Shown piece by piece: positions 1 through 64,000 of a stretch of DNA of 64,000 bases (position 1 is the stretch's first letter; each line of letters begins with the position of its first letter). The notes beneath the pieces were generated by a model. It was not told the origin of the DNA, ran no database searches, and worked only from the letters and a program-made list of their open reading frames with translations. A program made the position numbers and the translations under genes. The DNA is from Salinibacterium sp. NG253 (lineage in GTDB: Bacteria > Actinomycetota > Actinomycetes > Actinomycetales > Microbacteriaceae). Location of the stretch: positions 1,798,378-1,862,377 of the forward strand of contig NZ_JADYWF010000001.1 in assembly GCF_015864945.1 (NCBI RefSeq), in the 5' to 3' direction.

Positions 1-196
1 TCTGTAGACACAAAGGCCCAAACATTCGCCGAAGCGCCGAGCAACAAGACACTCAGAAACGTCGACACTGAGAAACGTAGGCATCGAGCACTAGGCACTA
101 GGCACAGAGCCCCACAAAGGACCACTGCTACAACTAACTCAGACGCGGCGCCGGGCCAGACCGCCTACCAACCCGCTGGAGCGGCGCAAAAACGGC
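1..196. other. Intergenic region downstream of parB
   Basis: No gene is supported here. The stretch lies past the parB stop codon and contains only short imperfect direct repeats, such as CACTAGG twice near 90-110 and two copies of a GAGAAACGT-like or CAGAAACGT-like segment near 53-78. No convincing terminator with a T-tract was seen. Confidence 0.5.
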
Positions 197-1147
197 TTAA
201 GAGTTGAAGCCAGTATCGCCGAGTTCTTCGAGAATGCGGTTGAGGTCTGCGACCGTTGCGAAGTCGATTACGACTTGGCCCTTGCTCGCACCGAGCGAAA
301 CCTTCACTCGGGTGTTCAGTCGGTCGCCCAGGCGCTCTGCGATCTCATCGAGATGACCCTGCTTCTTGCCGCGTGACGGCTTTGAGCGAGGAGGCTTGGT
401 CGATAAGGAGCCTGCAGCTGCTTCAGCGGCACGAACAGAGAGCTCCTCATTGACAATTTTCTCCGCCAAACGCTCCATTCCGGCGTTGTCAGGAAGCGAT
501 AAGAGCGCTCGCGCGTGTCCTGCGGACAGGACGCCAGCTGCTACACGGCGCTGAACGCTTTCTGGAAGGCGCAAAAGACGCAAAGTATTCGTAATTTGGG
601 GCCGTGAGCGTCCAATTCGTTCACCCAGCTGTTCTTGGGTGATACCGAAGTCAGCTAAAAGCTGCTGGTACGCCGATGCTTCTTCCAAAGGGTTGAGATT
701 TGCGCGGTGCAAGTTCTCGAGCAACGCATCGCGAAGCATGTCTTCATCTGCTGTGCTCTTAATCACAGCAGGAATTGTCGCCAAGCCCAAGTGCTTGCTC
801 GCACGCAGACGACGCTCGCCCATGATCAGTTCGTATTGCGGTTGACCATCAATAGCACCAGCGAGGGGACGAACAACAATTGGCTGAAGCACGCCGATTT
901 CGCGGATCGAGATAATAAGCTCTTCGAGTTCCTCTTGACGGAACTCAGTTCGTGGCTGGCGAGAGTTGGGAACGATATCAAGGGGAGAAAGGCTGGCTAG
1001 CCGCGCGCCAGGAACCGATCGAAGCTTGTCCGGTGTTAGCTCTCCTCCAGGAAAAAACACGTCGACGGGACGTTCTTCATTCTCATCCGAGGAGGGGATA
1101 AGAGCGCCGATTCCACGACCAAGCCCCGTACGTTTTGGTGCTGCCAT
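197..1147 (-). CDS. parB: Chromosome-partitioning protein ParB
   Basis: DNA-binding CTPase that loads on parS and spreads to organise the origin region for segregation by ParA. The 316-aa protein opens with the usual actinobacterial RTGLGRGIGALIP segment. It then has the ParB N-terminal domain (about residues 50-140) with the GERRLRA box, and a central helix-turn-helix (about 150-240, EQLGERIGRSRPQITN). A basic linker precedes the C-terminal dimerisation domain. Its ATG overlaps the parA stop codon by one base, so the two genes are co-transcribed. Two parS sites at 2057-2072 and 2765-2780 are its predicted targets. Confidence 0.97.
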   Translation of the reverse strand: MAAPKRTGLGRGIGALIPSSDENEERPVDVFFPGGELTPDKLRSVPGARLASLSPLDIVPNSRQPRTEFRQEELEELIISIREIGVLQPIVVRPLAGAIDGQPQYELIMGERRLRASKHLGLATIPAVIKSTADEDMLRDALLENLHRANLNPLEEASAYQQLLADFGITQEQLGERIGRSRPQITNTLRLLRLPESVQRRVAAGVLSAGHARALLSLPDNAGMERLAEKIVNEELSVRAAEAAAGSLSTKPPRSKPSRGKKQGHLDEIAERLGDRLNTRVKVSLGASKGQVVIDFATVADLNRILEELGDTGFNS

Positions 1148-2064
1148 TATTTGCGTGCTCCTCGGTAAGCAATCTCGGCCGCTGCTTCAAGGTAGGAGAG
1201 CGATCCGGGGGAGTTCTGGTCGTAACTGATGACACTTTGCCCGTAGCTGGGAGCTTCGGAAATCCTTACTGAGCGAGGGATGACCGTGGTCAATACCTGC
1301 TTGGGGAAGTGCTGCCGCACATCGTCCACAACCTGGTTAGCCAGATTGGTACGAGAGTCGTACATTGTCATCAAGATAGTCGATACCCGGAGACGAGGGT
1401 TCAAATGACGCTCGATGAGCTTGATATTGTTCAGCAGCTGGCTCAGACCCTCGAGCGCGTAGTACTCGCATTGAATGGGGATCAGCACTTCCTGCGCGGC
1501 TACGAAAGCGTTGATTGTAAGCAGGCCCAGTGACGGCGGGCAATCAATGAATACGTAGTGGAATGGCTCGGGCGTTTCCGCCAGAAAGGCATCCAATGAA
1601 GAACGTAGGCGTTGTTCACGAGCCACGAGCGAAACGAGCTCAATCTCCGCGCCGGCGAGGTGAATCGTGGCGGGTACGCAATAAAGAGCGTTGAACTCAG
1701 GGCTCTTTTGTACGACGTCGGCCATGGGCACATCGTTGATCATGACGTCATAAACACTTGGGGTCTCCGAGCGATGCTCCACACCAACAGCGGTTGACGC
1801 GTTGCCCTGAGGATCGAGATCGATGACTAAAACCCGTGCCCCGGTACGAGCGAGCGCGGCGGCAAGGTTCACCGTCGAGGTAGTTTTTCCGACCCCCCCC
1901 TTCTGGTTCGCGACGGTAAACACGCGAGGATGTTCAGGCAAGGGGAGTGAAGCGGACGCAACAGCTTCACGTCGGCGAGTCAGATCCGCGATTTCCCGCG
2001 CAAGCGGCGTGGTTTCATCGAACGACTTGCCTTGTTCGTTGACTTCGCTTTCGGGATGTTTCAC
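1147..2064 (-). CDS. parA: Chromosome-partitioning ATPase ParA (Soj)
   Basis: Walker-type ATPase that drives origin segregation together with ParB. The deviant Walker A motif QKGGVGKTT is plain, followed by IDLDPQGN and the IDCPPSLG Walker B. An open frame extends upstream to 2202, but I place the start at GTG 2064 (MKHPESE...), giving 305 aa. The upstream residues do not look like ParA, and a GAGAGAAAG ribosome-binding-like sequence sits just before this GTG. The chosen start codon lies inside a parS palindrome, so ParB binding could feed back on parAB transcription. It follows rsmG on the same strand. Confidence 0.95.
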   Translation of the reverse strand: MKHPESEVNEQGKSFDETTPLAREIADLTRRREAVASASLPLPEHPRVFTVANQKGGVGKTTSTVNLAAALARTGARVLVIDLDPQGNASTAVGVEHRSETPSVYDVMINDVPMADVVQKSPEFNALYCVPATIHLAGAEIELVSLVAREQRLRSSLDAFLAETPEPFHYVFIDCPPSLGLLTINAFVAAQEVLIPIQCEYYALEGLSQLLNNIKLIERHLNPRLRVSTILMTMYDSRTNLANQVVDDVRQHFPKQVLTTVIPRSVRISEAPSYGQSVISYDQNSPGSLSYLEAAAEIAYRGARK

Positions 2065-2072
2065 GTGAAACT
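2057..2072. promoter_or_regulatory. parS: parS site within the parA start
   Basis: The 16-mer TGTTTCACGTGAAACT differs from the conserved bacterial parS palindrome TGTTTCACGTGAAACA only in the last base. It includes the proposed parA GTG (read on the minus strand at 2062-2064). Confidence 0.93.
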
Positions 2073-2128
2073 TTCTCTCAGGGTGGTGAAAAACGGGGAG
2101 TGTGAAGACTGCGCTGAGCGGACTCGAA

Positions 2129-2764
2129 TCAGTCCACTCTAGCCCGAAAGACCCTAGTGATCTCGGGGGTGATTCCCTCGCCAAGAACGATCGACTCGAC
2201 ATCCTTCAGCCGCGCTTTACGAATGGCTTTAGATGCAGCTTCGATCTCTTCATCGATGCGCGCACCCTTCATAAAGACCATCTCTCCGCCAGGGGCCAAA
2301 AGATGCTCGGTTGAGGGGATGAGCTTGGAGAGAGCGGTGACCGCGCGGGCCGTAATCTGAGTCAATCCTTCAGCGTACGGAGCATCCTGCGAACGAGAAC
2401 GATCGACCACAACATTCGAGAGGCCGAGGCGTTCGGACTCAGCATTGAGCCAATCGACTCGCCGCTCCATCGGTTCTATCAGCACAAATTCAACATCTGG
2501 TCGCGCAATCGCGAGAACCAATCCCGGAAGCCCTGCACCGCTACCGATGTCTCCGACAAGTCCTGGGCGAAGCAGGGGAGCGACGAGCACACAGTTAATA
2601 ATGTGTCGAGTCCATAGACGTGGCACTTCAAGCGGACCAATTAGTCCAAGTTCCTCGCCGCGGAGAGCAAGGCTCTCCGTATACGCTCGCGCGACATCGA
2701 TACGAGAGCCAAAGAGTTCAGCTGCTATCTCAGGCTCGCGCTCAAGCCCCAACTCATCCGTCAA
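2129..2764 (-). CDS. rsmG: 16S rRNA (guanine-N7)-methyltransferase RsmG
   Basis: SAM-dependent methyltransferase for G527 of 16S rRNA (GidB). The 211-aa product has the class I methyltransferase core with DIGSGAGLPGLVLA (SAM-binding loop, about residues 70-83), the ITARAV segment and the F-M-KG region typical of RsmG. The start is a TTG at 2764 directly beside a parS site. The frame stays open upstream but offers no ATG, GTG or TTG before the jag stop, so TTG is the best available start. No clear ribosome-binding site is seen. Its place between jag and parA is the usual one near bacterial origins. Confidence 0.93.
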   Translation of the reverse strand: MTDELGLEREPEIAAELFGSRIDVARAYTESLALRGEELGLIGPLEVPRLWTRHIINCVLVAPLLRPGLVGDIGSGAGLPGLVLAIARPDVEFVLIEPMERRVDWLNAESERLGLSNVVVDRSRSQDAPYAEGLTQITARAVTALSKLIPSTEHLLAPGGEMVFMKGARIDEEIEAASKAIRKARLKDVESIVLGEGITPEITRVFRARVD

Positions 2765-2780
2765 TGTTTCACGTGAAACT
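2765..2780. promoter_or_regulatory. parS: parS site between jag and rsmG
   Basis: A second copy of TGTTTCACGTGAAACT, identical to the site at 2057-2072 and one base from the parS consensus. It abuts the rsmG TTG start and overlaps the last bases of jag. Confidence 0.93.
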
Positions 2781-3309
2781 ATGAACGGGTAATGACCGTG
2801 TGACGGTCGCGACCCTCGCCGCTTGATTGCGAGACGAAACCGCGCTCCGCAACAACATCGTGAACAAGCTTGCGCTCGTACGACGACATCGCGGGGAGTG
2901 CTGCAGAATCTGCGCCGGCCTCAATGCGCTCAACGGCAGTATCTACGAGCTTCGACAACTCAGCAGCACGAGCCTCACGCGAACCGCCGATATCAAGAAT
3001 CAAACGCGAGAATGCACCTGTCTTGTTCTGAACCGCGATGCGAGTGAGTTCCTGAAGAGCCGTCACAGTCTCGGGCTTAGACAACAACCGGAGGTTCGTG
3101 TCCTCGCTCGATGTCACGGAAACGTACGAGCGTCCGGCACGAGCATCAATCTCGATGTCGCCATCAAGATCAGCGATATCCAGCAGTTCTTCGATGTAGT
3201 CGGCGGCAATATCGCCTTCTTCCTCGAGTTGCGCGGTCGTGCGGTCGTCACGATCCTCCACAGGAGCGGACTCGACTGCGGTGGTGTCAATATCAGAAAC
3301 GTTCGTCAT
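2779..3309 (-). CDS. jag: Jag (KhpB-like) RNA-binding protein
   Basis: A 176-aa single-stranded nucleic-acid-binding protein. An acidic N-terminal stretch (about 1-40) is followed by a Jag KH-type domain (about 45-105) and a C-terminal R3H domain ending in the region MSSYERKLVHDVV and the residues RDRHTVITRS. The family binds RNA and affects cell-wall and membrane-protein functions in other bacteria. Its start overlaps the yidC stop by four bases, part of the conserved rpmH-rnpA-yidD-yidC-jag-rsmG run. Confidence 0.92.
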   Translation of the reverse strand: MTNVSDIDTTAVESAPVEDRDDRTTAQLEEEGDIAADYIEELLDIADLDGDIEIDARAGRSYVSVTSSEDTNLRLLSKPETVTALQELTRIAVQNKTGAFSRLILDIGGSREARAAELSKLVDTAVERIEAGADSAALPAMSSYERKLVHDVVAERGFVSQSSGEGRDRHTVITRS

Positions 3310-4289
3310 TTCTTCTTTCCCTGCTTCTTCTTTGCGCGGTTCTTACTTACAGGTTGATCCCGCTGCACGTTCTTAGGTTCTTCAATCACAGCAGTTCCGG
3401 AGTCGGATTCGGGAGCTTCTTCGATGATTCCCTTGCGCTGATTACGTTTTGCTAAACGAGCTTCGCGAGCGAGCGCCGCTTCACTGCCAGGAGTAGGCAT
3501 GTTGCGAATCACGAGGAACTGCTGACCCATCGTCCAGAAGTTGGAAACGAGCCAGTAGAACATAACGCCCAGCGGGAAGGTGAACCCAGAGAAGGCAAAA
3601 ACGAGGGGGAGTAGGTACAACATGATCCGCTGCTGGCGGTACATGGGGCTTGCCTTCATTTCAGCCGACTGGTTCTTCGACATGATCTGAAGCTGTGTAA
3701 TGAATTGTGAACCGGTCATGAGGATGACCATGATCACTGCAGTAACGATGACCGCGGTGTTGCCGTCTGCCGTGCTGATTGCTAGGTGCAGGGGAGCGAT
3801 GTTGAAAAGTGACGAAGTTCCGAAGGATTCTGAGAGCTCAGCGTTGAGGAGGCCAACACCAGGAGCGTTTCCCTCGAGCTGTGCATTGCGCAGCACCGAA
3901 AAGAGCCCGAAGAAGATCGGCATCTGCAGAAGAAGAGGGAGGCACGAACTAAACGGGTTGGTTCCCGCGTCCTTGTACATCGCCATCGTTTCGCGAGACA
4001 TCGCCTCACGAGAAAACTGATCCTTCTTGCCTTTGTACTTGTCCTGGATCTTCTTGAGCTGTGGCGCGACTTCCATCATGCGTCGCTGACTCTTGATCTG
4101 GCGAACAAAGACCGGAATCAAAGCTGCGCGCACAACCAAGACGAGACCGACGATCGAAAGAACCCAGGTCAGGCCGGCATCCGCATCCATTCCGAAGAAT
4201 GTAAGGACTTCGTGGAAGGCCACGAGGATTGCCTCGATCACCCACTTGATCGGCCAAAGCAGACTGCCAAAGAAAGCAAAAAGATCCAT
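3306..4289 (-). CDS. yidC: Membrane protein insertase YidC
   Basis: Inserts and folds integral membrane proteins with or without SecYEG. The 327-aa product has an N-terminal membrane segment, then a hydrophobic segment (about 45-65) followed by a basic cytosolic hairpin (QIKSQRRMMEVAPQLKKIQ, about 66-84). Further membrane segments and a lysine-rich C-terminal tail (KNRAKKKQGKKK) follow. The NPFSSCLPLLLQMPIF motif is the family signature for the third membrane region. It lacks the large periplasmic domain of Gram-negative YidC, as expected for a Gram-positive organism. Confidence 0.95.
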   Translation of the reverse strand: MDLFAFFGSLLWPIKWVIEAILVAFHEVLTFFGMDADAGLTWVLSIVGLVLVVRAALIPVFVRQIKSQRRMMEVAPQLKKIQDKYKGKKDQFSREAMSRETMAMYKDAGTNPFSSCLPLLLQMPIFFGLFSVLRNAQLEGNAPGVGLLNAELSESFGTSSLFNIAPLHLAISTADGNTAVIVTAVIMVILMTGSQFITQLQIMSKNQSAEMKASPMYRQQRIMLYLLPLVFAFSGFTFPLGVMFYWLVSNFWTMGQQFLVIRNMPTPGSEAALAREARLAKRNQRKGIIEEAPESDSGTAVIEEPKNVQRDQPVSKNRAKKKQGKKK

Positions 4290-4296
4290 GAAGTAG

Positions 4297-4608
4297 TTAG
4301 CCCCTTTCGTGGCTTGCGGCTACAACAAAGCCGAACCGAGTGATCTGGTAGCGGTCGTGCCGGCGAACCGGGATGTCATCGATTCCGCCTTCGGCCCACG
4401 GGTGGCAACGAAGAAGTCGACGAGAACCAAGCCACACACCACGGACAACACCGTGTTCCTGAATTGCTTGAAGTGTGTAGTGAGAGCACGAAGGGTAATA
4501 CCGGCAGACATCACCGTAGAGAGGTGAAATCACTGCTCGATAAAACCGCAAGACAAGGACACACACGTTGCGCGGAAGGAGCATCGCAAATGTCACGACG
4601 GAACTCAT
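4297..4608 (-). CDS. yidD: Membrane protein insertion efficiency factor YidD
   Basis: Small protein (103 aa) with the YidD hallmark region RFYRAVISPLYGDVCRYYPSCSHYTLQAI, including the CRYYPSCS cysteine motif, and HPWAEGGIDDIP. It is thought to help YidC-dependent insertion. Its start overlaps rnpA by four bases and it is followed by yidC after seven bases. Confidence 0.93.
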   Translation of the reverse strand: MSSVVTFAMLLPRNVCVLVLRFYRAVISPLYGDVCRYYPSCSHYTLQAIQEHGVVRGVWLGSRRLLRCHPWAEGGIDDIPVRRHDRYQITRFGFVVAASHERG

Positions 4609-4946
4609 ACCTTCACCACGATGCGGTCGATCCCTTCTGCAATCTCAGCCTGAAGCGTAGTGCACGCAGCTTGCTCAGAACCTGCCAGCGCACGAACCAC
4701 AATGTCTACGTTCGACTGGACGTGAGGAAGAAGCTGAGCGGCAGCAGCACGAAGCCGACGCCGAACTCGATTGCGTACAACCGCATTGCCTACCGCTTTA
4801 GAAACAATGAAACCAAAGCGAACGCTCTGAGACCGCTCATTGTTCACAATGTGGACAACGCAGTGCGGTGCTGTGAAACGACGACCGCGACGCACAGCCA
4901 AGCGAAAATCGCTAGGAAGCGCCACACGGTTTGCCTTAGACAGCAC
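4605..4946 (-). CDS. rnpA: Ribonuclease P protein component
   Basis: Protein subunit of RNase P, which matures the 5' ends of tRNAs. The 113-aa basic product starts with GTG at 4946 (MLSKANRV) and carries the RNR-like signature NAVVRNRVRRRLR at about residues 51-64, the RNA-contacting helix of the family. It lies nine bases downstream of rpmH, the nearly universal gene pair. Confidence 0.95.
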   Translation of the reverse strand: MLSKANRVALPSDFRLAVRRGRRFTAPHCVVHIVNNERSQSVRFGFIVSKAVGNAVVRNRVRRRLRAAAAQLLPHVQSNVDIVVRALAGSEQAACTTLQAEIAEGIDRIVVKV

Positions 4947-4955
4947 CGGACGAGA

Positions 4956-5093
4956 TTACGCGGAGAGTTCGGTGCGTCCCTTGCGGCGACGAGCACTCAA
5001 GATCGAGCGACCGGCACGGGTACGCATACGCAGACGGAAACCGTGAACCTTCGCGCGGCGACGGTTGTTGGGCTGAAAAGTTCTCTTGCTCAT
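4956..5093 (-). CDS. rpmH: 50S ribosomal protein L34
   Basis: Encodes a 45-aa protein beginning [15 protein letters not shown] and ending in GRTELSA. This is a complete match to the L34 pattern (KRTFQPN, then HGFRLRM, then a second basic half). Divergent from dnaA across 287 bp; it heads the leftward rpmH-rnpA-yidD-yidC-jag unit. Confidence 0.97.
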
Positions 5094-5380
5094 AGCTATA
5101 TCTCCAAGGCCCAGCTCTAGCAGCCGGGAAGAATTGGTAGGCCCAAGGGCCAGAAGTCAACTGATTAAAACTACGGCGTTAAACGGGTGCGGTCAAACCA
5201 CACTTTCTGCAACGGCGCATTATCCACACAGAATACATCCTTATTGGTAACGACATGCTGTGGACAACTACGATGACTATCAGTGCACAACGGCCAAAAG
5301 ACCGCAGTATTTCAGCGAGAATAGCTGTACTCACCAGTGGATAAGCCTGTGAGTAAATACTGCCAAGGGATGGGAAAAGA
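5094..5380. promoter_or_regulatory. rpmH-dnaA intergenic region with DnaA boxes
   Basis: This 287-bp divergent region contains a perfect DnaA box TTATCCACA at 5220-5228. Near matches are TGTGGACAA at 5259-5267 and AGTGGATAA at 5336-5344 (one mismatch each to TGTGGATAA). It must also hold the divergent rpmH and dnaA promoters, so DnaA autoregulation of dnaA is likely. It may form the first half of a bipartite origin. Confidence 0.7.
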
Positions 5381-6796
5381 ATGTCGGAAACACCCGACCC
5401 GACTAAAGGACTGTGGCAAACAGTTCTGACACACCTCAACGGTGATGAGCGAATTACCCCTCAACTGCAGGGATTCGTGAACCTGGTTGAACCAAAAGGC
5501 GTCATGGCCGGCACTCTCTATCTCGAGGTTCCCAACGAGCTGACGCGGGGGATGCTCGAACAACGACTGCGCCAGCCGTTCATCGATGCGATCGCCGCTC
5601 TCGACGACGAACATGGAATTTCGAATTTCGCCACAGTGGTCAATCCTGAAATCCAACAGGATGCCCTTTCTCAAGACATACCGCGTACCGAGCAGCCCTA
5701 CATTGAACCAACTCCACAAAAGCCCGTCGAAACATCAACGCCTCGACGCGGCGATTCACGGCTCAATCCCAAATACAGTTTTGACAACTTCGTTATTGGT
5801 GGATCCAACCGCTTCGCTCACGCAGCAGCAGTGGCTGTCGCCGAAGCACCAGCAAAGGCCTACAACCCGCTCTTCATCTATGGCGAGTCCGGGCTTGGCA
5901 AGACTCACTTGTTGCATGCCATAGGTCACTATGCCGAGAGCCTCTACCCGGGAATCCGGGTGCGTTACGTGAGTTCCGAAGAATTCACCAATGACTTCAT
6001 CAACTCAATCGCTAATAACCGCGCGTCAGTATTTCAGTCTCGCTATCGTGAGATCGACATTTTGCTGATCGATGACATCCAGTTCCTTCAAGGTAAGGAC
6101 TCCACTCAAGAAGCGTTCTTCCACACCTTCAACACCCTTCACGATCACAACAAGCAAGTGGTCATCACCAGCGACCTGCCTCCGAAACACCTCACCGGTT
6201 TTGAAGACCGGATGCGGTCGCGATTCGAATGGGGCCTCATCACCGACGTGCAGGCGCCCGACCTTGAAACGCGAATCGCCATTCTTCGCAAGAAGGCCCA
6301 GAGCGAGAAGATGCAGGTGGGCAACGACATCCTCGAATTCATGGCATCGAAGGTCTCGTCAAACATTCGTGAGCTCGAAGGAACGTTGATTCGAGTTACC
6401 GCGTTCGCGAGCCTCAACCGTACCGAAGTCGACATGGCTCTTGTTCAGACCGTGCTGAAAGATCTCATCACTCTTGATGAAGACAACGTCATCGCGCCGG
6501 TCGACATCATCAATCACACCGCTGACTACTTCAAGCTTTCCGTCGACGACCTTTATGGCTCGTCTCGTTCGCAAGCAATTGCAACCGCGCGTCAGATCGC
6601 TATGTATCTCTGTCGTGAAATGACGAACCTCTCGTTGCCCAAGATTGGACAGCTGTTTGGAAATCGAGACCACACCACAGTGATGTACGCGAATAAGAAG
6701 ATCACTGAGCTCATGAAGGAGCGTCGCTCGATCTATAACCAGGTCACTGAGCTCACAAGTCGCATCAAACAAAACCAGCGTTTCAGCCAGAAATAG
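5381..6796 (+). CDS. dnaA: Chromosomal replication initiator DnaA
   Basis: AAA+ initiator that binds DnaA boxes and opens oriC. The 471-aa product has domain I (about 1-90), a linker, and the AAA+ core starting at NPKYSFDNFV with Walker A GESGLGKTH, Walker B LLIDDIQFL and sensor regions. The C-terminal domain IV carries the box-recognition signature GNRDHTTVMYANKKI. ATG 5381 is preceded by GGGAAAAGA. DnaA boxes flank the gene on both sides. Confidence 0.98.
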   Translation: MSETPDPTKGLWQTVLTHLNGDERITPQLQGFVNLVEPKGVMAGTLYLEVPNELTRGMLEQRLRQPFIDAIAALDDEHGISNFATVVNPEIQQDALSQDIPRTEQPYIEPTPQKPVETSTPRRGDSRLNPKYSFDNFVIGGSNRFAHAAAVAVAEAPAKAYNPLFIYGESGLGKTHLLHAIGHYAESLYPGIRVRYVSSEEFTNDFINSIANNRASVFQSRYREIDILLIDDIQFLQGKDSTQEAFFHTFNTLHDHNKQVVITSDLPPKHLTGFEDRMRSRFEWGLITDVQAPDLETRIAILRKKAQSEKMQVGNDILEFMASKVSSNIRELEGTLIRVTAFASLNRTEVDMALVQTVLKDLITLDEDNVIAPVDIINHTADYFKLSVDDLYGSSRSQAIATARQIAMYLCREMTNLSLPKIGQLFGNRDHTTVMYANKKITELMKERRSIYNQVTELTSRIKQNQRFSQK

Positions 6797-7122
6797 GTTT
6801 TCCCACTTGGGGATAACTTGGGGATAACCCTCCCAACTCGCCGGAAAGATTGTTGACCACAAGAATTTTTCTGTGGAATCAAGAATTCGTGTCATTCGAG
6901 TTTCCACGAAGAGTGCGAGTGTTCTCCACTGGCCGTCAACAACTCACACCGATGTAGTTTCCAGTAATTACATGAATTTGGAAGAGTTATTCACACAATC
7001 CACAACGGTTAAGAGTGTGACCTTTAAAGAATGAAATTTGAATCCCAAATAACCTGTAGTTCGCAAGTGGATTGGCTGTGCCAGTATTAACGGCCAGAGC
7101 TTGATCCGGTTAGGGGTAGTTC
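6797..7122. other. oriC: Probable oriC (dnaA-dnaN intergenic region)
   Basis: A 326-bp gene-free region that is visibly AT-richer than its surroundings. It contains a tandem 11-bp repeat CTTGGGGATAA at 6806-6816 and 6817-6827 (each a one-mismatch TGTGGATAA box), TTATTCACA at 6987-6995 (one mismatch), and weaker boxes such as the TGTGGAATC region near 6872-6880. In actinobacteria the origin usually lies between dnaA and dnaN. It also carries the dnaN promoter and leader. Confidence 0.75.
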
Positions 7123-8268
7123 ATGAAGTTTCAAGTCAATCGTGACGTCTTCAGCGAGGCGGTTTCGTTCGCGGTAAAACTGCTGCCGCAACGCACAACG
7201 CTGCCGATTTTGAGCGGTGTCTTGATCGAAGCTACCGATGAGGGCCTCACGCTTTCGTCTTTTGACTACGAGGTTTCCGCACGGACACAGATCCTCGCTG
7301 AGGTCGAAGAACCTGGTCGCGTGTTGGTTTCTGGCAAGCTTTTGGCTGATATTGCCAGCAGACTTCCCAATGCTCCTGTGCGTTTTAGCACCGAAGACAA
7401 CAAAATCACCGTCGCCTGTGGCACCGGCCATTTCACCTTGTCGAGCATGCCGGTTGAAGAATATCCCTCACTTCCGCAGATCTCCGACAAGGTGGGAACG
7501 CTCAAGGCTGACCTCTTCGCCGCCGCTATTTCTCAGGTCGCCGTTGCTGCATCACGCGACGACGTCACGCCCGTCATCACCGGTGTGCAGCTCGAGGTTT
7601 CTGAAAATAACATCTCGCTTGTTGCCACCGACCGCTACCGAGTAGCCGTTCGCGACATCGAATGGGATGCCGGTGCATCCGGAGTCGAAGCTGCAACCGC
7701 ATTGGTGCCAGCCAAGACTTTGGTCGAAGTTGGAAAGACTTTCGGCAACAGCGGCGAGATTTCCGTTGCGATCACGAGTTCCGACGAACGTGAACTCATT
7801 GCGTTCCAGGCGGACAAGAAAACTGTGACCTCGTTGCTCATCAAGGGAAACTTTCCACCGGTTCGCCGACTTTTTCCCGAGACTGTGGATAACTTCGCTG
7901 TCATGAATACTGGCGAGCTCATTGAAGCCGTTCGTCGAGTGTCCCTCGTGCTCGAGCGGGAAGCTGCTCTGCGCTTTACTTTCACGACCGAGGGCGTCAC
8001 TTTGGAAGCAATCGGGTCTGAACAAGCACAGGCATCCGAAACCATCGACGCGTTCCTCACGGGCGACGACACCGTGGTCTCACTCAAACCGCAGTTCTTG
8101 ATCGATGGCTTGAGTTCGGTTCATTCCGAATTTGTGCGCATTTCGTTCACTAAGACCGAAAACCCGAACAAGCCTGGCCCGGTGCTCATTACGAGCCAGT
8201 CATCGAAGGATCAGCCAGGCAGCGACAACTACAAGTACCTGTTGCAGCCCAACCTTTTGTTGAGGTAA
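7123..8268 (+). CDS. dnaN: DNA polymerase III beta subunit (sliding clamp)
   Basis: Ring-shaped processivity clamp for DNA polymerase III and a docking hub for repair proteins, including the NucS encoded at 48 kb. The 381-aa product has the three repeated clamp domains, with recognisable segments TLPILSGVLIEA, RYRVAVRDIEW and the C-terminal KPGPVLI region. It is preceded by the AGGGGT ribosome-binding sequence and the putative oriC, and followed after three bases by gnd. Confidence 0.97.
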   Translation: MKFQVNRDVFSEAVSFAVKLLPQRTTLPILSGVLIEATDEGLTLSSFDYEVSARTQILAEVEEPGRVLVSGKLLADIASRLPNAPVRFSTEDNKITVACGTGHFTLSSMPVEEYPSLPQISDKVGTLKADLFAAAISQVAVAASRDDVTPVITGVQLEVSENNISLVATDRYRVAVRDIEWDAGASGVEAATALVPAKTLVEVGKTFGNSGEISVAITSSDERELIAFQADKKTVTSLLIKGNFPPVRRLFPETVDNFAVMNTGELIEAVRRVSLVLEREAALRFTFTTEGVTLEAIGSEQAQASETIDAFLTGDDTVVSLKPQFLIDGLSSVHSEFVRISFTKTENPNKPGPVLITSQSSKDQPGSDNYKYLLQPNLLLR

Positions 8269-8271
8269 TCC

Positions 8272-9168
8272 ATGGCGGAAACTATGCATGTCGGAATCAT
8301 TGGCCTCGGAAAAATGGGCGGCAACATGCGCGAGCGCATGCGAGCCGCCGGTCTCACAGTGACCGGGTACGACCCCAATCCTGAGGTTAGCGATGTGGTT
8401 GAGCTGACCGACTTGGTGGATGCGTTGCCGGCCCCCCGCATTGTGTGGGTCATGGTCCCTTCCGGCACGATTACGGATTCTGTGATTACCGATGTCGCGG
8501 CATTGCTCACACCTGGTGATCTCGTCATCGATGGTGGAAACACTCGGTTTACTGATGACCAACTTCACCGTGATCAGCTCGAAGAATTCGATCTTTCCTT
8601 CGTGGATGTTGGAGTCTCTGGTGGAATCTGGGGACTTGAAAACGGCTACGGGCTGATGGCCGGTGGAAATAAGACGGATATCGAACGAGCCATGCCGATC
8701 TTCGATGCTCTTCGCCCCGAAGGCCCGCGCGAAGAGGGTTTTGTTCATGCTGGCCCCGTTGGTGCAGGTCACTACGCCAAGATGGTCCACAACGGCATCG
8801 AATATGCCCTCATGCAGGCCTGGGCCGAGGGCTTTGAACTACTGGACAGCCGCAAGGATCTCATCGAAGACGTTCCCGGCACCTTTAAAGCCTGGCAGCG
8901 AGGAACAGTTGTTCGCTCCTGGTTGCTTGAACTTCTCGTGAAAGCTCTCGAAGAAGATCCCGAATTCGCTGATATTGCTGGCTACGTCGAGGATTCGGGG
9001 GAGGGCCGTTGGACTGTACACGAGGCTCTCAATCAAGCCGTTGCTGTTCCGACGATTAGTGCCGCAATTTTTGCACGTTTTGTTTCTCGTCAAGAAGACT
9101 CCCCTTCCATGAAGGCGGTCGCCGCTCTCCGTAACCAGTTCGGCGGGCATAGCGTCCGCAAGAGCTAA
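8272..9168 (+). CDS. gnd: 6-phosphogluconate dehydrogenase (short, decarboxylating)
   Basis: Oxidises 6-phosphogluconate to ribulose 5-phosphate in the pentose phosphate pathway. The 298-aa length marks the short GndA/YqeC-type enzyme. The N-terminal Rossmann motif GLGKMGGNM, the substrate loop GGNTRF and the catalytic stretch GAGHYAKMVHNGIEY are all present. The gene sits between dnaN and recF, a conserved actinobacterial insertion at this locus, and is co-oriented and tightly spaced with both. Confidence 0.93.
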   Translation: MAETMHVGIIGLGKMGGNMRERMRAAGLTVTGYDPNPEVSDVVELTDLVDALPAPRIVWVMVPSGTITDSVITDVAALLTPGDLVIDGGNTRFTDDQLHRDQLEEFDLSFVDVGVSGGIWGLENGYGLMAGGNKTDIERAMPIFDALRPEGPREEGFVHAGPVGAGHYAKMVHNGIEYALMQAWAEGFELLDSRKDLIEDVPGTFKAWQRGTVVRSWLLELLVKALEEDPEFADIAGYVEDSGEGRWTVHEALNQAVAVPTISAAIFARFVSRQEDSPSMKAVAALRNQFGGHSVRKS

Positions 9169-9179
9169 GTTTCGCCGCA

Positions 9180-10343
9180 ATGCGTGTAACTCATGTGGAG
9201 CTCAAAGATTTCCGTAATTACAAGGGCCTGACTCTAGAACTGGGCGCGGGACCGACACTCATCGTAGGTTCCAATGGCCAGGGTAAAACGAATCTGGTTG
9301 AGGCTCTTGGATTCTTGAGCACACTCGGTTCACACCGCGTCTCGACTGATCACGCCATGGTTCGGCAATCAACAGATGCCGCAATTGTGCGAGTGCGCCT
9401 CGAACATAATGAACGAAAATTTTTGGCCGAAGTGCAGATCAATCGTTCTGGGGCTAACCGTGCTCAGATCAATCGTTCAGTCATCCGTACCCGCGAACTT
9501 CCACGCTATTTTTCCAGTGTTCTCTTCGCGCCGGAGGATTTGGCGCTCGTGCGCGGCGAACCCTCCGGGCGGCGTCGATTTATCGATGAGCTTCTCGTGC
9601 TTCGCTCTCCACGATTCAGCGGAGTAATGAGCGACTACGAACGTGTCGTGAAGCAACGCAACATGCTGCTGAAATCAGCACGGGCATCCGGCGTTCGAGA
9701 CGCCCAGTTGAGCACTCTTGATGTGTGGGATGAACGGCTCGTGGCCTTTGGTGCCGAAATCATCAGCGCCCGGAGTGCCTTGGTTGCTGATCTGAGCCCC
9801 GAAGTGTCCCTTGCTTACGAACGTATCGTCGGTGCAGATCACGGGGCATCGCTCGCCAATTCGTTGAGCATCATTTCTCGTCAGGACGACCCAGAAAACG
9901 CCGTAGCCACTAGCGCGGTCGGTGAAATAATTTCGGTCGCTGACGCGACGGCAGCATTCACGGCGGCCCTGGCCTCCGTACGAAAAGCAGAACGTGATCG
10001 AGCGATTACCTTGGTCGGGCCGCACCGAGACGACCTGATCTTCGGACTCAACGGGTTGCCAGCGCGAGGGTATGCCAGCCACGGCGAATCGTGGTCGTTC
10101 GCACTCGCGCTGAAGCTGGCATCCGCTGAACTGCTGCGTCGCGATTCTTCGGCAGGCGACCCGGTGCTTATTTTGGATGATGTCTTTGCAGAGCTCGACC
10201 AATCTCGTCGCGAAAGACTTGCAACTTCGATCGCAGGTTTTGAGCAAGTTCTCATTACCGCTGCGGTATTCGGCGATGTTCCGGCGGAGCTTGCGGCGAA
10301 TGTAGTGCGCATCAGCGCCGGCGAGGTGATTGACGATGAATGA
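9180..10343 (+). CDS. recF: DNA replication and repair protein RecF
   Basis: SMC-like ATPase that helps load RecA at gapped DNA. The 387-aa product has an N-terminal KDFRNYKGL start, Walker A GSNGQGKTN, the ABC signature region near LSTLGSHR and the C-terminal Walker B VLILDDVFAELD. The ATG lies 11 bases after gnd with only a weak ribosome-binding site, suggesting translational coupling. Its stop overlaps the dciA start. Confidence 0.96.
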   Translation: MRVTHVELKDFRNYKGLTLELGAGPTLIVGSNGQGKTNLVEALGFLSTLGSHRVSTDHAMVRQSTDAAIVRVRLEHNERKFLAEVQINRSGANRAQINRSVIRTRELPRYFSSVLFAPEDLALVRGEPSGRRRFIDELLVLRSPRFSGVMSDYERVVKQRNMLLKSARASGVRDAQLSTLDVWDERLVAFGAEIISARSALVADLSPEVSLAYERIVGADHGASLANSLSIISRQDDPENAVATSAVGEIISVADATAAFTAALASVRKAERDRAITLVGPHRDDLIFGLNGLPARGYASHGESWSFALALKLASAELLRRDSSAGDPVLILDDVFAELDQSRRERLATSIAGFEQVLITAAVFGDVPAELAANVVRISAGEVIDDE

Positions 10344-10836
10344 CCGGGATCCTGCGGTGGATGAACACGTTGCGGTTTATCTCAGATTTCGCGATGTTTT
10401 CGGTGACGCCAGCAAACGTTCGTATATGGCGCGCAAGCGTAATCGCAAGGAGCCGGGAACGAGCGTTCCTTTTGCCCCCGGTCGCGATCCGCACGGACTT
10501 GGCGATGTGATGGATAACCTCACGATGAGCATGGGGTGGAGCTCTCCCTTGGCTCGCTCTGAATTGATTCTTGCCTGGACCACAATTGTCGGCGCCGAAA
10601 CCGCGGAACACTCGGAGCCGATCGGGATTGAAGAGGGAGTGCTGACCATTCGGTGCGATTCCACCGCGTGGGCAACCCAACTTCGACTCATGCGTGGACA
10701 CATCACAACGACGATCGCTCAACAGCATCCGGAAGCCGGTGTGGAATCCGTGCGCTTTGAAGGGCCCAACGCCCCTTCGTGGAAAAGAGGCCCCAGATCA
10801 ATTCCAGGTAGGGGCCCGCGAGATACTTACGGCTAG
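10336..10836 (+). CDS. dciA: DciA-like replicative helicase loader (DUF721)
   Basis: DUF721 protein located between recF and gyrB, the position of the mycobacterial DciA gene that assists loading of DnaB. From ATG 10336, which overlaps the recF stop (ATGAATGA), it is 166 aa. A TTG six bases upstream is a less likely start. The basic N-terminal region (about 25-45) is followed by the DUF721 core (about 55-140), with W-IVG-E-A-HS-P and a GVLTIRCDSTAWATQLRLM segment. Confidence 0.9.
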   Translation: MNDRDPAVDEHVAVYLRFRDVFGDASKRSYMARKRNRKEPGTSVPFAPGRDPHGLGDVMDNLTMSMGWSSPLARSELILAWTTIVGAETAEHSEPIGIEEGVLTIRCDSTAWATQLRLMRGHITTTIAQQHPEAGVESVRFEGPNAPSWKRGPRSIPGRGPRDTYG

Positions 10837-10996
10837 GAAGGCAAAATAGGTCACGCTACTAAAGAAACTCCCGCAGAAGGCAATTTGAGCGCCGCGGCCT
10901 CTCGGAATTTGGTAGAATCTCAGAAGCCGTCGGACGCGCCTCCTCAGGGAGTTATCCGCTCTGAATGGCCAGCGTGAACTAGCGGCAGGAGCCTAA

Positions 10997-12997
<2,001 letters not shown>

Positions 12998-13056
12998 CTC
13001 GCTACGAGCACACGGCGCCCGCACTCGCGACTGACACAGACTGGAATTGACACTTA

Positions 13057-15633
13057 ATGGCTGACGAAGAAACTCCGAAGAAGACCTTCGAGGATGCACC
13101 TCTAGACGACCGGCACGACAAGATTAACCAGGTCGATCTTCAACTGGAGATGCAGCGCTCCTACCTCGACTATGCGATGAGCGTCATCGTGGGTCGTGCG
13201 CTTCCTGAGGTGCGCGATGGTTTGAAGCCTGTGCACCGTCGTGTTATTTACGCGATGTACGACGGTGGCTACCGCCCAGACAAGGGTTTCTCCAAGTGCA
13301 CCCGCGTCATCGGTGATGTCATGGGGCAGTTCCACCCGCACGGTGACTCGTCGGTCTACGATGCCCTCGTTCGTTTGGTTCAGCCGTGGAGCCTTCGTTA
13401 TCCATTGGCCCTAGGCCAAGGAAACTTCGGATCTCCCGGTAACGATGGTGCTGCTGCCCACCGTTACACGGAAACAAAAATGGCTCCGCTCGCCATGGAA
13501 ATGGTGCGGGACATTGAAGAAGACACCGTCGACTTCCAAGACAACTATGACGGCCGCACCCAAGAGCCGACGGTTCTTCCTAGCCGTTTCCCGAACCTGC
13601 TCGTCAATGGTTCCGTGGGTATCGCGGTCGGTATGGCTACGAACATTCCGCCGCACAATCTCCGCGAAGTTGGCGAGGGTGCCCTCTGGCACTTGGCTAA
13701 CCCGGATGCTTCTCACGAAGAGCTCGTAGAGGCGCTAATTCAGCGCATCAAGGGGCCTGACTTCCCGACCGGCGCGCAAATTCTGGGTGTCAAGGGAATT
13801 CAGGATGCGTACCGCACGGGTCGTGGTTCGATCACGATGCGCGCTGTCGTGAATGTCGAAGAACTTCAGGGTCGCACGTGCCTCGTCGTCACCGAGCTCC
13901 CGTACCAGGTGAACCCCGACAATCTGGCACTGAAAATCGCCGACCTCGTCAAGGACGGCAAGCTCGCCGGCATCGCCGACATCCGCGACGAGACCTCGGG
14001 TCGTACCGGCCAGCGCCTCGTCATCGTGCTGAAGCGCGATGCTGTGGCGAAGGTTGTTCTCAACAACCTCTACAAGCACACGCAGCTGCAGGAAAACTTC
14101 GGCGCGAACATGCTCGCGATTGTCGATGGCATCCCGCGCACGCTCTCGATTGATGGCTTCATCACTGAGTGGGCTACCCACCAGATCGAAGTGATCGTTC
14201 GCCGCACCGAGTTCCGCCTGCGTAAGGCTGAAGAACGTGCCCACATCTTGCGTGGTTACCTCAAGGCTCTGGACGCCCTCGATGAGGTCATTGCCCTCAT
14301 CCGCCGTTCGCCCACCGTTGAAGATGCGCGCAACGGCTTGATTGATCTCCTCGACATCGATGAGATTCAGGCCCGCGCAATTCTCGACATGCAGCTGCGT
14401 CGACTCGCGGCCCTTGAGCGCCAGAAGATCATCGACGAGCACGATGCTATCGAGCTCGAAATTGTTGAGTTCAAGGCAATCATTGCGAGCAAAGAACGCC
14501 AGAGCAACATCGTCAGTGAAGAACTGACGGAGTTGCTCGCCAAGTACGGCGACGATCGCCGTACCGAAATCATGATGGGTTTCGATGGCGACATGAGCAT
14601 GGAAGACCTCATCCCCGAAGAGGAGATGGTGGTTACTGTGACGCGCGGCGGTTACGTCAAGCGCACCCGCAGCGACAACTACCGCAGCCAGCACCGCGGT
14701 GGCAAGGGAGTCAAGGGCGCACAACTTCGGGCCGATGACATTGTTGACCACTTGTTCGTCACCACGACGCACCACTGGTTGTTGTTCTTCACGAACACCG
14801 GCCGCGTGTACCGCGCCAAGACCTACGAGCTGCAAGAGGGTGGCCGGGATGCCAAGGGGCAGCACGTTGCCAACTTCTTGGCGCTGCAGCCCGGCGAAGA
14901 GATCGCTCAGATTCTCGACATCCGTGACTATGAGCAGTCCACGTACCTAGTTCTTGCAACGCTCAAGGGTCTCGTCAAGAAGACCGCGTTGGCGGAATAT
15001 GACACCAACCGCAGCGGTGGCATCATCGCTGTGAATCTGCGGGAAGGCGATGAACTCGTGTCGGCCCTGCTGGTGGAGAACACCGACGACGTTTTGTTGG
15101 TTTCGCGTAAGGGAATGTCTATTCGCTTCACGGCATCCGATGAAGCACTGCGCCCCATGGGTCGTTCAACGTCGGGTGTGATGGGGATGAGCTTCCGAGA
15201 GGATGACCAACTGCTCAGCGCGAGCGTGGTTCCCGACAGTGGCTTCGTGTTCGTCGTCACGGAGGGTGGCTTCGCTAAGCGCACTGCTGCCGACCAATAC
15301 CGCGTTCAGGGTCGTGGTGGTTTGGGTATCAAGGTTGCCAAACTTGACGGCACTCGTGGCGACTTGGCCGGTGCTTTGATGGTCGGGGATGAGGACGAAG
15401 TTCTTGTGGTTCTTGCCAGTGGCAAGGTGGTACGCTCATCTGTCGCTGAGGTTCCGGCCAAGGGCCGTGACACCATGGGAGTGGTTTTTGCCCGCTTCGC
15501 AGCGGATGACAAGATCATTGCAATCGCACGAAACAGCGAACGAAATCTAGAGAAAAAAGAACTTGAAGCTGGGAACGATAGTGTTCCAAGCGAAGATGCC
15601 CCTGCTGGGAAGGACGAGTCGGTAGATGAGTAG
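13057..15633 (+). CDS. gyrA: DNA gyrase subunit A
   Basis: Breakage-reunion subunit of gyrase. The 858-aa product carries the quinolone-resistance region with [12 protein letters not shown] (Ser and Asp present, the wild-type susceptible pattern). The active-site tyrosine lies in [11 protein letters not shown]. The C-terminal beta-pinwheel includes the GyrA box [10 protein letters not shown]. The end overlaps the DUF3566 gene by eight bases. Confidence 0.98.
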
Positions 15634-16033
15634 TGTCGCAGAGAAGCTGCAGCGCAAGTCGCAGCGCCAAACATCGGTAAAACAGGTTCGCCTGAAGCTG
15701 GTGTACATCGACTTCTGGTCGGCCGTTAAGTTCTCATTCCTAGTAGCAGTGTCGTTAGGAATTGTTCTCGTGGTGGCATCGCTTCTGGTGTGGATCGTGC
15801 TGAACTCCACCGGAATTTTCGGAAAGGTCGATGAGATCTTCCGGGATATTTTGAGTGACGAAACCTTCAGCGTGGCGACAACGTTCTCGCTTGCCCAGGT
15901 CGGAGGATTCTCGCTGGTCGTTGCCATCTTGAACGTTTTGATCGGTACTGCACTCGGCGCAATTTCGAGTATGCTTTATAACTTCAGCGTTCGACTTACT
16001 GGCGGAATCCTCGTGGGTTTCACTAACAACTAG
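15626..16033 (+). CDS. DUF3566 membrane protein
   Basis: A 135-aa integral membrane protein of unknown molecular function that follows gyrA in most actinobacteria. A basic N-terminus ([19 protein letters not shown]) precedes two long hydrophobic segments (about 33-58 and 88-115). The C-terminus is glycine-rich with [10 protein letters not shown]. Overlap with gyrA suggests co-transcription; the tRNA pair starts 48 bases downstream. Confidence 0.88.
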
Positions 16034-16081
16034 TCGATTACGCCAAACGGTCAGAATGCGATACTCTCGTATCTGCCCAAC

Positions 16082-16155
16082 GGGGGTATAGCTCAGGCGG
16101 TTAGAGCGCTTCGCTGATAACGAAGAGGTCCGTGGTTCAAGTCCACGTACCCCCA
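16082..16155 (+). tRNA. tRNA-Ile (GAT)
   Basis: Complete 74-nt cloverleaf. The acceptor stem GGGGGTA pairs with TACCCCC, the D-arm contains AGCTCAGGCGGTTAGAGC, the anticodon loop is CTGATAA (GAT), and the T-arm loop is GTTCAAGTC. It is paired with tRNA-Ala as usual after gyrA. Confidence 0.97.
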
Positions 16156-16185
16156 CTGGAATCTCCACAAGAGGTTCCTTAAATT

Positions 16186-16258
16186 GGGGCCTTAGCTCAA
16201 TTGGTAGAGCGCCTGCTTTGCAAGCAGGAGGTCAGGGGTTCGATTCCCCTAGGCTCCA
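16186..16258 (+). tRNA. tRNA-Ala (TGC)
   Basis: Complete 73-nt cloverleaf. The acceptor GGGGCCT pairs with AGGCTCC with one G-U pair. The anticodon loop is TTTGCAA (TGC) and the T-loop is GTTCGATTC. It lies 30 bases after tRNA-Ile and is followed directly by a strong terminator. Confidence 0.97.
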
Positions 16259-16268
16259 CAGCAAGAAC

Positions 16269-16302
16269 AAAAACCCCGGCCAGTCTTCTGGCCGGGGTTT
16301 TT
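16269..16302 (+). terminator. Rho-independent terminator after tRNA-Ala
   Basis: A perfect 10-bp G/C-rich stem (CCCCGGCCAG at 16274-16283 with CTGGCCGGGG at 16288-16297), a TCTT loop and a five-T tail. A-tract before and T-tract after make it potentially bidirectional. Confidence 0.95.
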
Positions 16303-16308
16303 GCATGT

Positions 16309-16601
16309 CTGGGGAGCGCAACCGCAGTGCGGGGCGACGTAGCTGATGAGACCGAAATGATCGCGGCCGCAGGCGGGCGTTGCAACCGTGAACTTCTCCA
16401 CTTCGGGGAAGCGCGCGCAATTCTCCTCCTGCGGCGCTTACACAGCGAGCAAGGCCGCTGTGGAAGGTGTCTCACGCTCGCGCGACGCCGCTTCAGCGTC
16501 TGGGGCAGCCACAGGATGTCGCGGAGGTAGTTTCTTTTCTCGCGGGCCCTGCACGGTGGATCAATGGCCACGTTCTCTTCGCGACCGGCGGACTTGCGTA
16601 G
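16309..16601 (+). pseudogene. Degraded short-chain dehydrogenase/reductase
   Basis: Three collinear pieces of one SDR protein occur in three different plus-strand frames. The first is GSATAVRGDVADETEMIA (about 16312-16365), matching the region after beta-3. The second is VNFSTSGKRAQFSS, then GAYTASKAAVEGVSR with the catalytic YxxxK (about 16388-16480). The third is TPLQRLGQPQDVAEVV through NGHVLFATGGLA and a TAG stop at 16599-16601. The N-terminal Rossmann glycine motif and the segments between the pieces are missing, so deletions and frame loss have destroyed the gene. It fills most of the 448-bp gap between tRNA-Ala and the gene at 16.7 kb. Not related by position to the intact SDR at 37.1 kb. 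Confidence 0.75.
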
Positions 16602-16620
16602 CAAGGTCAGCGCACGACAA

Positions 16621-16663
16621 AAAAGTTCTGGCCCGGTTCGTTGCGAACCGGGCCAGAACTTTT
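16621..16663. terminator. Bidirectional rho-independent terminator
   Basis: A perfect inverted repeat with 20-base arms (16621-16640 and 16644-16663) around a three-base centre. The arms begin with AAAA and end with TTTT, so it can stop transcription in both directions. It lies downstream of the leftward gene at 16707-17258 and just past the SDR remnant. Confidence 0.92.
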
Positions 16664-16706
16664 AGAGGTTGGAGCTACACCGTGTGCGGTGTGACGCTGC
16701 GGAAGG

Positions 16707-17258
16707 CTACGCCGTCTCTGCTTCGTCGTCGATCCAGAGGTCATCATCCGCGCGAAGTGTTTGCCACGCGGCATACGCGACGCCCACTGCAGCAACGACG
16801 CCAATGCCAATGAGGATGTAGCGACCGAAGCCGGCAGACTTGGGCTGGGGTTGTGCCTTCATCAGCCCGGTCTTCTCGCCAGCGGTCGCAGCGAGACCCG
16901 AAACGCGAGCGAACGCATCCCGAACCTGCTGGTTCTTGGCTACCTCGAGAGCTGCAAGGGCTGTGCCGAGCGCTGACGTGACAGCAGGCAACACATCACC
17001 CTTGACCTTGGAGCGGGTGCTCTCGGCCACTGAGCGAGCTCCAGCAACGGATGACGACACAACGGGCTTCACCCGGGAGTCGATCGTGTTGTGAATCTTG
17101 GGGCTGACTTCTTCGCGGGCGTAACTGGCGGCCTGATGGCTCGCCTCTCGTACAACCGCAGAAGCGTGATCAAGCAGCTCCTTTTGGTCGGCCCACAGGT
17201 CTTCAGCTTGACCTTTCAAGCGCTTGAGTTCTTTCCGGCGTTTGCGAGTTAGTGCCAC
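16707..17258 (-). CDS. Hypothetical helical protein with C-terminal membrane anchor
   Basis: Unrecognised 183-aa protein. The GTG at 17258 is chosen over an upstream ATG because GGAGG lies six bases before it and the product then starts MALTRKRRKELKRL. A basic start is followed by a long, alanine-rich, probably amphipathic helical region (about 15-130). One membrane segment follows (about 145-167, YILIGIGVVAAVGVAYAAW), then a short acidic tail (LWIDDEAETA). The architecture, a helical body with a C-terminal anchor and acidic tail, recurs in actinobacterial membrane-associated proteins of unknown role. Divergent from the cyclophilin gene. Confidence 0.8.
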   Translation of the reverse strand: MALTRKRRKELKRLKGQAEDLWADQKELLDHASAVVREASHQAASYAREEVSPKIHNTIDSRVKPVVSSSVAGARSVAESTRSKVKGDVLPAVTSALGTALAALEVAKNQQVRDAFARVSGLAATAGEKTGLMKAQPQPKSAGFGRYILIGIGVVAAVGVAYAAWQTLRADDDLWIDDEAETA

Positions 17259-17391
17259 GGGAAACCTCCAAAGATGGTCGAACGGTGAGTCCATACTGCC
17301 ATGGCCTCTTCTGTGTGCGCACTGCTTTGCCTGTGAGCCCCCTGAATAACGAGGATCTGAGGCTCAGGTTCGCTATGTAAGAATTGACCTT

Positions 17392-17931
17392 ATGTCTCAA
17401 CACACCGCAGTTGCCACGATCAAGACAAACCTCGGAGAAATCCGTCTCAACCTCTTCGGCAACCACGCGCCGAAGACCGTTGCTAACTTCGTTGGTCTCG
17501 CCAAGGGCGATATCGAATGGACCCACCCCGCCACCGGCCAGAAGACCACAGCGCCTCTCTACGACGGCGTCATCTTCCACCGCATCATCAAGCAGTTCAT
17601 GCTTCAGGGCGGCGACCCCCTGGGCAAGGGCATCGGCGGCCCCGGCTACAACTTCGACGACGAAATCCACCCCGAGCTCGACTTCTCGGCTCCCTACATC
17701 CTCGCCATGGCGAACGCCGGAACGCGCGGAGGCAAGGGAACCAACGGTTCGCAGTTCTTCATCACCACGGTTGCTACCCCCTGGCTTCAGGGCAAGCACA
17801 CCATCTTCGGTGCTGTTGCTGACGACGAGTCGCGCAAGGTAGTCGACGCAATCGAAGCCGTCGACACCGATGGCAGCGACAAGCCCCTCACCGACATCGT
17901 CATCGAGTCCGTCACGATCGACGAGGTCTAA
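17392..17931 (+). CDS. ppiA: Cyclophilin-type peptidyl-prolyl cis-trans isomerase
   Basis: Catalyses proline cis-trans isomerisation in the cytoplasm; no signal peptide is present. The 179-aa product has the cyclophilin core: FHRIIKQFMLQGGDP (catalytic Arg), NAGTRGGKGTNGSQFFIT and WLQGKHTIFG. It sits between gyrase/tRNA genes and rhomboid, as PpiA (Rv0009) does in mycobacteria. The rhomboid gene starts five bases after its stop. Confidence 0.95.
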   Translation: MSQHTAVATIKTNLGEIRLNLFGNHAPKTVANFVGLAKGDIEWTHPATGQKTTAPLYDGVIFHRIIKQFMLQGGDPLGKGIGGPGYNFDDEIHPELDFSAPYILAMANAGTRGGKGTNGSQFFITTVATPWLQGKHTIFGAVADDESRKVVDAIEAVDTDGSDKPLTDIVIESVTIDEV

Positions 17932-17936
17932 CCTTC

Positions 17937-18770
17937 GTGACCACATCCCCGGATGCCAGCGGCAACTATTGCTACCGGCATCCTGACCGGCAAAGTTTTA
18001 CACTCTGCCAACGATGTGGGCGCACCGTATGCCCCAGCTGCCAAACGCAGGCAGCTGTGGGCGTACATTGCCCCGAGTGCATTAAAGAAGCCCGCGCTAA
18101 CGGGCCGAAGCGCAAACCTGTTCTGGTTCGCGCAGCTCGAGCCTCCCAGGGCAAACCCGTAGTCACATACACGCTGATCGGTCTCACTGTCGCAATCTTC
18201 TTGCTGCAGCTAATTCCGGGTCTCGGCGTGACTCAAGCGCTCGTGTACTATCCGCCTCTGACGGCTATTGAGCCGTGGCGGATGATTACTTCGGCCTTCC
18301 TGCATTCAACAAGCAGCATCTTCCACCTCGGCTTCAATATGTTCACGCTCTTCATCTTTGGGCGCGTGCTGGAGATTCCGCTGGGGAGAGCGCGGTTCAT
18401 CGCGCTCTATCTGATTAGCGCGTTGGGTGGCTCTGTCGCCGTACTGCTGCTTGCACCGACCTCGGTCGTGTTGGGCGCATCCGGATCGATCTTTGGAATC
18501 GTTGCAGCGTTCTTCGTGATTCAGCGCCGTATGGGTGTGAACAACCGCGTGCTGCTGATCGTGCTCGTGATCAACCTCGTCGCCGGCTTCATTCCCGGAT
18601 TGAACATCTCGTGGCAGGCCCACGTGGGTGGACTCGTCACGGGTGCCGTTCTCGCGCTTATCTTCGTGCGCCAAAGGAATAAGCGATCCGCCAATTCGGA
18701 GATCGCGTTAGTGGCCCTCGTCGTCGCGGCTTTGATCAGCCTGACACTGCTGCGGATCTTCGTTCTATAG
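17937..18770 (+). CDS. Rhomboid family intramembrane serine protease
   Basis: Polytopic protease that cleaves membrane proteins within the bilayer. The 277-aa product starts at GTG 17937. Its N-terminal zinc-binding segment (about 8-45) has paired cysteines and a histidine (CYRHPDR, CQRCGR, CPSC, HCPEC). At least six membrane segments follow. The catalytic serine lies in VLGASGSIFGI and the histidine in WQAHVGGLVTG. Orthologous in position to Rv0010c-region genes in other actinobacteria. Confidence 0.93.
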   Translation: MTTSPDASGNYCYRHPDRQSFTLCQRCGRTVCPSCQTQAAVGVHCPECIKEARANGPKRKPVLVRAARASQGKPVVTYTLIGLTVAIFLLQLIPGLGVTQALVYYPPLTAIEPWRMITSAFLHSTSSIFHLGFNMFTLFIFGRVLEIPLGRARFIALYLISALGGSVAVLLLAPTSVVLGASGSIFGIVAAFFVIQRRMGVNNRVLLIVLVINLVAGFIPGLNISWQAHVGGLVTGAVLALIFVRQRNKRSANSEIALVALVVAALISLTLLRIFVL

Positions 18771-18781
18771 CTGACTAAAAG

Positions 18782-18790
18782 TTATCCACA
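18782..18790 (+). promoter_or_regulatory. Isolated perfect DnaA box
   Basis: TTATCCACA matches the DnaA-box consensus exactly in the 59-bp convergent gap between the rhomboid gene and crgA, about 12 kb from oriC. A second, weaker match (TTATTAACA, two mismatches) follows at about 18794-18802. Confidence 0.5.
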
Positions 18791-18829
18791 GGGTTATTAA
18801 CACTGGGTATAACTACACGCGTGTAATTT

Positions 18830-19060
18830 CTAACGCCAGCGTGTTGTCATCAGGAATCCGACGAAGAGGATTCCGAATCCGACCAGGATGTTCCAGCTGC
18901 CGAGCGATGCAATAGGCAACTGCTGGTTGCTCACATAGAAGACGATGATCCACGCGAGCCCGATCAGCATGAAGCCAAACATGACGGGCTTGAACCAGAC
19001 CGCGTTGGGGGCGTCTTCAGCGGGACGCGACGATGATTTTTCTGCAGAGTTACGGGCCAT
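18830..19060 (-). CDS. crgA: Cell division protein CrgA
   Basis: Small membrane protein of the divisome that interacts with FtsZ and FtsQ/PBP partners in mycobacteria. A longer open frame runs through, but the CrgA product starts at ATG 19060 (MARNSAEKSSSRPAEDAP) and is 76 aa. It has two membrane segments (about 25-46 and 53-72), the W-KP motif before the first, and a conserved TRWR end. Conserved location beside rhomboid and the sortase/trpG genes. Confidence 0.93.
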   Translation of the reverse strand: MARNSAEKSSSRPAEDAPNAVWFKPVMFGFMLIGLAWIIVFYVSNQQLPIASLGSWNILVGFGILFVGFLMTTRWR

Positions 19061-19141
19061 GGGAGAGATTCTAGCGCGAACGCCCTGAGTGCTGAACGGC
19101 CGCGCGGAAACCAGCCAGAGTCTGCGGATAGAATTGCGCTT

Positions 19142-19915
19142 ATGGTTCTCGAAGACGGCCGCCGCGTGCGGCGCAGTGCGAAGCCCCGCCGCCCTATCTC
19201 TTTCATTGGTGTGCTCGGTGAAATCTTCATCACCGCCGGCGTAATTGTGCTGCTCTTTCTTGTCTGGCAGACCTGGGTAAACAGCTATTTCGTCAGCAAT
19301 GCACAGCGCGATGACGCTCTCGAGCTCAGCCAAGAGTGGAGCAAGGGCGAAGCTGTCACGCTGGCGCCGGATGAGCGTGCCGACCCCGGTGTGCCCGTGG
19401 TCGATGAAGCTCCCGGACAAGCAGTCGCCTTCGGCACGTTGATCGTTCCGCGTTTTGGCGAGGACTATGCAGTTCCGATCGCCGAAAGCGTGAGCCTCTA
19501 CAGCGTGCTCAATGCACAAGGCGTTGGCCACTACACCGGAACCCAAATGCCCGGCGAGGTCGGCAACTTTGCGGTTGCTGCTCACCGCACCGGCTACGGT
19601 GACCCCTTCTTCGATATCAACAAGCTTCAGCTCGGTGACAGCATTTATGTTGAGACCGAAGCCGGTTGGTACCGCTACGTTTACCGTTCTCTTGAATATG
19701 TTCTGGCATCCGGTGTTGGAGTTCTTGAGCCTGTTCCTCAGTTCGGGGGAGCAGCGGCCAGCGATCGCATCATGACGCTCACGAGCTGCAACCCCATCCA
19801 CACCGCCGACGAGCGCATCATCGCCTACGCGGTGTACGACACTTGGTATCCGCGATCTGAGGGTGCCCCCTCGGAGATCTCGGCGATCGCCCTTAATCTC
19901 GAAGGAGCTGGCTAA
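19142..19915 (+). CDS. Class E-like sortase
   Basis: Cysteine transpeptidase that attaches or cross-links surface proteins. The 257-aa product starts at ATG 19142 with a basic N-terminus and one membrane anchor (about 26-45, LGEIFITAGVIVLLFLVWQ). The catalytic domain (about 95-245) has His in AAHRTGYG, Cys in TLTSCNP and Arg in DERIIAYAVY. No pilin or sorting-signal substrate is encoded nearby. Its stop overlaps the next small gene by one base. The class assignment rests on gene context and the TLTSCNP motif, and is less certain than the family. Confidence 0.9.
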   Translation: MVLEDGRRVRRSAKPRRPISFIGVLGEIFITAGVIVLLFLVWQTWVNSYFVSNAQRDDALELSQEWSKGEAVTLAPDERADPGVPVVDEAPGQAVAFGTLIVPRFGEDYAVPIAESVSLYSVLNAQGVGHYTGTQMPGEVGNFAVAAHRTGYGDPFFDINKLQLGDSIYVETEAGWYRYVYRSLEYVLASGVGVLEPVPQFGGAAASDRIMTLTSCNPIHTADERIIAYAVYDTWYPRSEGAPSEISAIALNLEGAG

Positions 19916-20073
19916 TGTACGCTGCCCTCTGGCGGGTGCTTCCGGGACCCGCAATTATTCGCGTTCTCCTGTTGTTGGTGATGGCCGCGGCCATCGTGGC
20001 TGCCCTCTTCATGTGGGTATTCCCTTGGGCCTTGCCGCTGGTGACTCCACTGGATGCGACGGTGCAACAGTGA
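19915..20073 (+). CDS. Small single-pass membrane protein
   Basis: A 52-aa open frame from ATG 19915 (overlapping the sortase stop as TAATG) to TGA 20073 (overlapping the trpG GTG). It has one strong membrane segment (about 14-42) rich in Leu, Val and Ala, then a short polar tail (PLDATVQQ). It is translationally coupled on both sides, which supports it being a real gene despite its size. Function unknown. Confidence 0.72.
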   Translation: MYAALWRVLPGPAIIRVLLLLVMAAAIVAALFMWVFPWALPLVTPLDATVQQ

Positions 20074-20705
20074 CCCGCATCCTCGTCGTTGATAACTACG
20101 ACAGCTTTGTGTACACGCTCAACGGGTATCTGCTTGAGCTCGGCGCTACCACCGAGGTCGTGCGAAACGACGCTTTCAGCGCGGATGACGCGGCCGCCGT
20201 TCTCGCGGACTACGACGCGGTGCTGCTCTCGCCTGGTCCGGGCACTCCGGCCGACGCTGGAGTGAGCATCCCTATCGTGCACGCAGCTCTCGCCTCGGGC
20301 ACCCCGCTGCTAGGAGTGTGTCTCGGGCATCAGGCGATTGCTGAGGCTCTCGGCGCCACAGTTACTCACGCGGCTGAGCTCATGCATGGCAAGACGTCGC
20401 AAATCGAACATGATGACAGTCTCATCTTCCGCGATATGCCTCAGCCGTTCACCGCTACGCGGTATCACTCGCTTGCCATCGTTGATGGCACTGTGCCTGA
20501 TGACCTCGTGGTCACTGCTCGCACGCATGACGGAATCATCATGGGAGTGCAGCACGCAACGCAGCCTGTGTACGGAGTGCAGTTCCACCCCGAGTCTGTG
20601 CTCACCGAGGGTGGTTACTTAATGCTCGGTAACTGGTTGTCTCGCGTCGGGATGGCTGAAGCGCCCGCACTAGCGAAGACGCTGACGCCCCTCGTTCACA
20701 ACTAG
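20070..20705 (+). CDS. trpG: Anthranilate/aminodeoxychorismate synthase glutaminase component
   Basis: Class I glutamine amidotransferase that supplies ammonia to TrpE or PabB. The 211-aa product starts at GTG 20070 (MTRILVVDNYDSF). It contains the nucleophile Cys84 in GVCLGHQ and the catalytic His/Glu in QFHPES. An in-frame extension upstream to 19863 is rejected because it overlaps the coupled membrane-protein gene in another frame. No synthase large subunit lies nearby. The oriC-proximal trpG/pabA beside pknB is conserved in actinobacteria, so it could serve both pathways. Confidence 0.93.
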   Translation: MTRILVVDNYDSFVYTLNGYLLELGATTEVVRNDAFSADDAAAVLADYDAVLLSPGPGTPADAGVSIPIVHAALASGTPLLGVCLGHQAIAEALGATVTHAAELMHGKTSQIEHDDSLIFRDMPQPFTATRYHSLAIVDGTVPDDLVVTARTHDGIIMGVQHATQPVYGVQFHPESVLTEGGYLMLGNWLSRVGMAEAPALAKTLTPLVHN

Positions 20706-20780
20706 GGAGCGTCGGCAGACGCCACCGGATCTGGCGAAAGGCCATAACGCTCAGCAGTGAGGCGTGAGACTATCGCAGTC

Positions 20781-22505
20781 TTAGCCAGCGCAGTACTGCA
20801 GCGTGATCTCGGACTTCTGAGCTTGGTCGCCCACGATTGATTGGTAGCTGACCGTATTGCCCGAGCATCCGAAGTCCGCACTCAACTTCACGCTGAGCTG
20901 CAGGCCGGTGAGCGTCGTGTTCGCTTCACCGATGTCTTTGCCGGTGACATCAGGAACCTGCACGAGGCCATTGGACACGACGAGGTTGACAGTTTCACCC
21001 TCGCGGATGACCTCACCGTCTGAGGTGCGCTCCGCATCCCCGCGGGGGTCAGAACTGATGACGGTGCCCTTGCTGAGATTGGGCGAATAGGTCTGGGAGG
21101 TTGTGCCGTAGACCAGCCCCGCCGACTCGAGGAGCTTGATCGCCGCATCTTCTTGCATGTTGCTGACATTCGGCACGGTCACCGGAGTGCGACCAAGCGA
21201 GACAACAACCTGAATTTCGAGGCCAAGAGGCACAGTCTGGCCGGGGCCAGGATCTGTGCGGATGATGATGCCCTCTTCAATAGTCTCGCTGGCCTGATTG
21301 ACCCGCTTCGGAACGAGGTCGAGCTCTGTGAGCAGAGCGGCACCCTCTTCGTAAGTCAGGCTCGCGACATCCGGAACGTCCACTGCACTGGTTCCAGCGA
21401 GCTGAGCAGGAGTGAGGCTGAAGGCCCAGACGACGACGGAGACAATGATGACAACCATGAGAGCAATTCCGCCCCAGATCCAGGCAACCGGAGGACGGTT
21501 CTGGGTGCGCGGAGTGCGATCGTTCTCATCGACCGCAAGCTGACGGAAAGTGGCGTCGCTGCCGGCAGTGCTATTCGGGTTGACCCCGAAGAGGGTGGAA
21601 TTAAAATCGGTGGATGCGAGTTGCTTGCGTTCCGGAACCGAGCCGGCAGCAGCTGCCTCAAGGTCGGTGCGGAACTCGGCAGCACTCTGGTAGCGGTCGA
21701 AGCGATCCTTCGAGAGCGACCGCAGTACGACAGCATCGAGAGCAGGGGAGACAGCGGCAACCATCGTGCTCGGGGGCACTGGCTCCGAGTTCACGTGCTG
21801 GTACGCAACGGCGACCGGGTTTGCTCCAGTGAACGGCGGCTGCCCGGTGAGAAGCTCGAACAAAACAACGCCGGTGGAGTAGAGGTCGGAGCGGGCATCC
21901 ACCCCTTCGCCACGAGCCTGCTCGGGAGAGAAATATTGGGCGGTGCCGACGATGGCACTCGACTCAGCGATCGTGGCAGCGGAGTCAGAAACCGCACGGG
22001 CGATGCCGAAGTCCATGACTTTCACTTGGCCACTCTTAGTGACCATGATGTTGCCGGGTTTGATATCGCGGTGAACGACTCCAGCACGATGCGAGTACTC
22101 AAGAGCGGTGAGTACTTGCGAGACGATGCGTGCTGACTCGTCGGGAGCAATCGGGCCTTCAGCCACGATGTCTTTCAACAGGCGCCCGTCGACGTATTCC
22201 ATGATGATGAACGGGATGAGGGTCTCATGACCCGTCTCATCGATTACGGACTCTTCGCCAGCATCGAAAATTCGCACGATGGTGGGGTGCGCCATCTTTG
22301 CGGCATCGTGAGCTTCCCGCCGAAAACGGGTACGGAACGCAGGGTCGTTAGCCAGCGACGGCTTGAGCAGCTTGATTGCCACTCGACGACCTAGCCGCGT
22401 GTCCATTCCCAAGTGAACATCAGCCATACCGCCGTGGCCAAGAAGTTCGCCAATTTGGTATCGCCCGGCGAGCTGGCGTACGCCCTTTGCCACGCCTTCG
22501 CTCAC
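20781..22505 (-). CDS. pknB: Serine/threonine protein kinase PknB with PASTA domains
   Basis: Membrane receptor kinase that couples peptidoglycan or lipid II sensing to growth and division. The 574-aa product has a cytosolic kinase domain (about 14-280: GHGGMADVH loop, HRDIKPGNIMV catalytic loop, DFG). A juxtamembrane linker and one membrane segment (about 343-367) follow, then three extracellular PASTA repeats (DVPDVASLT, TVPNVSNM, QVPDVTGKD). Last gene of the leftward fhaA-fhaB-ppp-rodA-pbpA-pknA-pknB run and counteracted by the Ppp phosphatase of the same cluster. Confidence 0.96.
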   Translation of the reverse strand: MSEGVAKGVRQLAGRYQIGELLGHGGMADVHLGMDTRLGRRVAIKLLKPSLANDPAFRTRFRREAHDAAKMAHPTIVRIFDAGEESVIDETGHETLIPFIIMEYVDGRLLKDIVAEGPIAPDESARIVSQVLTALEYSHRAGVVHRDIKPGNIMVTKSGQVKVMDFGIARAVSDSAATIAESSAIVGTAQYFSPEQARGEGVDARSDLYSTGVVLFELLTGQPPFTGANPVAVAYQHVNSEPVPPSTMVAAVSPALDAVVLRSLSKDRFDRYQSAAEFRTDLEAAAAGSVPERKQLASTDFNSTLFGVNPNSTAGSDATFRQLAVDENDRTPRTQNRPPVAWIWGGIALMVVIIVSVVVWAFSLTPAQLAGTSAVDVPDVASLTYEEGAALLTELDLVPKRVNQASETIEEGIIIRTDPGPGQTVPLGLEIQVVVSLGRTPVTVPNVSNMQEDAAIKLLESAGLVYGTTSQTYSPNLSKGTVISSDPRGDAERTSDGEVIREGETVNLVVSNGLVQVPDVTGKDIGEANTTLTGLQLSVKLSADFGCSGNTVSYQSIVGDQAQKSEITLQYCAG

Positions 22506-22573
22506 TGGTTCACTCCTGTTTGTTGTGGGGTCTGTACCGACTCAGTCTATCCGTTGCGAGTAGTGATATTGCC

Positions 22574-24256
22574 TCACGGACCGGCAACGATCGTGACTGT
22601 GACCGGCTCAGAAGACGGCGACTCAAGATCGGTACACACCGCGGTGTACGAGATCTTTGTAGTGTCGCCCTCATTCGACGGCAACACGATGTCGAACTGG
22701 GTCACGCCGGCGGCATAGCTGGAAGCTCCGGCGTTGGGGCCGCCCACGACAAGGAAGTTGAACGAAGTTAGCGGATGACCAGCAGGGCAACCCTGATACG
22801 TCGTCCACTTCACCGTGACAGGTTCGTCTCCGTAATACGGGCCCAGTGGAGTCAATGTCGTCGCAGAAGGCTGCGTCGGATCCGGAGTTACCGCGATTTT
22901 GTCGTAGAAGTAGACCGTGATGGTTTCGCCCTTCGAGACGTTGCCGGTCGGGGCTGCCTGGTAGGAGAAACCAACCTTTTCAGACGACGGTGCCTCGGTG
23001 CCGATCTGAGCATCGAGCACGAGCTCTTTGTCTTCGAGAATTTGCGCGACCGCATCTTGCTTGCGGTCCAAGAGTTCATCTTCGCTGAGCGCGACTACTG
23101 TGGGCGTGGGTTCCGGCGTAGGCTCGACAGTCTCAGTAGCGCTCGGCGATGCGCTTGTTGCCACGGGCTCTTCATCACCCGGGCTCGCGAGCAGCGCGAT
23201 AATCGCACCGATCAAGACGACGGCCAGCAGGGAAATGAGCGCAACGATCGGCCACGTCCACGGATTGCGACGCTTGGTCTCCTCGAGAACTTCGCCCGGG
23301 GTGACGGCGGCGCCGGCGGGGTTCGCGGTCGTGAGAACTCGAGTCGCCTGCGTGTTGTTGCCGTAGTTGAGACCGACGGTCGCGGCATGAGAGTTATCGC
23401 CCAAGATGCCGGGAACCGCGGTGGCGGCAGCAGCGACATCCCCGCGGCGCAACGATTGTGCTGCGCGAGACAGGTGCGAAGCAGATGCCGGGCGGTCGCC
23501 GGGTGACTTAGCCAAGCACGCGTACACAAGGTTGCGTACCGGCTCGGATACCGTCATCGGCAGCTCGGGTGGAGTCTCGTTGATCTGTGCCATCGCGATC
23601 GCAACCTGCGATTCGCCCGTGAACGGGCGGCGGCCAGCGAGGGCTTCGTAGGCGACGATTCCGAGAGAGTAAATGTCGGTCGTCGGGGAGGCGGGGTGAC
23701 CACTGGCCTGTTCAGGCGAGAGGTATTGCACCGTTCCCATGACTTGACCGGTTGCGGTCAGTGGCACCTGATCGGCGATGCGGGCGATACCGAAGTCAGT
23801 GATCTTGACGCGGCCTTCTGGTGTGATCAGAAGGTTTCCGGGCTTGATGTCGCGGTGTACGAGACCAGCGGCGTGGGCAGCCTGAAGCGCGGCGGCGGTC
23901 TGAGACACGATATCGAGAACACGGTCGGGGTCAAGAACGCGTTCACGTTCAAGGATGGCGCTGAGCGCTTCGCCAGGAACGAGTTCCATGACGAGGTAAG
24001 CGCTGCCCTCTTCTTCGCCGTAGTCGAAGACGTTGGCGATGCCCTCGTGGTTGACGAGAGCAGCGTGGCGCGCTTCGGCACGGAAACGCTCCAAGAACCC
24101 GGGGTCGCCGAGGTACTCGTCCTTGAGGATCTTGATCGCAACCGTTCGACCGATCACGAGGTCTGTTGCTTGCCAGACCTCGCCCATGCCACCAATCGCT
24201 ACGCGACTGGAAAGCTGGTATCTACCGCCGAATGTGAGTCCACTAGTTGGTCTCAT
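22574..24256 (-). CDS. pknA: Serine/threonine protein kinase PknA-like
   Basis: Second membrane kinase of the growth cluster. The 560-aa product has a kinase domain (about 10-275, HRDIKPGNLLI and DFGIARI). A membrane segment follows at about 330-352 after RRNPWTW, then a Pro/Thr linker. The extracellular part (about 390-560) has one divergent PASTA-like stretch and a C-terminal beta-rich domain with a Cys pair (GCPAGHP and VCTDLE). Mycobacterial PknA has no such extension. Its start overlaps the pbpA stop by four bases. Confidence 0.92.
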   Translation of the reverse strand: MRPTSGLTFGGRYQLSSRVAIGGMGEVWQATDLVIGRTVAIKILKDEYLGDPGFLERFRAEARHAALVNHEGIANVFDYGEEEGSAYLVMELVPGEALSAILERERVLDPDRVLDIVSQTAAALQAAHAAGLVHRDIKPGNLLITPEGRVKITDFGIARIADQVPLTATGQVMGTVQYLSPEQASGHPASPTTDIYSLGIVAYEALAGRRPFTGESQVAIAMAQINETPPELPMTVSEPVRNLVYACLAKSPGDRPASASHLSRAAQSLRRGDVAAAATAVPGILGDNSHAATVGLNYGNNTQATRVLTTANPAGAAVTPGEVLEETKRRNPWTWPIVALISLLAVVLIGAIIALLASPGDEEPVATSASPSATETVEPTPEPTPTVVALSEDELLDRKQDAVAQILEDKELVLDAQIGTEAPSSEKVGFSYQAAPTGNVSKGETITVYFYDKIAVTPDPTQPSATTLTPLGPYYGDEPVTVKWTTYQGCPAGHPLTSFNFLVVGGPNAGASSYAAGVTQFDIVLPSNEGDTTKISYTAVCTDLESPSSEPVTVTIVAGP

Positions 24257-25707
24257 CTGTTTAGCACCGCCTCTAGTACTTGACGCCCAATTGGTGCGGA
24301 GAGCCCACTCGATGTGCCGGACTGTCCTAGTCCGCCACCGTCTTGAACAACTACCGCGACAACAACTTCTGGATCATTTGCCGGCGCGAATCCGGTGAAC
24401 CATAGGGTGTATGGCTCGCCTTCTCCGTTTTCTGCTGTACCGGTTTTACCTGCAACCTCAACCCCATCAATACTGGCAGTGTTCGCGGCACCGTTACTGA
24501 CCCCATCCACCATCATCTGGGTGAGTGCAGCCGCGGTTTGCGGACTGATTGCCTGATTGAACAGGGTTGGCTCGAAGGATTGGATGGTTGTGAGATCGGA
24601 GGACACGATGCTCTCAACAAGATTGGGCTGCATCAGAGTGCCGCTATTGGCGATTGCCATCGACACCATTGCCATTTGCAGGGGGGACGCGCGAACGCTG
24701 GATTGACCAAATGCGGAGAGCATGGTCTGGGGAGCGTCAAGCGCGCGGGGGTAAACACTCTCGGTCGAGGCGAGCGGCACGGAGACGCTCTCGTTGAAGC
24801 CGAAGAGGTTGGCCTGCTCGCGAATTGCGTTGGTCCCGAGCTCTGCACCCAACTGAGCGAAGGGGATGTTGCACGAGAGCCGGATTGCCGTAGCGATTGA
24901 TGCGGTGCTGCCCGAGCCACACGTCGCGCTGTCGGAGTTGCTGATGACGAAGGTGCTCTCGGGGAGCTGCAGCTCTGCGGGGTTCGGGAACGTGCTGTCG
25001 GCGGTGTAGTCGCCGCTCTCGAGAGCAGCAGCTGCGACGACGAGCTTGAACGTCGATCCGGGAGGGTCCAAAGGCCCGGCAAGCGTGCGGTTATAGAACG
25101 GGTCGTCCGGGTCAGAGAGCAGGCGGTCATACGCATCGATGACCTCGCTCGTGTTGTGAACGGCCAACTCATTGGGGTCATACGACGGCTTGGACACCAT
25201 CGCCAAGATTTCGCCTGTATCGGGCTTGATAGCGATTACGGCGCCCTTGAGGTCTCCGAGGGCATCCCAGGCAGCCTGCTGAATCACGGGATCGATCGTG
25301 AGTTCGACAGCAGCACCGGTGGGGTTCTGTCCGGTGAGGATTGAGTTCACCTGATCAAAGAACTGATCGTTCGAGGAACCACTGAGGTAGTCGTTGAGCG
25401 AATCTTCGAGACCAGTATTGCCCTGGTTCAGAGTGAGGTAGCCGGTGATGGGCGCATACAGCTCGCCCTTCGGGTAGACCCGCAAGAACTTGAACTCGTC
25501 ATCCACAGGCTCTGAAAATGCGATTGGTTCCCCATTGACGAGGATCGGGCCACGCTCGGCCGAATAGCTTGCGTAGAGCGTGCGTACATTGCGACCATCC
25601 GCCTGCAGGCTGTCGGCCGTGACAACCTGAATCACTGAACTTGAAATGAACAAGCTGATGAACATGAGAAGCACGACGGCGCTTACTCGCTTAAGCTCGC
25701 GGTTCAC
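24253..25707 (-). CDS. pbpA: Penicillin-binding protein 2 (PbpA) transpeptidase
   Basis: Class B PBP that cross-links septal or lateral peptidoglycan with RodA. The 484-aa product has one N-terminal membrane anchor (about 8-30). The transpeptidase domain has SxxK (PGSTFK), SxN in RLSCNIPF and KTG (AGKTGTAEN). It overlaps rodA upstream and pknA downstream by four bases each, so all are likely co-expressed. Confidence 0.95.
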   Translation of the reverse strand: MNRELKRVSAVVLLMFISLFISSSVIQVVTADSLQADGRNVRTLYASYSAERGPILVNGEPIAFSEPVDDEFKFLRVYPKGELYAPITGYLTLNQGNTGLEDSLNDYLSGSSNDQFFDQVNSILTGQNPTGAAVELTIDPVIQQAAWDALGDLKGAVIAIKPDTGEILAMVSKPSYDPNELAVHNTSEVIDAYDRLLSDPDDPFYNRTLAGPLDPPGSTFKLVVAAAALESGDYTADSTFPNPAELQLPESTFVISNSDSATCGSGSTASIATAIRLSCNIPFAQLGAELGTNAIREQANLFGFNESVSVPLASTESVYPRALDAPQTMLSAFGQSSVRASPLQMAMVSMAIANSGTLMQPNLVESIVSSDLTTIQSFEPTLFNQAISPQTAAALTQMMVDGVSNGAANTASIDGVEVAGKTGTAENGEGEPYTLWFTGFAPANDPEVVVAVVVQDGGGLGQSGTSSGLSAPIGRQVLEAVLNR

Positions 25708-27149
25708 TGTCCCACCACCAATCGGTTTTCGATCGAGGGCTCAATAACGAGCTGCGGCTGGTGACGCACGGTGTCAGAGAGGCGCAGCAAAAGCGCTGCA
25801 ATGATCCAGTTGGCGACCAGCGATGAACCACCGGCGGCCAAGAACGGGGTCGTGAGACCCGTCAACGGAATCACGCGTGTGACGCCACCGATAACGACAA
25901 AGACCTGCAGCGCGATCACAAAAGCGAGACCGACACCCAAGAGGCGGCCGAAATCATCTTGACCGGCAAAGCCGATACGGAATCCACGAGACACAAACAG
26001 AAGGTACAACGCCAGAATTGCGAAGATGCCTATAAGGCCGAGTTCTTCGCCAAGCGAGGCAACGATGTAGTCGCTCTCGGCAAGCGGAGTGATCTCGGGG
26101 CTGCCTCGGCCGAGACCGGTGCCGATGAGCCCACCGTCAGCGAATCCAAAGAGCCCCTGAACCAGCTGATAGCTGCCTCCGGTTGCCTCGTAGACCTCCT
26201 GATTGAAGGGATCGAGCCAGGCATCGATGCGGCCAGAGATATAGGTGAGGTAACGACTTGCTATGAAAGCGCCGCCCAAGAACATCGCCATTCCGAGCAG
26301 AATCCAGCTTGAACGGCCCGTGGCGACATAGATCATCACGAGGAAGAGGCCGAAGTAGAGCAGGGCGGTACCCATATCGCGTTGGAAGATCAACACGAGC
26401 ATGGAGGCCACAAAGACCACAATGATCGGTCCAAGATCGCGGGCGCGCGGGAAGGTCATCCCCATAAACTTGCGGCCGACCATGGAGAGTGAGTCTCGCG
26501 CCGACACCAGATAGCCAGCGAAGAATATTGCCAAGGCAATCTTGGCGAGCTCGCCCGGCTGGAACGAGAACGCACCGATTTGAACCCAGAGGCGCGCGCC
26601 GAATCGGGTGTCGCCAATGATCGGCGCAAGCGGCAGCAGCAGCAGGGCGATACCGCTGAACATTGCGATGTAGCGATAGCGCTGCAGCACTCGGTGATTC
26701 TTGATGATGATGAGCACCGCCATGGCGATGATGATCGCAATGCCGGTCCAGACGATCTGGCGAACGCCGCCGCTGCCCCAGCCAGTAGTCTCGTCCGCCA
26801 AATCAATGCGGTAGATCATGGCGATACCGAGACCATTGAGCACCGTAATGATGGGCAGAATCAGGGGGTCGGCATCCCGCGCTGTTTTGCGCAGCGTGAT
26901 GTGCATCGCGAATACGAGCACACCTAGCAATCCCGAGAGGCCCAAGACGGTGTAGCCAAGGTGCCCCATCGCCCCCAATTGCACGAGAGCTATAGCGCCC
27001 AAGTTGATGCCGATTGCGACAATGATCAGCAGCAATTCGAGGTTGCGCAGGCGCGCAGGAACCCGCAGTTTAAGACGGATGTTTTCGGTGATAGCTCGGG
27101 GGCCCGCCGCCGCTGAGGCCCGAGCGTCAGCGCTAGGGGACACGGGCAT
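25704..27149 (-). CDS. rodA: SEDS peptidoglycan polymerase RodA/FtsW
   Basis: Polytopic glycosyltransferase that polymerises lipid II, partner of the adjacent PbpA. The 481-aa product has about ten to twelve membrane segments. SEDS hallmarks include FQPGELAKIALAIFFAGYL, QRDMGTALLYF and the C-terminal GLTTPFLAAGGSSLVAN. Pairing with pbpA argues for RodA rather than FtsW. Its start lies inside the end of ppp (17-base overlap). Confidence 0.95.
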   Translation of the reverse strand: MPVSPSADARASAAAGPRAITENIRLKLRVPARLRNLELLLIIVAIGINLGAIALVQLGAMGHLGYTVLGLSGLLGVLVFAMHITLRKTARDADPLILPIITVLNGLGIAMIYRIDLADETTGWGSGGVRQIVWTGIAIIIAMAVLIIIKNHRVLQRYRYIAMFSGIALLLLPLAPIIGDTRFGARLWVQIGAFSFQPGELAKIALAIFFAGYLVSARDSLSMVGRKFMGMTFPRARDLGPIIVVFVASMLVLIFQRDMGTALLYFGLFLVMIYVATGRSSWILLGMAMFLGGAFIASRYLTYISGRIDAWLDPFNQEVYEATGGSYQLVQGLFGFADGGLIGTGLGRGSPEITPLAESDYIVASLGEELGLIGIFAILALYLLFVSRGFRIGFAGQDDFGRLLGVGLAFVIALQVFVVIGGVTRVIPLTGLTTPFLAAGGSSLVANWIIAALLLRLSDTVRHQPQLVIEPSIENRLVVGQ

Positions 27150-28377
27150 CAGACAACATTTCTACAATGCGTTGGGCATCCTCAAGGTCACTCGCATTGA
27201 TGGTGTTCTCAACGCTCGAGCGCAAATAGAGGGGAAGATCAACAACGCGAACGTCGGTGATTTGGTAAACGTGGGACAACGAAATCGGGCCGATGCTTTG
27301 CTGCACACCCTGATAGATAGCGACCTTGCCGTCATCAGTCCCCACGAAGTGCTGCTGTTGCGTGTACTGGTAGCCCAGAACTAGACCCGTAATGATCGCC
27401 GCGATAGTGAGGGTGATGAAAGTAATCCACGAAATGCGGCGGCGGCGAACTCGGCGGCGATCCTCGCGGATGATGGCCTGGTAATACTCGTCAGACTCGG
27501 GCTCGAAGTGGCTGTCGTCGGTTTGCGTCGCCTTTAACGGGTGCAGCAACAGGTTCGGCAAACGAACCGGCTTCTTCACGATTGTCGGCTCGAACGAGAG
27601 CGGGGAGGCTGCGGAACCAACCATGAGCGGCGGCTCGTGGGCTGACGACGCGTCGTCGCCAACATCCACCAACACAACGGTGACGTTGTCGGGGGCACCC
27701 TGATCGAGAGCAGCCTGAACGAGACGCTCGGTCGCGACCTCCGAGTCGGTTACCCGGCGAAGGATTGCCGCGATTTTCTCTTCAGTAACGAAACTGCTCA
27801 GACCATCAGAGCACAGCAACCAGCGGTCACCGGGCTGGGTGTCAAAAACTTCGGTGTCGATCTCGGGCGACGCATCAACGTCACCCAATACCCGCATCAG
27901 GACCGATCGACGCGGATGCACTGCCGCTTCTTCGAGGGTGATGCGGCCGCTTTCGACCAGACGTTGCACGAAGGTGTGGTCGTGCGTCATCTGCTTCATG
28001 GTGCCGTCGCGCAACAAATAAATGCGCGAGTCACCAATGTGGGCCATGCCCATCTTGTTGCCGACACGAACCATTCCACTGACCGTGGTGCCCATGCCCG
28101 TGAGCTCATTGTGCTCGATAACGGTGTCAGAGAGGATGCGGTTGGCGGCGAGCAGAGTGTCGTGCAGCGCCTGAGCTGCTTCTTCCGCGGTCTCAAAAAT
28201 GTGGTCGGCTTCTACAACGTGCTTGATAGTGATTGCGGAGGCGACGTCACCGCCAGCATGACCACCCATGCCGTCCGCGACGATAAAGAGGTGACTGCCG
28301 GCGTACGCACTGTCCTGGTTGTTAGCCCGAACCTTTCCCACATGGGAGGCGGCAGCACTGTTGCCCGAAGTGGCCAT
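27133..28377 (-). CDS. pstP: PP2C-family Ser/Thr phosphatase (PstP/Ppp)
   Basis: Metal-dependent phosphatase that reverses PknA/PknB phosphorylation. The 414-aa product has a cytosolic PP2C domain (about 5-240) with the metal-binding DGMGGHAGGD, GDSRIYLLRDG and DGLSSFV motifs and DNVTVVLV. One membrane segment follows (about 313-335) and a short extracellular C-terminus. It lies between fhaB and rodA. Confidence 0.95.
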   Translation of the reverse strand: MATSGNSAAASHVGKVRANNQDSAYAGSHLFIVADGMGGHAGGDVASAITIKHVVEADHIFETAEEAAQALHDTLLAANRILSDTVIEHNELTGMGTTVSGMVRVGNKMGMAHIGDSRIYLLRDGTMKQMTHDHTFVQRLVESGRITLEEAAVHPRRSVLMRVLGDVDASPEIDTEVFDTQPGDRWLLCSDGLSSFVTEEKIAAILRRVTDSEVATERLVQAALDQGAPDNVTVVLVDVGDDASSAHEPPLMVGSAASPLSFEPTIVKKPVRLPNLLLHPLKATQTDDSHFEPESDEYYQAIIREDRRRVRRRRISWITFITLTIAAIITGLVLGYQYTQQQHFVGTDDGKVAIYQGVQQSIGPISLSHVYQITDVRVVDLPLYLRSSVENTINASDLEDAQRIVEMLSDARVP

Positions 28378-28381
28378 TCAG

Positions 28382-28909
28382 TTACCGTCGCAGTTCGAAG
28401 CTAGTAGTGCCGATTTTGATCGGCGTATTCAACGGAATCGGCGTCGGAACACTCACACGCTGACCGGCCAAGAAGGTGCCATTCGTGGAATCAAGATCCT
28501 GAACAACCCAGCTATCGGCCCACCGCAACAAGCGTGCGTGGTGAGTGGAGGTGTAGTCGTCACGGATAACGAGGCCGGATTCACTCGAGCGGCCAATCGT
28601 GAGCTGCTCTTCGGGGAGCGAAATCTCTAGCCCCTCTTTTGATCCAGAGACAATGACGAGGCGCGTAGCGTCGAGCGAGCTTCCCTCGGCGGGCGCTGGC
28701 GGCACAGGGCGCGTGGGCTGGGCGGCGGCAGGAGCCGGAGCGGCCGGTGCTGCGGCAGCTTGCTGCGCCTGAGCTGCGTTCTGAACAGGCATCCGACGCA
28801 CCTTTTCTCCGAAGAGATCGGAGCGCAAGGCATACACGATGGCAAAGATGAAGCCCCACATGACGGCCAAGAACGCAACGCGCAACAAAAGGAGGGTTAG
28901 TTCACTCAT
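28382..28909 (-). CDS. fhaB: FHA-domain protein FhaB
   Basis: Phosphothreonine-reading adaptor of the cell-wall cluster. The 175-aa protein has an N-terminal membrane helix (about 4-27), an Ala/Pro-rich linker, and a C-terminal FHA domain (about 80-172) with GRSSESGLVI, STHHARL and LDSTNGTFL. It is probably a PknB substrate; the linker threonines were not examined further. Start overlaps the fhaA stop by four bases. Confidence 0.93.
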   Translation of the reverse strand: MSELTLLLLRVAFLAVMWGFIFAIVYALRSDLFGEKVRRMPVQNAAQAQQAAAAPAAPAPAAAQPTRPVPPAPAEGSSLDATRLVIVSGSKEGLEISLPEEQLTIGRSSESGLVIRDDYTSTHHARLLRWADSWVVQDLDSTNGTFLAGQRVSVPTPIPLNTPIKIGTTSFELRR

Positions 28910-29622
28910 AGGGTGAACCCCCGGTCGTCGCGACGATCAGCGGGCTGGTCGACATCTGCAGATTGGGCAAGCACACGGAATACGATACGGGTTCGACCGA
29001 TATCAATCACGGATTCCGGCGCGAGTGGTGCACGAGAAACTGGCGATCCGTTCAATTTTGACCCATTTGTGGAGTTCAGATCGTTAACTTCGGCACGGCT
29101 GCCGTCCCACAGGATCTCAACATGCTTGCGTGAAATGCCATTGTCGTCGAGCGTGATGTCGGCTTCGCTGCCGCGACCAATGATCGTGCGGGCGTGTTTG
29201 AGGGTGTGACGAGTGCCGTTGATGTCGAGTACCGGAGTCCAAGCGACGGTGCCCTTCACATTCACAGAGTCGACTTCGATCATCCCCTCGCTGAGGGAAT
29301 CATCGGGGACAAGAGCGATAGAGATACCGCCGGAGAACGAATAGTGCTGGGCTGTGGCGTGACGCTGCACCAACTCGGTCAGTTCGGAGATGAGGGTGCT
29401 GCCGAGGCCAGCCATCCGCTGATAGTCGCTTTGGCTGAGGCGCACGGTGAAGTTGTTGGGTACGAGGATGCGGTCTCGCGATACAACGGCAGCCTGCGTG
29501 TCGAGTTCGCGGCGCAAGGCGCTCGTGATTTCGACGGGTTGCAGACCACTCTTGAAGGTCTTAGCGAAAGCGCCATTCACGGCGCGTTCGAGACCTCGTT
29601 CAAAGTTGTCCAGAAGACCCAA
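28906..29622 (-). CDS. fhaA: FHA-domain protein FhaA (DUF3662-FHA)
   Basis: Adaptor with an N-terminal DUF3662 domain (about 1-120, MGLLDNFERGLERAVNGAF) and a C-terminal FHA domain (about 145-225) with GRGSEADITL, ISRKHVEI and LNSTNGSKLN. At 238 aa it is much shorter than mycobacterial FhaA because the long linker between the domains is nearly absent. First gene of the leftward kinase cluster. Confidence 0.94.
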   Translation of the reverse strand: MGLLDNFERGLERAVNGAFAKTFKSGLQPVEITSALRRELDTQAAVVSRDRILVPNNFTVRLSQSDYQRMAGLGSTLISELTELVQRHATAQHYSFSGGISIALVPDDSLSEGMIEVDSVNVKGTVAWTPVLDINGTRHTLKHARTIIGRGSEADITLDDNGISRKHVEILWDGSRAEVNDLNSTNGSKLNGSPVSRAPLAPESVIDIGRTRIVFRVLAQSADVDQPADRRDDRGFTL

Positions 29623-29702
29623 AGCTCTCCTCGTTGTGGCTCGTTGTAGTACGTCGATGTTAGCTGGTGCATGTCGCTAACCCGTTACCCACGGTTGAGC
29701 AA

Positions 29703-30419
29703 TTAGGGCAGGAGACCCATCGGGTCAACGCGTGTGCCGTTGACGTAGGTCTCAAAGTGGAGGTGGGCGACGGTGACGTAACCGGTGCTGCCGCTCAGGC
29801 CGAGGGGGGTGCCTGCTGCAACAGTTTGGCCGGGGGAGACCATTTGCGAGCCTTGAATGAAGTGAGCGTAGAGCGTGGAAACGCCGCTGCCGTGATCGAC
29901 CTTGACGTATTGACCCCAGCCGCCACCGTAGGTGACCTGAGTAACGACGCCGGGTGCGGCCGAGACGACCGTCATGCCGCTGCCGGTCATGATGTCGATT
30001 CCGCCGTGGAATTCTGATCCGCGGTAGCCGAAGCCATCGTTGACAGGAGCGTTAGCCGGCCACTGTGTAAGGAAACCAGCGAAGGCACCGTTGTAGCTTC
30101 CGGAGAATGAACCGGAGGGTGCTGCGGCATAGACCTCAACAACAGGCTCAGGCTCAGGCTCAGGCGCTTTTACCTTGATGGCGTCGCGAGTGGCCGCTGA
30201 AATTTCGGTTTCTACCGAGGAAGCAAAAGACTGGATCGGCACAGTCTGTGCGGGTTCTGTGGGGGCGATAGCAGCAGACTGCTGCAAAATTGCGGATGCC
30301 GACGCTGCAGAAGCAGTTGACTCGATATCGCGCGACGAGGGCTCCATGTGTGCTGCGGCTGGAACAGTCACACTCACGACAACAGCCATGATTGTGCTGA
30401 TTATCAGCAATCGTTTCAC
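29703..30419 (-). CDS. Secreted M23 family metallopeptidase
   Basis: Probable peptidoglycan endopeptidase. The 238-aa preprotein has a signal peptide (MKRLLIIS... cleaved near AAAHM, about residue 24) and an Ala-rich low-complexity region (about 30-110). The C-terminal LytM domain has zinc ligands in FHGGID, and HLHFE near the end. Its promoter region is the 211-bp gap to tRNA-Leu. It follows the cell-envelope cluster but is probably transcribed separately. Confidence 0.93.
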   Translation of the reverse strand: MKRLLIISTIMAVVVSVTVPAAAHMEPSSRDIESTASAASASAILQQSAAIAPTEPAQTVPIQSFASSVETEISAATRDAIKVKAPEPEPEPVVEVYAAAPSGSFSGSYNGAFAGFLTQWPANAPVNDGFGYRGSEFHGGIDIMTGSGMTVVSAAPGVVTQVTYGGGWGQYVKVDHGSGVSTLYAHFIQGSQMVSPGQTVAAGTPLGLSGSTGYVTVAHLHFETYVNGTRVDPMGLLP

Positions 30420-30630
30420 GCGGTAACCCCCAGGGGTGTGGTCTGTGTTCTGTCTGGTTGGACAGATTTTGGATCAAGTCTGGTTGAACCCGTAGCTTTA
30501 GGCACACGGACAGCTATCGACACTATATGACGAAGCTGTGAATCGTCACTATTCATCTTCTGGCCCCGGAATCACTGAACCACTGGGCGCTGTGATAATC
30601 TCACTCAGTTGAGTGTTCAACTCAACCCAC

Positions 30631-30714
30631 GCGTGAGTGGCGGAATTGGTAGACGCGCACGGTTCAGGTCCGTGTGTTCGAAAGGACGTGGGGGTTCAAG
30701 TCCCCCCTCGCGCA
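30631..30714 (+). tRNA. tRNA-Leu (CAG)
   Basis: Complete 84-nt class II tRNA. Acceptor GCGTGAG pairs with CTCGCGC (one G-U). The D-arm is GGCGGAATTGGTAGACGC, the anticodon loop is TTCAGGT (CAG), the variable arm is long (GTGTTCGAAAGGAC) and the T-loop is GTTCAAGTC. Followed by a terminator. Confidence 0.97.
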
Positions 30715-30742
30715 CAGTGCAATCGCACACAAGAAGTAAAAG

Positions 30743-30772
30743 AAAAGGCCCACCGGTTGGTGGGCCTTTTCT
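30743..30772 (+). terminator. Rho-independent terminator after tRNA-Leu
   Basis: Perfect 12-base arms (AAAAGGCCCACC and GGTGGGCCTTTT) around a GGTT loop, flanked by A and T tracts. It can also terminate the leftward pdxY transcript ending at 30806. Confidence 0.93.
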
Positions 30773-30805
30773 TATTGGTCTGTTCCGCTTGGTCTGCGCT
30801 GTTCG

Positions 30806-31657
30806 CTAGCGAACTTGGCGCGAAGTGAACTGCATCTGTGGGTGCGCGTAGAACTCCTGCGATTCAACGAGTTGGAGTTCACGGTCGCCAGACTCGAGAG
30901 TCTTGGTGAGAAGGTCAAAGACGCTGGATGCCGTGCGAGCGAGAGCATCAGCGGCATCGCCGGTGCGCACAAAGTGGGCGGTGAAAAGCGCGGCGGTGAC
31001 GTCACCGGAACCGTTGGCCTTGATGGGAAGCTTTGGGGTTTGCACGATCCACGCCCCGGCATCCGTCACGACCATCATTTCAATCGTGTCGAGCTCACGG
31101 TCGGGACGCTCCACGCTCGTCACAAGAACAGTGCTCGGGCCCATAGCGCGGGCGAGATCTGCGGATGCCAGCGTCGATTCGATGGTGTCGGGCTCGGTTT
31201 CGGTGAGAAAACCCAGCTCGAACTGGTTCGGGGTGATGATGTCGGCGACAGGAACCACGCGCTCACGAAGCAGGATCGGGATGGCAGGAGCCACGAAGCA
31301 TCCGGATTTCGCGTTGCCCATCACCGGGTCGCACGAGTAGAGCGCGTTCGGGTTTGCTGCCTTGACTCGGGCAACGGTGTCGATGATCACATCGCCGATG
31401 CCCTCGCCGCCCTGGTACCCAGAGAGCACGACGTCGATGTCGGGGAAAACGCCGCGATCCTCGATGCCGGTGATGACCTCAGAAACGTCGCTCGGATCGA
31501 TCATCGGGCCGCGCCACGCCCCATACCCAGTGTGGTTCGAGAAATTGACCGTATAGACAGGCAACACCTCAACGCCGATGCGTTGCAGCGGGAACACCGC
31601 GGCTGAATTGCCGACATGGCCGTACGCGACTGCTGACTGGATCGAGAGAATCTTCAT
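30806..31657 (-). CDS. pdxY: Pyridoxal kinase PdxY
   Basis: Ribokinase-fold enzyme that phosphorylates pyridoxal in the B6 salvage pathway. I chose ATG 31657 (MKILSIQSAVAYGHVGN), giving 283 aa, over an upstream open extension that lacks family character. Family features are SNHTGYGAWRG near the start, LYSCDPVMG and the catalytic end NGSGDVTAALF, where the Asp is the base. Single gene, convergent with tRNA-Leu. Confidence 0.93.
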   Translation of the reverse strand: MKILSIQSAVAYGHVGNSAAVFPLQRIGVEVLPVYTVNFSNHTGYGAWRGPMIDPSDVSEVITGIEDRGVFPDIDVVLSGYQGGEGIGDVIIDTVARVKAANPNALYSCDPVMGNAKSGCFVAPAIPILLRERVVPVADIITPNQFELGFLTETEPDTIESTLASADLARAMGPSTVLVTSVERPDRELDTIEMMVVTDAGAWIVQTPKLPIKANGSGDVTAALFTAHFVRTGDAADALARTASSVFDLLTKTLESGDRELQLVESQEFYAHPQMQFTSRQVR

Positions 31658-31780
31658 TACTCGATTCTCCCACCTTCTGCTGCATGCCAACGTGCGGCGT
31701 CACCACAACGTGGGGGCGCGCTCGAAGAGAGCCGCTCGATAGCCTCAAATTTGACGTATTGAAGCGATTTAGGGGATTTT

Positions 31781-32380
31781 GTGATTGTAAGAACTAAGAC
31801 CATGAGCGTCATCGCGACCGCAATTGTGGCCTGCACAATGATGGCGGGTTGCGCATCCTCGGGAGCAAGCAGCGATCCGGAATCCTCATCGTCGACCGAG
31901 GGCGGAATTGAAGTCGAAGAGAAACTCCTTGACGTGGTTGTAACGCTGCCCGCAAGCTTTTTCGAGGAAATGTCCGAAGAGGAAATTCAAGCAAACGCTG
32001 AAGAATCTGGCTATAAAGCTGTCGTTAATGACGATGGTTCGGTCGAGTACACCATTCCCAAGTCGGTGCACGCCGAACTAATCGCAGAGATGGCCAGTGG
32101 CATCGACGAGAGTATCGCCGAAACGTTGAGCACGGAAGCTTCGATCACAGAGATCACGCACGACGACAAATTCGAAACGTTCGCCATGACCGTGGACCGC
32201 GCAGCGTTCGATAGCTCGTTTTCCGCTAAGTTCATTCCATTCGGCTTGGGAATCCAAGCGATGTTCTTCCAGTCATTCGATGGCGTTTCTATCGATGATC
32301 GCCATGTCGTTGTGAGCTACATCGACGCCGCTTCAGGAGAAGAATTCGACACCTACGTGCTCCCCGACGCCTTGGAATAA
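31781..32380 (+). CDS. Putative lipoprotein of unknown function
   Basis: A 199-aa protein with a lipoprotein signal: basic N-terminus, hydrophobic core and cysteine in TMMAGC (about residue 23), then a Ser-rich acidic spacer. The mature part (about 45-199) looks globular and acidic and I do not recognise it. GTG 31781 has a purine-rich AGGGGA upstream; ATG 31802 is an alternative start. Convergent with the LacI regulator gene, 27 bp apart. Confidence 0.78.
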   Translation: MIVRTKTMSVIATAIVACTMMAGCASSGASSDPESSSSTEGGIEVEEKLLDVVVTLPASFFEEMSEEEIQANAEESGYKAVVNDDGSVEYTIPKSVHAELIAEMASGIDESIAETLSTEASITEITHDDKFETFAMTVDRAAFDSSFSAKFIPFGLGIQAMFFQSFDGVSIDDRHVVVSYIDAASGEEFDTYVLPDALE

Positions 32381-32407
32381 TTCTTTGGCTCTAGCGGCTA
32401 TTTGGCC

Positions 32408-33457
32408 TTAGGCAAGCCGAGCCGTCGACTCCCGCACCACGAGTTCTGCGCGCAACAGCACCGAGCTGCCCGGGTCGGTCGACTCGTTTGAGCCGCGCTC
32501 GACCGCTTCGCTGACGGCAAGCTGCGCCATCCGAGTGATGGGCTGGCGAACGCTCGTGAGCGGCGGGTCGTAGAGATCGGCGAGGATGATGTCGTCGAAC
32601 CCGATCACTGACACATCACGACCGACCTTGAGCCCCAAATCGCGAAGGCCGCGGCAGAATCCCAGCGCCGTCATGTCGTTGATCGCCACGACCGCGGTGG
32701 GAGCGGTAGCGGGGTCGGCGAATAGATCTTTTGCCGCAGCGCGGCCCACTTCGGCTGCTTCCACGTCACCGAACAGATCAGCGTCGAGGCCAGTCCAGTG
32801 CGGCATGTCGGCCACGGAGAGACCTGCGGCCTCGATGGCATCGCAGTATCCGCGGTAGCGTGCTGACCGGTTGACCGAGCGGATTGAGCCCGAGACGAAA
32901 GCAATGCGCGTGTGACCGAGCTCGAGAAGGTGAGCGGTGGCGACCTGGCCACCCACGTTGTTGTCGATGCTGATACTCACCACTGACTCGGGGTCATGCG
33001 GCTGAGCCGGCCGGTCGAAAGTGACAAGCCGAAGGCCTTCTTTGATGACTTGGCTGACGTGATCGAGTGATGGCAATGAAGTACACAGGATGATGCTGCG
33101 CACGCCGTCTTCCCACAGCTCTTCGACATAGCGGCGCTCGCGTTCGGGATCGCGCTCGCTGTTGCAGAGCAGAACGCTGCATCCCAATGCCAGTGCGGCG
33201 ACTTCGACTTCGTGAGCGAATGCTCCCCAAAACGGGTTGCCGACGGAGGGCACTACGAGGCCTACGGTCTGCGTTTTGCCATTGCGCAACTGGCGGGCCG
33301 CACGGTTGGGCCGGTAGCCGAGTTCTGCGATCGCCGTCTCAATGCGCGTTCGTGTCGCAGCGACCATCCGACCCTGACGGTCGTTGAGGAAGTTGGAGAC
33401 GGTGCTGGGGGAAACGCCAGCGGCCTGCGCCACATGCTGGATGGTTACTCGAGCCAC
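32408..33457 (-). CDS. LacI-family transcriptional repressor
   Basis: Likely repressor of the divergent sugar ABC operon. The 349-aa protein starts at GTG 33457, with GGAGG four bases upstream. The N-terminal helix-turn-helix is TIQHVAQAAGVSPSTVSNFL, the hinge is RPNRAARQLR, and the periplasmic-binding-like domain runs from about 62 to 349. The intergenic region to the binding-protein gene has two TGTAACGAT half-sites in inverted orientation, plausible operators for itself and the operon. Confidence 0.93.
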   Translation of the reverse strand: MARVTIQHVAQAAGVSPSTVSNFLNDRQGRMVAATRTRIETAIAELGYRPNRAARQLRNGKTQTVGLVVPSVGNPFWGAFAHEVEVAALALGCSVLLCNSERDPERERRYVEELWEDGVRSIILCTSLPSLDHVSQVIKEGLRLVTFDRPAQPHDPESVVSISIDNNVGGQVATAHLLELGHTRIAFVSGSIRSVNRSARYRGYCDAIEAAGLSVADMPHWTGLDADLFGDVEAAEVGRAAAKDLFADPATAPTAVVAINDMTALGFCRGLRDLGLKVGRDVSVIGFDDIILADLYDPPLTSVRQPITRMAQLAVSEAVERGSNESTDPGSSVLLRAELVVRESTARLA

Positions 33458-33502
33458 GTGACCTCCTTTGGTTGATGGCGATCCTGATGATCGCTGTTTC
33501 AG

Positions 33503-33511
33503 TGTAACGAT
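33503..33511. promoter_or_regulatory. Putative LacI operator near the regulator gene
   Basis: TGTAACGAT, whose exact reverse complement ATCGTTACA occurs at 33616-33624. The central CG and flanks resemble LacI-family half-operators. It lies 46 bp upstream of the regulator start, suggesting autoregulation. Confidence 0.45.
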
Positions 33512-33579
33512 TTATTGGTTTTCGGCAAACGGTCGCTGAACCACTCGCGCCGAAGTTAAACCTATTCAAATAAAACCTA

Positions 33580-33609
33580 TTGACGTGAAGAGACAGACTC
33601 GTCTATGGT
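33580..33609 (+). promoter_or_regulatory. Predicted promoter of the sugar ABC operon
   Basis: TTGACG at 33580-33585 and TATGGT at 33604-33609, 18 bp apart, match sigma-70-type -35 and -10 elements. The predicted operator at 33616-33624 sits at about the start of transcription, a classic repression position. Confidence 0.5.
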
Positions 33610-33615
33610 CAGTGC

Positions 33616-33624
33616 ATCGTTACA
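33616..33624. promoter_or_regulatory. Putative LacI operator at the ABC operon promoter
   Basis: ATCGTTACA, the exact reverse complement of the site at 33503-33511, just downstream of the predicted -10. In the leader after it, ACCGATTT (33624-33631) and AAATCGGT (33649-33656) form an 8-bp stem-loop. Confidence 0.5.
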
Positions 33625-33733
33625 CCGATTTCACCCACCCCCCTTAGGAAATCGGTCAACAATCGAATGAGCCGACGACGACGTCGCGGAACGAAGGCAC
33701 TGGAGCCGTCGCTCAATCTCACAGTGAGAGGAC

Positions 33734-35038
33734 ATGCACATGGAAGTGAAGTCACGAATGCGCCGCACAGCATCGGTAGCGATGGTGGCCCTGATGGGTC
33801 TCGGTCTCGCCGCCTGTTCAGCCGGAGAAGCAGACACAGAACTCAACCCCGACGAGATTTCGGGCGAGATCAGCCTGCTCACCCCCATCTTTGAGGGAAG
33901 CCCCGGACAAGACCTTCTCGAAGACGAACTGCTTCCGCAGTTCTACGAGGAATACCCCAACGTCACCGTCAATGTCGACTACACGACGTACGGCAACCTC
34001 AACGAGAAGCTGACGACGGCTGTCGTCTCAGGCCTCGTGCCCGACGTGATGCTCATGGGCGTCGGCTGGATCGAAGCCTTCGCTGACAAGGGTGTGCTTG
34101 CTGACCTCGGCGAACTTGGCTTGAGTGAAGACACCCTCAAGGAGAGTTACACCGACGAGATCGTTGAAGCCGGCATGTGGGACGGCAACGTCTACGCCGT
34201 GCCGATCATGCTCGACACTCGCTTCGGAGTCGCTCGCATGGACATCCTCAAGGAAGCTGGCTACGACAGCCCGCCCTCCTCATGGGAGGAGCTCATCGAG
34301 ATCGCAGAAGCGACCACCGTGCGCTCATCCAACGGTTCGCTCGAGCGTGCAGGCTTCGACATGATGTCGTTGGATGCCCGCCAAGCCTTTGAGACGATTC
34401 TCTTCTCGGCCGGCGGCGAACTCTTCAATGACGACGCAACGGCACCCGCGTTCAATAGTGATGAAGGTGTTGCGGCTCTTGGCCTCATGGCTGACCTAGT
34501 GAACAAGTATGAGGTTGAAGACATTGGCTTCACCTCAACCGATGACATCGTGAACCCGCTCATCAACGGCCGGGCTGCAATGGGTATCGCCCACAACAAC
34601 CTGTGGACCCAGGCGCAGGAAGCCGACCCGACTGTGCTCGACAACCTTGAGCCTTTCGTTATTCAGGGCGAAGCATCCGGCATGTTCTTCGGTGGAACCT
34701 TGGCGACCGTTGCCAACAACTCCAAGAACCCGCAGGCAGCTCGCGCACTTCTCGAGTTCCTGTCGAGCCCTGACGCAGCACTTGCAGCCAACGAACAGCG
34801 CGGAAACGTGCCGGCTCTGACCGAACTGCTCGACTCTGACTACGTGCAGTCGAACCGCTTCGTGCAGTTCGCCATGGAGAACTTGGATGTCGCCCAGCGC
34901 GAGGGCGGCCCGTCACAGTGGCTTGAGGTGCGTGGCGACTTCGCCCCCGCAGTTCAGGGCGCTCTGCTCGGACAGAAAACTCCCCAGGAAGCGCTTGACG
35001 ATCTCGCTGCTCTCGTTCAGACAGCAATAGACCGCTAG
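33734..35038 (+). CDS. ABC sugar transporter substrate-binding lipoprotein
   Basis: Extracytoplasmic receptor for an oligosaccharide (family 1 solute-binding protein). The 434-aa preprotein has a lipobox LGLAACSAG with Cys at about residue 32. The mature domain starts EISLLTPIFEGSPGQDLLED and has the later NNLWTQAQ and GGTLATVAN regions typical of such receptors. ATG 33734 is used; ATG 33740 is equally possible given GAGAGG at 33726-33731. First gene of the carbohydrate operon. Confidence 0.93.
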   Translation: MHMEVKSRMRRTASVAMVALMGLGLAACSAGEADTELNPDEISGEISLLTPIFEGSPGQDLLEDELLPQFYEEYPNVTVNVDYTTYGNLNEKLTTAVVSGLVPDVMLMGVGWIEAFADKGVLADLGELGLSEDTLKESYTDEIVEAGMWDGNVYAVPIMLDTRFGVARMDILKEAGYDSPPSSWEELIEIAEATTVRSSNGSLERAGFDMMSLDARQAFETILFSAGGELFNDDATAPAFNSDEGVAALGLMADLVNKYEVEDIGFTSTDDIVNPLINGRAAMGIAHNNLWTQAQEADPTVLDNLEPFVIQGEASGMFFGGTLATVANNSKNPQAARALLEFLSSPDAALAANEQRGNVPALTELLDSDYVQSNRFVQFAMENLDVAQREGGPSQWLEVRGDFAPAVQGALLGQKTPQEALDDLAALVQTAIDR

Positions 35039-35049
35039 TTCCTCCCCTG

Positions 35050-35080
35050 AGTGCCCGGGCGTCCAACCCGCCCGGGCACT
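35050..35080. repeat. Strong intercistronic hairpin after the binding-protein gene
   Basis: Perfect 12-base arms (AGTGCCCGGGCG and CGCCCGGGCACT) around TCCAACC, without a T-tract. It lies between the binding-protein gene and the first permease. Such hairpins often stabilise the upstream mRNA and keep receptor levels above permease levels. Confidence 0.85.
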
Positions 35081-35112
35081 ACCTCCCCAGACTTCAACCA
35101 CACGAGGGCGTG

Positions 35113-36072
35113 ATGACCACTACAGAGCGACACCCCATTCGCGGCGCGGAAGCGGCAGCGAAGCAGGTTTCCCCATCCACCGCACCGAAGAAACGCAAGC
35201 GGATCAGTACCGCGGAGAAGAAGCGGCGCCGTGCTGGCTGGCTGATGATCACGCCATCCGTGATCCACGTGGGACTGTGGACGCTGATCCCCGTCATCGC
35301 GACCTTCTATCTTTCGTTCACTGACTACGGCATCTTCGAAGCGCCGAAGTGGATCTGGTTCGACAACTACGTCGAAATGTTCAACGACGCCGTCTTCATG
35401 CAGTCCATCGGCAATACCGTTTGGTACACGTTCTGGACAGTGCCCGTATCAATGGCTGTCGCAGTCGTCGTGGCAGTGCTGCTCAACCAGGGCTTCAAAC
35501 TACAAAAGTTTTATCGCACCGCCTTCTTCCTGCCGCAGGTCACCGCTACCGTCGCCATCGCGATGGTGTGGCTGTGGATCTTCAACCCGCAGTACGGTCT
35601 GCTCAACGCCATGCTCGAAACGCTGGGCATTCCCGGTCAAGCCTGGCTCGTCGACCCGCAGTGGGCGCTCCCGGCAGTGATCTTGGTAGGCGCTTGGCAG
35701 GGCATCGGTATCAAGATGCTCATCTACATTGCGGCGCTGCAGAACATTGACGAATCGCTCTATGAGGCAGCATCGCTCGACGGCGCATCCTCCATTCGCA
35801 AGTTTTTCAGCATCACCGTTCCCATGCTCAAGCCGGCCACGTTCTTCGTCTTCATCATCTCGATCATCGGCGCCTTCCAAGTGTTCGACCAGATCTACGT
35901 GCTCACCGACGGAGGGCCTGCCAACGCCACGACGATGATGACCTACGAGGTATACCGCTCGGCGTTCCAAGAATTCCGCATGGGAATGGCATCCGCTCAG
36001 TCGGTCGTGCTCTTTGCCTTCCTTCTCTTTGTCACTCTCATTAGCCGTCGCGTCACCAAAGAAGAGGACTAG
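35113..36072 (+). CDS. ABC sugar transporter permease (MalF-like)
   Basis: Membrane channel subunit of the carbohydrate importer. From ATG 35113 (GAGGG four bases upstream; the GTG just before is too close) the product is 319 aa. It has a basic N-terminus with KKRKRISTAEKKRRR, six membrane segments, and the EAA loop EAASLDGASSIRKFFSITVPML that contacts the ATPase. The ATPase itself is not encoded in this operon. Confidence 0.93.
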   Translation: MTTTERHPIRGAEAAAKQVSPSTAPKKRKRISTAEKKRRRAGWLMITPSVIHVGLWTLIPVIATFYLSFTDYGIFEAPKWIWFDNYVEMFNDAVFMQSIGNTVWYTFWTVPVSMAVAVVVAVLLNQGFKLQKFYRTAFFLPQVTATVAIAMVWLWIFNPQYGLLNAMLETLGIPGQAWLVDPQWALPAVILVGAWQGIGIKMLIYIAALQNIDESLYEAASLDGASSIRKFFSITVPMLKPATFFVFIISIIGAFQVFDQIYVLTDGGPANATTMMTYEVYRSAFQEFRMGMASAQSVVLFAFLLFVTLISRRVTKEED

Positions 36073-36074
36073 TG

Positions 36075-37010
36075 ATGACTCTCCCTACTATCAAGGCCCT
36101 CGCGATCAGCGAGCAGGTCACGGTCGTGCCGCGCAAGCGGTGGTTCCACCACGCGAAGGGTCGGCAAGCGGCGCTCATCAATGTGGCGCTCATCCTTGGC
36201 TCGGTCACGATGCTCGTGCCGTTCCTGTGGATGGTGCTCACGAGCCTCAAATCGCCGGCCGAGCTGGCACAGTTTCCGCCCACGTTCTTTCCGCAAGAGT
36301 GGATGTTCAGCAACTACGCGGCGACTCTGGATGCTGCGCCGTTCGGCCTGTACTTTCGCAACAGCTTTGTGATCGCCACCACTCACACCCTCATCACTGT
36401 CGTGTTGGGTTCAATGGCGGGTTATGCGTTGGCCCGCATTTACTTCAAGGGTCGGGAGGCGATCTTCCTCGCTTTTATCGCGATGCTGATGATCCCCACC
36501 TACACGAAGATCGTTCCGCAGTTCTTGCTCGTGAAGTTCATGCCGCTGTTCGGGGGCAACGACATTCTCGGTCAGGGCGGTAGCGGTTGGCTGGACACGT
36601 GGTGGGCACTCATCATTCCTGGTGGGCTGAGCGCATCCGCCATCTTCCTCTTCCGTCAGTTCTATTTGTCACTGCCGAAGGACTTGGAAGAGGCAGCGCG
36701 TATTGATGGCCTGGGCGAGTTCCGCATCTTCGCCCAGATCTACACGCCGCTCATCAAGCCAGCGATCGCGACCGTCGGGCTGCTGACGTTCCAAGAGAGC
36801 TGGAACAACTTCTTGTGGCCTTTGCTCGTCACCACCAGCAGCGACCTTCGCGTGATTCAGGTCGGGCTCGCGGTGTTCCAGCAGCTCGACAACACGCAGT
36901 GGCAGTACCTGATGGCCGGAACCACGATGGCGACCGTACCGATGGTGGTGCTGTTCATCTTCGCCCAGAAGTACTTCATTCAGGGTTTCACCAACGCTGG
37001 CATCAAGTAG
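36075..37010 (+). CDS. ABC sugar transporter permease (MalG-like)
   Basis: Second channel subunit. ATG 36075 follows GAGGA by six bases and overlaps the previous stop region; the GTG at 36072 is a close alternative. The 311-aa product has six membrane segments, the LVPFLWMVLTSLK entry typical of MalG-type permeases, and the EAA loop EEAARIDGLGEFRIFAQIYTPL. Confidence 0.93.
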   Translation: MTLPTIKALAISEQVTVVPRKRWFHHAKGRQAALINVALILGSVTMLVPFLWMVLTSLKSPAELAQFPPTFFPQEWMFSNYAATLDAAPFGLYFRNSFVIATTHTLITVVLGSMAGYALARIYFKGREAIFLAFIAMLMIPTYTKIVPQFLLVKFMPLFGGNDILGQGGSGWLDTWWALIIPGGLSASAIFLFRQFYLSLPKDLEEAARIDGLGEFRIFAQIYTPLIKPAIATVGLLTFQESWNNFLWPLLVTTSSDLRVIQVGLAVFQQLDNTQWQYLMAGTTMATVPMVVLFIFAQKYFIQGFTNAGIK

Positions 37011-37021
37011 CCGCATTGCTC

Positions 37022-37044
37022 GGCCGCCGCTACCGAGAGCGGCC
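37022..37044. repeat. Intercistronic hairpin before the SDR gene
   Basis: GGCCGC (37022-37027) pairs with GCGGCC (37039-37044) around an 11-base loop in the 91-bp gap between the permease and SDR genes. No T-run follows, so it is not a clear terminator. Confidence 0.5.
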
Positions 37045-37101
37045 CAGCACGAACTTTCGATTGATCAACACCCAACCAATAGATAGGCACGGTACATAGA
37101 C

Positions 37102-37866
37102 ATGAGTATTGACCTCACCGGACGACGCGCACTCGTTACAGGAGCAGGAGCGGGAATCGGCGCGGCCATCGCCAAGGCACTGGCGGCAGCAGGAGCTGAC
37201 GTCGTGGTGCACTACGCGAACAGTGAAGCGGGAGCCACCGCAGTCAAGGAAGAGATCGAAGCGGGCGGGCATCGTGCGCTCGCTGTGCAGGCTGACCTCA
37301 CCGACTCGGCGCAGGCAACAAAGTTGGTGGATGCCGCAGTCGAGTTCCTTGGTGGCCTCGACATCCTCGTCAACAACGCCGGTCACTTGGTGGGTCGCGC
37401 CACAATCACCGAGACCACGGATGAGCGCTGGAACGAAGTCATGGATGTAAACATCGCGAGCACCTTCTTCACTACTCGCCAGGCCCTCCCGGCGCTCGCC
37501 GAGTCGGAGCACGGCCGCATCATCACGATGGCGTCGCTCGCCGCTGAAAACGGTGGCGGTGCTGGATCGGTCGTTTACGCGACCTCGAAGGCTGCCGTTG
37601 TCGGCTTCACTCGTGCCCTCGCTAAGGAGATCGCCGGCAAGAAGATCACGGTCAACGCTGTTGCTCCTGGCTTCATCGGCGAGACCGCCTTCCACGAGAC
37701 CTTCACTCCGGGCGAAGCTCAGAAGAACATCGTCGCGGGCATCCCGCTTGGTCGCGCCGGCACCGCTGGCGACGTTGCTGACGTTGCTCTGTTCCTGGCA
37801 TCCGACCTCTCGTCGTATGTCACGGGCCAAGTTGTCGACATCAACGGAGGACTCAACTTCCGATGA
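37102..37866 (+). CDS. SDR-family oxidoreductase, sugar-pathway type
   Basis: NAD(P)-dependent classical short-chain dehydrogenase. The 254-aa product has the glycine motif TGAGAGIGAAIA, NNAG, catalytic Ser/Tyr/Lys (MASLAAENGG then VVYATSKAAVVG), and the C-terminal DVADVALFLASD and DINGGLNF. Given its place between an oligosaccharide importer and heparinase-like enzymes, it could reduce an uronate-derived keto-sugar, as KduD or DEH reductases do. That role is inference; the family also includes FabG. Confidence 0.9.
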   Translation: MSIDLTGRRALVTGAGAGIGAAIAKALAAAGADVVVHYANSEAGATAVKEEIEAGGHRALAVQADLTDSAQATKLVDAAVEFLGGLDILVNNAGHLVGRATITETTDERWNEVMDVNIASTFFTTRQALPALAESEHGRIITMASLAAENGGGAGSVVYATSKAAVVGFTRALAKEIAGKKITVNAVAPGFIGETAFHETFTPGEAQKNIVAGIPLGRAGTAGDVADVALFLASDLSSYVTGQVVDINGGLNFR

Positions 37867-39710
37867 GTTCAGTTCCGCAGCAGCCGGGCGGGTGGTGGCA
37901 TGACTATGTCTGCCCCACCCACGGCATCGAGTTGGGTGTCCGCGAGGGCAACGAGTTTCTGTGCAGCTACGGCTGTCGCCTCACGGGCGACAAGGTCGAA
38001 GCGGCGTGGCTCGCGCTTGAACATCAAGCCCTGGCTCGGGCCGCCCGGGTTGCTGCGCGACGGTTCGCGTTGCACGGAGACGCCGCCGATCGGGCACGGG
38101 CCGTCGAGCTCGTTCTCGACTATTCGGCACTGTATGTGCAGATCTCAGCGGGTGGCTGGAGCGACAAGAGCGAATCGTGGATGCTGCGCGGCAAGCTCTT
38201 TGCTCAGGCACTGTCTGAGGCGCAGTGGGCCGTCGGTTTCGCTGATGCCATCATCACGCTCGGACCAATCCCGGAACTTCAGGAGTCGACCGATCTCAGA
38301 CTCACCCTCGATGGTCTCGGAGAGACGCTGGCCGAGTCGCGCCGCATCCTCGTGGAGGATCGCAACGATCAGCGCAGCAACTACACCGCATGGCTGGATG
38401 CCGCCGCTCGGCTCATCGCGCTAGCCCGCGAGTCGCTGGGTGGCGAGCCTGTTGTCGCACACTTCGAGACCGCGATCGTGGATCACCTGCAGCTCGCCGT
38501 GCGTTCTGACGGCTGGGAGTGGGAGGCATCCACCTACTATCACGTGTTCGTTTTGCGGGCCTATCTTCTGGGTTTGCGCGGGCTCGACCCGCAGCAGGTT
38601 GCGACTGAGGTTGCCGATACTTTGCGCCGCATGATCGACGTGTTGGTGTCGATCGCGGCCCCCGATGGATTTTTGCCCGCGCTGCACGACGGCCCCTACG
38701 ACCGGGTCGCGATGCACCGCGAAGTGTTGGAGATCTGCACCCTGAGTGCCCAGCTCTTCAGCGACACCGGCCTCGCGACTGTGCAGTCGTGGGTCGTCGA
38801 AAGGCTTGGTGCTGACCACGACGGTCTCGAGTGGATGCTCGATGGCTGGTTCGTGGGAGCACCGCTTGACCGCGCACCGGTGGTGGTCGGTTCGCGAGCA
38901 TTCGAGGATGCCGGGTATGTCGTGTTGCGTGATTCACGCAATCGCATGGTCGGCATCCTCGATGCTGGACCGCACGGCGGAGCCCATGGTCACTTCGACA
39001 AGCTCGCGCTCTATCTCTATGGGGATGGCCTGCGTTGGCAGCCAGCCCCGGCAGTTCCTCCGTACGGGCACGCACTGCGTCATTCCTATTACGCGCGCAC
39101 GATCGCGCATCCGACGGTGCGCGTTGACGGCGCCGACCAGGTCGAATCGACCGCCGAAATCACCGCGTGGGATGCTGCAACTTCCCGCGTCACGGCCGTG
39201 ACGACGACCGCGATCGAGGGCGTGCGCTTGAGCCGCACGGTGCAGCTCTCCGACGGATTGCTGGTGGATGTCGTGCACGTCACGTGCTATGACGGCGCAC
39301 CGCACACGATTGCGCTTGGCCTTCGCCCTGCCGTCGATTTCAGCGTCAGAGTTGTCGGCAACTCGTGGAATTCGACTTGGGGTGCTGGTGCGAGAGCAGC
39401 TGGTTCGCCCGCGGGTGCGCACGCCAAAACTGGCGAGCAGGCTCAGCCGGCGCTGAGCGGTTGGCACTGGGCCTCCGGCGAAAGCACGCTCGACCTGCAT
39501 GCGGGTCGCGGACCCTCCGACGATCCGAGCCGGCTCCAAGAAATCGGCGACTGGGTGACGACGGCTCCGGCCGCGACTTTCGTGAGCGTTTACAGCTTCG
39601 ATCCCGACGCCACCATCGACTCCATTGAGACCCATATTTCCGATACCGCTGTGGTGATTGAGATCGCCGCCGCTGACCACGACACTTCCCGAATAGAGGT
39701 AGCACTGTGA
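37863..39710 (+). CDS. Heparinase II/III-like enzyme A
   Basis: Probable polysaccharide lyase or hydrolase acting on an uronate-containing oligosaccharide. The 615-aa product has no signal peptide. It has an all-alpha toroid N-terminal half (about 50-320) and a heparinase II/III-type beta-sandwich C-terminal half starting near GYVVLRDSRNRMVGILDAG. The latter contains HGGAHGHFDKLALYLYGDG and SYYARTIAHPTVRVDG, motifs of the heparinase II/III family. It overlaps the SDR gene (ATGA) and the next gene (GTGA), so it belongs to the operon. Confidence 0.85.
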   Translation: MSSVPQQPGGWWHDYVCPTHGIELGVREGNEFLCSYGCRLTGDKVEAAWLALEHQALARAARVAARRFALHGDAADRARAVELVLDYSALYVQISAGGWSDKSESWMLRGKLFAQALSEAQWAVGFADAIITLGPIPELQESTDLRLTLDGLGETLAESRRILVEDRNDQRSNYTAWLDAAARLIALARESLGGEPVVAHFETAIVDHLQLAVRSDGWEWEASTYYHVFVLRAYLLGLRGLDPQQVATEVADTLRRMIDVLVSIAAPDGFLPALHDGPYDRVAMHREVLEICTLSAQLFSDTGLATVQSWVVERLGADHDGLEWMLDGWFVGAPLDRAPVVVGSRAFEDAGYVVLRDSRNRMVGILDAGPHGGAHGHFDKLALYLYGDGLRWQPAPAVPPYGHALRHSYYARTIAHPTVRVDGADQVESTAEITAWDAATSRVTAVTTTAIEGVRLSRTVQLSDGLLVDVVHVTCYDGAPHTIALGLRPAVDFSVRVVGNSWNSTWGAGARAAGSPAGAHAKTGEQAQPALSGWHWASGESTLDLHAGRGPSDDPSRLQEIGDWVTTAPAATFVSVYSFDPDATIDSIETHISDTAVVIEIAAADHDTSRIEVAL

Positions 39711-41674
39711 CCACCCCCATGCTGATTGGTAGCCGCGAAGCTGAGCTGCGGAGCGCGCTCGATGGCCCCTTGAGCGCGCAGTTCCGTCGCCTGCTCGAGG
39801 AGTGTGAGCGTGCGAAGTGGATGGAACTTCCGCAGGAACACCCGCTGGCATCCATCACTTATTTCGGGCCAGGCTCGGCGAACCTTGCGCTCGCCTACCG
39901 CCTGACCGGGCAAGAGGCCTACCTCGAAGAGTTGCGTCGTTGGCTGGCACCGCCGCTGTCGTTCCCGCACTGGGGCAAGGCGAACCTGCCCGACCATGAC
40001 CTCGATGCTGGCTGGATTCTGCACGGGCTCTCGCTCGCGTACTCGTGGGCCGGTGACGCGCTGCGCCCCGAAGAGAAGCAGGCGCTCGAAGACAAACTGC
40101 TGTTGCAGGGGCAGCGCATGTATGAGTTCGCTGTGGAGAAAGAGGGCGGATGGTGGTCGTCGTCGTACTGGCAGAACCACAACTGGATTTGCTACGCCGG
40201 CCTCGCCACCGCCGGGTATGCGCTGCAAGAGAAGTACCCCGAAGCTAAGGCGTGGACCGAGCGCGCGAAAGACAACTTCGGCAAGGTTCTCGACTCACTT
40301 CCCGACGACGGTTCCAACAATGAGGGTGTCGTCTACTGGCGCTACGGAGTGCCGTGGATCGCCAGCTACCTTGACGTCCTCCGCGATCAGGAGGGCCTCG
40401 ACTGGTTCAATCGCGGCACCTACTTGAAGGAGACCTTCTGGTACCGCCTCTACCAAGCGGCTCCCGACATGGAGCGGATCGTCGATCACGGTGACTGCCA
40501 CGACCGCCGCAGCGGGCATCCGGTCGCTCTGTATTACAAGCTGGCTGCCGAATACCGCATTCCGCAGGCGCAGTGGTTGGCCAACAAGGTGTCGACCGAG
40601 TTCTATTGGCGCGAAGCCTACGAGAGTGGAGTGCGGCCCGGCGTTCGCCCCGAGGCGTACCAAGAGCTGCTGTGGTTCGACCCCAGCGTCGAGGCTGCTG
40701 GCCCCGAAACGCTTCCGCCGAGCAAGTACTTCGAAGACCTTGGCCTTGTTGTTGGTCGCACGTCGTGGGACGAGCAGGCGGCACTCGTGTCGTTCAAGGC
40801 GTCACCCGGCGGCGGCCACAAGGCGTGGAACCAGTCGCACCGTCAGCGCGAGCAGAACGGCTGGGTCACGCTGAACGCGGGACACCACCACCCCGACTCG
40901 GGCAGCTTCGTCTTCTTGGGCCACGGCTCGTACCTTGCGATCGACGAAGGGTATTCGTCGCGCAAGCTCACCGAGCACCACAACTCGATCCTTATCGACG
41001 GCAACGGTTTTGTGAATGAAGACCGCTACCACGTGTTCGAAGAGCTGGCCGAGGAGTTCACCGCCGAGATCCTCACGACCACGATCAAGGATGGTTGGAC
41101 GCACGCCGTCAGCGAGTCATCCGCGATGTATGACCGGGACCTCGGTGTCACTCGGGTGCGCCGCCATCTCGTGCTGACGCCCGGCGGCAATCTCGTGATC
41201 GCCGACGACCTCGCCGCCGACGAACCCCGCACCTGGACCTGGCTGCTGCAAACCGACAACGCGCCGGTCGCCGTCAGCGACAAGCGGTGGCGAGCGGATG
41301 CCGGACACGGTGTGATGCCGATCGCTGCGCTCGACGACAACCCCACCAGCGAAATCGTCGAAACCTTCGTGCATGCCAACCCCACGTCATCCACGCCGAG
41401 TTTGGCGATCAGCAAGAAGCAGCACACGCTCAAGCGGCTGAGCGAGCCGACCATGAGCGCTCGGTTCGTGACCGTGCTGGAGTCGCGAAACTGGGATGAC
41501 ACCGCACCCGCGACCATCCGTTACGACGTCGCAGCGGGCGGGGTACGTGTGGAGATCGAGCGCGACGGAGTGACCGAAACCGTATCGTTGGGCTTTGATG
41601 GCGACGCTCCCACTCTGGGCGCAACTGCTGTCATTGGCGAAGGATTCCAAGGAAGCACGAACGCGCGACGATGA
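39707..41674 (+). CDS. Heparinase II/III-like enzyme B
   Basis: Second, unrelated-length family member of 655 aa, starting at GTG 39707 overlapping the previous stop. It has an alpha-toroid half with EHPLASITYFG, YWQNHNWICYAG and NEGVVYWRYG. The beta half has NAGHHHPDSGSFVFLG followed by SSRKLTEHHNSILIDGNG. This arrangement resembles heparinase II or related uronate lyases (PL15/PL21-like). No signal peptide, so cytosolic action on imported fragments is expected. Substrate not determinable from sequence. Confidence 0.87.
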   Translation: MTTPMLIGSREAELRSALDGPLSAQFRRLLEECERAKWMELPQEHPLASITYFGPGSANLALAYRLTGQEAYLEELRRWLAPPLSFPHWGKANLPDHDLDAGWILHGLSLAYSWAGDALRPEEKQALEDKLLLQGQRMYEFAVEKEGGWWSSSYWQNHNWICYAGLATAGYALQEKYPEAKAWTERAKDNFGKVLDSLPDDGSNNEGVVYWRYGVPWIASYLDVLRDQEGLDWFNRGTYLKETFWYRLYQAAPDMERIVDHGDCHDRRSGHPVALYYKLAAEYRIPQAQWLANKVSTEFYWREAYESGVRPGVRPEAYQELLWFDPSVEAAGPETLPPSKYFEDLGLVVGRTSWDEQAALVSFKASPGGGHKAWNQSHRQREQNGWVTLNAGHHHPDSGSFVFLGHGSYLAIDEGYSSRKLTEHHNSILIDGNGFVNEDRYHVFEELAEEFTAEILTTTIKDGWTHAVSESSAMYDRDLGVTRVRRHLVLTPGGNLVIADDLAADEPRTWTWLLQTDNAPVAVSDKRWRADAGHGVMPIAALDDNPTSEIVETFVHANPTSSTPSLAISKKQHTLKRLSEPTMSARFVTVLESRNWDDTAPATIRYDVAAGGVRVEIERDGVTETVSLGFDGDAPTLGATAVIGEGFQGSTNARR

Positions 41675-42324
41675 GCCAGCGACCGCAGCGACCGCAGGGC
41701 ACGAGGCGGTCTCCCCGCTGGGAGACCACTCTGCTCGGTGCGCTCGCGTACCCGGGAAACATCTTCCTGGGGTCGCTTGCGGTGCTCATTTTGTCGCTCG
41801 GGATCATCACGGTGCTGCCGGCCGCGATTGCGCTCGCTCGCGCCTTCGCGGTCTGGAATGTCGCGAACGACGACAAAGTCTTCACGAACACCTTCCGGCA
41901 GTTTCGGGAAACGTGGCGGCGCACGCTGGGCCTCGGCGCCATCGCGACCGTCGTCTTCGCGATCTTGGTGGCCGATGGCATCTTCCTCGCGGCGCAACTG
42001 ACGAGCACCGGCGATCCACTGGCGCTCATGTTCGCCGCCGCCGTGATGCCGATCGCTGCGGCCGTGGGCATGTTCGCCGTCGCGCTCACGGCAGCCGCGA
42101 CGCTCTCCACCGAAGCGGATGCCCGCACCTGGGCACGGGAGGGATTCGTACTGATGCTGCAGCATCCGCGTCGCTCGCTGCTCGTGTTCTTCACGCTGAC
42201 GGTCACCATCGTGGCCTCGGTGCTGGTGCCGAGCCTCGCGCCATTCGTGGCGATCGCGCTGCCGGTCTACGTGGGCGTGCGGGCCTGGGGCCCGAAGCCT
42301 CCCGTCAACGACGAACAGGATTAG
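41671..42324 (+). CDS. YesL-like membrane protein (DUF624)
   Basis: A 217-aa membrane protein with about five hydrophobic segments and the DUF624/YesL opening W-T-LG-LAYPGNIFLGSLAVL, then TVLPAAIALARAF. YesL-family genes accompany carbohydrate ABC importers and polysaccharide-lyase genes in Bacillus and actinobacteria. Function unknown. ATG overlaps the heparinase B stop by four bases. Confidence 0.8.
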   Translation: MSQRPQRPQGTRRSPRWETTLLGALAYPGNIFLGSLAVLILSLGIITVLPAAIALARAFAVWNVANDDKVFTNTFRQFRETWRRTLGLGAIATVVFAILVADGIFLAAQLTSTGDPLALMFAAAVMPIAAAVGMFAVALTAAATLSTEADARTWAREGFVLMLQHPRRSLLVFFTLTVTIVASVLVPSLAPFVAIALPVYVGVRAWGPKPPVNDEQD

Positions 42325-42328
42325 GGGA

Positions 42329-43516
42329 GTGGCGAAACGCCCGCCGATCTCGTTTGCGCTGAAGGTTCTCTATGGCGACACCTTCACGATGGCCGTCGGC
42401 TTCTACATGCTCGTGCCGTTGCTGGCGTACCACTTTTTGCAAGATCTGACCCTAACGATTGCGGTCGTCGCAGCCCTCACCGCGCTGCGCACGGCAGCCC
42501 AAAACGGGATGATGCCGATCGCCGGGTGGGTTGCTGACCGCATCAACTTTCGCCGCGCCATCCTGATCGGGGTGCTGGTTCGGGCTTCGGGATTTGCGAT
42601 GTTGGGCACGGTCGATTCGGTGCCGTTGCTCGTGGTGGCGTCGATTCTGACGGGGCTCGGCGGCGCGCTTTTTCACCCGGCGAGTTACTCGGCCTATGCG
42701 GCTCTCACGACGGGCGCCGACCGGGTGCGGGTGTATTCGACGCGCGAGGTCGTGAGCAACGTCGGCTTCATTGTTGGCCCGATCATCGGCGGTTTTCTCG
42801 CCGGCGCAGACTTTGCTTTTGTGAGTTTGTCGGCGGCCGGGATGTTCGTGATCGCGTTCATCATCAGCGCCTTCGGGTTGCCGCACCCGAGCGACGAAGA
42901 GCGGGCCCGCACGCCTCCGCGCTTGAGGGTGGCCTTCGCGGATGCCGCATTCCTGCGGTACTGCGCGCTCGTTGCGGGTACCGCGGTGCTCATCGCCCAG
43001 TTCTATCTCGTGATCCCGTTCCGGGCTGCCGAGTTCACCTCGGGGCCCTCCGACCTCGGCTTCATCTATTCGGGCGCCGCCGTGGTCATGGTGATCACGA
43101 TGCTGCCGCTCACCGGTGCCGCTAACCGTTTCCTGCCCGACCGCATCACGCTCGCCGGCGCAACCGCATGCTTGGGCGTAGGCGTCGGGCTCATGGGGCT
43201 GTCGACGAATCTGGTCGGGATGCTCGTCGGCGTCGCCGTGTTCATCGTCGGTCAAATGTTGGTGCAGCCCGTGCTCAACGCCACCGTGTCGCGCTTCGCC
43301 CCCGACGGTTCCGTCGCGAGCTATTTCGGAGTGCAGGGTCTCGCGAACGCGATCGGTGGCGCGGTGGGTAGCGGCTCGGCCGGTGTGATTTACGCGCTCG
43401 CCGACTCCGGTGACCCCGGAGCCGAATGGGTGTGGCTGACATATCCCGCCTGGGCGATCCTCGTCGCCATCATGTTCGTCATCTTTGGGCCGCGGGCGGC
43501 GCGAATGCCGCTCTGA
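42329..43516 (+). CDS. MFS transporter of the carbohydrate locus
   Basis: A 395-aa major facilitator with about twelve membrane segments. The cytoplasmic loop GWVADRINFRRAILIG after the second segment matches the MFS motif A. GTG 42329 has AGGGGA immediately upstream. Likely the last gene of the operon; the substrate is unknown, and export of a metabolite or uptake of a monomer are both possible. Confidence 0.88.
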   Translation: MAKRPPISFALKVLYGDTFTMAVGFYMLVPLLAYHFLQDLTLTIAVVAALTALRTAAQNGMMPIAGWVADRINFRRAILIGVLVRASGFAMLGTVDSVPLLVVASILTGLGGALFHPASYSAYAALTTGADRVRVYSTREVVSNVGFIVGPIIGGFLAGADFAFVSLSAAGMFVIAFIISAFGLPHPSDEERARTPPRLRVAFADAAFLRYCALVAGTAVLIAQFYLVIPFRAAEFTSGPSDLGFIYSGAAVVMVITMLPLTGAANRFLPDRITLAGATACLGVGVGLMGLSTNLVGMLVGVAVFIVGQMLVQPVLNATVSRFAPDGSVASYFGVQGLANAIGGAVGSGSAGVIYALADSGDPGAEWVWLTYPAWAILVAIMFVIFGPRAARMPL

Positions 43517-43537
43517 CGCGAACCAGGCGGGGGCGCT

Positions 43538-43912
43538 TTAGCGGCGGCCGCGCTCCACGAGCTTGCGCTCGCGCATTGCGAGGAACAACGGGAAGGTGAA
43601 CGCGAAGGCCGTGATGCCTGACAGCACAATGTAGAGCCAGGCCCGCTTCATCCCGAGCCTGCGTGCTTCGATGATGATCAAGATGCTGCCCGCAACAGCC
43701 ACGACGAGAAGGTCGACGCCGAGTGAGTTCACGGCGGGGCCGCTGCCGAACCAATCGCCCAAGAAGTTGCTCATCTGCATGATGGCGAGGGCGTTGAAGA
43801 CCCAGGTTCCGACGAGCCCCACGATGGACAGCACCGCAAAGGTGATTGCTGTTGCGTTCCAGTGGCGCAGCAGTGCGGGACGGTCGGCGGATGACGCGGT
43901 GGCTTCAGTCAT
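43538..43912 (-). CDS. DUF2834 membrane protein
   Basis: A 124-aa protein from ATG 43912 with four hydrophobic segments and the DUF2834 pattern (TFAVLSIVGLVGTWVFN, IIIEARRLGMKRAWLYIV). The usual assignment is a terpene-cyclase-like membrane fold of unknown function, which is weak evidence of role. Convergent with the MFS gene (21 bp) and divergent from doxX across a region with an 18-bp tandem repeat. Confidence 0.8.
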   Translation of the reverse strand: MTEATASSADRPALLRHWNATAITFAVLSIVGLVGTWVFNALAIMQMSNFLGDWFGSGPAVNSLGVDLLVVAVAGSILIIIEARRLGMKRAWLYIVLSGITAFAFTFPLFLAMRERKLVERGRR

Positions 43913-43945
43913 GGAACCAGTGTGCACCCGCGCATCCGTCGTCGA

Positions 43946-43990
43946 CAGTGGGCGTGCCGTTGACAGTGGGCGTGCCGTTGGCAGTGACTA
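43946..43990. repeat. 18-bp tandem repeat
   Basis: Two full copies and a partial third of CAGTGGGCGTGCCGTTGA (starts at 43946, 43964 and 43982, last copies slightly altered) in the 136-bp divergent gap between the DUF2834 and DoxX genes. Confidence 0.8.
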
Positions 43991-44048
43991 CATTCCGTCG
44001 CGGCCACACACTCGGCAGACGCTAAGCCCACGCCGCCAGTATGGTCGG

Positions 44049-44597
44049 ATGACGAAGACACCTGCGGCTAACGATTCGACCGGGCACGGCACACGGAGCG
44101 GGCAGAGCGAGGAGATCGAGGTCGCATCGGTGCGAGACTCGAACACCCCTGATGAAGTCTCCCGTGCCAGCCGCATCGGCCGCCGAATTGGGCGCATCGC
44201 TCTCGGAGCCTCGCTCGTGTTTGCTGGCATCGGCCACCTCACGTTCGCGCGCGAAGACTTTCAGGCGCAAGTGCCGGATTGGCAACCGTTTGACCAAGAC
44301 TTTGTGGTCGTGGCATCCGGTGTTGTCGAAATTGCGCTCGGCAGTGCGCTGATCTTTGCCAAGAAGTACCGCCCGCACGTGGGCTGGGTTGCCGCTGCGT
44401 TCTTCATCGCGATCTACCCCGGCAACATCTCCCAGCTCGTGAATCAGGTCGATTCGCTCGGTCTCGACACCGATCTCAAACGGTGGATTCGGATGCCGTT
44501 CCAACCCGTGCTCGTTCTCTGGGCCCTCTGGTCGACCGGAGCGTGGCGCGCGTGGCGTGCCGCCCGCCGCAACGACGGTCGAAACCTCGGTGCGTGA
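44049..44597 (+). CDS. DoxX-family membrane protein
   Basis: A 182-aa protein from ATG 44049. An upstream open extension crosses the divergent DUF2834 gene and repeat region and is rejected. A polar N-terminus (1-60) precedes four membrane segments with RIALGASLVFAGIGHLTF, the DoxX-type start. DoxX relatives occur in quinone or thiosulfate oxidation and in many unrelated contexts. It lies 29 bp upstream of the polyketide synthase and may be co-transcribed with it. Confidence 0.82.
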   Translation: MTKTPAANDSTGHGTRSGQSEEIEVASVRDSNTPDEVSRASRIGRRIGRIALGASLVFAGIGHLTFAREDFQAQVPDWQPFDQDFVVVASGVVEIALGSALIFAKKYRPHVGWVAAAFFIAIYPGNISQLVNQVDSLGLDTDLKRWIRMPFQPVLVLWALWSTGAWRAWRAARRNDGRNLGA

Positions 44598-44626
44598 TAG
44601 CTTCACTCCATGAGCGGAGTCGCCGA

Positions 44627-45682
44627 ATGAGCAGAGTTGCGGCAGTCGCCCCGGTGGTGCCCGAATACAGTTACACGCAAGCCGAAATGACGGGCATGCT
44701 CGCGCCGCTGTTGGCCGAGAATTCCCGCCATCAGGCCGTAATCGAGCGGATGCATGGCGCTAGCGGCATCGACCGCCGCCACATGGCCCTTCCGCTCGAG
44801 CGGTACCCCGAGCTGGGCAGTTTTCGCGAGACGAACGATGAGTTCATCCGCGTCTCGACCGAGCTGCTGGAGCGTGCACTGACCACGGCGCTCGCGGATG
44901 CCGGCCTCGCCCCAAGCGATGTCGACTTCGTCTTCTTCACCTCCGTCACCGGCATCTCGGCGCCGTCGATCGACGCGCTGCTGATCCCGCGGCTGGGGCT
45001 ACGCCCCGACGTGAAACGGGTTCCTTCGTTCGGCCTCGGCTGTTTGGCGGGGGCCGCGGGCTTGGCCCGCGTGCATGACTATTTGGTCGGGCATCCGGAT
45101 GAGGTCGGCGTACTGCTGAGCGTCGAACTCTGCTCGCTCACTCTGCAACGCGACGATCACACCATGGCCAATTTCGTCGCCACCGGCCTTTTCGGCGACG
45201 GCGCCGCGGCGGTCGTGATGGTGGGGGAGAACCGCAGCGAGCCGGGCCCGCGCGTGATCGACACCCGCAGCACGTTCGTCGCGGACAGTCACGACGTGAT
45301 CGGCTGGAACGTGGGTGGTACCGGTTTCGAGATCGTACTGAGCGCGGGCGTCGCCGACGTGATTCAGAACAACTTCCCGGGCGAGGTCAGCGGCTTTCTG
45401 CGCCGCAACGGTCTGACGATCGCCGACATCGATACTTGGATTGCGCATCCGGGCGGCCCGCGCGTGCTCGAAGCATTCGAGAGTGCGCTCGGGCTTGAGC
45501 GCAGCGACCTACAGAGCAGTTGGGATTGCCTCGCTCGCGTCGGCAACCTGTCCTCGGCGGCCGTGCTGCATGTGCTGGCAGATGCTCTGCACGCCGATCC
45601 GGCGCCAGCCCCCGGCAGTCACGCTCTTGCCTTCGCTCTCGGCCCGGGAGTGAGCGCCGAATTCGTCCTCTTGGAGTGGTGA
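44627..45682 (+). CDS. Type III polyketide synthase (SrsA-like)
   Basis: Chalcone-synthase-fold homodimer that condenses an acyl starter with malonyl units. From ATG 44627 the product is 351 aa. The catalytic triad is visible: Cys139 in GLGCLAGAAG, His274 in IAHPGGPR and Asn307 in GNLSSA. Next to an ICMT-like methyltransferase and an FAD oxidase, it matches the SrsA-SrsB-SrsC order of Streptomyces phenolic-lipid (alkylresorcinol) biosynthesis. The product is probably an alkylresorcinol or alkylpyrone; the chain length is unknown. Confidence 0.88.
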   Translation: MSRVAAVAPVVPEYSYTQAEMTGMLAPLLAENSRHQAVIERMHGASGIDRRHMALPLERYPELGSFRETNDEFIRVSTELLERALTTALADAGLAPSDVDFVFFTSVTGISAPSIDALLIPRLGLRPDVKRVPSFGLGCLAGAAGLARVHDYLVGHPDEVGVLLSVELCSLTLQRDDHTMANFVATGLFGDGAAAVVMVGENRSEPGPRVIDTRSTFVADSHDVIGWNVGGTGFEIVLSAGVADVIQNNFPGEVSGFLRRNGLTIADIDTWIAHPGGPRVLEAFESALGLERSDLQSSWDCLARVGNLSSAAVLHVLADALHADPAPAPGSHALAFALGPGVSAEFVLLEW

Positions 45683-45684
45683 GT

Positions 45685-46215
45685 ATGACCGTCATTGCCT
45701 ACATCGCCCTCATCGTAGGCACGAGCATGGAGCGCCTCTATGAGCTGCGCATCTCCAAGCGCAATGCCGCCGCAGCGTTTGAGCGCGGCGGTCGTGAGTA
45801 TGGGCAGAAGCATTTTCCGTGGATGGTGGCCCTGCACACCGGGCTGCTGATCGCGTGCGTCGTCGAAGTGATCGTGGCCGATCGCCCCTTCCTGTTGTGG
45901 CTCGGAATCCCCATGCTCGTGATCACACTCTTGAGCCAGGCCGCGCGCTACTGGATCATCAACTCGCTCGGCGCCCAGTGGAACACCCGCGTGATCGTGG
46001 TGCCCGGAGCCGGCCGCGTGCAGAACCGAGGCCCGTACAAGCTGACGTGGTTGCCGCATCCCAACTATCTGGTTGTCGCGATCGAGGGGATCGCATTGCC
46101 GCTCGTGCACACCGCGTGGGTCACCGCGATTGTCTTCACCGTGCTGAATGCGGTGCTGTTGCTGGCGTTCCGCATCCCGACCGAAAACCGGGCCCTGCGC
46201 GAACTGACGCCATGA
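45685..46215 (+). CDS. ICMT-like membrane methyltransferase (SrsB-like)
   Basis: SAM-dependent membrane methyltransferase of the isoprenylcysteine carboxyl methyltransferase family. The 176-aa product from ATG 45685 has four to five membrane segments. The C-terminal family motif is GPYKLTWLPHPNYLVV, where the His-Pro-Asn-Tyr part binds SAM. It likely O-methylates the resorcinol. It lies two bases after the polyketide synthase, and its stop overlaps the FAD gene start. Not an actual protein prenyl-cysteine enzyme, which bacteria lack. Confidence 0.85.
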   Translation: MTVIAYIALIVGTSMERLYELRISKRNAAAAFERGGREYGQKHFPWMVALHTGLLIACVVEVIVADRPFLLWLGIPMLVITLLSQAARYWIINSLGAQWNTRVIVVPGAGRVQNRGPYKLTWLPHPNYLVVAIEGIALPLVHTAWVTAIVFTVLNAVLLLAFRIPTENRALRELTP

Positions 46216-47360
46216 GTGCGGCGGGCGAGGATGCGGTTGCTGCCGGTGCGGCCGATGATGTTGTGGCAGAACCGAGCGCTTCGCCGGTCGTCGACGTCAT
46301 CGTCGTTGGTGGCGGGCCTATCGGTCTCGCCGCTGCAATCAACGCGCGGATGCACGGCCTCACTGCCCTCGTGATCGAACCCCGCGCTGGCACGATCGAC
46401 AAAGCCTGCGGCGAGGGAGTCATGCCGGGCGCCGTCACCGAACTCGCCGCCCTCGGGGTCTACCCACACGGGTGCAGGATCGCGGGCATCAGCTATCAGG
46501 ACGGCACCCGCACAGCCGAACACCGCTTCGCTTCGGATGCCGCGCTCGGCGTTCGTCGCACCGAACTGCACCGGGCACTCACCGAACGTGCGGTTGAGCT
46601 CGGCGTCGAGTTCGAGCACGGCAAGGTTGAGGCGATCGAGCAAGAGGATGACGGTGAGTCGGGCGGCGCCAAAGCGAGCGCGGTATCCGCGCACCTCGCT
46701 GACGGTCGCACCATCGAGGGCCGGTGGATGCTTGGCTGCGATGGCCTGCACTCCACGGTGCGTGAGCTGGTTGGCCTGGCCGCGCGCCCTCGCCGCGTGA
46801 GGCGACGGGATTCTCGGCGGTTCGGCATCCGGCAGCACTTTGAGGTTGCTCCGTGGACTGATCTCGTGGAGGTGCATTGGGCGCGGACCGCTGAGCTGTA
46901 TGTCACGCCGGTGAGCGATACCGAGGTGGGTGTTGCCGTGTTGGGCCCGCGGGGAACGTCGTTCGAGGAGGCCCTGGCGAGTGTGCCGGCGCTCGCCGAA
47001 CGACTGCGCGGGGCTACGCCGGCGTCGAGCGTGCGGGGTGCTGGCCCGTTGTTGCAGAACACGACCGGGCAGCGCGCGGGCCGAGTGCTGCTCGTGGGCG
47101 ACGCCGCTGGCTATGTCGATGCGATCACGGGGGAAGGCATCCGCTTAGGGCTGGCGGAAGCGCGCGCCGCCATCGAGTGCATCGTTGCCGGTGAACCCGA
47201 ACGCTACGAACGCGAGTGGCGTCGAGTGACCCGCGACTTTCGGATGCTCACCACCGGGCTCGTGGCGGCCGCGAACTCACCGCTGCGCCGAGCCATCGTG
47301 CCGTTCGCCGCGCGATTGCCCGGCGTTTACGGCCGCGTTGTGGAGAGCCTCGCCCGCTAG
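46212..47360 (+). CDS. FAD-dependent monooxygenase (SrsC-like)
   Basis: Flavoprotein hydroxylase, 382 aa, from ATG 46212 (ATGA overlap with the methyltransferase). The N-terminal FAD motif is GGGPIGLAAA, with an ACGEGVMP segment, the DGLHST loop and the C-terminal GDAAGYVDAITGEGI as in aromatic hydroxylases and geranylgeranyl-reductase-like proteins. In the SrsC role it would hydroxylate the methylated resorcinol to a quinone precursor. Its TAG stop overlaps the stop codon of the opposite HAD gene in the shared CTAG. Confidence 0.87.
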   Translation: MSAAGEDAVAAGAADDVVAEPSASPVVDVIVVGGGPIGLAAAINARMHGLTALVIEPRAGTIDKACGEGVMPGAVTELAALGVYPHGCRIAGISYQDGTRTAEHRFASDAALGVRRTELHRALTERAVELGVEFEHGKVEAIEQEDDGESGGAKASAVSAHLADGRTIEGRWMLGCDGLHSTVRELVGLAARPRRVRRRDSRRFGIRQHFEVAPWTDLVEVHWARTAELYVTPVSDTEVGVAVLGPRGTSFEEALASVPALAERLRGATPASSVRGAGPLLQNTTGQRAGRVLLVGDAAGYVDAITGEGIRLGLAEARAAIECIVAGEPERYEREWRRVTRDFRMLTTGLVAAANSPLRRAIVPFAARLPGVYGRVVESLAR

Positions 47361-48019
47361 CTAGGAAGAAGCAGCGGCAGCAACTCTTCTGCCTTCGACA
47401 CCACAGCGAGCGATCCGTCGGATTCGCCAGGGTTGCCATAACCCCAGTCGACATAGATCGTGGGGATGTTGTGCTCGGCTGCGCCCTCGATGTCGTAGAA
47501 GCGGTCACCGATCATCACCGGGTTGCTCACGTCGGCACCGATCATCGTCAGGCGCGTAAGCGCTTCGGCCACGATGTCTTTCTTGGCGCTGCGAATCTCA
47601 TCGATCGAGGCGCCAGCCATCACGCGGAAGTACTGCGTGAGGTTCGCGTGATCCAGAATCACGGATGCCGGAAACTCGGGCTTCGAGGTTGCCAGCGACA
47701 GCGGAATGCCGGTCGCGTGCAGCGTCTTCAGCACCTCGGGCATGCCGGGGAAGATGTCGCTCCCACTGGCGTTGTTGCCCTCCATGTAGTGGCGGCGGTA
47801 GATCGAGAGTGCCTGCGCTGCTTCAACGGGCGTGAACCCAGCGCGGTCACGGAACGAGTCAACGATCGGCGGGCCAACATACGCGCGCAGCTCGTCAGCG
47901 GAGGGCACGGGGTAGCCCATCTCCTCAAACATGTACGCGAGCGACGCCGTGATTCCGGGCGCCGAGTCAGCGATCGTGCCGTCAAGGTCAACGAGAATGC
48001 AAGTCCAGTTATTAGCCAT
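47357..48019 (-). CDS. HAD-family phosphatase (phosphoglycolate phosphatase-like)
   Basis: HAD hydrolase with nucleophile and general acid Asp11 and Asp13 in VDLDGT, the LATSKPE motif II region, and motif IV MIGDRFYDIEG. The 220-aa size and cap domain fit the Gph/PGP-like subfamily, but substrate is uncertain. Convergent with the FAD gene, ending four bases into it. Confidence 0.9.
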   Translation of the reverse strand: MANNWTCILVDLDGTIADSAPGITASLAYMFEEMGYPVPSADELRAYVGPPIVDSFRDRAGFTPVEAAQALSIYRRHYMEGNNASGSDIFPGMPEVLKTLHATGIPLSLATSKPEFPASVILDHANLTQYFRVMAGASIDEIRSAKKDIVAEALTRLTMIGADVSNPVMIGDRFYDIEGAAEHNIPTIYVDWGYGNPGESDGSLAVVSKAEELLPLLLPS

Positions 48020-48050
48020 TTGTTACCAGCCTAAGGCGTGCGCCTGAAGA

Positions 48051-48746
48051 CTAGAACAATCGCATGTTGGGGTCGTCGAGGCCGCGCATCTCGTCGTAAT
48101 CCAACAGCACACAGCGGATGCCGCGGTCCTTCGCGAGCGTGCGTGCCTGTGGCTTGATTTCCTGGGCCGCAAAAATGCCGGTCACCGGAGCCAGCAGCGG
48201 GTCGCGGTTCATCAGTTCGAGGTAGCGCGTCAGCTGCTCGACGCCGTCAATGTCGCCACGACGCTTGAGCTCCACGGCAACGCTCGCGCCCTTCTCATCG
48301 GTCGCGAGGATATCGACAGGCCCGATGGCAGTCATGTATTCGCGGCGTACGAGGCGGTAGCCGTCACCCAAAATATCGATGTGTTCGGCCAGGAGCTTCT
48401 GCAGGTGAGCCTCGACGCCATCCTTTTGCAGTCCGGGGTCGACGCCCAGTTCGTGGCTGGAGTCGTGCAGGATTTCGTGAATCGAGACGATGAGCATGTC
48501 GGCCGACTTGGTGTGGGCGACTTTCCAGATCTCGGTGACTCCGGCATCCGACTGCTCAGCTTCGGGCTCAAGGGTGGAAAGCACGCAGGGCGGGCTCATC
48601 CAGTTGAGCGGCTTGTACGAGAGCGCATCGGAGTGCACGAGCACACTGCCGTCGGCCTTCAGCAACAGCAGTCGCGTCGCGAGGGGCAGGTGGGCACTGA
48701 GACGTCCGGCGTAATCAACGGAGCATTTGGCTATGACAAGTCGCAC
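48051..48746 (-). CDS. nucS: Mismatch-specific endonuclease NucS
   Basis: Non-canonical mismatch repair nuclease of actinobacteria, which lack MutS/MutL. The 231-aa product has the N-terminal dimerisation domain ([21 protein letters not shown]). The C-terminal PD-(D/E)XK core is [19 protein letters not shown], with catalytic Asp, Glu and Lys. It ends with NMRLF, a probable beta-clamp-binding tail, linking it to dnaN. No mutS or mutL is in this window. Confidence 0.95.
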
Positions 48747-48793
48747 CCGATGAGCCTAACGGTGTGCGGCAGGCGGTGCTATTTGCTGCCGCG

Positions 48794-50218
48794 TTATTTG
48801 CTGGGGCGCTTGCGCTTGCGCTTGAACTTGCCCAAGCCGCGACGATCGTTCTCCCGCTGGGCCTCTTCGATCTGCTCGGGAGTGATCACGAAGTGCATTT
48901 CTGTCGTCGCGATACTGACGGCCGCGGATGTTGGACCAGGCGACGAGAAGTCGATGTAGGTGTACGCGTGGCGGCCTGCCAACTCGCGGGCGTACGGCGA
49001 AAGCAGCCCGGAAATAATCGCGAGAACGACGATGAGTAGCAGCGCGTTCAGCACACCGACTTGGTCGCTCAGCACACCAATCATGGGCGGTCCGATGAGG
49101 GTTGAAGCATACGCAATCGTCGCGACGGCGGTGACTCTGGCGGTGGCGCGCTTGGGGTCGTCGGCGGCGGCCGAGATTCCCACGGGGAAACCGAGCGCAG
49201 CACCCGCGCCCCACAGTGCGGTGCCTACAACGGCGAGCCAGACAGCAGGCGAGAAGATGACGAGAAGCAGACCGGCAGCAGCCAGTCCGGCGGATGCCCG
49301 CAGCACGGGCACACGGCCAAAGCGGTCAAGGGCGCGAACTCCGAAAAAGCGGGTGGCGGTCATTGCTGTCACGAAGACACCGAAGATGAGGGTGCCGAAG
49401 GCGTTGGAAATTTCGTAGCCATCAACCATGGCGAGAGCGAGCCAGTCGATCGCCGAGCCTTCAGCGAAGGCCATGCCCAGCACGATGATCCCGATCAGGA
49501 TGGTGCGGGGCTCAAGCCACACACTCTTGAGTTTCGGCGCCGTCAGCTCTCCGGCGGCGATCTTTATCTCGACGGTGTTCGGTGGGGGATCCGCCAGGCG
49601 CTCCGGAAGGATGAACGCGGAAACGACGAGTGCGGTGATCAGCACGATTATCGACACCACGATCAGGTGGGTGGCGAGAGGAACGTGCAGGGCTTCCGCC
49701 GCGGCTCCGAACCCAGCCCCGGCCATCGTTCCGAGACTGTAAAAACCGTGCAGGGTTGGCATGCTCGAGCGACCGAGCAGGCGTTCATTGGCGGTGCCCG
49801 ACAGGTTGATGGCAACGTCGTACGTGCTGAAAGCTAAGCCGAACACGGCGAGCGAAATTACCGCGCCAAAGAAGCTTCCGACGAGCCCGATGATGATCGC
49901 GGTGGCCGCTAGGGACGCGACAAACAGCAGAACGCACGCCCGCACCACGATGCGAGCGCCGAACCGTTCGACGAGCTTGCCGGCAACGACGAGCCCCAAG
50001 AGCGACCCGATGGCGAGCCCAAACAGCAGCACGCCGATTTCGGAATGACTGGCATCAAAGGTGTCGCGAACGGTCGGGATGCGACCAACCCAACTGGCAA
50101 AGGAAAAGCCAGCGAGAGCGAAGAGTGTTGCAATCGCATTGCGCCACGAAAGCACTTGGTGGGTGGTGAGGCCGTGGGGAAGAGATGGTGGTGTGGCGGC
50201 CGAGTCAGAGGCTGTCAT
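48794..50218 (-). CDS. MFS transporter
   Basis: A 474-aa major facilitator from ATG 50218 with about twelve membrane segments and a long, mostly basic C-terminal tail (ending LGKFKRKRKRPSK). Motif A-like residues follow the second segment (GKLVERFGARIVV). Substrate unknown. Divergent from the M13 peptidase gene with 75 bp between starts. Confidence 0.88.
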   Translation of the reverse strand: MTASDSAATPPSLPHGLTTHQVLSWRNAIATLFALAGFSFASWVGRIPTVRDTFDASHSEIGVLLFGLAIGSLLGLVVAGKLVERFGARIVVRACVLLFVASLAATAIIIGLVGSFFGAVISLAVFGLAFSTYDVAINLSGTANERLLGRSSMPTLHGFYSLGTMAGAGFGAAAEALHVPLATHLIVVSIIVLITALVVSAFILPERLADPPPNTVEIKIAAGELTAPKLKSVWLEPRTILIGIIVLGMAFAEGSAIDWLALAMVDGYEISNAFGTLIFGVFVTAMTATRFFGVRALDRFGRVPVLRASAGLAAAGLLLVIFSPAVWLAVVGTALWGAGAALGFPVGISAAADDPKRATARVTAVATIAYASTLIGPPMIGVLSDQVGVLNALLLIVVLAIISGLLSPYARELAGRHAYTYIDFSSPGPTSAAVSIATTEMHFVITPEQIEEAQRENDRRGLGKFKRKRKRPSK

Positions 50219-50293
50219 CAGTTAAGTGTAGGCCTATCCACTGGTCTTCGATTCGCAGCTAATCCTTGTAAAGAACGCTCTAGGCTGGGGTGC

Positions 50294-52261
50294 ATGAGTG
50301 CCGAATCGTCATTGCCTTCCGGAATTGCCGTCAACGATCTTGATGAGAAGGTGCGCCCTCAAGACGATCTCTTTCGCCATGTGAATGGCGCCTGGATTGA
50401 CCGCACCGAGATCCCCTCAGACAAGGCTCGCTACGGCTCCTTCATGGTCCTCGCGGAAGAAGCCGAAGAGGCTGTGCGCGACATCATCATCGAATCGCAG
50501 TCCGCTGAGCCTGGCACCGAAGCACGCAAGGTCGGCGACCTCTACGCCAGCTTCCTTGACGAGGCGCGTGCCGACGAACTCGGCGCCACCCCCATCGCAC
50601 CGCAGCTCGCAGAAGCCGCCGTCGTCGACTCCATCCCCACTTTGCTGAGCACTCTCGGTCGCCTCGAACGTGGCGGCACGAGCGGGTTCTTCCAACTCTT
50701 CGTCGACAACGACCCCGGCAACCCCGAGCGCTACCTCGTCTTCCTCGAGCAGGGCGGCCTCGGCCTTCCCGACGAGTCGTACTACCGCGAAGAAAAGTTC
50801 GCCGAAATCCTCGCCAAGTACGAAACCTTTATTGAGCGGATGCTCACGCTCGCCGGTCTCGATGCTCCGGCTGAGCGCGCCGCCCGCATCGTCGCCCTCG
50901 AAACCGAGATCGCGTCGAAGCACTGGGATAACGTCGCCAACCGCGACAGCGAAAAGACCTACAACCCGATGACGTGGCAGTCTGCCAATGACCTCACGGG
51001 CGCGATCGACTTGAACGTGTGGCTCGACGCCATCGATGTTCCCGCCCACGCCTTCGACGAGGTTGTTGTGCGTCAACCCAGCTTCGCCGAAGGGCTTGAG
51101 GCGGTGCTGAGCGACGACCACCTGCAGGCGTGGCGTGACTGGTTGTCGTGGCAGGTTATTCGCACCAACGCCGCCTACCTGTCGAGTGATTTCGTTGAAG
51201 CCAACTTCGACTTCTACGGCCGCACGCTATCGGGCACGCCCCAACTTCGTGCCCGCTGGAAGCGGGGCGTCTCGCTGGTCGAAGGAGTGCTGGGCGAAGC
51301 CGTCGGCAAGATCTACGTTGAGCGCCACTTCCCGCCGACGGCCAAAGCGGCGATGGATGTACTCGTCGCTAACCTCGTTGAGGCTTACCGTCAGTCGATC
51401 ACTGAGCTCGAATGGATGAGCCCAACGACGCGTGAGCGTGCTCTCGAGAAGCTTGACAAGTTCACCCCCAAGATTGGTTTCCCCGCCAAGTGGCGTGACT
51501 ACTCCACGCTCGAGATCAGCGCGGATGATCTCGCGGGCAACGTGCGGGCAGCTAATGAGTTCGAGTTCCAGCGTGAGCTCGGCAAGATTGGCAAAGAGCT
51601 CGACCGCGACGAGTGGTTCATGACTCCCCAAACCATCAATGCGTATTACAACCCCGGCTTCAACGAGATCGTGTTCCCCGCCGCCATCCTGCAGTACCCG
51701 TTCTTTGACGAGGGAAGGGATGACGCCGCCAACTACGCGGCCATCGGTGCCGTCATCGGGCACGAGATTGGCCACGGTTTCGATGACCAAGGTTCCAAAT
51801 ACGATGGCGACGGTCGCCTCATTGATTGGTGGACTCCCGAAGATAAGGCGGCGTTCGAAGAGCGCACTAAATCGCTCATCGCCCAGTACGACGCTCTCGC
51901 TCCGGCGCAGGTTCCCGAGCATCACGTCAATGGTTCACTCACCATTGGTGAGAACATTGGCGACCTTGGTGGGCTCGCAATCGCATGGAAGGCCTACCAA
52001 ATTTCTCTCGACGGAGCCGAGGCTCCCGTGATCGACGGCCTCACTGGCGCCCAGCGATTCTTCATGTCCTGGGCTCAAGCGTGGCAACAAAAGGGTCGTG
52101 ACGAAGAGGTGATTCGCTTGCTAGCAATCGACCCTCATTCGCCCAACGAGTTCCGCTGCAACCAAATTGTTCGCAATCTTGACGCGTTCTATGAGACATT
52201 TAGTGTTACGAAATCCGATTCGTTGTGGCTGGACCCGAAAGATCGCGTCACTATTTGGTAG
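50294..52261 (+). CDS. M13 (neprilysin/PepO) zinc metallopeptidase
   Basis: A 655-aa M13 endopeptidase without a signal peptide. From ATG 50294 (MSAESSLPSG) the N-terminal domain starts with RPQDDLFRHVNGAW. The zinc site is GHEIGHGFDDQG, and the third ligand and catalytic Asp lie in GENIGDLGGL. The end LDPKDRVTIW is the usual family terminus. An upstream open frame (to 50045) is rejected for lack of homology and context. Confidence 0.94.
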   Translation: MSAESSLPSGIAVNDLDEKVRPQDDLFRHVNGAWIDRTEIPSDKARYGSFMVLAEEAEEAVRDIIIESQSAEPGTEARKVGDLYASFLDEARADELGATPIAPQLAEAAVVDSIPTLLSTLGRLERGGTSGFFQLFVDNDPGNPERYLVFLEQGGLGLPDESYYREEKFAEILAKYETFIERMLTLAGLDAPAERAARIVALETEIASKHWDNVANRDSEKTYNPMTWQSANDLTGAIDLNVWLDAIDVPAHAFDEVVVRQPSFAEGLEAVLSDDHLQAWRDWLSWQVIRTNAAYLSSDFVEANFDFYGRTLSGTPQLRARWKRGVSLVEGVLGEAVGKIYVERHFPPTAKAAMDVLVANLVEAYRQSITELEWMSPTTRERALEKLDKFTPKIGFPAKWRDYSTLEISADDLAGNVRAANEFEFQRELGKIGKELDRDEWFMTPQTINAYYNPGFNEIVFPAAILQYPFFDEGRDDAANYAAIGAVIGHEIGHGFDDQGSKYDGDGRLIDWWTPEDKAAFEERTKSLIAQYDALAPAQVPEHHVNGSLTIGENIGDLGGLAIAWKAYQISLDGAEAPVIDGLTGAQRFFMSWAQAWQQKGRDEEVIRLLAIDPHSPNEFRCNQIVRNLDAFYETFSVTKSDSLWLDPKDRVTIW

Positions 52262-52335
52262 AGATCGAGCAAACCCGAGAACGCCGGAATCGCATTCGCA
52301 CCCCCCGAGTTGCGAAGCATGCCGGAACTGGAGAA

Positions 52336-53169
52336 GTGCCCAACTTCACCAGTACCTTTGCCGCGCTTGGAAAACTGAAGCTTTCCGACCGCAGCGTGCG
52401 AGTGTCCGCCAGCGCTGTTGATATCAACACGGGCAAGACGATCCTCAGCATCGACGATCGGGTAGAGCTCCCCACCGCCAGCATCGGCAAAATTCTGCTG
52501 CTCATCGAAGTAGCGGCGCGATTCGATAGCCGAGACTTTGCGCCCTACGGCATCCTCGACAAAGTTCCCGGAGCCTCCGTTGGCGCCGCCGGGCTGTGGC
52601 AGCACTTGCAAGCACCATCGCTTCCGGTGGCGGACTTGGCTGCCCTCGTCGGTGCAACCAGCGACAACCTGGCGACCAATATTTTGCTTCGCCAGATCGG
52701 TTTGGATGCTGTGCGCGCCCGCACCGAATCCCTTGGCCTCACCAAGACAGCACTCCTCGATCTCGTGCGCGACACTCGCGGTCCCGACGATGCACCCCAG
52801 CTTTCCGTCGGATCCGCCATCGAACTCAGCTGGCTATTCGGTGCCCTCGCCCGTGGCGAAATTGTGAACTCGATCGCCAGCCAACGCGTGCTCGGTTGGC
52901 TCTCGCTCAACACCGATCTGTCGCTCGTGGCGAGTGCGTTCGGGCTTGATCCCCTGGCTCACCGGGGAGCAGACCACAACACGCTGCTGGTCAACAAGAC
53001 CGGAATCGACCAGGGAGTGCGAGCGGAAGCGGGCGCCCTCAGAGGCAACAAGCGCGCAGTCGCGTATGCGGCATCCATCCAATTTGATGACGTCAACCTT
53101 CGTTCACGCCTGCGCGTGATTGAAGCGATGCGCACCTTCGGCCTCGACCTGCTGGAGTACGTGCACTAA
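52336..53169 (+). CDS. Serine beta-lactamase-fold hydrolase lacking the usual general base
   Basis: A 277-aa protein if it starts at GTG 52336 (GGAG just upstream); the open frame continues to 52225 and the true start is uncertain. SxxK is Ser49-Ile-Gly-Lys52 in PTASIGK, the SDN box is GATSDNLATN, and KTG occurs in NKTGID. No Glu-x-x-Leu-Asn general-base motif is found at the expected distance after SDN (an Arg/Asp stretch is there instead). No signal peptide is seen. It is therefore more likely a cytosolic esterase or peptidase-like enzyme than a beta-lactamase. Confidence 0.75.
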   Translation: MPNFTSTFAALGKLKLSDRSVRVSASAVDINTGKTILSIDDRVELPTASIGKILLLIEVAARFDSRDFAPYGILDKVPGASVGAAGLWQHLQAPSLPVADLAALVGATSDNLATNILLRQIGLDAVRARTESLGLTKTALLDLVRDTRGPDDAPQLSVGSAIELSWLFGALARGEIVNSIASQRVLGWLSLNTDLSLVASAFGLDPLAHRGADHNTLLVNKTGIDQGVRAEAGALRGNKRAVAYAASIQFDDVNLRSRLRVIEAMRTFGLDLLEYVH

Positions 53170-53183
53170 GCAGCACTTCGTGG

Positions 53184-54269
53184 CTAGCGACTGAAGCGTG
53201 CTTTAAGCCGGGAGAAGATTCCCTCTTTCGAAGCTTCAGGCTCAGGCATCCGAATCACATCTGCGGTCGTATCGACGGTGTGAGTCAACAAACCCATTAG
53301 TTCAAAGGTGGAGACTAAGCGGCGCGCTTCGTCTTCGGGAACGTGTGCGAGTGACGCGAGCTCGGTGATCGTGAGGTAGGCGGCGCCCAGCATTGCCGTC
53401 ATGCTCATCTGGTCAGTGGTGTGCGTGAGCGTGGTGAGGTTTGGCCAGCGACGCAGTTTGAAGCGAGCGCCTGAAAGGCTCAGGGGGTCGAACGACTCGG
53501 GCTGAGCCTGAGTGCCGATGAGCCAAATCAGAGGCTCCCAGTCGCGGCCAGCTTCATCGTGGTGAATCGCGAGCGGTCGAGCAACGGTCTCGACGTCGCC
53601 GTCGGTGGTCGTTTCAGAGAGTTTCTCAAGAGGTTGAGCCCACCAGTACACGCCCCCGCGGGGATCAATGACGAGAGTGGGAGCATCGGCAAAGCGAAGT
53701 TCCACGAGCGGTTCCGCGGCAGAGTGAACGGCTTCGGTGATGGCGCGGTTGAGCGCATTCCAGGTGGCTGCGGGCAGAACGATATCAACACTGCTAGCGG
53801 GGCCCGTGCGGCGCTTGCCGGCCGCGCGCGCACCGGAGGCGGCATCCGCTGGAGTGTTGTCGTCGTCGATCGGAGTGACGTTGAGGATCTGTGCCGTGGC
53901 GCGCTGGGGTCCCGCAGCATTTGCTTCCGTCGTTGAAGCGGCTGAGAACGGGACAGGAGCGGTGGCTGTAGTGGTGGTGGTGGTGCCGGCCATGGCGGGC
54001 ATCGCCGAGTCCATGGAGGCGCTCGCGTTCGCATGATCGCGGGCGCTCTTGCGTGGGGCCGGGTGAATGATGAGCACGTCGGGGTCCGCGGCAGTGGCGG
54101 GAGCGCTGACGTTGAACTGTTCTTCATCGACCGTGACGTTGAGCGGTGTTGGCTCGCTGTCGAGGGCTGAGACGTGCTCGGTCCAGGCGGTGGCATCCCA
54201 CCAGCGAAGCTGCAGAGCGCCAAGCGGGTCGCGGTACCACCCTGCGGGGATACTGGTGCCGTCGGTCAT
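53184..54269 (-). CDS. DUF2510 protein with a winged-helix-like C-terminus
   Basis: A 361-aa multidomain protein of the GTPase/Roadblock module. The N-terminal DUF2510 tract is PAGWYRDPLGALQLRWWD (about 8-25). A low-complexity Thr/Ala linker (about 60-150) includes a TTTTTT run. The C-terminal part (about 160-345) has VYWWAQPL and ends in a helix-rich segment MLGAAYLTITELASLAHVPE, then RRLVSTFELMGLLTH, which resembles a winged helix. In actinobacterial conservons the DUF742 protein holds a similar helix-turn-helix at this position. Separated from the roadblock gene by a large hairpin. Function unknown. Confidence 0.72.
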   Translation of the reverse strand: MTDGTSIPAGWYRDPLGALQLRWWDATAWTEHVSALDSEPTPLNVTVDEEQFNVSAPATAADPDVLIIHPAPRKSARDHANASASMDSAMPAMAGTTTTTTATAPVPFSAASTTEANAAGPQRATAQILNVTPIDDDNTPADAASGARAAGKRRTGPASSVDIVLPAATWNALNRAITEAVHSAAEPLVELRFADAPTLVIDPRGGVYWWAQPLEKLSETTTDGDVETVARPLAIHHDEAGRDWEPLIWLIGTQAQPESFDPLSLSGARFKLRRWPNLTTLTHTTDQMSMTAMLGAAYLTITELASLAHVPEDEARRLVSTFELMGLLTHTVDTTADVIRMPEPEASKEGIFSRLKARFSR

Positions 54270-54297
54270 GATGTTTCTTTCTGAGCGGTGAAGCCTG

Positions 54298-54326
54298 CTG
54301 TGGCGGTCATCGGATGACCGCCACAG
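54298..54326. repeat. Large perfect hairpin between roadblock and DUF2510 genes
   Basis: Perfect 14-base arms (CTGTGGCGGTCATC and GATGACCGCCACAG) around a single G, so the real loop takes a few stem bases. There is no T-tract on the transcribed (minus) strand. It sits 11 bases past the roadblock stop and 28 bases before the DUF2510 start. Confidence 0.85.
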
Positions 54327-54337
54327 CGAGTGGATTT

Positions 54338-54697
54338 TTAGAGGCCGAGGCTGGAGTCGGCGGTCTTGACGTTGATACGTGCAAGCGCGAGGTTCGACTT
54401 CGCCTTGTCGAGCACGAAGTAGATGAAGACCTCGGGGTTCGATGACAGCGGGCGGATGATGTGGTACTGGCTTGAGAGCGTGATGAGGATGTCATCGATG
54501 GAGTCCTTGAGGCCGAGAGCCTTCATGGTCTTGAGCTTCGCGCGCACTACCTCGGTGTTACCGGCTGCTGCTGCGTCGAGGTCGATGCCGCTTCCAGCGC
54601 TTCCGAGCAGCATGCCCGAGCCGCTGTCGACAACAGCGGCGGCCATGGCGCCATCGGTCTCGAGAAGGGCTGCGAGGGTTTCAGTGATGTTTGACAT
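54338..54697 (-). CDS. Roadblock/LC7 domain protein 2
   Basis: A 119-aa single-domain protein. The Roadblock fold is suggested by MSNITETLAALLETDGAMAAAVVDSGSGMLLG at the start and ALGLKDSIDDILITLSSQYHIIRPL in the middle, ending in NLALARINVK. Such proteins act as GTPase-activating or scaffolding partners (MglB or CvnB-like). Located between the first roadblock gene and the DUF2510 gene. Confidence 0.78.
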   Translation of the reverse strand: MSNITETLAALLETDGAMAAAVVDSGSGMLLGSAGSGIDLDAAAAGNTEVVRAKLKTMKALGLKDSIDDILITLSSQYHIIRPLSSNPEVFIYFVLDKAKSNLALARINVKTADSSLGL

Positions 54698-54748
54698 TAT
54701 GTTCTCCGTTTGAGGTGTCGGGTTGGTGATACGTCGATGTGATGCTGG

Positions 54749-55168
54749 TTAAGCAATGAGCTCGGCCATGCGTCGCGCGGCAATGCGTGCGATCGAGAGG
54801 CCTTTGCCCAAAGTTTCATGAGTGTCGAACAGTGCGGCGAGCACGATGGGGTGCCCTTGCACGCGCAGCTGGATGACATGGCCGAGTTCGGATGCGATGA
54901 TCACGTACTCGTTGGTGCCGATTTTCAGTTCGTGGGCGACAGCATCGCTGAGTGCTTGCACTGAGCTGGACATGCTGGCGAAGCGTCCGCCATCCGCGTG
55001 GGTTCCATTGAGGTGAACGATCTCGAAGCCATCATCGGTGAGCAGCGAGGCAAAGGTGAGTGAGCTCGCGAGATCTTGCATTTCGGCAAGGGTGCGGTTG
55101 CCGGCTTCGATGTGGACGGGGTTCAGGTGCGATGCAATAGCGGCGACGGGCGCAGGGGTGAGGTTCAT
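54749..55168 (-). CDS. Roadblock/LC7 domain protein 1
   Basis: A 139-aa protein with a Roadblock-like fold: FASLLTDDGFEIVHL, an Ala-rich helix (SSVQALSDAVAHELKIG) and a beta-alpha end (VIQLRVQGHPIVLAALF). Its ATG overlaps the GTPase stop (TAATG), a strong sign of translational coupling and direct partnership with the GTPase. Resembles CvnB/MglB partners. Confidence 0.8.
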   Translation of the reverse strand: MNLTPAPVAAIASHLNPVHIEAGNRTLAEMQDLASSLTFASLLTDDGFEIVHLNGTHADGGRFASMSSSVQALSDAVAHELKIGTNEYVIIASELGHVIQLRVQGHPIVLAALFDTHETLGKGLSIARIAARRMAELIA

Positions 55169-55743
55169 TAGATGTTCTCGGAGATCGGTGTCGGGGCAGG
55201 TGCAAGGAGTTCACGCATTTCGACGCTGGCGACGAGGGTGAGCAGCAGGGTGCGCATCTCTTCGGCATTGCGAGGGTCGACGGTGAATACGGGAATCAAT
55301 TGGTCGGGAGACGCAGCGGTGAGCGCGGCCGAGTAGTCGGCAACGCTGGGTGTTTCGGAAACATCAGACTTGGTGACACCGATGACAACCGCGCCGCGGG
55401 CGTGAAGTTCACGGAAGTCGTTGAGGTATTCCAGAAGCAGCGCGACAGAGTCTGGCGCATCGTTATTGATGAGAAGAAGTAGACCACGTGCGCGGCCGGC
55501 CAAAATTGACCACATGAAATCGAAGCGCTTTTGCCCCGGAACTCCGTAGAGGCGAACCTTCGTGACATCGTCGATGGTGATCTCGCCGTAGTCAAGAGCC
55601 ACCGTAGTGGTCTCTTTATCCGCTGTCTCGCGATCGGTGTTGGTAGCCTCGGTCGACACCACAGCGATTTCGCTCAGACTGCGAATAGCGGTCGTCTTGC
55701 CGGAGCCCATGGGGCCAGCAAACAAAACGACGTGCTCAGACAT
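55168..55743 (-). CDS. MglA/CvnD-like small GTPase
   Basis: A 191-aa Ras-like GTPase of the MglA/CvnD (conservon) type. G1/Walker A is GPMGSGKTT at residues 10-18. A switch I-like ETTTVALDYGEI is at 44-55. G3 GVPGQKRFDFMW (67-78) has the Gly-x-Pro-Gly-Gln form of CvnD in place of DxxGQ. G4 is TKSD at 124-127. The first gene of a leftward set of four. It likely cycles between GTP and GDP with the two Roadblock proteins as GAP or scaffold. No sensor kinase (CvnA-like) is next to it. Confidence 0.85.
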   Translation of the reverse strand: MSEHVVLFAGPMGSGKTTAIRSLSEIAVVSTEATNTDRETADKETTTVALDYGEITIDDVTKVRLYGVPGQKRFDFMWSILAGRARGLLLLINNDAPDSVALLLEYLNDFRELHARGAVVIGVTKSDVSETPSVADYSAALTAASPDQLIPVFTVDPRNAEEMRTLLLTLVASVEMRELLAPAPTPISENI

Positions 55744-56001
55744 AGATCTCTTTCGGTTGGTTAGTACTTCGGAGCGAACGCCTCATTCGATGGGCGTGCG
55801 AATACCGCTAAACGATCAGGCGTCGTGTGCGGCGTTAATAGAATCGGTGCTGCCCAAAATCTTCACGAGTCCCCACTCGGGGGTCGCGAGAACGGAACCC
55901 GCAGAAAACTGCACCAGAACGTTCTGTCTGTCCCCATCACTGGGTGTAAGTTTTACCCGAAAAACGGGGTACCCAGCGGGCGGCAGGGTGGTGCGAGGTC
56001 T

Positions 56002-56634
56002 CTACTTGTGCGGGTGGACTGCCCATTCGCGGTCGAGAATCGCGTAAATACCGGTGTCTGCCCACGCGCCCTTGAACCACATATCTTCCACGTGATGTGC
56101 TTCATGCCGCATGCCAAGCGCGAGACACAAGCGAACGGAATCGTCGTTTCGGGGATCCAAATTGGCGAAAACCCGGTGCAGCTTCAGGGCGTCGAAAGCG
56201 AGATCGAGCAGAGCGGATGCTGCCTCCCGGGCATAGCCCTTGCCCTGGAAGTCGGGATGCAGAGCCCACCCGATCTCGGCATTCGAATCCTCAGCACTCT
56301 CGATCTTGAAATACAGGGTTCCGATCATCACGGAGCGGCGCTCGCGGTGGTGAGCTGTGGGCTCAGCGCCCGCCGCAACGGGAGGAACAGCATCCGGTAG
56401 TTCAATGGCCAGCTGCACGTAATCGTCAGTCTCCGCGAGCACTTCGTTCGCTGTCCACTCGGTGATCTTCTCGATTATCGTGGCGCGGTCGCGGGGCTCG
56501 TAAAGCATGTAGGTAGTGAGCTCGGGGTCTGACTGCTGCGCGTGCAGGTCGTCGATATCGTGCTCGCTGGGCGTGAGGCGGCGCAACACGAGGCGCTCGG
56601 TGTGCAGGGGAGCTGTTGACTCATACGGTTTCAT
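56002..56634 (-). CDS. GNAT-family N-acetyltransferase (RimJ/RimL-like)
   Basis: A 210-aa protein with the GNAT_3/RimJ-like start HTERLVLRRLTPSEHD. The acetyl-CoA-binding motif A is HPDFQGKGYAREAASALLDLAF, followed by HRVFANLDPRNDDSVRLCLALGM. Substrate unknown. The 258-bp gap upstream of the GTPase gene (55744-56001) shows nothing convincing beyond the GTPase promoter region. Confidence 0.88.
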   Translation of the reverse strand: MKPYESTAPLHTERLVLRRLTPSEHDIDDLHAQQSDPELTTYMLYEPRDRATIIEKITEWTANEVLAETDDYVQLAIELPDAVPPVAAGAEPTAHHRERRSVMIGTLYFKIESAEDSNAEIGWALHPDFQGKGYAREAASALLDLAFDALKLHRVFANLDPRNDDSVRLCLALGMRHEAHHVEDMWFKGAWADTGIYAILDREWAVHPHK

Positions 56635-56687
56635 GCGAGCCCCTCATCGTTGTGGGTGGTGCCGAAGGCCAGTATCGCGGCCCGACG

Positions 56688-57923
56688 CTAAGCCGTGTGC
56701 GGTCGCGCCTGAGCGTCGCTCGCCCGTGCCGTGCGCTCGACCGGGATGTTGTAGAGCGCCGAGAGGGCAGCATCAAACTCTGCGACGCGGCCGTCAGCCG
56801 CGAACTCGCGAGCGCGCACGGACGGGCCGTGGAGGAGGACTCCGCCGAGGTGGCGCAGGGCCGAAATGGTTTCGTCGCCGGCCCCGCGGGCGGTGGCGCG
56901 AGCAATTTCCGCCTCAAGGAGGGCGAAGTGGTGCTTGCGAAGAGCAACGATGGCTGGCTCCGCCTGGCTTTCGGCAGCGAATTCGTGGGCGGCCGTGCGA
57001 ACCAGGTCGCGAGCATCCGCATGCGCGTTCAGTTCTTCGAGCGGTGCGTGCAGGCTGATGGTTTCGAGGTCGAGCAGGTCAACGCCGTCGAGCTGGCCAA
57101 CCGCGGGGTCAACGTTGCGGGGGAGACCAAGGTCGAGCACGAGGCACTTGCTGGCGGCCGAGAAGCGCTCGGTGCCGAGCACGGCGCTGGCAGTACACGT
57201 GACGATGACGTCAACGTCGAAGTCTTCGCTGGGGGTGAGGCCGTGCTTGAGGGCGAAGGCGGCGTCGCGGCCCGAGGGGGAGAAGACGCGCAAGTCGAGT
57301 GCACCCTTGTCGCGCAGAGCGTTGACGGTCGTGACGGCGTAGCGGCCGGTGCCGACGACGAGAACACTCGCGGTTGACCAGTCGGCGACGCGGCTCGAGG
57401 CGAGTTCGAGCGCGAGGCGCACGAGGGACTTGCCAGCCCCGCCGATGGCCGTGTTGTTCTTGATGCCGCGACTCGTGTGAGTGGCGCGCTGAAAGAGGCG
57501 CTCGAGGTCGCGGGTAGTGGTGCCATCTTTGCGCGCCTGATCGAGAGCGCGGCTGACCTGCCCCGAGATTTCGGCTTCACCGATCACGACGGACTCAAGA
57601 CCCGAGGTCACCGCAAAGAGGTGAGCTGCGGCATCCGCCCCCTCATGAACGGCGATGGAGGAATGAAGAGTGTCGACGCTAAGGCCGGTGCGTTCGCTCA
57701 GTGATTCGAGCAGCGAGCAGACCGTGATGGCCGTGGCGGCGGTGAGAGGTTCTTCGACATCGAGGTAGGCCTCGAAGCGATTGCAGGTGGCAACCAGAAC
57801 GGCTCCGGCCACGAAATCATTGTGCGTAACAAGGTCGACGGTGGCCGCCGGGGCGACCTCAGACAGACTTTCGAGTACGTCTAAGCTCGCGTTGCGATGA
57901 TTCGAGCTAAGACACAGGAGCAC
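56688..57923 (-). CDS. hemA: Glutamyl-tRNA reductase HemA
   Basis: First step of heme precursor synthesis by the C5 pathway: reduces Glu-tRNA to glutamate 1-semialdehyde. The 411-aa product starts at GTG 57923 (MLLCLSSNHRNASLD). The catalytic Cys47 is in VATCNRFEAY, and GEAEISGQV and the NADPH-domain VVGTGRYAV follow. No ribosome-binding site precedes the GTG. A -10-like TAACAT ends six bases before it on this strand, so a leaderless mRNA is plausible. Divergent from hemE by 16 bp. Confidence 0.95.
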   Translation of the reverse strand: MLLCLSSNHRNASLDVLESLSEVAPAATVDLVTHNDFVAGAVLVATCNRFEAYLDVEEPLTAATAITVCSLLESLSERTGLSVDTLHSSIAVHEGADAAAHLFAVTSGLESVVIGEAEISGQVSRALDQARKDGTTTRDLERLFQRATHTSRGIKNNTAIGGAGKSLVRLALELASSRVADWSTASVLVVGTGRYAVTTVNALRDKGALDLRVFSPSGRDAAFALKHGLTPSEDFDVDVIVTCTASAVLGTERFSAASKCLVLDLGLPRNVDPAVGQLDGVDLLDLETISLHAPLEELNAHADARDLVRTAAHEFAAESQAEPAIVALRKHHFALLEAEIARATARGAGDETISALRHLGGVLLHGPSVRAREFAADGRVAEFDAALSALYNIPVERTARASDAQARPHTA

Positions 57924-57927
57924 GACC

Positions 57928-57935
57928 TAATGTTA
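57928..57935. promoter_or_regulatory. Overlapping divergent -10 elements for hemA and hemE
   Basis: The plus strand reads TAATGT (57928-57933) with six bases to the hemE GTG at 57940. The minus strand reads TAACAT (plus coordinates 57930-57935) with six bases to the hemA GTG at 57923. Both fit TANNNT and they overlap by four bases, suggesting one bidirectional promoter that makes two leaderless transcripts. Confidence 0.5.
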
Positions 57936-57939
57936 ACCC

Positions 57940-58998
57940 GTGACTTTGAATTCTGACCACCCACTTCTCGACGGCCGCACAGCTAACTCGCCTATCATCC
58001 GGGCCTATCGCGGCGATCGCCCCGAAACCACTCCCGTCTGGTTTATGCGCCAGGCCGGCCGCTCTCTTCCCGAGTACCGCAAGCTGCGTGAGGGCAACGA
58101 AATGCTCGAGGCGTGCCTGACGCCCGACCTCGCGAGCGAGATCACGATGCAGCCGGTGCGTCGCCACAATGTCGACGCCGCCATCTTCTTTAGCGACATT
58201 GTTATCCCGGCCAAACTTGCCGGTGTTGAGGTCGAGATCGTTCCCGGCCGTGGCCCTGTCTTTGCCAACCCCATTCGTACGGCGGCGGATGTCGCCAAGC
58301 TGCACCCGATCGACCCTGCTGCGTTTGCGCCGATCCGTGAGGCTGTCGCGCAAACCGTTGCTCAGCTCGGAACCACCCCGCTCATCGGTTTCGCTGGAGC
58401 ACCATTCACTCTTGCGTCGTACATGGTCGAGGGTGGCCCGAGCAAAGACCAGCAGCGTGCGCGCACGCTTATGTATTCCGACCCGCAGACCTGGGCAAAC
58501 TTGCTCAACTGGTGCGCGGATGTCGCTGGCGAATTCTTGATCGCCCAGGTTGAGGCTGGCGCTTCTGCCGTGCAACTCTTCGACTCCTGGGTCGGCTCGC
58601 TCTCGGAGCAGCAGTACGTGCGCCGGGTGGCCCCGCACTCCAAGCGTGTTCTCTCGCACTTGCGTGGCTACGACGTGCCGAAGGTTCACTTTGGTGTCGG
58701 CAGCGGCGAAGTGTTGCAGGCCATGCACGGCATTGGCGCCGACGTGATGGGTGTTGACTGGCGCATCCCGCTCGATGAGGCCGACCGTCGCCTTGGTGGC
58801 GGAGTGCCGCTGCAGGGCAACATCGACCCCGCGCTGCTTGGCGCACCGTGGCATGTGCTCGAAGCGCACGTGCGCGATGTCATGAACCGCGGCCGCGTTG
58901 CCCCAGCTCACGTGGTGAACCTCGGCCACGGTGTTGGCCCCGACACTGACCCGGATGTGCTCACCAAAATTGTGGAGCTCGTTCACGAGGAAGGTTAG
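57940..58998 (+). CDS. hemE: Uroporphyrinogen decarboxylase HemE
   Basis: Converts uroporphyrinogen III to coproporphyrinogen III. The 352-aa product starts at GTG 57940. The signatures TPVWFMRQAGRSLPEYR and GFAGAPFTLASYMVEGG are present, with VGSLSEQQYV and a GHGVGPDTDPD end. First gene of the rightward heme operon. No ribosome-binding site is seen, consistent with a leaderless message. The hemY GTG overlaps its stop by one base. Confidence 0.96.
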   Translation: MTLNSDHPLLDGRTANSPIIRAYRGDRPETTPVWFMRQAGRSLPEYRKLREGNEMLEACLTPDLASEITMQPVRRHNVDAAIFFSDIVIPAKLAGVEVEIVPGRGPVFANPIRTAADVAKLHPIDPAAFAPIREAVAQTVAQLGTTPLIGFAGAPFTLASYMVEGGPSKDQQRARTLMYSDPQTWANLLNWCADVAGEFLIAQVEAGASAVQLFDSWVGSLSEQQYVRRVAPHSKRVLSHLRGYDVPKVHFGVGSGEVLQAMHGIGADVMGVDWRIPLDEADRRLGGGVPLQGNIDPALLGAPWHVLEAHVRDVMNRGRVAPAHVVNLGHGVGPDTDPDVLTKIVELVHEEG

Positions 58999-60329
58999 TG
59001 AGCGTGAGCACGACAGAATTCACCGTCGTCGGCGGCGGCATCGCAGGGCTTGTCACTGCGCGCCGCCTCGCGATGGCTGGCCGAACCGTGCGCCTCATTG
59101 AGGCAAGCGATCATCTGGGCGGCACCGTGGCATCCCACCTTGTTGGCGGTATCAATTTGGATGCCGGAGCCGAAAGCTTCGCCACCCGCGGCGATACTGT
59201 GGCCGACCTCGCTCGCGAGCTGGGCCTTGGCGACGACATCGTTTCGCCGGGCGACGAAGGTGCTTGGCTGCAGCCCGTGGATGGCGCGGCCCTCCCGTTG
59301 CCCAGCACCGGCATTTTGGGCATTCCGGCGACACCGCTCGACGCTCAGACGATTGCGGTTCTGGGTATGGGCGGCGCTCTGCGCGCCCAACTCGATTCGT
59401 TAATTCCGTGGTTCGGAAAGCGCACCGATGTTTCGCTCGGTGCTCTCGTTCGTCGCCGCATGGGCAAGGCCGTTGTCGAGAAACTGGTCGCCCCTGTCGT
59501 GCACGGCGTGTACTCGCTGCACCCCGACGATCTTCCGCTCGACCGCGTTGCAACGCTCAAGGAACGCCTCGCCCTGCACGGGTCGCTGGCGGCAGCGGTG
59601 CGTTCGATGCGTGGCGCGATGCCGGCCGGAACAGCGGTTCAGGGCATCCGGGGCGGAATCAATCGCCTCGTCACTGAGTTGGCCGCCGATCTGAAGACCT
59701 ACGGGGTTGTTGTCGAGCTCGACCGGCGCATTGAGAGTGCCGACGAGCTTGCGGCACTCGACGGCACCGTCATTGTGGCAGCCCCCGGCATCCTTGCCCC
59801 GGTTCGTGGCCGCACCGTCACGCTCGCAACCCTCGTGCTTGATGCGCCCGCGTTGGATGCCGAACCCCGCGGTTCAGGAGTGCTCGTCGCCCCCGGCTGC
59901 ACCGCCGTTTCCGCTCGCGCACTCACCCATGCGACGGCGAAATGGCAGTGGCTGAAAGAGCAGGCGGATGGCCGCCACGTCGTGCGCCTCTCGTACAACG
60001 AGGTGCCGGCCGGAGAGTTTGCCGACGTCGCTCGTCGCGATGCCGAAGTGCTGCTCGGGGTTTCGCTGCCGCCAGAGTCCGTTATCGATTTTGCTCGTCG
60101 CGAATGGGTTCGCCCGGCCGCGCTCGCCGCCGCTGAGCGCACGGATGGCGTAGTCGTTGTCGGCGAAACCGTCGGCGGAACCGGGTTGGCTGGCATCGTC
60201 ACGCACGCCAATGCCACGGTCGATCGACTGCTGGCGCTCGCGGCCGAGGAACCTGCCGAGGAGCCCGCCGAGGAGCCTGCCACCGAAGCAGCCACCGAGG
60301 CCGATGACGCCACTCAAGAGGTAAGCTAG
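58998..60329 (+). CDS. hemY: Coproporphyrinogen/protoporphyrinogen oxidase HemY (CgoX)
   Basis: FAD-dependent oxidase that, in the coproporphyrin branch, makes coproporphyrin III. The 443-aa product has the N-terminal FAD motif GGGIAGLVTARRLA and the C-terminal FAD region GETVGGTGLAGIV. A GTG at 59004 is an alternative start. The last about 30 residues (AEEPAEEPAEEPATE...) are an acidic low-complexity tail that the family does not need. Between hemE and hemQ, supporting the coproporphyrin-dependent route. Confidence 0.93.
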   Translation: MSVSTTEFTVVGGGIAGLVTARRLAMAGRTVRLIEASDHLGGTVASHLVGGINLDAGAESFATRGDTVADLARELGLGDDIVSPGDEGAWLQPVDGAALPLPSTGILGIPATPLDAQTIAVLGMGGALRAQLDSLIPWFGKRTDVSLGALVRRRMGKAVVEKLVAPVVHGVYSLHPDDLPLDRVATLKERLALHGSLAAAVRSMRGAMPAGTAVQGIRGGINRLVTELAADLKTYGVVVELDRRIESADELAALDGTVIVAAPGILAPVRGRTVTLATLVLDAPALDAEPRGSGVLVAPGCTAVSARALTHATAKWQWLKEQADGRHVVRLSYNEVPAGEFADVARRDAEVLLGVSLPPESVIDFARREWVRPAALAAAERTDGVVVVGETVGGTGLAGIVTHANATVDRLLALAAEEPAEEPAEEPATEAATEADDATQEVS

Positions 60330-60345
60330 TTAGGTTCACCTAACT
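60328..60345. promoter_or_regulatory. Candidate DtxR/IdeR iron-box upstream of hemQ
   Basis: AGTTAGGTTCACCTAACT is a perfect inverted repeat (8-base arms, TC centre) that matches the right part of the actinobacterial iron-box pattern, with TTAGG and CACCTAA. It overlaps the last bases of hemY and lies 40 bp before the hemQ ATG, followed by a TATTTT -10-like sequence at about 60351. Confidence 0.5.
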
Positions 60346-60385
60346 CACGGTATTTTCCCAGTGTGCCCAGAAGGCGCGGGAGAGA

Positions 60386-61066
60386 ATGGAAGACATGACA
60401 GACGTCGACGAGTCCACTGAAGTTTTGGGTTACACACTCTGGGCGGTTCTCCGTCGTGATCCGCACCGTCCGGCACTCGCCGGCAACCTCGACAAGGCCG
60501 TGGCCGCTGTCGAGGCCCGGGGGGTCACCATCCGTGGTTTCTACGATGTCTCCGGCATGCGCGCCGACGCTGACATCATGATTTGGTTGCACGGCAACAA
60601 CCCTGAAGACATCCAGTGGGCGTTGCGCGAACTGCGTCGCAGCAACCCGCTCGCCTCACTTCTGCCCACCTGGAACGCGATGGGCGTGCACCGCGACGCG
60701 GAGTTCTCCAAGAGCCACATGCCAGCGTTCATGCGCGGCAAGGAGCCCGAAGCGTGGCTCACCATTTATCCCTTCGTGCGCAGCTACGAGTGGTATCTGC
60801 TGCCCGACGCCGAGCGCAGCAAGATGTTGCGCGACCACGGCATGAAGGGCTCCGAAATGCCCCAGGTTCTCGCCAACACCGTCGCGAGCTTTGCGCTCGG
60901 AGACTACGAGTGGATGCTCGCGCTCGAAGCCCCCGAACTCGTTGACCTCGTAGACCTCATGCGTCACTTGCGCCAAACGGATGCCCGCCTGCACGTACGC
61001 GAAGAGGTTCCCTTCTACACGGGCCGTCGCATCACTCTCGACGAGATCTCTGAGGTGCTGGCATGA
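60386..61066 (+). CDS. hemQ: Coproheme decarboxylase HemQ (ChdC)
   Basis: Chlorite-dismutase-family enzyme that turns coproheme into protoheme b, the last step of the coproporphyrin pathway. The 226-aa product from ATG 60386 (GGGAGAGA just upstream) has family regions GFYDVSGMRADADIMIWLHG, KSHMPAFMRG, PFVRSYEWYLLP (with the redox-active Tyr) and LRDHGMKG (the axial His region). A 56-bp gap to hemY contains the putative iron box. Confidence 0.94.
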   Translation: MEDMTDVDESTEVLGYTLWAVLRRDPHRPALAGNLDKAVAAVEARGVTIRGFYDVSGMRADADIMIWLHGNNPEDIQWALRELRRSNPLASLLPTWNAMGVHRDAEFSKSHMPAFMRGKEPEAWLTIYPFVRSYEWYLLPDAERSKMLRDHGMKGSEMPQVLANTVASFALGDYEWMLALEAPELVDLVDLMRHLRQTDARLHVREEVPFYTGRRITLDEISEVLA

Positions 61067-62232
61067 CCCACGTTCTCGGTGCTACGGATGCCGCGGCATC
61101 CGGTCCCGAACACGTCGAGGAGCCCGTGGCCTACGACGCCATTCTCCTCGCGAGTTTTGGTGGGCCTGAGGGCCAAGACGATGTCATTCCGTTCCTGCGG
61201 AATGTCACGCGCGGACGAGGCATCCCCGAAGAGCGCCTCGAAGAGGTCGCGCATCATTACCGCGCGTTCGGTGGCATCAGCCCGATCAACGACCAGAACC
61301 GTGAGCTCAAGGCAGCGCTCGAAGCCGAGCTTGCTCGCCGCGGCATTGACCTGCCCGTGCTGTGGGGAAACCGCAACTGGAACCCCTATTTGAGCGATGC
61401 GCTCACCGAGGCCAACGAGCGAGGCTTTAGAAAGCTCATCGCCGTGGGCACGAGCGCGTACAGCTCCTACTCGAGCTGCCGCCAGTACCGCGAAGACTAC
61501 GCAATTGCGCTCGAGCAGACCGGTCTCGAAGGCACGATCCAGATCGACAAGGTTCGCCAGTTTTTCGACCACCCCGGTTTTGTTCAGCCGTTCATCGATG
61601 GCGTTCGTGACGGTCTTGCTCAGATCGCCGCCAAGGGCATTGCGCCCGAGAAGACGCACGTGCTCTTCACGACCCACTCGATCCCGTCGACGGATGCCGC
61701 CAAGAGCGGCCCGGAGTCGCGCGGTTTCGGAGAGGGCGGCGCGTACGCGGCGCAGCACCTCGCGGTCTCCGAAGTTGTGATGGCGGCGCAGGCGGAAGAC
61801 TTTTCCGCCACCACGCTGCCGGCGCACAGTCTCGTGTACCAGTCGCGCAGTGGCCCGCCCTCGATGCCGTGGCTCGAGCCCGACATCAACGATGCGATCG
61901 ATGCGCTTGCCGCCGCTGGCATCGAAGCGGTTGTCATCGTTCCGGTCGGATTCATCTCCGACCACATGGAAGTGAAATGGGATCTCGACACCGAGGCGCT
62001 GGAAACTGCGGGAGGCCACAACATGGTTGCCGTTCGCGTTCCTACGCCCGGCGTACATCCGGCGTTCGTCACGGGTCTTGTTGACCTCGTGTTGGAGCGC
62101 CGCGACGGAGTGCCGGTGGCAGACCGCCCCGCACTAACAACAATCGGCCCCTGGTACGACGTCTGTCGTCCCGGATGCTGTGAAAACGTGCGGCTCGGCT
62201 TCAAGCCGGCAGCCGCGGGGGTAGCACCGTGA
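61063..62232 (+). CDS. hemH: Coproporphyrin ferrochelatase HemH (CpfC)
   Basis: Inserts Fe(II) into coproporphyrin III. The 389-aa product has an actinobacterial N-terminal extension, then YDAILLASFGGPEGQDDV and YRAFGGISPIND. The active-site His is in FTTHSIP and the Glu in SDHMEVKWDLDTEA. The Cys in SSCRQYRED and the CRPGCCEN cluster near the C-terminus fit a [2Fe-2S] centre, as in other actinobacterial enzymes. ATGA overlap with hemQ. Confidence 0.94.
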   Translation: MTHVLGATDAAASGPEHVEEPVAYDAILLASFGGPEGQDDVIPFLRNVTRGRGIPEERLEEVAHHYRAFGGISPINDQNRELKAALEAELARRGIDLPVLWGNRNWNPYLSDALTEANERGFRKLIAVGTSAYSSYSSCRQYREDYAIALEQTGLEGTIQIDKVRQFFDHPGFVQPFIDGVRDGLAQIAAKGIAPEKTHVLFTTHSIPSTDAAKSGPESRGFGEGGAYAAQHLAVSEVVMAAQAEDFSATTLPAHSLVYQSRSGPPSMPWLEPDINDAIDALAAAGIEAVVIVPVGFISDHMEVKWDLDTEALETAGGHNMVAVRVPTPGVHPAFVTGLVDLVLERRDGVPVADRPALTTIGPWYDVCRPGCCENVRLGFKPAAAGVAP

Positions 62233-63143
62233 CCGTAATTCGTATTGGCACCAGAGGCAGCACGCTCGCCATGGCGCAGACCACCACGGTGGCACGCCAG
62301 CTCGAAAGCAAGACCGGCGTCGAAACGGAAATCATTCCGATCTCCACTCAGGGTGACCGTTCAACAGAATCGCTCTCCACGATCGGCGGGCAGGGTGTGT
62401 TCGCGAACGCTCTGCGCGAAGCGCTGCTCGCGGGGGAGTGCGACGTTGTCGTGCACTCGCTCAAAGATCTTCCGACTGCTCCCGTGCCCGGTCTCACGAT
62501 CGCGGCCATCCCCAAGCGTGCCGACGAGCGCGATGTGGTGTGTGCTCGCGATGAACTCACGCTCGCGACGCTTCCCGCCGGCTCCCGTGTTGGCACCGGT
62601 TCGCCGCGTCGCCAGGCTCAGCTGCGTTCGCTCTACCCCGACCTTGAGGTCGTAGACATTCGCGGCAACATCGATTCGCGCCTCGACAAAGTCACCAACG
62701 GTGAACTGGATGCCGTCATCCTCGCCGCTGCGGGCCTCGCCCGTGCCGGTCGCGCCGCCGCCATCACTGAGTACCTCGGTATTTCGGGTTGGCCTACGGC
62801 TCCCGGTCAAGGCGCGCTCGCCATTGAGGTTCGCGACGGCGATGAGAAGCTCGTCAAGGTGCTCGACCACAAACCCAGCCGCACTAAGACGGATGCCGAA
62901 CGCTACGTTCTCGCCTTCCTCGACGCCGGATGCTCGGCTCCCCTCGGAGCGCACGCCGTGATCGACGACGGCCTCTTGTTCTTGGATGCGCGGGTCTACG
63001 CCCTCGATGGCTCCCGCTACCTCACCAGCTCGCACGCGCTGTACGTCAACGATGTAGACGACCCGGCGCGCGAGGCAGCACAGCGGGTCGCCGACGATCT
63101 TTTGGCCCAGGGCGCTGGGGAGCTTACCGGGGCACGAGCGTGA
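62229..63143 (+). CDS. hemC: Porphobilinogen deaminase HemC
   Basis: Polymerises four porphobilinogens into hydroxymethylbilane. The 304-aa product begins at GTG 62229 ([18 protein letters not shown]). The dipyrromethane cofactor Cys is in [13 protein letters not shown], and the signature [10 protein letters not shown] is present. It overlaps the hemH stop by four bases. Confidence 0.96.
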
Positions 63144-64000
63144 TCATCCGCCCCCGCCGTTTGCGGTCGAGCCCGGCTATGCGTCGCCTCGTCGCCGAGA
63201 ACCGCACCCACCCCAACCAGCTGATCCTGCCGATGTTTGTGCGCGAAGGGCTCACGGAGCCTGCCGCGATCAGTTCGATGCCGGGCGTGCAGCAGCATTC
63301 GCTCGACTCGATGCGCCGCGCGATTGCCGAAGCCGCCGGACTGGGCGTCGGTGGCGTGATGCTCTTCGGTGTTCCTGAGCATAAGGATGCCGAAGGCTCG
63401 GGGGCGATTGACCCGAACGGAATCCTCAACGTCGCCACGCGCGCGGCTGTAGCCGAGGCCGGCGACGCCCTCGTGGTGCAGACCGATCTCTGCCTCGACG
63501 AATTCACCGACCACGGTCACTGCGGTGTGCTGCGCGAGCGCACCAACCTCGCGACCGGCGCGACCGAGTTCATCGTCGACAACGACGCCTCGCTCGAGCG
63601 CTACCGCGAGATGGGCGTTGCTCAGGCCGAAGCTGGCTCGCAACTGCTTGGGCTCAGCGGCATGATGGACGGTCAAGTTGCCGCCGTGCGCGACGCGCTC
63701 GACACCGCTGGCCACACTGACACCCCCTTGCTCGGTTACGCCGCCAAGTACGCCTCGGCGTTCTACGGCCCGTTCCGCGAAGCAGTGCAGTCCTCGCTTC
63801 AGGGCGACCGCCGCGCGTACCAACAGAATCCGGCCAACCGCCGCGAGGGTATCCGCGAAGTCGAACTCGACATCGATGAGGGCGCCGACGTGGTGATGGT
63901 CAAGCCCGCCATGAGTTTCCTCGACGTGCTCGCCGACGCCAGCGCCGTCAGCAGCGTGCCGGTCTGGGCGTACCAAGTCTCCGGCGAGTACGCGATGATC
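63140..64000 (+). CDS. hemB: Delta-aminolevulinic acid dehydratase HemB (partial, cut by window)
   Basis: Condenses two aminolevulinates to porphobilinogen. Starts at GTG 63140 (overlapping the hemC stop) and runs off the right edge after 287 codons, so the C-terminal part is not visible. Seen are the metal-site region [14 protein letters not shown], where the zinc-type Cys triad is incomplete, suggesting the Mg-dependent form, and the active-site lysines in [13 protein letters not shown] and [12 protein letters not shown] hemL is not in the window. Confidence 0.94.

Follow-up and report, generated by a model that had tools for sequence, protein, structure and literature searches.

Four genes on the minus strand at positions 53184-55743 of the window, the 64,000-nucleotide stretch of Salinibacterium sp. 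NG253 that we analyzed, very probably represent an MglA-type G-protein module of the Group 3 kind of Proteobacteria, in an actinobacterial variant. In Group 3 systems, as published, MglA is accompanied by one or two MglB and by a protein with receiver-like and winged-helix parts (PMC4316618); the module holds an MglA-family small GTPase, two Roadblock/MglB-like proteins and a protein carrying DUF2510 and a winged helix. A sequence-only reading had described these four leftward genes as a sensor-less, conservon-like GTPase switch. Its gene calls were confirmed: all four open reading frames are intact where it had placed them, the GTPase stop and the start of the first Roadblock gene share one base (TAATG) and the GVPGQKRF motif is present. 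The GTPase switch and the lack of an adjacent kinase stand as well, whereas the proposed kinship with conservons gives way before the GTPase tree and the winged-helix homology described below.

Proteins and layout of the module

The first module gene (55168-55743, minus strand) encodes a GTPase of 191 residues, which matches the Pfam family ATP_bind_1 (47.2 bits, E 3.1e-12), carries the G1-G5 motifs GPMGSGKT, TTTVALDYG, GVPGQKRF, TKSD and DPR, and has MglA (3t12) among its weak sequence matches in the PDB (E 0.019). Roadblock protein 1 (139 residues; 54749-55168, minus strand) scored below the Pfam threshold of Robl_LC7 (16.9 bits versus a cut-off of 23, E 0.005); a paralogue elsewhere in the genome, 53% identical, passes this cut-off with 27.1 bits, and alignment columns show that protein 1 retains the Asp-Gly pair of MglB homologues. 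Roadblock protein 2 (119 residues; 54338-54697, minus strand) had no Pfam or NCBIfam match up to E 1. Its AlphaFold2 model (pLDDT 90.5) returned MglB (6hjm) as the top Foldseek match (E 2.7e-8), and Myxococcus MglB was the best structural match with a Z of 17.3. Both small proteins have the Roadblock/LC7 fold, protein 2 by its model and protein 1 by its paralogue, in agreement with the sequence-only reading, which had named two Roadblock proteins and proposed this very check of their fold. Within an alignment of 19 sequences, protein 2 represents a separate subfamily, in which an invariant Asp is followed by Ser, Leu or Val where MglB has Gly.

The fourth gene (53184-54269, minus strand) encodes a 361-residue protein ordered as DUF2510 (residues 9-40; 37.8 bits in Pfam), a low-confidence linker, an alpha/beta region, a winged helix and a basic C-terminal tail. 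Residues 44-163 fall under a pLDDT of 50 in the model and are read as disordered, and residues 164-258 were modelled without a clear structural match. Pfam and the model, with its winged-helix-like C-terminal region, thus uphold the domain assignment made from the letters; a literature search on DUF2510 found nothing. Foldseek alone gave no match for the winged-helix part at E 0.001, and its best structural matches, themselves weak, were to SEA/GATOR1 complex chains (Z 8.4-9.1 across 72-74 residues), with MarR- and Lrp-type regulators ranking below them (Z 5-6.5). The tail is basic throughout the winged-helix family (median net charge +4). An amphipathic C-terminal helix was considered and rejected, as the hydrophobic moment was not above that of composition-preserving shuffles (median p 0.25; 5/60 under 0.05). 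The first tail pattern tried fits only 1/60 family tails; a motif written post hoc, after viewing the tails, fits 46/60 of them versus 3/1862 other open reading frames, which shows conservation rather than membrane binding.

In the gap that separates the gene of Roadblock protein 2 from the DUF2510 gene, a sequence scan revealed an inverted repeat (54296-54328) of 14 Watson-Crick pairs and one G-T pair around a 3-base loop. This palindrome is conserved; Rfam held nothing above the gathering score for it, and a promoter scan found a single promoter-like site, on the opposite strand. The module and its upstream gap (53170-56012) are absent as one 2.84-kb block from two congeneric genomes (loci L146 and L147), the limits being set by blastn of the window flanks and by the distances between gene matches. 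The gene set is kept in other genomes, so the module is not a chance assembly, and the GTPase occurs in 10/27 genomes of the genus. Foreign composition or recent transfer was considered, and GC and GC3 gave no sign of it: the four module genes differ little from five neighbour genes, with the GTPase (GC3 0.67) and Roadblock protein 2 (GC3 0.80) just outside the neighbours' range of 0.69-0.77. No protein kinase domain was detected (Pfam, E 1e-5) in ten flanking genes at two loci, six in the window and four at a second copy of the module, consistent with the absence of an adjacent kinase noted from the sequence. Salinibacterium amurskyense DSM 16400 likewise has both copies.

Kinship with Group 3 and conservon systems

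In the GTPase tree, a branch with 100/100 support and a length of 1.42 separates Micrococcales CvnD-type and Chloroflexota GTPases (16 and 24 rows, respectively) from the Microbacteriaceae and proteobacterial rows. The Microbacteriaceae GTPases form their own clade, on the same side as the beta/gamma-proteobacterial rows but not nested among them; the latter were assigned to Group 3 from their taxon and neighbourhood, not from published Group 3 labels. MglA proteins of Groups 2-5 have Thr in place of Arg in G2 and GTPGQ in G3, and those of Groups 2 and 3 have DAR in G5 (PMC4316618). The window GTPase shares the Thr (TTT) and differs in G3 (GVPGQ), G4 (TKSD, with lysine, in the window copy) and G5 (DPR), with variation in these motifs among the Microbacteriaceae rows.

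The winged-helix part is homologous to the protein encoded beside proteobacterial MglA-type GTPases (hhalign probability 98.2%, E 3e-14; alignment from residue 238). A winged-helix gene lies less than 250 bp upstream of the GTPase at 43/44 proteobacterial and 0/24 Chloroflexota loci, and close to it at 12/12 loci of the Microbacteriaceae type. Relatives of Roadblock protein 2, about 60% identical, are found at 5/44 proteobacterial loci, and a profile search (E under 1e-20) detects relatives at 6/44. The module resembles Group 3 of beta/gamma-Proteobacteria, including the Snodgrassella mgl locus (PMC4316618; PMC11112851), in its MglA-type GTPase without the G2 arginine, in having one or two Roadblock genes, in the adjacent protein homologous across its C-terminal part, and in that a kinase is not a defining component. 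It differs in its actinobacterial host, in its gene order, with the winged-helix gene last in Salinibacterium modules and first in Group 3, and in the N-terminus of the winged-helix protein. Pfam, the hhalign alignment and the model revealed no receiver-like N-terminal domain, and DUF2510 occupies the place of the receiver-like part; Pfam on the N-termini of 20 proteobacterial relatives gave nothing consistent. Compared with Group 1 of Myxococcus and Thermus, the best fit of the Roadblock protein 2 model and the proposed pilus output are shared, but the module GTPase has no arginine beside the G2 threonine, the operon includes a second Roadblock protein and the winged-helix protein, and the tested flanking genes include no RomR-type response regulator.

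That the module is instead a conservon (CvnA-D) from which sensor kinase and CvnC have disappeared, in keeping with the sequence-only reading, appears extremely improbable. Both belong to the same phylum, Actinomycetota, with a similar number of genes, a common GTPase and Roadblock core and, as third component, a protein containing a winged-helix-like stretch. Here, however, the GTPase lies across the well-supported branch from the CvnD type, the winged-helix kinship is with Proteobacteria, the gene order differs, and neither a CvnA kinase in the tested flanking genes nor DUF742 in the own genome was found. DUF742 was above cut-off in 0/27 genus genomes, with one weak match in another genome. 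The DUF2510 protein had been assigned the place of CvnC, an assignment that hhalign does not support: the likeness to CvnC-type, DUF742-like proteins is faint (43 columns, E 0.004, probability 8.5%; 1.1% for the proteobacterial relatives), and only a general winged-helix pattern is common to them. A conservon without its sensor was therefore rejected, on the tree, the lack of DUF742 and the winged-helix kinship. Moreover, Group 3 systems as described have no adjacent kinase, and since the module's kin are of this type, the missing kinase is better read as normal for such systems than as a loss. One paper describes the CvnC homologue MfpC as a likely GEF (PMC13343842), while another regards this function as still to be explored (PMC9769811); the DUF2510/winged-helix protein might have a GEF role.

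Linkage to type IV pili and the module's output

The sequence-only reading had left the output open between localisation and transcription; the co-occurrence and gene linkage described below make type IV pili the probable output. The own genome carries pilB-, pilT-, pilC-, pilin- and pilM-type genes in one cluster, with pilB about 570 kb from the module. Across the family, pilB was present in 35/36 genomes with the GTPase versus 154/362 without it (p 1.6e-11, kinship ignored) and, counted by genus, in 11/12 GTPase-bearing genera versus 40/73 (p 0.0135). Pili do not need the GTPase, as shown by the 154 family genomes with pilB alone and by the genus, where pilB is found in 26/27 genomes and the GTPase in 10/27.

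An unrelated control gene was likewise enriched in GTPase-bearing genomes (33/36 versus 246/362, p 0.0013), which means that part of the pilB association is due to genome size or lifestyle. This observation favours a G-protein module that has nothing to do with pili and whose overlap with pilB stems from larger, free-living genomes, and the same holds for two others: module and pilB lie far apart or on different contigs in 28/33 GTPase-bearing genomes with both places known, and pilus-type genes occur in the flanks of only 4/80 loci (actinobacterial queries; several flanks incomplete). We nevertheless consider such a module quite unlikely. Among control-gene-positive genomes, the association persists, with pilB in 33/33 genomes with the GTPase versus 127/246 without it, and pil genes adjoin the module in two arrangements in diverged lineages. 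In all three GTPase-bearing genomes of one genus (g65), the module directly adjoins pilB-pilT-pilC-pilA and is divergent from it, and in Microbacterium oleivorans it has the same placement relative to a run of pilin, minor pilin, putative peptidase and pilM genes. At two Burkholderiales loci, a gene for a pilus ATPase, scoring above the TfpB cut-off, is located some 1.5-1.6 kb beyond the GTPase.

The divergent placement beside pil operons would also suit a local regulator, that is, a winged-helix protein acting as a GTPase-gated, DNA-binding transcription factor for pilus genes or its own operon. Wuichet and Sogaard-Andersen proposed transcriptional control for Group 3 from the receiver-like and winged-helix architecture (PMC4316618), and the MarR- and Lrp-type structural matches as well as the conserved palindrome within the module are in line with it. 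However, the SEA/GATOR1 chains outscore the DNA-binding regulators, albeit at Z values near 8 that are weak, the conserved basic tail may point to contact with a membrane or a protein, and the receiver-like domain of the proposed architecture was not found in the DUF2510 protein. We therefore judge control of transcription unlikely.

The co-occurrence with pilB and the adjacency to pilus genes are new here: among the matches listed in the open-access literature, no paper linked an actinobacterial MglA to type IV pili, and a term search of the main text of a Gram-positive pilus survey (PMC3244431) found no mention of GTPase or GTP-binding.

Proposed mechanism and significance

With type IV pili as the favoured output, the GTPase would cycle between GDP and GTP. 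Roadblock protein 1, judging by its Asp-Gly pair, could act as a GAP or part of one, and Roadblock protein 2, which does not have the pair, may be a non-GAP partner that plays the part of MglC, perhaps as one half of a heterodimer. The DUF2510/winged-helix protein would bind the GTPase, either regulating it or serving as its effector, and might use its basic C-terminal tail and DUF2510 to recruit the GTPase to the membrane or envelope. By analogy with MglA in Myxococcus, the GTP-bound switch would then control the site or the timing of PilB/PilT/PilC machine activity.

Control of pili by MglA has been worked out in Myxococcus and is reported for Bdellovibrio. For Group 3, the experimental link is so far indirect: mutation of an orphan mglB in Group 3-bearing Snodgrassella altered spreading, which the authors ascribe to type IV pili (PMC11112851). 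The actinobacterial G-protein systems studied, among the literature found, are conservons. With culturable Gram-positive hosts that have so small a module next to pilus operons, the output of Group 3 would become directly testable, and context would be given both to a Roadblock subfamily missed by Pfam and NCBIfam and to the DUF2510 fusion. Tentatively, Gram-positive Microbacteriaceae may place or activate their type IV pili by a Group 3-type MglA/MglB switch that they share with Proteobacteria. Instead of a two-component input, this switch would have DUF2510 and a basic tail on a winged-helix protein lacking the receiver, and its cycle would be tuned by the second, non-GAP Roadblock protein.

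Four genes for a GTPase, two Roadblock proteins and a winged-helix protein

Analysis of 53184-55743 recovered four minus-strand genes with exactly the coordinates that the sequence-only reading had assigned, and this observation is sound. The GTPase, 100% identical to that of Salinibacterium sp. SWN167, shows the MglA-family P-loop, switch and guanine motifs; its G2 reads TTT, lacking the arginine that Group 1 MglA has next to the threonine. Roadblock 1 (139 aa) gave a weak Pfam match to Robl_LC7, while a paralogue elsewhere in the strain's own genome (53% identical) exceeded the Pfam cut-off. Family searches with Roadblock 2 (119 aa) gave no match; its AlphaFold2 model (pLDDT 90.5, pTM 0.85, from an alignment of 19 sequences) matched Myxococcus MglB best (Foldseek E 2.7e-8; VIA Z 17.3, rmsd 1.7, 114 residues). 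An Asp-Gly pair is present in Roadblock 1, and from this kept pair the protein would be the GAP; in the Roadblock 2 family the Asp is invariant and followed by a non-Gly residue in 19/19, so that Roadblock 2 would be a partner without GAP activity.

The 361-aa product combines a DUF2510 domain (residues 9-40), a stretch read as disordered in the model (residues 44-163, pLDDT <50; mean for the whole model 64.3) and a better-ordered C-terminal half modeled to contain a winged helix. Its C-terminal tail is basic and conserved, with a motif, chosen after the fact, that fits 46/60 versus 3/1862 other ORFs. Residues 259-333 resembled chains of the SEA/GATOR1 complexes at Z 8.4-9.1, a weak level too low for homology, and DNA-binding regulators at Z 6.5 or less; Foldseek alone returned no match for the winged-helix part at E 0.001. 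The matched chains are of the Npr2/Npr3 type, which act with Roadblock proteins in regulating Rag GTPases. Because the modeled winged helix is closer to these chains than to DNA-binding regulators, we lean towards a protein-binding role; DNA binding, proposed in PMC4316618 for the Group 3 winged-helix protein, is the less likely alternative.

A probable Group 3-type MglA variant in Microbacteriaceae

The sequence-only reading had taken the module for one resembling a conservon, the actinobacterial CvnABCD system, but without its kinase. No protein kinase was found among the ten flanking genes tested at two loci, the window module and a second copy in the same genome. To place the GTPase, 80 loci were kept from 437 relatives found: 12 from Microbacteriaceae or like it (two with wider names), 44 called proteobacterial by record title and 24 from Chloroflexota. 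After removal of seven near-duplicate or partial loci, the GTPase tree was split by a branch of length 1.42 with 100/100 support among 106 rows, in a tree with several long branches, an unsettled bootstrap and a midpoint root used for drawing only. On one side stood 16 Micrococcales CvnD-type and 24 Chloroflexota GTPases, on the other 19 from Microbacteriaceae, 45 proteobacterial and 2 odd actinobacterial ones. The CvnD label rests on a putative DUF742-like gene between the Roadblock gene and the GTPase in 14/14 loci viewed, of 16. Separately, a GTPase and a Roadblock gene form a divergent pair in two other genomes of the same order, G092 (locus L119) and G069 (L120), and one of the two also has a relative of Roadblock 2; a winged-helix gene was not found in the stretches taken, and the pairs perhaps belong to another G-protein system.

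The winged-helix protein points the same way as the GTPase. In a profile comparison, the window protein's winged-helix half, aligned with 12 relatives, matched winged-helix proteins from 20 proteobacterial loci (98.2%, E 3e-14). The profile grown from the window protein by iteration over the same loci had also selected these 20 proteins, and the comparison therefore tests the homology of two separately aligned sets rather than the selection. With the window protein as a tblastn query, the sole proteobacterial match was weak (L081, E 5e-4). The iterated profile placed a winged-helix gene upstream of the GTPase, at a distance of at most 250 bases, in 43/44 proteobacterial loci, the sole exception starting near a contig end, versus 0/24 Chloroflexota loci. 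Among the 12 Microbacteriaceae-type loci, with N-termini read from the alignment, seven have a DUF2510-type N-terminus and the winged-helix gene after the GTPase; the other five lack this N-terminus and have the gene before the GTPase, as in Proteobacteria. Four proteobacterial loci (L049, L053, L054 and L055) have one GTPase flanked by two winged-helix genes, which suggests duplicated partner proteins.

According to Wuichet and Sogaard-Andersen (PMC4316618), Group 3 occurs almost exclusively in beta/gamma-Proteobacteria and combines MglA and one or two MglB with a protein whose N-terminus is receiver-like and whose C-terminus is a winged helix; in Groups 2-5 a Thr replaces the Group 1 arginine of G2, and the MglB partners have the Asp-Gly pair. 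The module has the same arrangement of winged-helix protein, MglA-type GTPase and Roadblock proteins, and shares the absent G2 arginine and, in Roadblock 1, the Asp-Gly pair. It differs in one defining feature: the receiver-like domain was looked for in the window winged-helix protein and not found, DUF2510 standing in its place. With the GTPase across the 100/100 branch from the Micrococcales CvnD type and the winged-helix part homologous to proteobacterial proteins, we replace the conservon interpretation: the module is most probably a Group 3-type MglA variant in Microbacteriaceae.

Occurrence and copies within the genus

The module's neighbors encode an MFS transporter, an M13 peptidase, a beta-lactamase-family protein, a GNAT acetyltransferase, glutamyl-tRNA reductase and uroporphyrinogen decarboxylase. 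Compared with genomes without the module, the window flanks align up to 53169/53170 and again from 56013/56021, indicating that the four genes were gained or lost as one segment; between the matches to the beta-lactamase-family and GNAT genes there are 5 bases in genome G005 and 31 in G017, versus 2838 in the strain's own genome. Main copies of the GTPase (at least 88% identity) occur in 8/27 genus genomes, the strain's own counted. A second copy, comprising GTPase, Roadblock 1 and DUF2510/winged-helix genes, lies on another contig (L118, G000:C2:616500-627500, at 3738-5968), near genes for an EamA transporter, a MarR-type regulator and an FGGY carbohydrate kinase; Roadblock 2 was not found in the 11-kb stretch taken around it. 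Its GTPase is 59-60% identical to that of the window, and copies of about 60% identity occur in 10/27 genus genomes, counting G015, where the paralogous gene is split between two open frames (G015:C1:478693-479243) by a frameshift or assembly error.

Between the Roadblock 2 and DUF2510 genes, an inverted repeat of 14 Watson-Crick pairs and one G-T pair spans 54296-54328. Both the window and 7 related sequences are predicted to form a strong hairpin at this position; among 27 genus genomes, the exact motif is confined to this site in 6 and is absent from the other 21. The repeat may serve as a binding site, or may separate the expression of the last gene from that of the others.

Association with type IV pili

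Myxococcus MglA acts on PilB placement through SgmX, according to PMC7519303, and by analogy the module would control where pili are placed or how active they are. For Snodgrassella, PMC11112851 assigns mglA to Group 3 and reports motile flares on soft agar upon mutation of an orphan mglB, ascribed by its authors to type IV pili. The strain's own genome has pilB-, pilT-, pilC-, pilin- and pilM-type genes at C1:1270000-1289000, with PilT, PilM and the prepilin domain over NCBI cut-offs and the best PilB and PilC hits below theirs. Across 398 family genomes, the GTPase (E 1e-25 or better) was called in 36 and pilB (E 1e-80 or better) in 189, the latter in 35/36 GTPase-bearing genomes versus 154/362 others (Fisher p 1.6e-11, treating genomes as independent, which they are not); the one exception is 66% complete. 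By genus, pilB was present in 11/12 GTPase-bearing versus 40/73 others (p 0.0135, under the same assumption of independence, which does not hold for genera either). A control gene, encoding an FGGY carbohydrate kinase, was also enriched (33/36 versus 246/362, p 0.0013), so part of the association reflects genome size or lifestyle; restricted to control-positive genomes, it stays (33/33 versus 127/246, p 2e-9).

As to physical linkage, the three GTPase-bearing genomes of genus g65 have the order Roadblock 2, Roadblock 1, GTPase, winged-helix gene, divergent from pilB, pilT, pilC, pilA and minor pilins; in another g65 genome, G439, the pil operon is present and the module absent from the 19-kb stretch taken. 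In genus g32, two genomes have the module at about 20 kb and 17 kb from pilB. The GTPase of Microbacterium oleivorans (L042) starts ~400 bases away from a pilin gene and is divergent from genes for the pilin, a minor pilin, a putative peptidase (called by similarity to the gene in the strain's own genome, without NCBIfam match) and PilM (below its cut-off). This locus probably lies outside g65, since its GTPase (61-64%) and PilC (47-49%) are no more identical to g65 than to other genera. In two loci from Burkholderiales, a gene for a TfpB-type pilus ATPase follows the GTPase at a distance of 1.5-1.6 kb. Counting against the pilus link, however, only 4/80 fetched loci have a T4P-type gene in their flanks, and of the 33 GTPase-bearing genomes for which both positions are listed, 28, among them the strain's own, do not have the module close to pilB. 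The proposed link between the module and type IV pili in Gram-positive bacteria is a testable one.
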